Assembly (NCBI GenBank): GCA_026399435.1
Contig: JAPLQX010000016.1
Coordinates: 1-39,450 of the forward strand
Direction of reading: 5' to 3'
DNA: 39,450 nucleotides
From: Rhodocyclales bacterium
GTDB lineage: Bacteria > Pseudomonadota > Gammaproteobacteria > Burkholderiales > Rhodocyclaceae
The notes under the pieces were generated by a model. It was not told the origin of the DNA and searched no databases. It saw only the letters and a list, made by a program, of their open reading frames with translations. Numbering within the stretch: position 1 is the stretch's first letter; every line of letters starts with the position of its first letter. Position numbers and translations under genes: made by a program. Below are positions 1 to 39,450 of the stretch, in pieces.

Positions 1-1340
1 AGGGTGGCCTGACGGTGATGGCCAACGGCATCCGTGCCTTCCTGCCCGGGTCGCTCGTCGACCTGCGCCCGGTCAAGGACACCACGCCGTTCGAAGGCAA
101 GACCATGCTGTTCAAGGTCATCAAGCTCGACCGCAAGCGCAACAACGTGGTGGTTTCGCGCCGCGCCGTGCTCGAGGCCAGCATGGGTGAAGAGCGCCAG
201 AAACTGCTGGAAAACCTCCAGGAAGGCACCGTCATCAAGGGCATCGTCAAGAACATCACCGACTACGGCGCATTCGTCGACCTCGGCGGCATCGACGGCC
301 TGCTGCACATCACCGACCTGGCCTGGCGCCGCGTGCGTCATCCGTCGGAAGTGCTCAACGTCGGCGACGAAGTCACCGCCAAGGTGCTCAAGTTCGACCA
401 GGAAAAGAACCGCGTCTCGCTGGGCATGAAGCAGCTGGGCGAAGATCCGTGGGTGGGAATCGCCCGCCGTTATCCGCAAGGCACGCGCCTGTTCGGCAAG
501 GTCACCAATCTGACCGATTACGGCTCGTTCGTCGAGATCGAGCAGGGCATCGAAGGCCTGGTGCACGTCTCCGAAATGGACTGGACCAACAAGAACATTC
601 ACCCGACCAAGGTTGTCCAGCTGGGCGACGAAGTCGAAGTGATGATCCTCGAAATCGACGAAGACCGTCGCCGCATTTCGCTCGGCATGAAGCAGTGCAT
701 GGCGAACCCGTGGGACGATTTCGCGATGAACCACAAGAAGGGCGACAAGGTCCGCGGCGCCATCAAGTCGATCACCGACTTCGGCATCTTCATCGGCCTG
801 CCCGGCGGTATCGACGGCCTGGTGCATCTGTCCGACCTGTCCTGGTCTGCCACCGGCGAAGAAGCCAAGCAGAACTTCAAGAAGGGCGATGAAGTCGAGG
901 CCGTGGTGCTTTCCATCGATGTCGAGAAGGAGCGCATTTCGCTCGGCGTCAAGCAGCTCGATGGCGATCCTTTCACCAGTTTCGTCGCTACCCATGACAA
1001 GAACAGCCTGGTTTCCGGTACGGTCACCAGCGTTGATCAGCGTGGTGCCGTGATCGACCTGGGCTCCGAAGTCGAGGGCTACCTGCGCGTCTCCGAGTTC
1101 TCGCGCGAGCGCATCGAGGATCTGACCCAGCATCTGAAGGTCGGCGAAACGATCGAAACCATGATCATCAACGTGGATCGCAAGACGCGTTCGATCAACC
1201 TTTCGATCAAGGCCAAGGATCAGGTGGAACAGAGCCAGGCGATGCAAAAGCTGGCTTCCGACAGTTCGGCAAGCAGCGGCACGACCAATCTGGGCGCGCT
1301 GCTCAAGGCCAAGCTCAACCAGAACCAGCCGCCGCAATAA
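1..1340 (+). CDS. rpsA: 30S ribosomal protein S1, 3' part (5' end outside window)
   Basis: Ribosomal protein S1 binds mRNA on the 30S subunit and helps unfold and place it for initiation. The reading frame is open from the first bases of the window, so the gene begins upstream; comparison with the roughly 560-residue family suggests about 115 N-terminal residues are missing. The visible part starts in S1 domain 2 ([13 protein letters not shown]) and continues with repeated S1 RNA-binding domains, marked by the recurring pattern G-x-V-x-x-I-T-D-[YF]-G-[ASI]-F and by repeated R-[IV]-S-L-G-[MV]-K-Q ends. The tail of about 40 residues is Ser/Gln rich and ends without a domain. ihfB follows after 10 bases, the usual proteobacterial rpsA-ihfB order, so the two are probably co-transcribed. 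Identification is very secure. Confidence 0.97.
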
Positions 1341-1350
1341 GCCTGATCTC

Positions 1351-1635
1351 ATGACCAAATCGGAGCTCATCGCCCGGCTGGCGGAGCGTTTTCCCCAGCT
1401 GGTGGCGAAGGATGCCGACTACGCCGTCAAGATGATTCTCGATGCCCTCACTGCGGCACTGGTCCGCAATGATCGCATCGAGATACGCGGTTTCGGCAGT
1501 TTTGCGCTGAATTATCGGCCACCGCGTGTCGGGCGCAATCCGAAGTCGGGCGACAAGGTGCAGGTACCCGAAAAGTACGTGCCCCATTTCAAGGCCGGCA
1601 AGGAGTTGCGGGAACGCGTCGATTACCGGCCATGA
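1351..1635 (+). CDS. ihfB: Integration host factor subunit beta
   Basis: This is the beta subunit of IHF, a nucleoid protein that bends DNA sharply and acts in transcription, replication and site-specific recombination as a heterodimer with IhfA. The 94-residue length fits the HU/IHF family. Visible marks are the N-terminal MTKSELI helix, the central RGFGSF turn, and the DNA-binding arm with the [13 protein letters not shown] motif, whose proline intercalates in IHF. The N-terminus and the position just after rpsA favour IhfB over HU or IhfA. The ATG start is supported by the conserved N-terminus although the ribosome-binding site is weak; translation may be coupled to rpsA. A strong terminator follows 25 bases after the stop. 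Confidence 0.97.
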
Positions 1636-1660
1636 ATAGCGCCGTTGCAGCTTGCATCAG

Positions 1661-1691
1661 AGCGGCACCTTAAGCAGGTGCCGCTTTTTTT
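1661..1691 (+). terminator. Intrinsic terminator of rpsA-ihfB
   Basis: A perfect 10-bp stem (AGCGGCACCT / AGGTGCCGCT) with a 5-base loop is followed at once by a run of seven T. This is a textbook Rho-independent terminator placed 25 bases after the ihfB stop, and it separates the ribosomal unit from lapA. Confidence 0.93.
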
Positions 1692-1706
1692 CATGAATAC
1701 TCAAAT

Positions 1707-1734
1707 TTGACTACCTTGCTGTGACTACCCTGCT
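1707..1734 (+). repeat. 14-bp imperfect tandem duplication over the lapA start codon
   Basis: Positions 1707-1720 and 1721-1734 are two adjacent 14-base units that agree at 12 of 14 positions (TTGACTACCTTGCT and GTGACTACCCTGCT). The second unit carries the GTG start and first codons of lapA. In the first unit the same codons begin with TTG, but that frame meets a stop at 1719-1724 after a few codons. Confidence 0.7.
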
Positions 1735-1978
1735 CAAGCTTCTTGTCTGGCTGTTGCGTATCGTGGTCTTCGTCGGCCTGTTCGGCCTGGCGATCAAGAA
1801 CAGCGGCCCGATGGAACTGCGCTTCTTTCTCGAACAGGCCTGGACGGCGCCGATCTCGGTAGTCATCCTCGTCGTGTTCGCCGTTGGCGTTGTGGTCGGC
1901 CTGACGGCGGCCTTGAGCGTCTTCCTGCGCCCACAGCCCAATCCGGGTCACGAGCCGCGCAAACATGATGGAAATTGA
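1721..1978 (+). CDS. lapA: Lipopolysaccharide assembly protein LapA-like (DUF1049)
   Basis: This is a small inner-membrane protein of 85 residues. It has a hydrophobic segment at about residues 5-22, an 'AIKNSGPMELRFF' stretch typical of the LapA/DUF1049 family, a second membrane segment at about 40-62, and a short charged tail. LapA partners LapB in controlling lipopolysaccharide assembly. The GTG start at 1721 is chosen because the in-frame ATG upstream (1694) runs into a stop. The ribosome-binding site is poor and a 14-bp tandem duplication covers the start. The 3' end overlaps lapB by 14 bases, so the pair is translationally coupled. Family and context agree well. Confidence 0.88.
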   Translation: MTTLLKLLVWLLRIVVFVGLFGLAIKNSGPMELRFFLEQAWTAPISVVILVVFAVGVVVGLTAALSVFLRPQPNPGHEPRKHDGN

Positions 1979-3179
1979 ACTCTGGTGGCTGCTGGTCCTG
2001 CCGGTCTTTTTCGGCCTGGGCTGGATCGCCGCGCGGATCGACATCAAGCAGATACTCAAGGAGTCGCGCGCTTTGCCGCGCTCGTATTTCAAGGGCCTGA
2101 ATTTCCTTCTCAACGAGCAGCCGGATCAGGCCATCGAGGCCTTCATCGAGGCAGCACGGATCGATCCGGAAACCATTGAACTGCATTTCGCGCTGGGCAA
2201 CCTGTTTCGCCGGCGCGGTGAGACCGACCGCGCGATCCGCGTGCATCAGAATCTGATCGAGCGCGATGGCCTGTCGGCTGCACAGCGGTTGCACGCCCTG
2301 TCCGAACTCGGGCAGGACTACCTCAAGGCCGGCCTGCTCGATCGCGCCGAGGAGATATTCATCAAGCTGCGCGGCACCGACCGCGACGAGGAGGCGCTGA
2401 AGAACCTGCTCGAGATCTATCAGCAGGAAAAGGAATGGGCCAAGGCGATTGCAACTTGCGACGCCATGCCGAACCATGCCGATCATCTCTGGCAAAAGGA
2501 AATTGCCGAGTTTCGCTGCGAGATGGCGGCCAATGAAATGCTGCATGACCGCCATGACGAGGCGCGTCGCCTGCTCGACGAGGCGCTGGCGGCCAACCGG
2601 AAATGCGTTCGTGCCACGATGCTGCAGGGCGACCTGGCGGCGAAAGTTATGCGAAGCGGTATCCCCGGGGACGGCGCTGGCCCGGGTGACCTAAACGCGG
2701 CGATCGATTGCTGGAAGCGTATCGAACAGCAGAACCCGGTGTACCTCGCGCTCGTCGCGGAGAAGCTGATGGCGGTGCATGTGCAGCTGGGTCGCATGGA
2801 GCAGGGCATCGCGCTTCTGCGCGGCTGGCTGGAGCGTCATCCCTCACTGGACCTGCTCGACGCGGTGTTTCGCGCCGAACTCGAGAACGACGGCCCGGAG
2901 GCCGCCTACACGCTGGTGCGCGACGAGTTGCGCCGCAATCCGACGCTGCTCGGGCTCGACAAGCTGCTGGAGGCGCAGATCATGGTGGTCCCTCCCGAGC
3001 GCCGCCCCGATCTGGAACTGATCAAGAACCTGATCCACAATCACACCCGCCGCGTCGCGCGCTATCGCTGCGATGCCTGCGGCTTCAAGGCGCGCCAGTT
3101 CTACTGGCGCTGTCCCGGCTGCGGCGGCTGGGAAACCTATCCGCCCCGGCGCACCGAAGAATTCGACATCACGCCTTAA
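1965..3179 (+). CDS. lapB: Lipopolysaccharide assembly protein LapB (YciM), with an inserted element
   Basis: LapB is an inner-membrane-anchored TPR protein that in E. coli recruits LpxC to FtsH and so sets lipopolysaccharide levels. The 404-residue product has an N-terminal membrane anchor (residues 4-20, WWLLVLPVFFGLGWIAA), a long run of TPR helices, and a C-terminal rubredoxin-like metal knuckle with Cys369, Cys372, Cys383 and Cys386 (CDACG and CPGCG). All family features are present. Unusually, residues of about 227-239 (VMRSGIPGDGAGP) interrupt a TPR turn between 'GDLAAK' and 'GDLNAAIDCW'. They are encoded by a 40-bp sequence found again, identically, in non-coding DNA at 12733. The reading frame is kept. 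It overlaps lapA, and ugd lies 158 bases downstream behind a GC-rich hairpin element. Confidence 0.95.
   Translation: MMEIELWWLLVLPVFFGLGWIAARIDIKQILKESRALPRSYFKGLNFLLNEQPDQAIEAFIEAARIDPETIELHFALGNLFRRRGETDRAIRVHQNLIERDGLSAAQRLHALSELGQDYLKAGLLDRAEEIFIKLRGTDRDEEALKNLLEIYQQEKEWAKAIATCDAMPNHADHLWQKEIAEFRCEMAANEMLHDRHDEARRLLDEALAANRKCVRATMLQGDLAAKVMRSGIPGDGAGPGDLNAAIDCWKRIEQQNPVYLALVAEKLMAVHVQLGRMEQGIALLRGWLERHPSLDLLDAVFRAELENDGPEAAYTLVRDELRRNPTLLGLDKLLEAQIMVVPPERRPDLELIKNLIHNHTRRVARYRCDACGFKARQFYWRCPGCGGWETYPPRRTEEFDITP
2642..2681 (+). repeat. 40-bp dispersed repeat, copy 1, inside lapB
   Basis: These 40 bases are identical to 12733-12772. The core is a 24-bp dyad (2655-2678) centred on TCCCCGGGGA with outer arms AGCG and CGCT; 18 of 24 positions are symmetric. 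It lies in the lapB reading frame, adding about 13 residues to a turn between TPR helices without a stop. One end carries TTATGCGAAG, which also occurs (reverse-complemented) at the very end of the window. Confidence 0.9.
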
Positions 3180-3240
3180 CGCTCATGACGGCAAGTTCCA
3201 CCCACCGATGATGAAACACGCGAAAGGCAAATTGAAGGCC

Positions 3241-3295
3241 CGCCCCCCCATCCCCCCTCACGGGGGGCTACTAATCGGCTCGCTTCGCTCGACTA
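3241..3295 (+). repeat. GC-rich intergenic hairpin element A, upstream of ugd
   Basis: A C-run/G-run hairpin (CCCCCC, loop TCAC, GGGGGG at 3252-3267) is followed about ten bases later by GGCTCGCTTCGCTCG. The same two-part design recurs at 4772-4815, on the other side of ugd. It lies in the 158-base gap between lapB and ugd and may end or attenuate lapB transcription, although it has no T-run. Confidence 0.7.
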
Positions 3296-3337
3296 TCACC
3301 AGTCACTCCGAACGAGTTATTTCACGCTAACAACTTC

Positions 3338-4660
3338 ATGAAAATTACAGTCATCGGCACCGGCTACGTCGGTCTCGTCTCCGGTACCTGCCTCGCGGAC
3401 GTAGGCAACGACGTGCTTTGTCTTGACCTCGATGCCGCAAAGATCCGTACCCTCAACGAAGGCGGCATTCCGATCTACGAACCGGGCCTCGAGGCCATGG
3501 TGAGGAAAAACGAGGCGGCCGGTCGCTTGCGCTTCACCACCGATATCGAGGCCGCGGTTGCTCACGGCGTTCTGCAGTTCATTGCCGTCGGTACTCCGCC
3601 CGACGAGGACGGTTCCGCCGACCTGCAATACGTGGTCGCCGCCGCGCGCAGCGTCGGGCACTACATGAATGGCTACAAGGTCGTGGTGGACAAGTCCACG
3701 GTGCCGGTCGGCACCGGCGACAGGGTGCGCGCGGCGATCGCCGCGGAACTGGAGGCCCGCGGCGCGAAGATCGACTTCAGCGTCGTCTCGAACCCGGAAT
3801 TTCTCAAAGAGGGCGCGGCGGTAGACGACTTCATGAAGCCTGACCGCATCGTCGTCGGCGCTGACGACGCGCGCGCCATCGAATTGATGCGCGAACTCTA
3901 TGCGCCGTTTCAGCGCAATCACGAACGCCTGATCGTGATGGACGTGAAGAGTGCGGAGCTGACGAAATACGCCGCCAACGCCATGCTGGCGACGCGCATC
4001 AGCTTCATGAACGAGCTGGCGAACCTGGCCGAAAAGCTGGGTGCCGACATCGAGCTGGTGCGCAAGGGCATCGGCTCCGATCCGCGCATCGGCTTCCATT
4101 TCCTCTATCCCGGAGTCGGCTACGGCGGTTCGTGCTTCCCCAAGGATGTGCAGGCCCTGATCCGCACGGCGCAGGATGCCGGGCAGGCTTTGCAGGTGCT
4201 GCAGGCGGTCGAGGCCGCCAACGACGCGCAGAAAGGCGTGCTGGCACAGAAGATCACCAGGCGCCTCGGCAAGGATCTCAGCGGCAAGACCTTCGCCCTG
4301 TGGGGGCTGGCCTTCAAGCCGAACACCGACGACATGCGCGAAGCGCCTAGCCTTGTGCTGATTGCAGACCTGCTGGCGCGCGGCGCATCGATCCGCGCCT
4401 ACGATCCGGTCGCTGCGCATGAAGCGCAACGCATCCTCGGCGACAACCCGCGCATCAGCTATGCGGCGACGCCGATGGAAGCACTGGACGGCGCCGATGC
4501 CTTGGCCATCGTCACCGAGTGGAAGGAATTCCGCAGCCCCGACTTCGACGCCATCAAGGCCAAGCTGAAGACGCCGGTCATTTTCGACGGCCGCAATCTC
4601 TACGATCCGGCGGCGCCGCGCAGGGCCGGCCTCGAGTATTTCGCCATCGGCAGGCTATGA
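3338..4660 (+). CDS. ugd: UDP-glucose 6-dehydrogenase
   Basis: This cytoplasmic enzyme oxidises UDP-glucose twice with NAD+ to UDP-glucuronate, a precursor for capsule, exopolysaccharide and lipid A or core decoration. The 440-residue length is usual. The N-terminal Rossmann fold begins [16 protein letters not shown]; the middle carries 'STVPVGTG' and 'NPEFLKEG'; the catalytic cysteine is Cys266 in GGSCFPKD; the C-terminal UDP-binding domain has '[16 protein letters not shown]'. The start is supported by the conserved N-terminus. It sits between lapB and the heptose genes, so it fits an envelope-sugar cluster, but hairpin elements on both sides suggest it may be transcribed partly on its own. 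Confidence 0.96.
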
Positions 4661-4707
4661 AGACCGCCTGCCTGTTTCATCAGTCCCGCCCCCTCCCGAC
4701 CGCCCAC

Positions 4708-4729
4708 GGCCGGCTTTGCACAGCCGGCC
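4708..4729 (+). terminator. Hairpin after ugd
   Basis: A perfect 8-bp GC stem (GGCCGGCT / AGCCGGCC) with the loop TTGCAC lies 47 bases after the ugd stop. No T-run follows, so it may be a Rho-assisted terminator or an mRNA end-stabiliser rather than a classic intrinsic terminator. Confidence 0.45.
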
Positions 4730-4771
4730 GGCTCCGGCGGCGCGGAACGGTGCTCCACGAAACCCCACCTA

Positions 4772-4815
4772 CGCCCCCCTCGCGGGGGAGGCGACTTTTC
4801 GGCTCGCTTCGCTCG
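4772..4815 (+). repeat. GC-rich intergenic hairpin element B, just upstream of hldA
   Basis: A CCCCC-TCGC-GGGGG hairpin (4775-4788), with outer CGCC/GGCG pairing, is followed by GGCTCGCTTCGCTCG. It is an imperfect second copy of the element at 3241-3295. It ends only four bases before the hldA start, where a ribosome-binding site would be expected. Confidence 0.7.
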
Positions 4816-4819
4816 GATC

Positions 4820-5755
4820 ATGCCTCTTACCATTCCTGATACATCCAATACCCGCATCCTGGTCGTCGGCGACGTGATGCTGGATCGCTACTGGTTCGGC
4901 GAGGTCTCGCGGATTTCGCCGGAAGCGCCGGTGCCCGTAGTCAAGATCGAACGTACCGAGGAACGTCCGGGCGGCGCCGCCAATGTCGCGCGCAACTGCG
5001 CTGCACTGGGAGCGCGCGTGACGCTGTTGTCCGTGGTGGGCGCAGACGAGGCGGGGCAGAGCCTGGCGCGCCTGATGGGCAACTCCGGCATCGAGTGCAG
5101 CCTGCATGAAGATGCGAAGCTCAGCACGACGGTCAAGCTGCGCGTGATCGGTCGCCAGCAGCAGCTGCTACGCATCGATTTCGAGAACGCGCCGGATCAC
5201 GAAGTGCTGCAGGCCAAGCTGGCGGATTTCGAAGCGCGCCTCGCGGCCTGCGATGTCGTGATCCTCTCCGATTACGGCAAGGGCGGCCTGACCCACATCA
5301 CGGAAATGATTTCCCTCGCCCGTGCCGCCGGCAAGCGGGTACTGGTCGATCCGAAGGGCGAGGACTACGCCCGTTACGCCGGCGCGACCCTGCTGACTCC
5401 CAATCGATCCGAGTTTCGCCAGGTCGTCGGCCGCTGGAAGGATGATGCGGAGCTTGAGCTGAAGGCCAACCGCCTGCGCAACGAACTGCAACTGGACGCA
5501 TTGCTGGTCACCCGCAGCGAGGAAGGCATGACGCTGTTTTCGGCCGACGGCACGACGCACGAGCCGGCGCTGGCGCGCGAGGTTTATGATGTCAGCGGAG
5601 CCGGCGATACGGTTATCGCCACGCTGGCGGTGATGCTGGGCAGCGGCCTGCCTTTGCCGCAAGCCATGCGCCAGGCCAATCTTGCGGCCGGCATCGTAGT
5701 CGGAAAACTGGGCACCGCAACGTGCTCTCTGGAAGAATTGAAACAGGTCAACTAG
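4820..5755 (+). CDS. hldA: D-glycero-beta-D-manno-heptose-7-phosphate kinase (RfaE domain I)
   Basis: This enzyme phosphorylates heptose 7-phosphate at C1 on the way to ADP-L-glycero-D-manno-heptose, the inner-core sugar of lipopolysaccharide. It is a PfkB-type sugar kinase of 311 residues. Marks are '[11 protein letters not shown]' near the N-terminus, '[11 protein letters not shown]' for substrate binding, and the catalytic 'SGAGD' with Asp263. The nucleotidyltransferase domain fused to it in E. coli HldE is absent, so a separate HldC (RfaE2) should be encoded elsewhere. The ATG at 4820 is the first good start, but a GC-rich hairpin repeat occupies the ribosome-binding region. hldD follows after 7 bases, so the two form one transcription unit. 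Confidence 0.93.
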
Positions 5756-5762
5756 GGGTCTT

Positions 5763-6761
5763 ATGTACTACGTCGTCACCGGCGCCTGCGGATTCATCGG
5801 CGCAAACCTGGTCAAGGCGCTCAACGAGCGCGGCGTCACCGACGTCATTGCGGTCGACAACCTCACCAAGGCCGACAAGTTCCTCAATCTCACCGATTGC
5901 GAGATCGCCGACTATCTGGACAAGCGCGAGTTTCTCGAAATGGTCGAGCACGGCCAGCTTGATGGCAGCGTCGAGGCCATCCTGCATGAAGGCGCGTGCT
6001 CCGACACCATGGAAACCGACGGCCGCTACATGATGGCCAACAATTACCGCTACTCGGAGACGCTGCTCGATTTTTGTCTGGAACAGGAAGTTCCGCTGCT
6101 CTACGCCTCGTCCGCTTCCGTCTATGGGGGTGGTGGCGTATTTCGCGAAGAACGTGAATTCGAAGCGCCGCTCAATGTTTACGGTTACTCGAAATTTCTT
6201 TTCGACCAGGTGGTGCGCCGTCGCATCGGACCGGCCGGGGACGAGACCGATTCCCAAGTCGCGGGCTTCCGCTATTTCAACGTTTATGGTCCGCGCGAAC
6301 AGCACAAGGGGCGCATGGCATCGGTTGCCTTCCATCACTTCAATCAATATCGGGCGTCCGGCAAGGTCAAGCTCTTCGAAGGCTACGGCGGCTATGGCAA
6401 TGGCGAACAGCGACGCGATTTCGTCTATGTCGGCGACGTGGTCAAGGTCAACATGGATTTTCTGGAAAGCCGCAGGTCCGGGATCTTCAATCTCGGCACG
6501 GGACGCGCGCAGAGCTTCAACGAACTTGCCGCCGCCACTGTGAATGCCTGCCGCGCGCTCGAAGACAAGCCGGCGCTATCCGTCGCCGAATTGGTGGCAC
6601 AAGGCATCATCGAATACATACCCTTCCCGGATGCCTTGAAGGGCAAGTACCAGAGCTTCACCGAGGCCGATCTTTCCCAATTGCGTCGCGTCGGCTACAA
6701 GAGCGCCTTCGCCTCGGTGGAAGAGGGCGTGGCCGACTATGTCAAATGGCTCGCCAGATGA
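5763..6761 (+). CDS. hldD: ADP-L-glycero-D-manno-heptose 6-epimerase
   Basis: This enzyme inverts C6 of ADP-D-glycero-D-manno-heptose to give the L-glycero form used by heptosyltransferases of the lipopolysaccharide core. It is a 332-residue extended SDR. It has the N-terminal NAD(P) motif [12 protein letters not shown], the family-typical 'VDNL' after beta2, '[11 protein letters not shown]', and the catalytic Tyr140-x3-Lys144 pair (YGYSK). '[10 protein letters not shown]' is also visible. It lies 7 bases after hldA, and its stop overlaps the preferred cysM start as ATGA, implying translational coupling. Confidence 0.95.
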
Positions 6762-7660
6762 ACTGGAAAACGCTCGAAGACTACGTCGGCAATACGCCGC
6801 TGGTCCAGCTCAAGCGCATTTCCGGCGCGGAGGCCGCGCGCCGCAACAACGTGATCCTGGCCAAGCTGGAAGGCAACAATCCGGCGGGCTCGGTCAAGGA
6901 CCGGCCGGTCTTGTCCATGATCAAACACGCCGAGGCACGCGGCCGCATCAAGCCCGGCGACACGCTGATCGAGGCCACTTCGGGCAATACCGGCATAGCG
7001 CTGGCGATGGCCGCCGCCATGCGCGGCTACCGCATGATACTGATCATGCCGGAGCATCAGAGCGTCGAGCGCTGCCAGACCATGCGTGCCTTCGGCGCCG
7101 AGTTGATTCTGACCCCCAAGGCGGGAGGCATGGAAGCCGCCCGGGACTTGAGCGAGCAGATGGTCAGGGACGGCAAGGGCATGGTGCTCGACCAGTTTGC
7201 CAATCCGGATAATCCCCTGGCACACTACGAAGCTACCGGGCCCGAGATCTGGCGCGATACCGGTGGCTGCATCACGCATTTTGTTTCCAGCATGGGAACC
7301 ACGGGCACCATCATGGGTTGCTCGCGGTATTTCAAGGAACAAAATCCGGCGGTCCGCATCATCGGCTGCCAGCCGGAGGAAGGCTCGCAGATTCCCGGCA
7401 TACGCAAGTGGCCGGAAGCTTATCTGCCAAAGATATTCGAGGCTTCGCGCGTGGATCAGGTCGAAAACGTGAGCCAGGGGCAGGCCGAGGAAATGGCGCG
7501 GCGACTCGCTCGCGAAGAAGGCATCTTTGCCGGAATTTCCTCCGGCGGCGCGCTCGCCGTGGCTTTGCGCATCGCGAACCAGGTAGAGAACGCGGTGATT
7601 GTCACCATCGTCTGCGACCGTGGCGACCGCTATCTCTCGACTGGCGTTTTCCCCGCATAA
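6758..7660 (+). CDS. cysM: Cysteine synthase B (O-acetylserine sulfhydrylase)
   Basis: This is a PLP enzyme that makes cysteine, or S-sulfocysteine from thiosulfate, out of O-acetylserine. The 300-residue product starts [16 protein letters not shown]. The Schiff-base lysine is Lys47 in [10 protein letters not shown], 'TSGNTG' binds the substrate carboxylate, and a glycine-rich phosphate loop and 'SSGGA' follow. The sequence 'SVKDRP' and the compact length favour CysM over CysK. An ATG at 6746 would add four residues; I prefer 6758 because it forms an ATGA overlap with the hldD stop and matches family N-termini. It is the last gene of the envelope block and meets the minus-strand flavoprotein gene tail to tail. 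Confidence 0.92.
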
Positions 7661-7663
7661 ATC

Positions 7664-7728
7664 GTAGCGAGCGGGCCGCAGCGGGGTGCGGCCGGAGCGC
7701 AGCTACCGGAATGTACGTGTCCGTACAT
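7664..7728. terminator. Tandem hairpins between convergent cysM and flavoprotein genes
   Basis: Two inverted repeats lie in the 116-base gap between converging genes. The first (7664-7706) has GTAGC/GCTAC outer arms and an inner GGCCGCA/TGCGGCC stem with a 6-base loop. The second (7711-7728) is a perfect 7-bp stem, ATGTACG/CGTACAT, with the loop TGTC. Position and symmetry suit a two-way terminator, although neither has a long T-run. Confidence 0.5.
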
Positions 7729-7776
7729 GAGGATAGTGAGCACCGCCCAATCCCCGATCCGGCACGCGCAGTAGAT

Positions 7777-9054
7777 TTATTCCGGCAAGGCGATCTTGTT
7801 GTCGGTGCTGAACTGATAGTCGCGGAAGATGTGTTCCGCAGACAGCAGCCGATAGCTGCCGTCGTCGTTGCGGCAGGTGGTGTCCTTCAGGCGGTAGGTG
7901 TAGTGGCCGCAGGTCCAGCAGTCGAAGTTGCGCATGTGGGTGCACAGGCAGGTCTTATCCATCACATGGAGCTTCTTCGCGTCCGGATGGAGCGCCACTT
8001 CGCGGTTGTAGGCCTCGATATACTGGCAACTGCCGTTGGAATCGAGCAGGTAGCCGAAGGCCTCGCAGTTCGGGCGGATGCCGGCCCCGATGGCAGGGCT
8101 GTTCTTCAGCATGCGCATTGGGTAGCCGGTCGGTGAAATGGTGTTCACCTCGATGTCGCTTTCGCTGGCCTTGAAATATTCCTGCTGGACCTTCTCGGGC
8201 AGGCCGCATTCTTTCGAAACCGTGAAGCGGGTGGCAACCTGGACCGCCGCGGCACCCATTTCCATGTAGGCGACGGCGTCCGACCCGGTGAAAATGCCTC
8301 CGGCCGGAATCAGCGGAATATCGAGATGCTCGGCCTTCATCCATTCGCGGATCTCGATGACGATTCTGGCCAGATCGTACTGGGCCCAATCCATGCCGAA
8401 ACCCAGGTGGCCACCGGCGAGAGGACCTTCGATCACGACATAGTCGGGCAGGCGTCCGGTGCGTGCGCTCTTCTTCAGGAAGAGTTGCAGGGCGCGCAGG
8501 GACGAAACGATGATGCCCAGTTTGACATCGCGGAAACGCGGATGATCCTCGATCAGCGCAAACGAACCCAGATGCAGTCCCGCCGCCAGGGTGACGCCGT
8601 CGATGCCGGAATCCAGCGCCGCCTTGATACGAACGCGCAGGGTTTCCCTGGGCGCATTCATGGTCAGCTTTTCCATGCAGTTGGCGAAGATCATCCCGTC
8701 GCCGCGCTTGGCTTCCATGGTGCGGCCGACATGCAGGGCGGTCGCTTCCGCGAGCAGACCGAGGTCGAACTTGACCACGGCCTTCTCCGTATTGGCGACG
8801 TTGTACTTGTATTGCCTGAGCTTGTTCTTGACGTACTTGGTGTTGAAACGCCGGTCGGAGACCGTAGGCACCATTGCGTCGGAAATGTGGCCGATGCCGC
8901 CCAGTCGCGCCGCTTCCAGGGCGAGTTCCGCGGTCGAAATGTCGACGCCCATGCCGCCGACAACGATCGGAATCAGTTCTTTCTTGCCCAGCTGCAGGCG
9001 GAAATCATCGACGCGTTTCATCGCAAACTTTTCCATTATTTGGCAGCTCGACAT
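7777..9054 (-). CDS. Nitronate monooxygenase-family flavoprotein with Cys-rich C-terminal tail
   Basis: This is a 425-residue FMN-dependent TIM-barrel protein of the nitronate monooxygenase / 2-nitropropane dioxygenase family, which oxidises alkyl nitronates to carbonyl compounds and nitrite. The barrel shows 'PIVVGGMGVDIS' near the start, 'GPLAGGHLGF' (the GGHxG active-site motif), and the FMN phosphate site 'PAGGIFTGSDAVAYMEMGAAAVQVATRF'. Beyond the barrel is an extension of about 90 residues with five cysteines spaced C-x-C-x7-C-x2-C-x11-C, a possible metal or Fe-S site not needed for the known reaction. Starts at 9035 or 9021 are also possible; 9054 has a weak AGG upstream. The real substrate is unknown. 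It lies 61 bases downstream of recQ on the same strand. Confidence 0.8.
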   Translation of the reverse strand: MSSCQIMEKFAMKRVDDFRLQLGKKELIPIVVGGMGVDISTAELALEAARLGGIGHISDAMVPTVSDRRFNTKYVKNKLRQYKYNVANTEKAVVKFDLGLLAEATALHVGRTMEAKRGDGMIFANCMEKLTMNAPRETLRVRIKAALDSGIDGVTLAAGLHLGSFALIEDHPRFRDVKLGIIVSSLRALQLFLKKSARTGRLPDYVVIEGPLAGGHLGFGMDWAQYDLARIVIEIREWMKAEHLDIPLIPAGGIFTGSDAVAYMEMGAAAVQVATRFTVSKECGLPEKVQQEYFKASESDIEVNTISPTGYPMRMLKNSPAIGAGIRPNCEAFGYLLDSNGSCQYIEAYNREVALHPDAKKLHVMDKTCLCTHMRNFDCWTCGHYTYRLKDTTCRNDDGSYRLLSAEHIFRDYQFSTDNKIALPE

Positions 9055-9115
9055 TATCGCCTGTCGGCGGGCTGTTCTGTCGCCGCCGCGACGGAAAATT
9101 CTTGCCGTATCGGGT

Positions 9116-10942
<1,827 letters not shown>

Positions 10943-11053
10943 GGGGAAAAGCGGCGGTGAGCAGGGGTGCGCATTATGCCCGCTACGCCCGCTTGCAGGA
11001 AACCGTCCGTGCGACACTGATATCATCGGACTCTGTCCCACTGGAGCCCTATC

Positions 11054-11890
11054 ATGGCCGGCAATCCCGAAATCACCAGCATGGCGCTGTTCTGCGACTT
11101 CGAGAACGTCGCCCTCGGCGTGCGCGACGCGAAATACGCCCAGTTCGATATCAACAAGGTCCTTGAGCGACTGTTGCTGAAGGGCAGCATCGTGGTCAAG
11201 AAGGCCTACTGCGACTGGGCGCGCTACAAGGAATTCAAGGCGCCGATGCACGAAGCCTCGTTCGAGCTGATCGAGATTCCCCATTTGCGCCAGTCCGGCA
11301 AGAACTCCGCCGACATCCGCATGGTCGTCGATGCCCTCGACCTCTGCTACACCAAGTCGCATGTCGATACCTTCGTCATCATCAGCGGCGACTCGGACTT
11401 TTCGCCCCTGGTGTCCAAGCTGCGTGAGAACAACAAGCGCGTCATCGGTGTCGGCGTCAAGGCGGCCACCTCCGACCTGCTTGCCGCCAACTGCGACGAA
11501 TTCATTTTCTACGATGATCTGGTGCGGGAACTGCCCGCCAAGAAGCAGCGCAGCGAAAGGAAAGCTCCCGCCAAGGCGGCCTCCAGCGCAGCCAAGACCG
11601 CAGCGCCGAAGGGCGATGAAAAGGCCGAAGATCCCAAGCGGCAGGAAGCAATCGATCTGGTCGTGGAAACGGTCGAGGCGCTGGTTACCGAACGCGGTGA
11701 AGACGAAAAGATCTGGGGCTCCATGGTCAAGCAGACCCTGAAGCGGCGGAAGCCGGGCTTCAGCGAGTCCTACTACGGCTACCGCTCCTTCGGCGAACTG
11801 CTGGAGGACGCCAGGAAGCACAAGCTGCTGGTCCTGGAGCGCGACGAAAAGTCGGGCCAGCACATCATTCGCTTGCCGGTAGAAGATTGA
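11054..11890 (+). CDS. NYN (PIN-like) domain protein with C-terminal OST-HTH/LOTUS-like domain
   Basis: Residues of about 9-160 form a NYN (LabA/DUF88) domain, a PIN-like nuclease fold. The acidic residues expected of that site are visible in '[10 protein letters not shown]', '[14 protein letters not shown]' and '[12 protein letters not shown]'. A basic, Ala/Lys-rich linker (about 165-200) leads to a C-terminal part with '[20 protein letters not shown]' and '[13 protein letters not shown]', which resembles OST-HTH/LOTUS RNA-binding domains. Ribonuclease or RNA-processing activity is likely from the family but the target is unknown. The ATG at 11054 is the first good start. It is divergent from recQ, and the methyltransferase gene follows after 10 bases, so the two probably share one mRNA. 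Confidence 0.85.
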
Positions 11891-11900
11891 AGTCACGGTC

Positions 11901-12719
11901 GTGAACGCTTCGGAAATCAGGCCTGAGCAGTCGGTCGCGCTGCTCCAGGAACTGCACATCCTGACCCGCGACGGCAAGCTCAATCAGGACAGCCGGCGCA
12001 AGCTCAAGCAGGTCTATCACCTCTATCAGTTCATCGAGCCGCTGCTCGGTGGAATCATGGCCGAACGCGGCGACCTGGTGCTGGTGGACCATGGCGCCGG
12101 CAAGTCCTACCTCGGCTTCATCCTCTACGACCTGTTCCTCAAGGCCAGGGACAGCGGTCACATGTACGGCATCGAGACCCGAGCCGAACTCGTCGAGCGG
12201 TCCCGCGAGCTCGCCCAGCGGCTGGGCTTCGCGCGCATGTCCTTCCTTAATCTCTCGGTCGGGGAATCGATCGACTCGGCGCAATTGCCGGACCGCGTCG
12301 ATATCGTCACCGCGTTGCATGCCTGCGATACGGCGACCGATGATGCGATCAGGTTTGCGCTGCACAAGCAGGCTCGATTCATCGTCCTCGCGCCCTGTTG
12401 CCAGGCCGAAGTCGCGTCCGTGCTGCGCCGGCACAAGAGCGAGTCGTTGGCGCAGACCGCACTGTCGGAAATCTGGCGCCACCCGATCCATACCCGCGAA
12501 TTCGGCAGCCAGATCACCAACGTCCTGCGCTGCCTGCTGCTCGAGGCACACGGCTATCAGCTCAGCGTCACCGAACTGGTGGGCTGGGAGCATTCGATAA
12601 AGAACGAACTGATCATCGCGCGCTTCACCAACGCACCGCGCGGCAACGCGCGCGAGCGCCTGGGGCAGATACTGCACGAGCTGAACCTGGACGACTTGAA
12701 AGACCGCTTTCTCTACTGA
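11901..12719 (+). CDS. SAM-dependent methyltransferase-like protein (Methyltransf_32 type)
   Basis: This is a 272-residue protein with a GTG start directly after the NYN gene. The central Rossmann-type methyltransferase motif I is '[15 protein letters not shown]', followed by '[21 protein letters not shown]' (motif II) and '[18 protein letters not shown]', a pattern seen in the Methyltransf_32 / GSTCD-like group. 'APCCQAEV' follows; the Cys-Cys pair after the core recurs in this group. The N-terminal 45 residues are helical and contain '[12 protein letters not shown]'. The substrate is unknown; RNA or protein are both possible. Pairing with a putative RNA-binding nuclease hints at an RNA role, which is inference. 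A copy of the 40-bp repeat starts 13 bases after the stop. Confidence 0.8.
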
Positions 12720-12732
12720 TGACGGGCCGGGT

Positions 12733-12772
12733 GAAAGTTATGCGAAGCGGTATCCCCGGGGACGGCGCTGGC
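12733..12772 (+). repeat. 40-bp dispersed repeat, copy 2, intergenic
   Basis: These bases are identical over 40 positions to 2642-2681 inside lapB and in the same orientation on the window's plus strand. Here the element lies outside genes, 13 bases after the methyltransferase stop and in the 250-base gap before lysR. The rest of this gap holds no gene I can recognise, only the LysR dyad noted separately. Confidence 0.9.
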
Positions 12773-12911
12773 GATACGGCGATTGAGGCCTGGTCCAGCC
12801 GCGGCGGCGGTCAGGACCATGCCGCTTACGGTATCCTCTCTCTGTTTTCGGGGTACGGAAACGGCCTTTCAGGGAGCGAAACCCCGGCCTGAGATCCGTG
12901 GTTCATTGCAG

Positions 12912-12931
12912 TTGCATCGCGGTGCCTGCAA
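12912..12931. promoter_or_regulatory. Possible LysR-type operator upstream of lysR
   Basis: An inverted repeat TTGCA-N10-TGCAA lies 38 bases before the lysR start. LysR-type regulators bind dyads of the general form T-N11-A and often repress their own gene, so position and shape fit an autoregulatory site. No footprint or second convincing copy supports it. Confidence 0.35.
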
Positions 12932-12969
12932 GTCTCGAACACACAGCCAATCTCGACACAGGAGTCAAA

Positions 12970-13881
12970 ATGCGACTGGATCCGCGCCGATTGCTTGACC
13001 TGCTCGCCGTTGCCCGCCACGGTTCCTTCAGTGGCGCCGCCGAGGCGACTCGCGTATCGCAACCGGCCTTGTCGCAAAGTATTGCCGTTCTGGAGCACGG
13101 CTTGGGCGTGCGTGTGCTCGACCGCGATCGCCACGGCGCACGGCTTACCGAGTTCGGCAAGACGCTGGCTTTTCACGCGCAGGCGCTGGAGTCGCTGCTC
13201 GATCGCGCCAAGGTGGATACCCGCCTGCGTTCGCTGGGCCTGGAAGGCTTGCTTGCCCTGGGGATCACACCGATTACAGCCGTCGGCCTGGTTCCCCTTG
13301 CATTGGAAGTGCTGCTGCGCGAAACGCCGGATGTTTCGGTATCGGTGGTGGAAGACCTCGATGACCGGATCCTGTCGATGCTCCGGTCGAGGGAACTCGA
13401 CCTGGTCATCAGTCGATTGGGCGTGGGCCCCGACTATCCGGACGTTGAAACCGAACCGCTGCTGCTGGCCGACTGGTCGCTGATCCTGCGCGCGGAGCAT
13501 CCGTTGGCCAGCCTGTCGTCGGTGTCGTTGAAAGACCTGGACGGCGTCAAATGGGTACTGCCGGCAGGCGGTAGCGCATTCAGAAGGCAACTGGAGAACA
13601 TGTTTGCCACGGCAGGCATCGGTTGGCCGACGCGCGCGATCAACACCAACTCGATTCTCGCCATCAAGGCGATTGTCATGAGTTCCGATTGCGTGACCAT
13701 CATGTCGCCGCGGCTGGTCGAGGTCGAGCGCGAACTGGGGCGCATTTGCGCCGTGGAATTGACCGATGTCGGCCCGCTGCGGCCTGTCGGGCTGATGTGG
13801 CGCTCGAACGAGGAACTGTCCCCGATCGCCGCCCGCTTCGCAAAAGTCCTTCGCCTGGTGGCACAAGGAAGCTCTGCCTGA
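12970..13881 (+). CDS. LysR-family transcriptional regulator
   Basis: This 303-residue regulator has an N-terminal winged helix-turn-helix (residues of about 5-64, with 'FSGAAEATRVSQPALSQSIAVLEHGLGVRVLDR') and a LysR substrate-binding domain from about 90 onward. The start at 12970 is preferred over an upstream GTG (12898) because an AGGAG box lies six bases before it and the helix-turn-helix then begins at the usual distance. The gene converges on the minus-strand GST/TRAP operon with only 21 bases between stops, so it is not in the classic divergent arrangement. It may still control that operon, with an operon intermediate or substrate as the effector. That link is inference. Confidence 0.9.
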   Translation: MRLDPRRLLDLLAVARHGSFSGAAEATRVSQPALSQSIAVLEHGLGVRVLDRDRHGARLTEFGKTLAFHAQALESLLDRAKVDTRLRSLGLEGLLALGITPITAVGLVPLALEVLLRETPDVSVSVVEDLDDRILSMLRSRELDLVISRLGVGPDYPDVETEPLLLADWSLILRAEHPLASLSSVSLKDLDGVKWVLPAGGSAFRRQLENMFATAGIGWPTRAINTNSILAIKAIVMSSDCVTIMSPRLVEVERELGRICAVELTDVGPLRPVGLMWRSNEELSPIAARFAKVLRLVAQGSSA

Positions 13882-13902
13882 AGGTTTTTCCGGGAACAAG
13901 CC

Positions 13903-14532
13903 TCAGCCCGTCGCCTCGCGTCGGATTGCCCGCTGTGCGGCGGGTCGCGCCATGGTCCTGTCGTGATGACGGCAGAGGTGCGGAAACCGCGTGGCGTCGA
14001 TGCCCGACTCGGGACAGCGCCCCCAGGCCCACGCCAGGTAAGTGTCTGCGATAGACCACGCCTGACCCAGCATCCAGGGCTGGCGCGACAACCGCTCTTC
14101 CGCAACGCTCAACTGCCCGATCATCTCTTCGCGTGCCAGTTCGCGGACGCGGTCGGCGCTGCCCGGCAGGTCGCAGAATCGTTGCGGCAGCCGCAGGCGG
14201 GTCACCAAGGGGTGCAGTCCGGATGCGCACCAGCTCAACAGCGACAGTGCTTCCGCTTCCTGCCACGGATCGGCTGCCGGCAGCAAACCCGCCTCGGGAT
14301 GACGCCGCGCCAGGAATGTCAGGATGGCGACGTTTTCGGTGAGCACCCGATTGTCGACCAGCAAGGCCGGAACCTTGCCTTTCGGATTGACGGCGCGGAA
14401 TTCCGGCCTCCGTTGCTCGCCATTCGCCAACAACACGCGCTGGACCGTGTAGTCGACTCCCGTCTCTTCAAGCGCAACCAAGGTTACCCGTGAACAGGAA
14501 CCGGGGGAGAAGAACAGCACGACAGAAGCCAT
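13903..14532 (-). CDS. Glutathione S-transferase family protein
   Basis: This 209-residue protein has the GST fold. The thioredoxin-like N-terminal domain starts 'VVLFFSPGSCSRVTLVALEE', where a Ser/Cys pair stands at the catalytic position as in beta-class bacterial GSTs. 'NPKGKVPALLVDNRVLTENVAIL' supplies the cis-proline and the Glu/Asn glutathione contacts. The C-terminal helical domain carries 'SIADTYLAWAWG'. It lies 80 bases downstream of dctM on the same strand and may be the last gene of the TRAP-CoA operon, possibly as an isomerase or detoxifying enzyme for an electrophilic intermediate. The substrate is unknown. Confidence 0.85.
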   Translation of the reverse strand: MASVVLFFSPGSCSRVTLVALEETGVDYTVQRVLLANGEQRRPEFRAVNPKGKVPALLVDNRVLTENVAILTFLARRHPEAGLLPAADPWQEAEALSLLSWCASGLHPLVTRLRLPQRFCDLPGSADRVRELAREEMIGQLSVAEERLSRQPWMLGQAWSIADTYLAWAWGRCPESGIDATRFPHLCRHHDRTMARPAAQRAIRREATG

Positions 14533-14612
14533 GGGGCGTCGCTATGGAGGCGCTTCAAGTTCCGCCGGAAGCGCTGCCTGCACCGCGCGCCATGATGCAG
14601 TCCTGGCAGGGC

Positions 14613-15920
14613 CTATTTGCCATACAGCACGCGCGGCAGGTACAGCGCAATGTCCGGGAAGGCAAGCAGCAGCAGGATCAGGACCAGTGGCGAGACCAGG
14701 AATGGCAGCGTGCCCTTGTAGATGGAGAGGATGGGAATGTCAGGCACCTGGGCCTGAATGACGAAGAGATTCATTCCGACGGGCGGATGAATCAGCCCCA
14801 TCTCGACCACGACCACGACCAGCACGCCGAACCAGACAGGGTCGTACCCGCTGGCGACGACCACCGGCAGAAATACCGGTACCGTGATCAGGACCAGGCC
14901 GATGCCTTCGAGGAAGCATCCCAATACGATGTAGGTAATGATCAGCGTAACCATGAGCCAGAGCGGGGACATGCCCATGGTCTTGATCCAGCCGATCAAT
15001 GCTTCGGGTAACTGTGCCTGCACCACGAAATAGGAGAAGATCATCGCGCAGACGATGATCATGAAGAGCATGCACGAGGTTTTCACCGTCTCGGAGAAGC
15101 ATTTCGTAAGGGCATTCAGGTCGATCTTTCGTCCCATGACTCCTATGACCAGGGCCATGAACGCCCCGACGGCCGCGGCTTCGGTGGGGCTGAACAGGCC
15201 TGCGTAGATGCCTCCCACAGAAACGCCGAAGAGCAGAACGAACTCCCACATGCCCAACAGGTTGCGCACGCGCTGCGGCCAGGATTCCTTGGCACCATGC
15301 GGTGCCCACGACGGAAATATCTTCACCATCACCGCGGCCGCTGCGATATACAAGCCCGTGAGCACGAGCCCGGGCAGCAATCCGGCAGCAAAGAGCCGTG
15401 GTACGGACTGCTGCGCGATGACTGCGTAGATGACGAAGATCAGGGACGGCGGAATCAGGATTCCCAGCGTGCCGCCGGCCGCCACCGAACCGGTCGAGAG
15501 CCGGTCGTCGTAATTGTTGCGGCGCATTTCCGGTACGCAAATCCGGGTCATCGTGGCTGCCGATGCGACCGACGATCCGCATACCGCACCGAAGCCCGCA
15601 TTGGCACCGATGGTCGCGTAAGCGAGCGAGCCGCGCAGCTCGCCGAACATCGATTTCGTTCCCGCAAACAGCCGCGACGACATGCCGGATGCCGAAGCCA
15701 ATTCACCCATCAGGACGAACAGCGGGACGACGGACAGGGCATAGCCGGAGGCGATGTCGAAGGGTGCGGCACCGATGACCGTAGTGGCCTTTGCCCAGCC
15801 CTCCAGCGCCACATAACCGAGAAACCCGACGATGCCGAGACAAATCGCGACCGGAACGCGAAGAAAAATCAGCACCAGGAGCGCCAGCATACCAACGGCG
15901 CCAATCATTTGGACAGACAT
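14613..15920 (-). CDS. dctM: TRAP transporter large permease, DctM family
   Basis: This is the 12-ish-helix subunit that carries solute with Na+ or H+ in tripartite ATP-independent periplasmic transporters. The 435-residue product is hydrophobic throughout and shows family motifs: 'LRVPVAICLGIVGFLGY' at the start, 'PLFVLMGELASASGM', 'GSSVASAATMTRICVPEM', 'GGTLGILIPPSLIFVIYAVI', 'GLFSPTEAAAVGAF', and a late 'EMGLIHPPVGMNLFVIQ'. The two start candidates are adjacent ATGs; the second (15920) has better spacing from the AAGGAG box, while the first (15923) overlaps the dctQ stop by one base. It is preceded by dctQ and dctP in the same operon. Transported acid unknown. Confidence 0.94.
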   Translation of the reverse strand: MSVQMIGAVGMLALLVLIFLRVPVAICLGIVGFLGYVALEGWAKATTVIGAAPFDIASGYALSVVPLFVLMGELASASGMSSRLFAGTKSMFGELRGSLAYATIGANAGFGAVCGSSVASAATMTRICVPEMRRNNYDDRLSTGSVAAGGTLGILIPPSLIFVIYAVIAQQSVPRLFAAGLLPGLVLTGLYIAAAAVMVKIFPSWAPHGAKESWPQRVRNLLGMWEFVLLFGVSVGGIYAGLFSPTEAAAVGAFMALVIGVMGRKIDLNALTKCFSETVKTSCMLFMIIVCAMIFSYFVVQAQLPEALIGWIKTMGMSPLWLMVTLIITYIVLGCFLEGIGLVLITVPVFLPVVVASGYDPVWFGVLVVVVVEMGLIHPPVGMNLFVIQAQVPDIPILSIYKGTLPFLVSPLVLILLLLAFPDIALYLPRVLYGK

Positions 15921-15922
15921 CA

Positions 15923-16414
15923 TTACTCCTTGTCCGTCGCGGACGAAGGCTCACGCTCGAAGAGCGAGAGCAGAACCATCAGGGCGGAAACCGCGATGCC
16001 AAAGATCATCGGAATCCACAATATGTAGAGTGGCAGTCCGAGTTCCTGCTTGCGCTCGCCGAACTTGAACGCGTCATGGGCCGGATTGATCATTTGCCAG
16101 GCGAGAAATGTCAGAAAGACAAAGGTCAGAAGCTTGGCGACGATCTTCAGGCGCGCCACAGTCGCCGGCGAAGTGACCAGATCGACCACGTCGACCGCGA
16201 TGTGACTGTTGGCAAGAAATGTTGCCGGGAAACCGAGAAACACAACCAGAACCAGGGTGGTCTCGACCAGGTCGAATACACCCACGATCGGATGGCGAAA
16301 CAGATTCGCCATCAGGACGTCAACCACCGTCACGGACATCATCAAGACCAGGGCCAGTGCGGACAATGCGGAACAAATCCGCACCAGCGTTCCCGTCAAA
16401 AAGCCTTTTTGCAT
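15923..16414 (-). CDS. dctQ: TRAP transporter small permease, DctQ family
   Basis: This is the four-helix membrane subunit that pairs with DctM. The 163-residue protein has hydrophobic segments at about residues 12-33, 48-66, 85-105 and 128-148. The motif 'DLVETTLVLVVFLGFPATFLANSHIAVDVV' is typical of DctQ. A GAGGTGA box lies well placed before the ATG. It sits 65 bases after dctP, across a strong hairpin, and its stop touches dctM (TAATG), so the two permease subunits are translationally coupled. Confidence 0.92.
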   Translation of the reverse strand: MQKGFLTGTLVRICSALSALALVLMMSVTVVDVLMANLFRHPIVGVFDLVETTLVLVVFLGFPATFLANSHIAVDVVDLVTSPATVARLKIVAKLLTFVFLTFLAWQMINPAHDAFKFGERKQELGLPLYILWIPMIFGIAVSALMVLLSLFEREPSSATDKE

Positions 16415-16435
16415 TGCGATCTCACCTCATGGAAT

Positions 16436-16466
16436 CCGCGCCATCGCGCAATTGGCGATGGCGCGG
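16436..16466 (-). other. Intercistronic hairpin between dctP and dctQ
   Basis: A perfect 12-bp stem (CCGCGCCATCGC / GCGATGGCGCGG) with the loop GCAATTG fills the gap between dctP and dctQ. On the transcribed strand no T-run follows, so it is unlikely to be a full terminator. It most likely protects or ends the upstream mRNA so that the binding protein is made in excess over the permease, as seen for similar structures in other binding-protein operons. Confidence 0.65.
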
Positions 16467-16479
16467 TCAGGCTGGCTGC

Positions 16480-17502
16480 TTAGTGGGTACCGCTCTTGAG
16501 CAGCGCGTCGTAGAGTTGCCGTGCAGGTTGTCCCTTGGCTTCGAGCTTGCCGATCGTGGTGTCGATGATCGGCTTTACGGCAACCTTCATCTCGCGCTGC
16601 AGGGCGTCCGGGAAAGTGACGACCTGAACGCCCTTGCTGGTGAGGTAAGCGCGTCCTTCCACTTCGGCGTCGTCAAGTATCTTGCCGATGCGCTCTGCAT
16701 TGGCAGGGCCCGTGGTCTGGTCGATCAATGCCCGCAGATCGGCGGGAAGCTTCTCGTAACTGGCCGGATTCATGATCCAGAAGAAGCTGGCGGCGTTGAT
16801 CCCGGGTTCGTAGGAGAACTTGGCGACCGTACCGACCTGGAAGCTCTGCGCTCCCTCATGCGGGAACATCGCGCCGTCCACCGTACCCTTGCCCATGGCG
16901 TCCACGACTTCGCCCGGAGGCACCGCGACTGGCGTGCCGCCGAATGCCTTGATGGATTCCGCAAACAGTTCGCCGGCATAGCGGATGCGCAAGCCCTTGA
17001 AATCGGCCAGGGTGTTCAGCTTCGCCTTCGTCATGTGGAACTTGAGCGGTGAAGTAATTGCGAATTGCAGGAGCTTGACCCCGGTGTACTCCTGGGCGAG
17101 GTATTTTGGCGCGAGTTCCGTCATTGCCTTGGAAGCGGTCGCACTGTCCGTAACCGCAAACGGCAGGTTCGAGATTTCCGTCATCGGGAAGCGTCCCGGC
17201 GTGGCACCGGTAAGGCCTACGCCGATGTCGGCGACACCCGTGCGTACGAGGTCGAATTGCCGCGGTGTCGGACCCATCTGGCCGGAGGGGAATACCTTGA
17301 TGGTGAGTCGGCCGTTCGACTTCTTGGAAAGTTCTTCACCCCAGCGCACCAGTTCCTTGTGAAAGGAATGATTCGGCGGCAGGAAATGGGTGGCCTTCAG
17401 CTCGAAAGTCTGGGCCTGGGCACTCGCCGGCGTGCTCGCGAGCAGCGCGATGCTGCCGAGCGTGACAAGCGCGGCCGAGTAAAAAGCTTGGAAACGTTTC
17501 AT
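16480..17502 (-). CDS. dctP: TRAP transporter solute-binding protein, DctP family
   Basis: This is the periplasmic receptor of the TRAP system. The 340-residue precursor has a clear signal peptide (basic MKR start, hydrophobic core, probable cleavage after ASAQA near residue 31). The mature part shows the DctP pattern: 'FELKATHFLPPNHSFHKELVRWGEEL', 'VFPSGQMGPTPRQFDLVRTGVADIGVG', 'LKGLRIRYAGELF' with the conserved arginine that binds the ligand carboxylate, and 'VPPGEVVDAMGKGTVDGAMF'. A good AGGAGG box precedes the ATG. The start overlaps the upstream crotonase stop by four bases. The ligand is a carboxylic acid by family rule; which one cannot be told from sequence. Confidence 0.94.
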   Translation of the reverse strand: MKRFQAFYSAALVTLGSIALLASTPASAQAQTFELKATHFLPPNHSFHKELVRWGEELSKKSNGRLTIKVFPSGQMGPTPRQFDLVRTGVADIGVGLTGATPGRFPMTEISNLPFAVTDSATASKAMTELAPKYLAQEYTGVKLLQFAITSPLKFHMTKAKLNTLADFKGLRIRYAGELFAESIKAFGGTPVAVPPGEVVDAMGKGTVDGAMFPHEGAQSFQVGTVAKFSYEPGINAASFFWIMNPASYEKLPADLRALIDQTTGPANAERIGKILDDAEVEGRAYLTSKGVQVVTFPDALQREMKVAVKPIIDTTIGKLEAKGQPARQLYDALLKSGTH

Positions 17503-18323
17503 GGTTTTTTATCCTCCTGGTGGTTTGGTGATGGTTGGTTGCTCGAATTCCTCTGCGGCCTTTTTTCCAGAAACTTGCGCATCCTTTCGGTTTTCTCTGC
17601 GGTGCTGAACATCAATTGAAACGCCTTGCGCTCCTGGCGCAGGCCTGCGGCCAGCGTCCCGTTCATGCTTTCCAGTACCAGTTCCTTGATCTGCCGTATC
17701 GCGAAAGTCGGCAAGCCGGCGATCTCGACGGCCAGCCTCAGTGCCTCCGGCAGCACTTGATCATCGGCGACAACACTGCTGACAAGGCCACTGGCAAACG
17801 CGGCTTCGGCGCTGAAAGGCTCGCCGGTCAGCAACAGCTTCATTGCCACAAACTTGCCCACGGCCCGGGTCAGGCGCTGGGTCGCTCCACCGCCCGGGAT
17901 CAGTCCGACGCGGACTTCGGGCTGGCCGAATGTCGCGGACTCGCCGGCAATGATGATATCAGCATGCATGGCAAGTTCGCATCCGCCCCCCAGGGCGTAG
18001 CCATTTACAGCGGCGATCACGGGTTTTGGGCAGTCCGCGACGGCGTCCCACAGCAGGTGCATATTGCGGCTAATGATCTCGGTGGGCGTCGCGACAACAT
18101 ACTCATTGAGATCGGCGCCGGCACAGAACGCCTTTTCGTTGCCCGTCAGCACGATACAGCGAACATCGTCCTGCAAGCCGAGATCCCGAAATTGCGCTGC
18201 AATTTCGCGGCGCAGTGCCAGATTCAGGGCATTGCGTACCTGCGGACGGTTGATGCGCAGCAGCACCACGCCATCGGCGGGTCGTTCCTGCAGCACCAGT
18301 GCTGACGCAGCATCAGTGGTCAT
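17499..18323 (-). CDS. Enoyl-CoA hydratase/isomerase (crotonase) family, both catalytic Glu present
   Basis: This 274-residue crotonase-fold protein acts on acyl-CoA thioesters. The oxyanion-hole motifs are 'KAFCAGADL' (about 64-72) and 'ALGGGCELAMHADI'. Both glutamates used by classical hydratases are present: Glu116 in GGGCELA and Glu136 in FGQPEVRVG. True hydratase activity is therefore plausible. The last 20 residues are a polar tail rich in Asn, Gln, Pro and Lys that extends beyond the usual family end. The ATG directly abuts the upstream crotonase stop (TAGATG) and the stop overlaps dctP, so it is tightly coupled on both sides. Confidence 0.9.
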   Translation of the reverse strand: MTTDAASALVLQERPADGVVLLRINRPQVRNALNLALRREIAAQFRDLGLQDDVRCIVLTGNEKAFCAGADLNEYVVATPTEIISRNMHLLWDAVADCPKPVIAAVNGYALGGGCELAMHADIIIAGESATFGQPEVRVGLIPGGGATQRLTRAVGKFVAMKLLLTGEPFSAEAAFASGLVSSVVADDQVLPEALRLAVEIAGLPTFAIRQIKELVLESMNGTLAAGLRQERKAFQLMFSTAEKTERMRKFLEKRPQRNSSNQPSPNHQEDKKP

Positions 18324-19127
18324 CTATCGCCCCGAGAATGTCGGTTTTCTTTTGTCGAGCATCGCCGCGACGGCTTCCGCATGGTCCGCAGTCTGATGCG
18401 CGAGCGCCTGGTAGGTCGCGGCCATGCCGAGGATCGTGTCGAGCCGTTCGTGTTGCGACTCCTTCAGCAGCCGTTTGGTCCAACGCAGGACGTGCGGCGG
18501 GTTGGCGGCTATGCGCAAGGCGAGGTCGAGCGCGGATTCCATGAGCTTTTCGTGGGGAACGACCTTCGAGACGAGCCCGATGTTGAATGCCTGCTTTGCA
18601 TCCACGGCCTCGCCGGTGAAGGCCATTTCCGCGGCGCGCGCATAGCCTACGATTCGGGGCAACAGCCACGAGCCCCCGTCGCCGGCCACGATGCCGACCC
18701 TGACGAAACTCTCGGCAAAGGTGGCCCGGGTGGAAGCGATCCGCATGTCGCACATGCAGGCCAGATCGCAGCCTGCCCCGATTGCCGGACCGTTGACCGC
18801 AGCGATCAGCGGTACGTCGAGATTCATGAGTGCGCGCGGAATGCGCTGGATTCCCCGGCGATACTGTTCGGCGATCTCGTGCGGCTCGCCGCCGAACATT
18901 CCTTTCTTGTCGCGCATGTCCCGGACGTTGCCGCCGGAGCTGAATGCGGGTCCCTCACCGGTCAACACGACGGCCCGGATGTCGAGGTCCGAATTGCAGC
19001 GCTCCGTGACTGCTTCGAACGCCGAATAGAGGTCGTCGCCATTGAGCGCGTTGCGTGTCGCCGGATCGTCGAGAGTCAGAAGCAGCACGTGTTCGCGCAA
19101 GTCCAGCTTGAGTTTATCGCTCACCAC
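18324..19127 (-). CDS. Crotonase-family protein with altered catalytic residues (PaaG-like pattern)
   Basis: This 267-residue crotonase-fold protein has oxyanion motifs 'AFSSGGNV' and 'AIGAGCDLACMCDMRIAS'. The first hydratase glutamate is an aspartate (Asp121), and the second aligns with Phe141 (FAESFVRVG), with a Glu two residues earlier. The following 'AGDGGSWLLPRIVG' resembles the 'GGTWLLPR' region of PaaG-type isomerases. Isomerase or another CoA reaction is thus more likely than simple hydration; this is inference from alignment by eye. The start is a GTG pair (19127 or 19124) after an AGGGAG box. It lies directly upstream of the first crotonase. Confidence 0.87.
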   Translation of the reverse strand: MVSDKLKLDLREHVLLLTLDDPATRNALNGDDLYSAFEAVTERCNSDLDIRAVVLTGEGPAFSSGGNVRDMRDKKGMFGGEPHEIAEQYRRGIQRIPRALMNLDVPLIAAVNGPAIGAGCDLACMCDMRIASTRATFAESFVRVGIVAGDGGSWLLPRIVGYARAAEMAFTGEAVDAKQAFNIGLVSKVVPHEKLMESALDLALRIAANPPHVLRWTKRLLKESQHERLDTILGMAATYQALAHQTADHAEAVAAMLDKRKPTFSGR

Positions 19128-19184
19128 GTGCTCCCTGGCGCCTGATTCCGGACTTGCTCTGCTCTGTCGCGGCCGTCACAGCGT

Positions 19185-19958
19185 TCAAGCGCCGACCATC
19201 GCCAGTCCGCCGTTGCACAACATGAACTGGCCGGTCATGTGGCGCGATTCCTCGCTGGCCAGGAATAGCGTGGGCCCGACCATGTCCTCCGGGGTCGCAA
19301 TGCGTCCGAGGGGCGTCTGGCGCAGAACTTCCTCGCGCCGGCCGTTCTTCCAGTCCTCCCGGTTCTTCAGTGCTTCGGTTTCCATGAAGGCCGCGCCGAG
19401 TGTATTGACTCGCACGCTGGGTGCCAGCGCACGCGCGTAGGACTTCGTCAATCCGATGACGCCGTACTTGGCTGCCGCGTATTGCGGAGCGCGGGGGCTG
19501 CCCGCGATGACGACCTGCGAACCGATGTTGACGATCGAGCCGCCGCCGAGCTCCATCATGCGCGATCCGACTTCATGGATCATGAACATGGTGCCCTTGA
19601 TGTCCACGGCCAGCATGTGATCGACGGCCTTCTCGTCCATCTGGCGCCAGGATGTCTGCTCGAGCGCCATGTCTCCGACATTGTTGACCAGCACGTCGAC
19701 CTTGCCGAATTCGGCGAACGCTGCGTTGGTGATGCGCTGTACATCGGCCAGACTCGAGATGTCGGCCTGTACCACCAGCGCCTTGCGGCCCAGTGCGCGC
19801 ACGGCTTTTGCGACCTCTTCGGCACCGCCGGCAGAGCTGTTGTAATGGATGATCAGGTTCGCGCCTTCCCTAGCGAAGGCGTTGGCCAGCACCGCCCCGA
19901 AGCCGCGTCCGGAACCTGTTACGAAAACCACCTTGTCTTGAAATCGTCCGTTATTCAT
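19185..19958 (-). CDS. Short-chain dehydrogenase/reductase
   Basis: This is a classical SDR of 257 residues that oxidises or reduces a hydroxyl/keto group with NAD(P). The cofactor motif is 'VFVTGSGRGFGAVLA', the structural motif is 'VLVNNVG', and the catalytic set is Ser147, Tyr160 and Lys164 (GSQ...PQYAAAK). The ATG at 19958 follows an AGGGA box and gives the normal distance to the Gly motif; an upstream start would add 12 unconserved residues. FabG-like and hydroxyacyl-CoA dehydrogenase-like members look alike here, so the substrate is open. Within the operon it would suit oxidation of a hydroxyacyl-CoA made by a crotonase. Confidence 0.9.
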   Translation of the reverse strand: MNNGRFQDKVVFVTGSGRGFGAVLANAFAREGANLIIHYNSSAGGAEEVAKAVRALGRKALVVQADISSLADVQRITNAAFAEFGKVDVLVNNVGDMALEQTSWRQMDEKAVDHMLAVDIKGTMFMIHEVGSRMMELGGGSIVNIGSQVVIAGSPRAPQYAAAKYGVIGLTKSYARALAPSVRVNTLGAAFMETEALKNREDWKNGRREEVLRQTPLGRIATPEDMVGPTLFLASEESRHMTGQFMLCNGGLAMVGA

Positions 19959-20027
19959 GTTGATCCCTGTTGTTCGTTTCAATGGGTGAGGCAAACCGGC
20001 AGCTGCCAGGAGCCTGAATAGCCCGTG

Positions 20028-21218
20028 CTAGGCGGCTGCCGACATCGTGCCGACCAGGCTGCCGAATTCCTCGTCGGTCACCAGTCGCCTCTTGCTGATT
20101 GCCAGTTTCTTGATCTCCGCAAGCAGCGCGGGGAAGCGGTCTTCCGCAACATTCAAACCCAGTTGCTCGCACTTGATCTTGATCGACGCGAGCCCACTCT
20201 TCTTGCCGAGAACGATGTTCCGCGGCGTATTGACCAGATCGGATGAATAGGGCTCGATGGCCTCGGGAATGTGGAATTGAGCCGCCACCGCTCCGGTCTC
20301 CCGGACGAAGAGCGTTTCACCCACCACCGATTTCCACGGCTCGACCTGGTAGCCGGCGATTTCGCGCAGCCGCTTGGATGTCTCGCGTACACGGTCGAAG
20401 TGGAAACCCGTGTCGACCTGGTAGAGCAGTTCGAGCGCAAATGCAATCTCTGGGAGATTGGCATTGCCGGCGCGTTCCCCGATGCCGTCGATGGTGCCTT
20501 GAACCCAGCGGGCACCGGCTCCGACTGCGGCGATCGCATCGGCAGTTCCCAGACCGAAGTCGTTGTGCCCATGCCAGTGGATGATGGCATCCTGTCCCAG
20601 CCAGCTGCGGGCCTTGCCAATTAGGTAGGACACCGCTTCGGGAGTGGCGATCGCCAGCGTATCGACGATCACGAACTCAGCGGCACCGGCATCGCGGGCG
20701 GTCTTGTACACGCGCTCGAAAAAGTCGAGGTCTGCCCGGGTCGAATCCACGCCGAAGAAGGCGACATGGATGCCCTGCTTGACGCCGAACTCGACCGAGT
20801 TCTTGATCCGCTCGAGGACCGACTCCCTGGACACGCCCAGTGCCTTGAGCTTCTGGTTCGAGATCGGTGCCTCGATGACGCTGTGGCGCAGATCGAGGTC
20901 CGCAACGGCCGCCACATCCTCGGGCATGGCCCGCGCGAAACCCCAGATCTCCGCCTTCAATTTGGCGGCAAGGATCAGCTTGATTGCCTCCCGATCATCC
21001 TCCGAAACCCGGGGGAAACCGGCTTCGATCCGGCCGACGCCGAGATGATCGACCATGCGGGCGATTTCCAGCTTCTGCTCAGGATCGAACATGACTCCGG
21101 TCGACTGTTCGCCATCGCGCAGCGTGGTGTCGTAAAAGCCTACCTTGGCTTTCGGCCGGCCTGCCAGCGCCACTTCATTCAGCGTGCCGGTCCATACCTT
21201 CGTTCGGTCAATAGTCAT
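20028..21218 (-). CDS. DRE-TIM metallolyase: homocitrate / 2-isopropylmalate synthase-like
   Basis: This 396-residue enzyme belongs to the HMGL-like DRE-TIM family. The hallmark is 'FYDTTLRDGEQSTGVMF' with Arg34-Asp35. The metal-binding HxH lies in 'IIHWHGHNDFGLGTADAIAAVGAGA', followed by 'GTIDGIGERAGNANL', the signature of Claisen-type synthases that join acetyl-CoA to a 2-oxo acid (LeuA, CimA, NifV). 'GKKSGL' is also present near the end. The LeuA regulatory domain is absent and the length is close to NifV, but no nitrogen-fixation gene is near. The context is an uptake-and-CoA operon, so a catabolic or detour role is possible. The ATG at 21218 follows the FAH stop by four bases. Confidence 0.85.
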   Translation of the reverse strand: MTIDRTKVWTGTLNEVALAGRPKAKVGFYDTTLRDGEQSTGVMFDPEQKLEIARMVDHLGVGRIEAGFPRVSEDDREAIKLILAAKLKAEIWGFARAMPEDVAAVADLDLRHSVIEAPISNQKLKALGVSRESVLERIKNSVEFGVKQGIHVAFFGVDSTRADLDFFERVYKTARDAGAAEFVIVDTLAIATPEAVSYLIGKARSWLGQDAIIHWHGHNDFGLGTADAIAAVGAGARWVQGTIDGIGERAGNANLPEIAFALELLYQVDTGFHFDRVRETSKRLREIAGYQVEPWKSVVGETLFVRETGAVAAQFHIPEAIEPYSSDLVNTPRNIVLGKKSGLASIKIKCEQLGLNVAEDRFPALLAEIKKLAISKRRLVTDEEFGSLVGTMSAAA

Positions 21219-21222
21219 GGCA

Positions 21223-22119
21223 TCAGAATCCCACGAATTCCGGGGCATCGACGCCGTACGCCTCTTTCCATGAGATCACCCGGTTGCGCAGCACGCCGAT
21301 CTTTTCGATCTCGGCTTCGATCAGGTCACCGGGCTTGAGGAACCAGGCTTCCGGATCGGCGCTGAATGCGGCGACGCCGGATACCGTGCCGGTCGAAATG
21401 ATGTCGCCAGCGGAGTATCCGGCAGGCGAAAACTTGGAGATGATCTGTGGAATGGTCACCGACATGTGGCTGGTGTTGGAGATCTGGCGTTTCTCGCCGT
21501 TGACCCGCAGTTCGAGATCAAGGTTGTAGGGATCGGGAATTTCATCCGCCGTGACGATCCAGGGTCCCACTGGGCAGAAGGTGTCGATCGACTTGCTGAA
21601 GCAGAAGTTGGCCGACTGCATTTCGCGGCGCTGAATGTCGCGCGCCGTGATGTCGTTGAAAATGACGTAGCCGCCGATGTAATCCTTGGCTTCTGCGATG
21701 CTGATGTGTTTGCCCGGCTTTGCGATGACGATCGACAGTTCGAGTTCGTAGTCGAGTTGCTTGGTCAAGTGCTCGGGATAGATCACAGGTGCGTCCGGGC
21801 CGATGATCGCATCGACATTCTGGAAGAACACGATCCACGGCTTGATTGCCGCCACCCAGTTTGCGCGGTCGCCTTCCTGCGCGTGCTCGGCATAGTTGCC
21901 GGCGGTATGGAAGAATTTCTTCGGAATGATGGGGGCCTTGAGCTGAACGCTGGCGAGCGGATAGCGCCGGGTCGTCTTGAGCTTTTCGGCGTACTCCTGG
22001 ACGGGTGTTCCGAGCGCGAACAGGGAACGCATGTCGGGAATGTCGATAACCACGACATCGTTCCCGTCCAGCGCCCCGACCAACTGCTTGCCTTCTGCAA
22101 CGAATGTGACCAGCTTCAT
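21223..22119 (-). CDS. Fumarylacetoacetate hydrolase (FAH) family protein
   Basis: This 298-residue FAH-fold enzyme is of the type that hydrolyses or decarboxylates acylpyruvates and related 2,4-dioxo acids with a divalent metal. Metal ligands are visible in 'LDYELELSIVIAKPG' and 'GYVIFNDITARDIQRREM', and the substrate loop in 'PWIVTADEIPDPYNLDLELRVNGE' and 'IISTGTVSGV'. The ATG at 22119 is chosen for its GAGGAG box 12 bases before and the family start 'MKLVTFV'. It is the first gene of the minus-strand operon, so the operon promoter should lie in the 333 bases upstream. Exact substrate unknown. Confidence 0.9.
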   Translation of the reverse strand: MKLVTFVAEGKQLVGALDGNDVVVIDIPDMRSLFALGTPVQEYAEKLKTTRRYPLASVQLKAPIIPKKFFHTAGNYAEHAQEGDRANWVAAIKPWIVFFQNVDAIIGPDAPVIYPEHLTKQLDYELELSIVIAKPGKHISIAEAKDYIGGYVIFNDITARDIQRREMQSANFCFSKSIDTFCPVGPWIVTADEIPDPYNLDLELRVNGEKRQISNTSHMSVTIPQIISKFSPAGYSAGDIISTGTVSGVAAFSADPEAWFLKPGDLIEAEIEKIGVLRNRVISWKEAYGVDAPEFVGF

Positions 22120-22452
22120 TGTTGAATCCACTCCTCTTTGTTTAAGGCCGAGAACTGCAGGGTTGGCCTTGTGTCGAGCGACATCTGCCGCCCGCCGCAC
22201 CTCTGCAATTGCTCGGCTTTGAATTCGAAAAGCACGCCGCGTATTCCGACCTGCAACATTCCGCCCCTCCAGCCATCAGACCAAGGAAGAGGTAGCGGGT
22301 AGTTCGTGCATGATCGTCAGTACCCCGTGCGGCGTCCAATACTGCTTTTGGGGATCACTATCGCGCTTGCTTATGTAACGTTCCCGGAGGTGGGAACCGA
22401 GGGGCTTGTTCCGGGCTGGCGTGCGGGGTTCGACCCCCGAAGGCTTGACTCT
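22120..22452 (-). promoter_or_regulatory. Gene-free leader of the TRAP-CoA operon
   Basis: These 333 bases separate the exporter stop from the FAH start and hold no convincing gene. Visible elements are a CGGGG-N6-CCCCG hairpin just after the exporter stop (22424-22439), an 18-bp dyad GTTCCC-N6-GGGAAC (22380-22397), the palindrome GCAATTGC (22205-22212), and a TGTCG-AG-CGACA repeat (22172-22183). No strong -35/-10 pair stands out on the minus strand. The operon promoter and its control sites are expected here by position. Confidence 0.45.
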
Positions 22453-23634
22453 TTAGTCGCCCTTGCCGTGCCTTGCGAGAAGCCGTGTGCTCGCGAACAG
22501 CATGACGGACACCGTGGCGCTGATCGTTGCCAGCGGCAGCAAGGTCCCGTCGTGGCTGCTGCCTACCCAGATTCCGGCCCCCAGGGCAACCAGCATCATG
22601 ACGCAGCCGAACAGTCCGGCTGCCGCGCCTGCCTGTTCTGGAAACGGGGCCAGGGAGCCGGCCTGCGTGCAGGGAATGTTGATGCCGTGGGCGGTCATCA
22701 CGACAAAAAGCGCGATCACCACCAGAAGCCAGTGCTGCACACCGGCAATTGCGAAGGCGAGGAAGCCCAGGCCACCCGCCAGCCCTATCGCAGTACCCAG
22801 CCTCAGGACTCTCTGGATCCCGATCGTGCCCAGCAGGCGGCGACAAATCAGGGCTCCGTTCAGATAGCCGCAAACCCCGAACGCGAAGAGATATCCGTAG
22901 TACTCCGTTGCGACCCCAAGGATACGGATAAGCACGAAGGGAGTGCCGGATATGAAAACAAAGATCGAGGCGTAGGAGAGCGCGCCGGGCAGGGCATAGG
23001 CCCAGAATGCGGGGGTCCTGATGACGGCGCTGTAGGTGCCGGCGAGGACGCCAAGGCGCATTGCCTCCGGGTTGGGCTGGCTGTTCGATTCCTTCAGCCG
23101 GAGCAAGGTGGCGATCCACATTGCGGAGCCCGCCAATGCAAGGGCGACAAATGCGGCACGCCAGCCGAAGGCCACCTGCAGGTAGCTTCCGAGTATCGGT
23201 CCGCTGATCGCCGCCAATGAGAGCAGCGAACTGGCCTTGGCCAGCACGCGCGCTCCATCGGCAGCCGAATGGGCATCGCGGATGATGGCGCGCGCCACCA
23301 CGACTCCGGTACAGCAACCGATCGCCTGCACGAAACGCGCCACGACCAGCCAGCCGAGACCGGGTGCCAATGCGCAGGCGATGCTGGAGAGCAGATACAG
23401 GGTCAGGCCGCCGATCAGTACCGGGCGTCTGCCGTAGCGGTCGGACAGCGGGCCGCTGACGAGTTGCGCCGAGCCGAATCCGATCACGAACAGGGAAAGC
23501 GTGTTCTGAACGGCTGCCGGGGTGACGCCGAAGTCGGTCGCCATGCTCGGCAGCGACGCCAGGTAGAGGTCGGTCGACAGGGGCTGCAGCATCAGGCAGC
23601 CGGTCACCAGCCAGATCAGGGTAATGGGGGTCAT
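22453..23634 (-). CDS. Bcr/CflA-family MFS drug exporter
   Basis: This 393-residue, twelve-helix major facilitator belongs to the Bcr/CflA group of H+-coupled exporters. The N-terminal 'QPLSTDLYLASLPSMATDFGV' is the family signature with the buried Asp. The MFS loop motif between helices 2 and 3 is 'GPLSDRYGRRPVLIGGL', and 'RFVQAIGCCTGVVVARAIIRD' matches the family RxxQ-x-G region. It lies 26 bases after smpB on the same strand and could be read through from it. What it exports cannot be inferred. The downstream catabolic operon starts more than 300 bases away, so a functional link is doubtful. Confidence 0.9.
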   Translation of the reverse strand: MTPITLIWLVTGCLMLQPLSTDLYLASLPSMATDFGVTPAAVQNTLSLFVIGFGSAQLVSGPLSDRYGRRPVLIGGLTLYLLSSIACALAPGLGWLVVARFVQAIGCCTGVVVARAIIRDAHSAADGARVLAKASSLLSLAAISGPILGSYLQVAFGWRAAFVALALAGSAMWIATLLRLKESNSQPNPEAMRLGVLAGTYSAVIRTPAFWAYALPGALSYASIFVFISGTPFVLIRILGVATEYYGYLFAFGVCGYLNGALICRRLLGTIGIQRVLRLGTAIGLAGGLGFLAFAIAGVQHWLLVVIALFVVMTAHGINIPCTQAGSLAPFPEQAGAAAGLFGCVMMLVALGAGIWVGSSHDGTLLPLATISATVSVMLFASTRLLARHGKGD

Positions 23635-23660
23635 CTGCGGGCGCCGGTGGAGGCGCTGCT

Positions 23661-24110
23661 TCAGCCGCGCCGGTCGCGCATCACGCGCGCCTTCTCGCGA
23701 ACCCAGTCGCGATCCTTCTCGGCATCGCGCTTGTCGTGCTGCTTCTTGCCTTTGGCGAGGCCGACCGACAGCTTGACGCGGCCCTTACTGTAATGCAGGT
23801 CGAGCGGCACGAGTGTGTAGCCGGCGCGCTCCACCTTGCCGATCAGCTTGCTGATTTCCTCCGCATGCAGCAGCAGCTTGCGCGTGCGTACCGGATCGGG
23901 ATGAACGTGGGTCGAGGCCGAAAGCAGGGGCGTAATGTGGGCGCCGATGAGGAATACCTCGCCGCGCTTGAGCACCACGTAGGCTTCCTTGATCTGTGCG
24001 CGCCCGGCCCGGATTGCTTTCACTTCCCAGCCTTCGAGGACCAGACCGACCTCGTAGCGCTCTTCAATGAAGTAATCGTGGAATGCCTTCTTGTTGTCGG
24101 CGATGCTCAT
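23661..24110 (-). CDS. smpB: SsrA-binding protein SmpB
   Basis: SmpB binds tmRNA and brings it to stalled ribosomes for trans-translation. The 149-residue product has the family start '[36 protein letters not shown]', the core 'INxxxE'-like region in variant form, 'THxHPxxxRKLLLH' and the basic C-terminal tail '[16 protein letters not shown]' that enters the decoding site. The ATG at 24110 is chosen over an earlier in-frame start because it gives this conserved N-terminus. It is divergent from ratA-rnfH across 67 bases, the common proteobacterial arrangement. No ssrA gene is visible in the window. Confidence 0.96.
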
Positions 24111-24177
24111 GGTGCGGCGCGATAAAATGCGGCATTCTACTGCACCCTGTCGACACACCCTTTGCGGCACCCACTGA

Positions 24178-24609
24178 ATGGCTCTGGTCGAAAAATCCGT
24201 ATTGATCGAACGTACACCGGCACAGATGTTCGGTCTGGTGGATCGGGTCGAGGACTATCCGCAGTTTCTGCCGTGGTGCGGCGGCACGGAATTGAACGAG
24301 CGCACGGCGACGCGCACCGCGGCGACGCTGCACATCAACTACCACGGGCTCAAATCGCACTTCTCGACCGAAAATATCAAGGAAGAGCCGCGCCTGATGG
24401 ATATCCGCCTGACCGACGGCCCCTTCGCCCACATGGATGGCCACTGGCGGTTCACGCCTCTGGGCGAGACCGCCTGCAAGGTAGAATTCCGGCTTCACTA
24501 CGAGTTTTCCAGCCAGTTGCTGGAAAAGGTGCTCGGCCCGGTGTTCAACCACATCGCCAACACCTTCGTCGAATCCTTTGTCAAACGGGCCCAGAAGATC
24601 TATGGCTGA
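24178..24609 (+). CDS. ratA: RatA / Coq10-like START-domain protein
   Basis: This 143-residue protein is the polyketide-cyclase/START type known as RatA in E. coli, where it was described as a toxin that blocks 70S ribosome formation; related Coq10 proteins bind ubiquinone. Marks are '[27 protein letters not shown]' at the start, '[14 protein letters not shown]', and 'FEFRL'-like '[22 protein letters not shown]'. Length is normal. Its 3' end overlaps rnfH by eight bases and smpB is divergent, the conserved neighbourhood. Whether it acts as a toxin or in quinone handling here cannot be told. Confidence 0.92.
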
Positions 24610-24916
24610 AACCATCCACGTCGAGGTCGTATATGCCACGCCGGAACGCCAGGAAGTGATCGGCATCAGCTTGCCGGAGGGCAGCACGGCAGGGCAGGCG
24701 ATCGAAGCCTCGGGCCTGCTGGCCAAGCATCCCGAAATCGATCTGACCAAAAACAAGCTCGGCATCTACGCCAAACTGGCCAAGATCGATACCGCCTTGC
24801 GCGACCGCGACCGGGTGGAAATCTACCGGCCGCTGATCGCCGATCCCAAGGAAGTGCGCAAACAGCGCGCTGCCGAGGGGAAAGCGATGAAAAAGGGCAG
24901 TGGCGAAGGCGAGTAG
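24602..24916 (+). CDS. rnfH: RnfH family ubiquitin-fold protein
   Basis: This is a small beta-grasp protein of 104 residues (RnfH/UPF0125, also called RatB), paired with RatA in many proteobacteria. Visible family features are '[35 protein letters not shown]', 'LGIYAKLAK', and the strongly conserved '[23 protein letters not shown]', followed by a Lys-rich tail. The ATG at 24602 lies inside the ratA end, so translation is coupled. Molecular role is not established in the family. Confidence 0.92.
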
Positions 24917-24965
24917 CTGCCCTGGAAGTCGGCGGCCGGGTCGGAATTCCTTCGAGGTCAGGCGG

Positions 24966-26479
<1,514 letters not shown>

Positions 26480-26506
26480 TCCTGCTGGTTTGAACAAGGG
26501 CGGCAC

Positions 26507-26538
26507 GGCGGTTCAGACAGGTTTCTGAGCCGCCTTTT
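26507..26538 (+). terminator. Intrinsic terminator between guaB and guaA
   Basis: A 10-bp stem (GGCGGTTCAG / CTGAGCCGCC, with one G-T pair) and an 8-base loop are followed by TTTT. It lies 27 bases after the guaB stop and may end or attenuate the guaB transcript before guaA. Confidence 0.75.
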
Positions 26539-26574
26539 GTATTTCTTGTCCCCATTTTTTTCGAGACGTCCATC

Positions 26575-28140
26575 ATGGCCCACCAGAAAATCCTCATCCT
26601 CGACTTCGGTTCCCAGGTCGCGCAGCTGATCGCCCGCCGCGTACGCGAGCAGCAGGTGTATTGCGAATTGCATCCCTTCGATGTCTCGGAGGATTTCATT
26701 CGCGACTTCAATCCGCAGGGGATCATTCTTTCCGGGGGGCCGAACTCGGTCTACGAGGCCGAAGAATGGAAGGCGCCCGATATCGTTTTCAAGCTCGGCG
26801 TGCCGGTGCTGGGCATCTGCTACGGCATGCAGACCATGGCCGCACAGCTCGGCGGCAAGGTCGAAAGCAGCCACAAGCGCGAATTCGGCTATGCCGAGAT
26901 GCGCGCACGCGGGCATTCCAAGCTGTTCAACGGTATCCAGGATCGCGTCAACGCCGAGGGCCATGGCCTGCTCGAGGTCTGGATGAGCCATGGCGACAAG
27001 GTGACGCAACTGCCACCCGGCTTCAAGGTCATCGGCAGCAACGAGTCCACGCCGATTGCCGCGATGGCCGACGAGGCGCGCGGCTTCTATGCCGTGCAAT
27101 TCCATCCGGAAGTCACTCACACCCTCAAGGGTCGCGAGATCTATGCCCGTTTCGTGCGCGAAATCTGCGGCTGCCGCGGCGACTGGAACATGCCCAACTA
27201 TGTCGAGGAGGCGATCGACAAGGTGCGTGCCCAGGTGGGCAAGGAAGAGGTGATTCTCGGCCTGTCCGGCGGCGTCGACTCTTCCGTCGTCGCGGCCCTC
27301 CTGCATCGCGCCATTGGCGATCAGCTGACCTGTGTCTTCGTCGATAACGGACTGTTGCGGCTCAATGAAGGGGTGCAGGTGATGGACACCTTCGCCCGCA
27401 ACCTGGGCGTCAAGGTGATCCATGTCGATGCCGCGAACCAGTTCATGGGGCACCTGAAAGGTGTCAGCGATCCGGAACAGAAGCGCAAGATCATCGGCCG
27501 CGAGTTTGTCGAGGTGTTTCAGGCCGAAGCGCAGAAATTACCCAACGCACGCTGGCTGGCGCAGGGCACCATCTATCCCGACGTGATCGAATCGGCCGGA
27601 GGCAAGACCAAGAAGGCGCATGCGATCAAGAGCCACCACAACGTCGGTGGCCTGCCCGAGACGCTGAACCTCAAGCTGCTGGAACCCTTGCGCGAACTGT
27701 TCAAGGACGAAGTGCGCGAGTTCGGCGTGGCGCTGGGTCTGCCGCACGAGATGGTCTATCGCCATCCCTTCCCCGGTCCAGGTCTCGGCGTGCGCATTCT
27801 CGGCGAAGTGAAAGAGGATTTTGCCGAACTTCTGCGTCGCGCCGATGCGATATTCATCGACGAACTGCGAGCGGCAGACTGGTATGACAAGACCAGCCAG
27901 GCTTTTGCGGTGTTCCTGCCGGTGAAAAGCGTCGGCGTCATGGGCGATGGTCGCACCTACGACTACGTGGTGGCCCTGCGTGCCGTGCAGACCTCTGACT
28001 TCATGACCGCCAAATGGGCGGAGCTCCCCCACGAACTACTGGGCCGCGTTTCCAACCGTATCATCAACGAAGTGCGCGGCATCAACCGCGTGGTCTACGA
28101 CATCTCGGGCAAGCCGCCAGCGACTATTGAGTGGGAGTGA
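26575..28140 (+). CDS. guaA: GMP synthase (glutamine-hydrolysing)
   Basis: This enzyme converts XMP to GMP using ATP and glutamine. The 521-residue protein has an N-terminal class I glutamine amidotransferase with Cys82 in 'GICYGMQ' and the later His-Glu in 'FHPEVTHT'; an ATP pyrophosphatase domain with the PP-loop '[13 protein letters not shown]' (about 230-242); and a C-terminal dimerisation domain ending '[14 protein letters not shown]', the family end. It follows guaB after 95 bases with a terminator between, and meets a minus-strand ankyrin gene tail to tail across 47 bases. The ribosome-binding site is weak, but the N-terminus fits. Confidence 0.97.
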
Positions 28141-28187
28141 TCCCGCCGGACGATCTACAGGGCACTGATGCCGGGGAACAGCAGGGT

Positions 28188-28898
28188 CTAGGCAACGACC
28201 GCCGAGTCCGTGTTGGGAAAAGGCGCAGCCCGTTTCGCCGCTTCGGTTGCCTGAACTTCTTCGACTTTCTTCAGGAATTCGTTGACGGCCGGGAAGTTAT
28301 TCTGCAGCGCCACCTCGGAAGCTTTGCCGGATGGCCCGACCAGGAAGGGCGACGCTCTCCGTTTGATGAGCATCTGGACCACCTTGAACTGGCCATGCTG
28401 AGCGGCGCGCATCAATGGCGACATGCCTTGATCATCGGTGGTGTCGAGATCGAAATCCATGGTCAGCAGGGTCTTGATGTAGGGAAGATTGCCACGCTCG
28501 ATTGCGTTGAGCAGAACTCGGGTTGCTTCGGGATTCTGTTTGCGCTTTTTCGGTTCCAGTCCGGATGGCAAGGCTTTGGCGCTGTAGTTCACCAAAGACA
28601 GCACCACCATGGCGACCAGTGCTGCCAGCAGCGGCGTCTTGCTTATGCCAAAGGAATCGGCCCACTGTTCCGGCAGATTGGCGCCTACCGCAAGCAGGGC
28701 ATACAGCAGAAAGAAGAAGAACCGTACATAGAGAAACAGGGCCAGCACCACCATCATGCCCAACATGGCCATCAACAGGCCCGTTTCCACTCCTATCCTG
28801 TCGAGTACATGGTGGGGAAGATTGGCGACCAGCGCCATGGCGCCGACCAGTCCGAGCAAGGTCCATTCTCTGATCTGTTTTTGTCTGACGATATCCAT
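28188..28898 (-). CDS. Membrane protein with C-terminal ankyrin repeats
   Basis: The 236-residue protein has about four hydrophobic segments in its first 105 residues (around 13-28, 38-56, 58-72 and 88-104), followed by a basic hinge (EPKKRKQNPEA) and a soluble region. There, two or so ankyrin repeats are visible ('RVLLNAIERGNLPYIKTLLTMDFDLDTTDDQG' and 'MSPLMRAAQHGQFKVVQMLIKRRASP'). It is probably an inner-membrane protein with a cytoplasmic protein-binding arm. I do not recognise a named family. It stands alone on the minus strand, divergent from pyruvate phosphate dikinase across 291 bases. Confidence 0.78.
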   Translation of the reverse strand: MDIVRQKQIREWTLLGLVGAMALVANLPHHVLDRIGVETGLLMAMLGMMVVLALFLYVRFFFFLLYALLAVGANLPEQWADSFGISKTPLLAALVAMVVLSLVNYSAKALPSGLEPKKRKQNPEATRVLLNAIERGNLPYIKTLLTMDFDLDTTDDQGMSPLMRAAQHGQFKVVQMLIKRRASPFLVGPSGKASEVALQNNFPAVNEFLKKVEEVQATEAAKRAAPFPNTDSAVVA

Positions 28899-29189
28899 GT
28901 CGATCTGAAATCAGAAATACCTATTGCAGAAGAGTGGAATTCAAGTCATGAGTCGGCGACAATATGCAGCTTCGCCAATATCGATGACGGATTCTTCGTC
29001 CGGTCTGGTTCAATGTAATTCAATGAACTGTATGCAATTTAGCGCATATTTTGCCGCGATGGAATTCTCGCGGATAAAAAAGCACAGTTCTCAATCCAGC
29101 GATTTTGTGGAATTAGCCCATAAGAAGCGATAAAGTTATATTTTGTGCATAGCGACAATCCGGTGGTACGACAACAAGGAGAAGCAGTG
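28899..29189. promoter_or_regulatory. AT-rich divergent intergenic region before ppdK
   Basis: These 291 bases are clearly richer in A and T than the surroundings and separate two divergent genes, so promoters for both are expected here. On the plus strand TTATAT at 29136-29141 is a possible -10 for ppdK with no good -35. A short open frame at 28924-29133 lacks any conserved feature and I do not call it a gene. Confidence 0.4.
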
Positions 29190-32508
<3,319 letters not shown>

Positions 32509-32522
32509 ACTTCATCGTGTCG

Positions 32523-33416
32523 ATGTACATCCGCATCAGTCTGCCGCAACAATCGCTGGAACTGCATGACGAGCGAGGGGCCTTGCTGGCGCGCTATCCG
32601 GTATCGACGGCCGGCAACGGGGCAGGGGAGCAGAACGGCAGCTTTTGCACTCCGCGTGGCCGACACATCATTCGGGCAAAAGTCGGCGCCGGCGAGACGG
32701 CTAATGCAGTCTTCGTGGGTCGGCGCCCCACTGGCGAAGTATGGTCTCCGGAACTCGCAGAGCAGTTTCCGGAGCGCGACTGGGTACTGACGCGCATCCT
32801 CTGGCTGTCGGGCAAGGAGCCGGGACGCAACCGGCTGGGTGAGGTCGACAGCATGCGTCGATACATCTATCTGCACGGATGTCCGGATTCAGCGCCAATG
32901 GGAACACCGGATTCGCATGGGTGCGTGCGCATGCGCAACAGCGACATCATCGAATTGTTCGATCTGGTACCGGTTCAAACCGAGGTTGAGATTGTCGAAT
33001 TCGGCGTCGAGGCGGGGTCATGGAACGAACTCATGGAGCAGGCGCGCCAGGTGCGCGACGCCGTGTTTGTCGACGAACAGAAGGTCCCGCGGGACATCGA
33101 GTGGGACGAGCACGATGCCGTCAGTCGGCACGTCATCGCACGCGACAGCGACGGCGATGCAATCGGCACCGGGCGTCTCCTGCCGGATGGTCACATCGGA
33201 CGCATGGCGGTGCTGGCAGACTGGCGCGGCAAAGGCGTCGGCCGTGCGCTATTGGAAAGACTGCTGGAAGAAGCCCGTCTGCAGGGCCACGGTCATCTGG
33301 CGCTGCACGCGCAGACGCAGGCCAGCGGCTTCTACCGGCGCTTCGGTTTTGTCGAGGAAGGACCGGAGTTCATGGAATCAGGGATTCCGCACCGGACCAT
33401 GGTGCGTTCAATCTAA
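32523..33416 (+). CDS. L,D-transpeptidase (YkuD) fused to GNAT acetyltransferase
   Basis: This 297-residue protein has two domains. Residues 1-155 form a YkuD domain with the catalytic motif 'H118GCPDSAPMGTPDSHGC134VRM', in which Cys134 attacks the tetrapeptide stem; such enzymes make 3-3 cross-links or attach proteins to peptidoglycan. Residues of about 165-297 form a GNAT domain with 'VFVDEQKVPRDIEWDEHD' and the acetyl-CoA loop 'VLADWRGKGVGRALLERLLEEA'. No signal peptide or membrane anchor is visible, which is odd for a periplasmic reaction beside a cytoplasmic acetyltransferase. A GTG at 32517 is an alternative start. The 3' end overlaps the convergent NRDE gene by 47 bases. Confidence 0.87.
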   Translation: MYIRISLPQQSLELHDERGALLARYPVSTAGNGAGEQNGSFCTPRGRHIIRAKVGAGETANAVFVGRRPTGEVWSPELAEQFPERDWVLTRILWLSGKEPGRNRLGEVDSMRRYIYLHGCPDSAPMGTPDSHGCVRMRNSDIIELFDLVPVQTEVEIVEFGVEAGSWNELMEQARQVRDAVFVDEQKVPRDIEWDEHDAVSRHVIARDSDGDAIGTGRLLPDGHIGRMAVLADWRGKGVGRALLERLLEEARLQGHGHLALHAQTQASGFYRRFGFVEEGPEFMESGIPHRTMVRSI

Positions 33417-34164
33417 GGCGATAGCGCAACCGCTCGCCGCGCTTCGCCCCCGGCAGCCAGGTCTGTTCGTCGAAGCTGGTCCAGCCGTCCTGCCCGACGC
33501 ACAACACCGTGGAGCCGCGTGTGCCGTACCCAAGCGATTTGACAAAGGCCGAGGACAGCAGGCGCTCCCAATCGAGCGGAACCCCGGTCTGCGGCAGATA
33601 CTCATCGGGATGAATGCCATCGTCCTGGAGCAGGCGAAACAGAGCCTCATCGGCCGGCAGGCCGTCCAGTGCCTGTGCCAGCGCCGTCTTGCCGGCACCG
33701 ACTTTCGGCCAGGGTGTGTCGAGCAGATGATTGGATACGCCATACACGCCCGCCGGCAGCGGGCGCGGCTTGCCGCCCATGTTCGACGACCACCACAGTG
33801 TTGCGCCATCGCTTACCAGCAGGTTGTAGCCGTTGCACTGGCTGCCGTAGGCATCGATGCGTTCAAGGTAGGCTTGCGGCGTTTCGCTGCCGGTGAGGAA
33901 GTCCGCCACCAGCTTGCCGCGGGACGGTGCGCCGTTGCGGTTCTGCGCCGGATCGCGGTAATTGGTCAGCGCCGCGAAGCGCCCGGTACGCGTGACGCCC
34001 ATCCAGGTGCCGCCGGCTTCGAGATCGCGCCCGGCCAGCACCTGCGGCGTGTCTTTCCAGAAAGCGGCCGCTGCGGTCGGGCGGGCGAAGAACTCATCGC
34101 GATTGGCGGCCACCACCAGCGGGTATTCGGGACGGACCCGCCAGGCGACGAGAATCAGGCACAT
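33370..34164 (-). CDS. NRDE family protein (TANGO2-like)
   Basis: This 264-residue protein belongs to the NRDE/TANGO2 family, whose members have been linked to haem handling; the bacterial role is uncertain. It starts MCLILVAW, with the conserved Cys2, and has the name-giving 'AANRDEF' at residues 19-25, then 'GGTWMGVTRTGRFAALTNYRDP' and 'GYNLLVSDG...WWSSNMGG', all family motifs. The ATG at 34164 is required to expose Cys2. It lies 8 bases downstream of ygfZ on the same strand, forming a pair. Its 3' end runs 47 bases into the convergent transpeptidase gene. Confidence 0.9.
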   Translation of the reverse strand: MCLILVAWRVRPEYPLVVAANRDEFFARPTAAAAFWKDTPQVLAGRDLEAGGTWMGVTRTGRFAALTNYRDPAQNRNGAPSRGKLVADFLTGSETPQAYLERIDAYGSQCNGYNLLVSDGATLWWSSNMGGKPRPLPAGVYGVSNHLLDTPWPKVGAGKTALAQALDGLPADEALFRLLQDDGIHPDEYLPQTGVPLDWERLLSSAFVKSLGYGTRGSTVLCVGQDGWTSFDEQTWLPGAKRGERLRYRLRLNAPWSGAESLIP

Positions 34165-34172
34165 CGCGCCAC

Positions 34173-35258
34173 TCAGCCAATCTCGTAAGGTAGCTGCAGA
34201 AACTCCAGGCGCTCGCCGTCGAGGGCGCCGACGTGTACTTCGCCGGCTTCCACAGCGCCGATTTGGACGCAGACCAGACACTCGAAGCCGCCGGCCGGGG
34301 AGGGCGCCACGCTGACTATCGCTCCGCAATGCTGGTCGCCGGTTTCCGGCGCATAGACATGGGCACCGGGAACCACGGCAGTGGCGAGTCGGGCGCGGTA
34401 GGTACGCCGCTTGATCTTGCCCAAATACTGCGTGCGGGCGACGATTTCCTGTCCCGGATAGCAGCCCTTGGTGAAACTCACGCCCGCCACGGCAGGCAGT
34501 TCCATGTTCAGCATCTGCGGCACAAAAGCCTCTTGGGTGGCCGCAACGACACGCGGCTGCCCGGCTGCGATTTCCAGCCACTGCCAAGCCGCCAGACCCA
34601 CCGGCTTGGCCGCAGCCGCCAGCTGCTGCCAGCGCGACGCGGCCGTGGCGGTATCCAGCGCCAGAAGCCAGCGTGTGTCATCGAGCCTGATGGCCTGTCC
34701 GCCTTCGACGGCAGCGACGCCGAAGCGCACCAGTGCGACTGCGGCCTCGCCAAGAGTTCCCGCAGGGACGCACAGCGCTGGCGCTGGCGGCGCGTTTTGC
34801 GTACCTGAAATTCCGCTTCGCGGGCAGGCAACGGCGGCTGGAACCGAATAGCCGATCAAGGCTCTCTCGGCAGTCGCATCCGTCAGCTTGACCTTCGAGC
34901 GCAGCACATACATCGACAGCTTCTTTAGGATCGCCGGCAGGATATCGCGCGGCAGCATCAGCAGAAAATTGTCGCCGTCGCGCCAGATCAGGAACAGCGC
35001 CAGCAAGCGGCCCTTCGCTGTGCAAAAGCCGGCAAAGCGCGCGCCACCGGGCGTGATGCCTTTGATGTCGTTGGTCAGAAGATTGTGCAGAAAAACGGGG
35101 GCATCGACGCCGCTGACACGAATCAGGCCGAGATCGGTCAAGGGTGCGACGACCCCCGCATCGCGTGCCGCGACCAGTTCTTCCGGGACAGCGCCAAAGC
35201 TGCTGCCGTCTGCTGCCAGCCCTTGCGCGGCAAGGGAAGAAATCCATTCTTGAGTCAT
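34173..35258 (-). CDS. ygfZ: YgfZ/GcvT-like folate-binding Fe-S protein, with an inserted segment
   Basis: YgfZ uses folate to support repair or assembly of certain Fe-S enzymes such as MiaB. The 361-residue protein has the GcvT-like fold and the diagnostic motif 'KGCYPGQEIVARTQYLGKIKRR' with Cys266. Other family marks are 'FLHNLLTNDIK' and 'GRLLALFLIWRDGDNFLL'. Residues of about 145-163 (from CPRSGISG to APALC) look like an extra Pro/Ala-rich insertion, and their DNA resembles the 40-bp repeat found in lapB. The protein is longer than the E. coli one (326). It is divergent from mltG across 89 bases, a typical betaproteobacterial arrangement. Confidence 0.92.
   Translation of the reverse strand: MTQEWISSLAAQGLAADGSSFGAVPEELVAARDAGVVAPLTDLGLIRVSGVDAPVFLHNLLTNDIKGITPGGARFAGFCTAKGRLLALFLIWRDGDNFLLMLPRDILPAILKKLSMYVLRSKVKLTDATAERALIGYSVPAAVACPRSGISGTQNAPPAPALCVPAGTLGEAAVALVRFGVAAVEGGQAIRLDDTRWLLALDTATAASRWQQLAAAAKPVGLAAWQWLEIAAGQPRVVAATQEAFVPQMLNMELPAVAGVSFTKGCYPGQEIVARTQYLGKIKRRTYRARLATAVVPGAHVYAPETGDQHCGAIVSVAPSPAGGFECLVCVQIGAVEAGEVHVGALDGERLEFLQLPYEIG
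34770..34829 (-). repeat. Diverged relative of the 40-bp repeat inside ygfZ
   Basis: On the minus strand this segment reads CGAAGCGGAATTTCAGG, which lines up with CGAAGCGGTATCCCCGG of the 40-bp repeat, and is read in the same phase (Arg-Ser-Gly-Ile-x-Gly in both proteins). The match fades after about 17 bases, though both run on into a GC-rich stretch containing the motif GGCGC or GCGCC. The assignment is by eye and moderate. Confidence 0.45.
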
Positions 35259-35347
35259 GAGTTGCGTCCGGGGTGAGTTTGGGTCTGGAGTGCTATTATC
35301 GCGGCCGAGGTGCAGGTTGCGCCGATCCCGACCTTATTCAAGCCTTC

Positions 35348-36337
35348 ATGCGAACTTTCAAGCTGATCCTGCTGGTTGTGATTCTCGCATTTGTCACGGC
35401 GATCGTGGGTGCCAGCTGGTTTACCGTACGGCACCTGCCGATGCGCAGCGACCCGACCGGGTTTTCCGTGCCGCCAGGCGCCAGTTTGCGCACGGCGGCA
35501 CAGGCCATCGAAGCAGCGGGTATCGACCTGCCCGCATGGCAACTGGAACTGCTGGGGCGTGTTCTGGGTCGCTCGACGAAGATCAAGGCTGGCAGTTACG
35601 AGGTGGAGCAGGGGCTGACGGCCCTGGCACTGCTCGACAAGCTGACGCGCGGCGACGTAACGCAAGGCGAACTGGTGCTGGTCGAAGGCAAGACGTTTCG
35701 CCAGTTCCGTGCCGCCTTGAATGAACACCCTGATCTTAGCCACGATTCGGTGAAGCTGAGCGATATCCAGGTCCTTGCCCGTTTGAGTGCAAAAGAACCC
35801 CATCCGGAAGGACTTTTTTTCCCCGATACCTATCTCTTCGACAAAGGCAGCAGTGATCTGGACGTGCTGCGCCGCGCCTACAAGTCCATGCAGTCGCGGC
35901 TGGCTGGCACATGGGAAAAACGTGACGCCACCCTGCCCGTGAAAACGCCCTATGAACTGCTGATCCTGGCTTCGATCGTGGAGAAGGAAACCGGGGTACC
36001 TGCCGACCGACCCCAGGTTGCCGCCGTATTCGTCAATCGGCTGCGGCGCGGCATGTTGCTGCAGACGGATCCAACGGTGATCTACGGCCTGGGCGAGCGT
36101 TTCGATGGCAATCTGCGCAAGATCGACCTGTTGAACGATACCCCTTGGAACACTTACACGCGCGTGGGTTTGCCGCCGACGCCGATTGCCATGCCGGGAC
36201 TGGCTTCCCTGCAAGCCGCTGCAAAGCCTCCACCGAGCGACATGCTGTATTTCGTCGCCCGGGGCGATGGATCAAGCGAGTTTTCGACATCGCTGGACGA
36301 GCACAACAGCGCCGTTGCCAAGTACCAGAAACGCTAG
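35348..36337 (+). CDS. mltG: Endolytic murein transglycosylase MltG (YceG)
   Basis: MltG is an inner-membrane lytic transglycosylase that cuts nascent glycan strands and ends their elongation. The 329-residue product has a short cytoplasmic start, one membrane anchor (about 6-26), a LysM-like region, and a C-terminal catalytic domain. The catalytic glutamate is Glu212 in 'LLILASIVEKETGV'; 'EGLFFPDTYLF', 'LQTDPTVIYGLG' and 'NTYTRVGLPPTPIAMPG' are all family motifs. The ATG at 35348 places the anchor at the normal distance. tmk follows after 6 bases. Confidence 0.95.
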   Translation: MRTFKLILLVVILAFVTAIVGASWFTVRHLPMRSDPTGFSVPPGASLRTAAQAIEAAGIDLPAWQLELLGRVLGRSTKIKAGSYEVEQGLTALALLDKLTRGDVTQGELVLVEGKTFRQFRAALNEHPDLSHDSVKLSDIQVLARLSAKEPHPEGLFFPDTYLFDKGSSDLDVLRRAYKSMQSRLAGTWEKRDATLPVKTPYELLILASIVEKETGVPADRPQVAAVFVNRLRRGMLLQTDPTVIYGLGERFDGNLRKIDLLNDTPWNTYTRVGLPPTPIAMPGLASLQAAAKPPPSDMLYFVARGDGSSEFSTSLDEHNSAVAKYQKR

Positions 36338-36343
36338 GCGAGT

Positions 36344-36955
36344 ATGGCGCGCGGTCACTTCATCAGTCTTGAAGGCATCGATGGTGCCGGCAAAAGCACC
36401 CAGCACGGCTGGCTGGTCGAGCATCTGCGCGGACAAGGGCACACGGTGGTCGCCACCCGCGAACCGGGCGGGACCCCGCTGGGCGAGAAGCTTCGCGCCC
36501 TGCTTCTGGCCGACCCCATGCATCTGGAAACCGAGGCGCTGCTGATGTTTGCTGCCCGGCGCGAACATATCGCGCAGGTGATCGAACCGGCCCTGGCGCG
36601 CGGCGATTGGGTGGTTTGCGACCGTTTCGTCGATGCCTCGTTTGCGTATCAAGGGGGAGGGCGCGGTCTGAGCTGGAAGAAACTCGAAGAACTTGCGGCT
36701 TGGGTGCTGGGCGATCTGCAACCGGATCTGACGCTGATCTTCGATGCGCCAGTCGCAATTGCCCAGCAGCGCCTGCATGCCGCGACTTCCCAGCCGGATC
36801 GCTTCGAGCAGGAACAAGCTGCATTTTTCGAGCGGGTGCGGGCTGCCTATCTTCGACTTGCGGCAGAAAACCCCGCCCGCGTGCGCCTCATCGATGCCAC
36901 GCAAACTCCCGGCGCAATTAATAAAGTACTTGAGACAATAGTTGCAACACTTTGA
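36344..36955 (+). CDS. tmk: Thymidylate kinase
   Basis: This enzyme phosphorylates dTMP to dTDP. The 203-residue protein has the P-loop '[11 protein letters not shown]' near residue 10, the '[13 protein letters not shown]' substrate loop, the '[15 protein letters not shown]' DRY/F-type motif, and a lid region with '[14 protein letters not shown]'. Length and order are normal. It is in the middle of the mltG-tmk-holB unit, and its 3' end overlaps holB by 14 bases. Confidence 0.97.
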
Positions 36956-37997
36956 TTTAACCAAGATACATTGGAACTGCCTGATACGGGAGCAACTGCT
37001 CGGACAGGGGCTCGACCGTCTTCCGCATGCCGTGCTTCTGGTCGGGCCGACGGGAGTCGGCAAGACCGCTTTCTCTGAACAGCTCGCCGCGCTTTTGCTC
37101 TGCGAGTCTGTTGGACCGGATCTCACTGCCTGCGGCGAATGCCAAGCTTGTCGTTGGCTCGATGCCGGCAATCACCCGGACTTCAGGCGCGTCGCGCCGG
37201 AGGGCGATGACGAAGCCGAGGAAGGCGCTGCCGAAAAGGCCGCTGAAAAGGCCAAGAAGAAAACCCCCGGCATCATCCGCATCGCCCAGATCCGCGAACT
37301 CGAAGCCTTCGTTTTCACCGGCAGTCATCGCAACGGCAATCGCGTCGTGCTCGTCACCGAAGCCGATGCCATGCCTCCTGCGGCCGCAAACGCACTTCTC
37401 AAAATACTTGAAGAACCTCCGTCAAGTGTATATTTTATATTGGTTTCATCAAAAACAAAATCCCTCTTGCCGACCATTCGCAGCCGCTGTCGCGTGATTC
37501 CGTTTGGCGCTCCGGACGCGGCTGCCGCCATCGCTTGGTTGGCCGGTGCCGGGCTGGAAAAACAGGCTGTGCGCTACCTCCAATTGGCCGGGGGCGCGCC
37601 GATGCGCGTAGCGCAGTGGAAGGATCAGGGGCAATTGGCACCGATCGACGCGCTGGTCGATTCCCTGATCTCACCGCCAGCCGACCCGATCGCCTTGGCG
37701 GCACGCTGGGATGGCTTGCTCAAGGGGGATGCGGTGTTTCGCATGGAAAATCTGGTCGAAGGCGTGCAGCGCTGGCTGTTCGATCTGGCGCAGGAACGCA
37801 TGGCGGGCGAGATTCGCTACCACGGCGGCTGGCCACGTCCCAAAGGGGTGGCAAGCCTCAACCTCACTGCCTTAATGACCGCTTGGCGCGAGATTGGCCA
37901 GTTCCGTCGCAGTGCTCGTCACCCATTGAATCAATTGCTTTTTCTTGAAAGCCTGGCCGCCCATTACCTGCGGGCCTTGCGGCCGGCGGCCTCGTGA
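36942..37997 (+). CDS. holB: DNA polymerase III subunit delta'
   Basis: The delta' subunit is the fixed part of the clamp loader that places the beta clamp on DNA. The 351-residue protein has a P-loop region '[13 protein letters not shown]' (Lys41), a zinc module with '[28 protein letters not shown]', an acidic/basic linker (about 86-106), '[22 protein letters not shown]', and '[15 protein letters not shown]' (SRC motif). The most likely start is TTG at 36942, inside tmk; no ATG lies near. An AT-rich patch of about 45 bases at 37421-37465 differs from its surroundings but stays in frame. Its stop overlaps the tatD start (GTGA). Confidence 0.93.
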
Positions 37998-38776
37998 GCG
38001 CCCTACTGGTTGATTCCCACTGCCACCTCGATTTCCTCGACTTTCAAGGTCGGGAAGACGAGTTGCTGGCCGCCATGAAAACCAACGATGTCGGCTGGGC
38101 GCTGATCGCCGGCGTCACGCTCGAGCGTTTCCCGGGCGTTTTGGCCTTGGCAGAGCGATTTCCGAACCTCTACGCCGCGGTGGGCGTTCATCCCGACACG
38201 CAGGAAGGCGAGGAACCGGACCAGGAGAGGCTGATTTCTCTTGCTGCCCACCCGAAAGTGGTCGCCATTGGCGAAACTGGCCTCGACTACTACCGCCTGG
38301 AAGGCGATCTGGAATGGCAGCGCGAGCGTTTTCGGACCCATATCCGGGCTGCACGCCGTACCGGAAAGCCGCTGATCATCCATACTCGGGAGGCCGCCAC
38401 CGATACCTTGCGGATTCTTGAGGAGGAGGGGGGTGGCGAAGCAGGGGGGGTATTCCATTGTTTCACCGAAACGCGCGCCGTAGCCGAGGCTGCCCTCGCC
38501 CTAGGCTTCCATATCTCATTCTCAGGCATCGTCACCTTCAAGAACGCCCTTCAAATCAAGGAAGTGGCGAGCTTCGTCCCGCTTGACAGGATCCTGGTCG
38601 AGACCGATGCGCCCTATCTGGCCCCGGTGCCCCATCGGGGCAAGCTGAATCATCCCGCCCTGGTACGCCATGTCGCCGAAGAGGTGGCAAGACTGAAAGG
38701 CGTCAGTACAGACGATCTGGCGCAGGCTACGACGGCTAATTTCTTTCGCCTGTTTGGTGCCGCGAATCATGCGTAA
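37994..38776 (+). CDS. tatD: TatD family metal-dependent hydrolase
   Basis: This is a 260-residue amidohydrolase-fold metal enzyme; TatD relatives act as DNases and D-aminoacyl-tRNA deacylase-like hydrolases. Metal ligands are visible: His9 and His11 in 'VDSHCHLDF', Glu in 'AIGETGLDYY', His in 'IIHTREA' and 'FHCFTE', and Asp in 'ETDAPYLAPVPHRGK'. The GTG start overlaps the holB stop by four bases. The pilZ gene that often stands between holB and tatD is missing. The stop overlaps the following ankyrin gene. Confidence 0.94.
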   Translation: MSALLVDSHCHLDFLDFQGREDELLAAMKTNDVGWALIAGVTLERFPGVLALAERFPNLYAAVGVHPDTQEGEEPDQERLISLAAHPKVVAIGETGLDYYRLEGDLEWQRERFRTHIRAARRTGKPLIIHTREAATDTLRILEEEGGGEAGGVFHCFTETRAVAEAALALGFHISFSGIVTFKNALQIKEVASFVPLDRILVETDAPYLAPVPHRGKLNHPALVRHVAEEVARLKGVSTDDLAQATTANFFRLFGAANHA

Positions 38777-39398
38777 GGCGTTGATCGGAATAGTATTCAC
38801 GGTCGCCGTAAGCTTCGCCCATGCGGGCGCCTACGACGACATTCTGGCCGCCGCAAATCAAAGTGACACGGAAGCGGTCGTTGAGTTGCTCAAACGCGGG
38901 ATGGACGTCAACACCGCTGACCGGAGCGGATCGACCCTGCTGATGATCGCAGCCCGCAATGGCAACCTGCCGTTGTTGAAATCCCTGTTGGCCAATCGGG
39001 CCAATGTCAATCGTCGCAATCAGTTCGGGGACACGGCATTGCTGGTGGCGGCGCTGAATTCCCGGCTTGAAGCTGTACAAGCGCTGCTGGAGAAAGGCGC
39101 GGAACTCAATCCATCCGGCTGGACACCTTTGCACTATGCGGTCTTTGGCGGCAGCAAGGAAGTCGCGGGCTTGCTGATCGCCATAGGTGCAAAGCTCGAC
39201 GCACGGGCGCCCAATGGACAAACAGCGCTGATGCTCGCGGTAAAGGGCGGAAAAATCGAGTTGGTGCAACAGTTGATCGATGCCGATGCGGACATGGATC
39301 TGGCTGATTATGAAGGTGTTACTGCGTTGCGCCTGGCGCAGAAGCTGGGACGGGACGAGATAGTGGAGTACCTGCGCAAGGTGGGCGCAGTCGAATAG
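38769..39398 (+). CDS. Secreted/periplasmic ankyrin repeat protein
   Basis: This 209-residue protein begins with a signal peptide (MRKALIGIVFTVAVSFAHA, probable cleavage after residue 19) followed by 'GAYDDILAAANQSDTEAVVELL'. Five or so ankyrin repeats cover the rest, with the pattern 'G-x-T-x-L-x-x-A-x-x-x-G-x-x-x-x-V' repeated about every 33 residues. It is thus a periplasmic protein-binding domain with no enzymatic part. The ATG at 38769 overlaps the tatD stop by eight bases, so it belongs to the same unit. In some related genomes an ankyrin gene follows tatD; role unknown. Confidence 0.87.
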   Translation: MRKALIGIVFTVAVSFAHAGAYDDILAAANQSDTEAVVELLKRGMDVNTADRSGSTLLMIAARNGNLPLLKSLLANRANVNRRNQFGDTALLVAALNSRLEAVQALLEKGAELNPSGWTPLHYAVFGGSKEVAGLLIAIGAKLDARAPNGQTALMLAVKGGKIELVQQLIDADADMDLADYEGVTALRLAQKLGRDEIVEYLRKVGAVE

Positions 39399-39417
39399 GT
39401 TGTCGGTGGATTCGACT
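39389..39417 (+). terminator. Inverted repeat at the end of the ankyrin gene
   Basis: A perfect 8-bp inverted repeat (AGTCGAAT / ATTCGACT) with a 13-base loop spans the stop codon of the ankyrin gene. There is no clean T-run, only a T-rich stretch further on, so it may be a weak terminator for the mltG-to-ankyrin unit. Confidence 0.4.
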
Positions 39418-39433
39418 TAATCCGTTATCTTTT

Positions 39434-39450
39434 ACTTCGCATAATTGGCA
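39434..39450 (+). other. Sequence resembling a XerC half-site, cut by the window end
   Basis: ACTTCGCATAA (39434-39444) equals the XerC-binding half commonly seen in dif-like and plasmid pdif sites, and is followed by exactly six bases (TTGGCA) before the window ends. A XerD half beginning TTATG would have to follow at once. The match is by recall of the consensus and the other half cannot be seen. Confidence 0.3.

Follow-up and report, generated by a model that had tools for sequence, protein, structure and literature searches.

How can a repeated sequence lie within the reading frame of lapB without disrupting it, and what exactly is the unit that was inserted? In the window, that is, the whole 39,450-nucleotide stretch of Rhodocyclales DNA analysed here, positions 2642-2681 in lapB are identical to positions 12733-12772. 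A preliminary description had treated this pair as a single 40-bp repeat with a non-coding second copy; gene calls indeed place the latter in intergenic DNA. The repeated sequence is real, but it is a composite of two nested families rather than one unit: a 24-nt outer unit, about AAAGTCGGCGCTGGCGAYACGGCG, hereafter S, and, within it, an element hereafter called H. The relevant features of the window are as follows.

1965-3179, plus strand: lapB, the host gene, encoding a TPR protein with a LapB zinc ribbon (Pfam TPR and Zn_ribbon_LapB; alignment to PDB LapB)
2643-2647, plus strand: left 5 nt of S in lapB, AAAGT (lapB orthologue alignment)
2648-2671, plus strand: H element, 24 nt, within S at AAAGT^CGGCG, adding 8 residues (presence or absence in orthologues)
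2672-2681, plus strand: right part of S in lapB, CGGCGCTGGC (lapB orthologue alignment)
2682-2693, plus strand: separate in-frame 12-nt insert inside S, CCGGGTGACCTA, adding 4 residues (relatives have the 12-mer with or without H)
2694-2702, plus strand: last 9 nt of S in lapB, diverged (lapB orthologue alignment)
6219-6254, minus strand: 36-nt version of the site in an hldD-like gene (locus comparison, Pfam)
9357-9380, minus strand: stretch resembling S, with 4 mismatches and no H, located between the RQC and HRDC domains of a recQ-type helicase gene (scan, Pfam)
12734-12738, plus strand: left 5 nt of the intergenic S copy (sequence comparison)
12739-12762, plus strand: second H of the window, intergenic (exact match, gene calls)
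12763-12781, plus strand: right 19 nt of the intergenic S copy (sequence comparison)
32679-32702, plus strand: stretch resembling S, with 3 mismatches and no H, read in frame as KVGAGETA; the called gene around it has an L,D-transpeptidase domain (scan, Pfam)

Another S-like match, at 33682-33705 (4 mismatches) in a TANGO2-type gene, may be a native protein motif and is omitted from the list. The window also holds another pair of repeats, at 3252-3291 and 4776-4815, which are 80% alike, intergenic and flank the gene after lapB; they consist of a C-run/G-run stem followed by CGGCTCGCTTCGCTCG.

The lapB site and its orthologues

As described previously, the lapB frame is open and reaches the zinc ribbon, and the extra residues occupy a TPR turn, lying between TPR helices in an alignment to E. 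coli LapB (helix positions assigned by reading). The preliminary description had proposed looking for the repeat elsewhere, and it does recur: its 33-base core lies at 13 places in the window's genome (up to 3 mismatches; none of 100 window shuffles held two such matches), its 19-base core at 22 places (up to 2 mismatches), and a 31-mer in 26 of the 31 genus genomes (up to 3 mismatches).

LapB matches are present in 27 of these 31 genomes, and the DNA of 27 loci was aligned. The usual arrangement in the genus is ...AAAGT|CGGCGCTGGCGAYACGGCG..., with the bar position empty, while four loci (in G000, G006, G018 and G023) have 24 nt extra at the bar, TATGCGAAGCGGTATCCCCGGGGA or a close variant. 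S is uninterrupted at 18 of the 27 loci (up to 5 mismatches) and interrupted by H, the 12-mer or both at seven; the other two, L163 and L169, are more diverged. Genus lapB can thus carry S without H, which rules out a single 40-bp element. Removing H from the 40-mer leaves flanking S, which has no effect on protein length, so the inserted unit is 24 nt and not 40; at this smaller size, the original idea of a very small dispersed element lying in frame in an important gene stands. Moreover, S-bearing lapB equals S-free outgroup lapB in length, indicating that S is there a length-neutral change and not an insertion.

At the protein level, LapB orthologues were compared as had been suggested. The extra residues are absent at all 29 loci outside the genus, which lack the net 12 residues of the window's LapB, as do the S-bearing, H-free LapB proteins of the genus. 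This alignment revises the earlier figure of about 13 added residues to 12, of which 8 derive from H and 4 from the 12-mer. The 12-nt insert occurs inside the lapB S of G000, G006, G023, G004, G025 and G005, a distribution conflicting with that of H, as G018 has H without the 12-mer and three genomes have the 12-mer without H; between-species recombination may account for part of this conflict.

The window's genome is 81% complete and comprises 57 contigs, and the insertion might on that ground be taken for an assembly or binning artefact of a MAG. This reading is rejected on the presence of H at the identical lapB site in four separate genomes and, among the matches listed, of the H core in Sulfurisoma sediminicola strain BSN1 and many other assemblies; we consider it extremely improbable.

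Form, sites and relatives of H

H has the form TATGCGNAGCGGTATCC-NNNN-GGA, is 24 or 27 nt long, contains no gene and lies at one exact point of S (AAAGT^CGGCG). Copies were fetched by pattern, and the counts therefore describe a non-random sample of 131 non-cyanobacterial copies with distinct flanks. Two further candidates were left out as probable chance matches, Chitinophaga L060, which has no GGA end, and L124, in which GGA follows a 5-nt loop and which we read as a native hydrolase motif. Lengths are 24 nt in 99 copies, 27 nt in 27 and 22 to 25 nt in the other five; 104 copies are genic, 26 intergenic and one sits on the edge of a gene. Few copies in either setting have a length indivisible by three (2/104 genic and 3/26 intergenic), suggesting that the multiple of three is largely a property of H itself. 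GT directly precedes H in 128 copies, and removal of H yields an S-like 24-mer (up to 7 mismatches) in 115; the remaining 16 give none by this cut-off, several of them owing to a re-interrupted S. Among sense genic copies, one reading frame is favoured (54 of 62).

The window's own genome carries 22 H copies and allows the proposed count of copies inside and outside genes: 20 lie within called genes, the copy at 12733 being an exception. All 20 genic copies are 24 or 27 nt long, with 12 in sense and 8 in antisense orientation, and 19 of the 20 genes have a Pfam family. With names inferred from Pfam domains, the hosts are lapB, rsmA, ileS, glyS, mutL, waaA, a bioD-like gene, a Methyltransf_28 gene, genes for an acyl-CoA ligase, an aminotransferase, a heptosyltransferase, a histidine kinase, a glycosyltransferase and a malonyl-CoA decarboxylase, LapD-like, TauE, spermidine-synthase-like, Memo/AMMECR1 and HlyD-type genes, and one gene without a Pfam match.

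States with S alone and with S plus H face each other at orthologous sites beyond lapB. The difference is 24 nt in L044/L017 (rsmA, by Pfam of L003), L208/L109 and L088/L083, and 27 nt in L121/L027; larger gains that include H separate L199 from L063 (+36) and L270 from L147 (+33). In all six pairs, the S-only member lies within a called gene.

The preliminary description had also seen a near dyad in a 24-bp core. Indeed, TCCCCGGGGA is a 10-bp palindrome, but the whole 24-nt H forms no dyad by eye. H alone folds no better than shuffles (z +1.6), and two-sided change of stem pairs occurs at pair 15-24 only, in two of the 49 distinct H sequences of 24 nt; the hairpin evidence is accordingly weak. 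In viral contigs, the 19-mer gave no match and the H pattern one.

Further sequences of this kind were observed. An H variant in L293 and L275 (aligned with L292:14470) has a long hairpin-like piece in place of the first loop (TCTCCGGCTCGGGCCGGAGA in L293), which suggests nested growth of H itself. S can also hold other inserts, at loci that include L005, L008, L059, L115, L137 and L153. A longer type, with CTCTGCGTACCTGG..CCGCTTCGCGGGC, occurs in 12 contexts, a type with GTCCCCTTGGGGGAC in 7 and a type with CCCACAGGGACTTCC in 2.

A scan of named genomes returned at least 111 stretches, mostly from Rhodocyclales or unnamed betaproteobacterial assemblies (Sulfuritalea, Sulfurisoma, Rugosibacter and others). 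Among the matches listed, a few are titled Burkholderiaceae or Gammaproteobacteria and three are cyanobacterial, and an H-like 24-mer is present in Pleurocapsa and Xenococcaceae assemblies. In three cyanobacterial genomes, the 19-mer lies at 84, 38 and 92 places (up to 2 mismatches), with the two bases before TATGCG varying. Read with flanks in 51 copies, the cyanobacterial block is TATGCGNAGCGGTATCCTTTAGG followed by A or G, 24 nt from TATGCG to GGA or GGG; position -1 is T or A in 48 copies and position +1 is C in 36. Its consensus is identical to that of H at 20 of 24 positions and at both ends, position 7 is variable in both groups, and the surroundings differ. Removal of the block restores a heptamer repeat by eye in a few copies (L150, L521, L539), and a period-7 test was passed by only 5 of the 51. 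Two plasmids of Chondrocystis NIES-4102 match as well. From the likeness of the two sequences, we infer that the cyanobacterial and betaproteobacterial forms of H share common descent. The parallel with Rickettsia palindromic elements drawn in the preliminary description holds in effect only, as the closest relative among the matches listed is this cyanobacterial 24-mer.

Abundance and nature of S

S was found in all 31 genus genomes searched, at 17 to 540 places each (24-mer, up to 3 mismatches), against 0 or 1 per genome and strand for a reversed control. Of 300 genomes drawn evenly from the order, 21 had an S match; many copies were present only in G000, G050, G180 and G278, all of the window's own family, the remaining matching genomes having 1 to 5 each. 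Position weight matrices gave 25.7 bits and 91 sites in the window's own genome (400 kb; reversed control 10), 30.9 bits and 91 sites in G001 (400 kb; control 0), 52 sites of a variant ending in GGGACGGCAC in G180 (200 kb; control 1) and 20.8 bits and 71 sites in G278 (200 kb; control 4). The literature searched yielded no description of S, a repeat present hundreds of times in a genome and for the most part within genes, and the cores of H and S were not found printed there.

These properties bear on a reading in which S serves in DNA uptake or recombination as a signal that drive maintains, comparable to the DUS of Neisseria, with H as a passenger that uses S as a safe landing site; we regard this as quite possible, if short of probable. 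In its favour, the 211 places in the window's own genome are balanced between strands (106:105; up to 3 mismatches), the motif reaches 26 to 31 bits in this genome and in G001, where high-scoring copies dominate, and G180 has its own variant consensus. S is also mostly genic, with a frame preference. Copies above 20 bits lie in genes called by a purpose-written codon-usage caller in 44/72 cases in the own genome, 62/86 in G001, 28/46 in G180 and 33/40 in G278; these 61 to 82% compare with 89 to 92% of DNA called coding, so that S is mostly genic yet below chance. In 55 of 78 sense copies, the frame reads KVGAGDTA. Across 30 orthologous sites, identity is 0.88 in S and 0.82 in the flanks, S being higher at 21 of 30 (P 0.008), a test that is favoured by sampling, many loci having been fetched by an S match.

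The same reading is consistent with the way in which S differs between orthologues. As a simple 24-nt insertion, S was not supported: in 1274 comparisons between orthologues, in which lapB and hldD were strongly over-represented and phage loci included, none had a net gain of exactly 24 and 1035 a net gain of 0. An earlier set of 601 comparisons had 412 targets at net 0, and 339 of these differed from S by no more than 7 mismatches. At five sites, S faces non-S sequence of equal length in the orthologue: lapB, hldD, L134/L324 versus L339, L121 versus L027 and L316 versus L142, the last three in called genes. Among 20 loci compared at the hldD-like site, 10 have a 24-nt S-like sequence, eight (the window included) the 36-nt version and two 24 nt unlike S. 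Finally, the ComEC family is present in 30 of the 31 genus genomes, although this is unspecific and at most permissive, as 10 of 14 control genomes have it too.

Other observations speak against an uptake-type signal. S is present in 89 stretches of viral contigs, with up to six copies per locus in the 80 scanned, and conservation at fourfold sites within the lapB S is weak (P 0.07). S gains of other sizes separate orthologues at four further places, namely L333 versus L336 (+30, in a gene), L339 versus L127 (+6, in a gene), the phage pair L363 versus L440 (+26) and, beyond called genes, one region in which L276 (+19) and L282 (+30) both exceed L278; several rows of this list are alignment artefacts with S on both sides. 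Neisseria DUS form terminator pairs, which are close inverted copies, whereas no inverted S pair closer than 200 nt was found in the four sampled genomes.

In the phage loci (L360, L364, L367, L374, L383, L430, L432 and others), S often precedes a conserved piece resembling GTGCAGGGCGACATGCTTTTGCCTGCYAACG, with differing sequences upstream, and there seems to be a longer S-led module common to phages. One viral contig has five direct S copies (L368:884-2240) in a tandem-array-like arrangement, three of the four spacings being 316 nt. A single plasmid match to S plus H, of 22 nt, was taken as chance, and a search of five loci against Rfam found no match up to E = 1.

Alternatively, S might belong to the REP-type repeats, which RAYT (Y1 tyrosine) transposases mobilise; the lapB site would then be an ordinary intragenic REP with a nested insert. 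We consider this rather unlikely. Y1_Tnp matches, including IS200-type ones, occur in 26 of the 31 genus genomes, and in 8 of 12 RAYT-type loci with enough sequence (L503-L518 left out), S follows the stop codon at a distance of at most 300 nt, in seven of the eight on the strand of the gene. As a control, S lies downstream of 29 of 254 genes with at least 90 nt of downstream intergenic DNA, in 15 cases on the strand of the gene. The 12 loci are, however, related and thus not independent, and four of them have S on either side at up to 1.2 kb, inverted in L489 alone (1/12 loci overall). Stem pairs of S show no covariation in four genomes, pair 9-24 is unpaired in 29 of 33 distinct G180 sites, and the S consensus starts with neither GTAG nor CGTC. 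Moreover, no Y1_Tnp match occurs in G050 or G180, two complete genomes rich in S, whereas G097 and G248, with three and two such matches, have no S. Within the genus, G026 (99% complete) has only 17 S places and no Y1_Tnp match, and G027, likewise without a match, has 379. It is S, not H, that often lies near RAYT-type genes, and the Y1_Tnp matches sought in the 31 genus genomes identified no mobilising enzyme for H.

A hairpin REP is not supported for S, given the lack of covariation and the unpaired stem position in G180. Together with the length-neutral differences at five sites and the lineage variants, these results favour, by a modest margin, a double-strand signal maintained by drive over a hairpin REP.

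Proposed explanation and comparison with known systems

We consider it reasonably probable that the window contains, twice over, a nested pair of very small repeats, in which a gene-less mobile element of 24 nt (sometimes 27 nt), H, similar to the small dispersed repeats (SDRs) of cyanobacteria, lies inside a second repeat, S. The two layers, their boundaries, the orthologous states with S alone and with S plus H at several sites, and the H-like element of cyanobacteria are observed directly. H adjoins a T^C step in this clade (most often T^C or A^C in cyanobacteria), shows no target duplication and is located here at one exact position within S, a 24-nt motif scattered hundreds of times through the genome and mostly genic. 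As H is usually 24 or 27 nt long and S appears to mark protein places tolerant of change, genes such as lapB gain 8 or 9 codons without frame loss. The proposed mechanism goes further: H probably moves. A trans-acting enzyme would move H, possibly via single-stranded DNA or RNA. Exact restoration of S, together with the missing target duplication, resembles single-strand transposition of the IS200/IS605 type; RNA intermediates, on the other hand, were reportedly proposed in the SDR work. Instead of transposition, gene conversion could have carried H from one S copy to another.

That S is kept as a double-stranded sequence signal, perhaps uptake-sequence-like, is a weaker suggestion still. Joining both layers, S would serve a Rhodocyclales group as a 24-nt signal for uptake or recombination, and H would be a trans-phylum 24-nt mobile element using S as a safe landing site, a doubtful combination. 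To our knowledge, uptake-type signals are so far confined to Neisseriaceae and Pasteurellaceae; if the combination were true, S would be the first outside these families, and a 24-base parasite would exploit a genome-wide marker of tolerant protein positions. At 24 bases, a mobile element is near the lower limit for such things. That it occurs in two phyla, with identical ends and target preferences that overlap, offers a sequence handle for seeking the mobilising activity, and its position inside S in ileS, glyS and lapB a route for new peptide segments into proteins without loss of frame.

Among known systems, Neisseria DUS and Pasteurellaceae USS are unskewed, present in hundreds of copies, located in genes and differentiated into lineage variants. 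S shares all of these properties; it differs in being 24 nt long and in also occurring in viral contigs.

H behaves like the SDRs of cyanobacteria, to which it is likened by their description. SDRs are reportedly 21-27 nt long, and SDR4-6 are said to have a secondary structure with compensatory changes. The lengths of H agree with this range (24 or 27 nt in 126 of 131 copies, 22 to 25 nt in the other five), and H is similarly nested in a short genomic motif, 115 of 131 copies leaving an S-like 24-mer. SDR5, as summarised in a later account of Elhai et al. 2008 (PMC4390886), lies precisely inside the HIP1 motif. Unlike SDRs, H occurs in Betaproteobacteria, nested in S and mostly in frame inside protein genes.

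REPs resemble S in being short and high-copy, and RAYT-like genes occur in the genus, often with S nearby. A rayt gene is described as flanked by two inverted REPs (Nunvar 2010, PMC2817692), and intragenic REPs have been reported elsewhere (Di Nocera 2013, PMC3733652). Unlike REPs, S has no GTAG/CGTC tag, its hairpin is unsupported, it is mostly not inverted around RAYT genes, and it is mostly genic. Rickettsia palindromic elements, in the account of the latter source (PMC3733652), are short repeats lying in frame in many unrelated genes. H resembles them in occurring in frame in unrelated protein genes (20 of 22 own-genome copies genic, of 24 or 27 nt); compared by effect, it differs in being nested in S, in its other hosts and in forming no dyad by eye over its full length.
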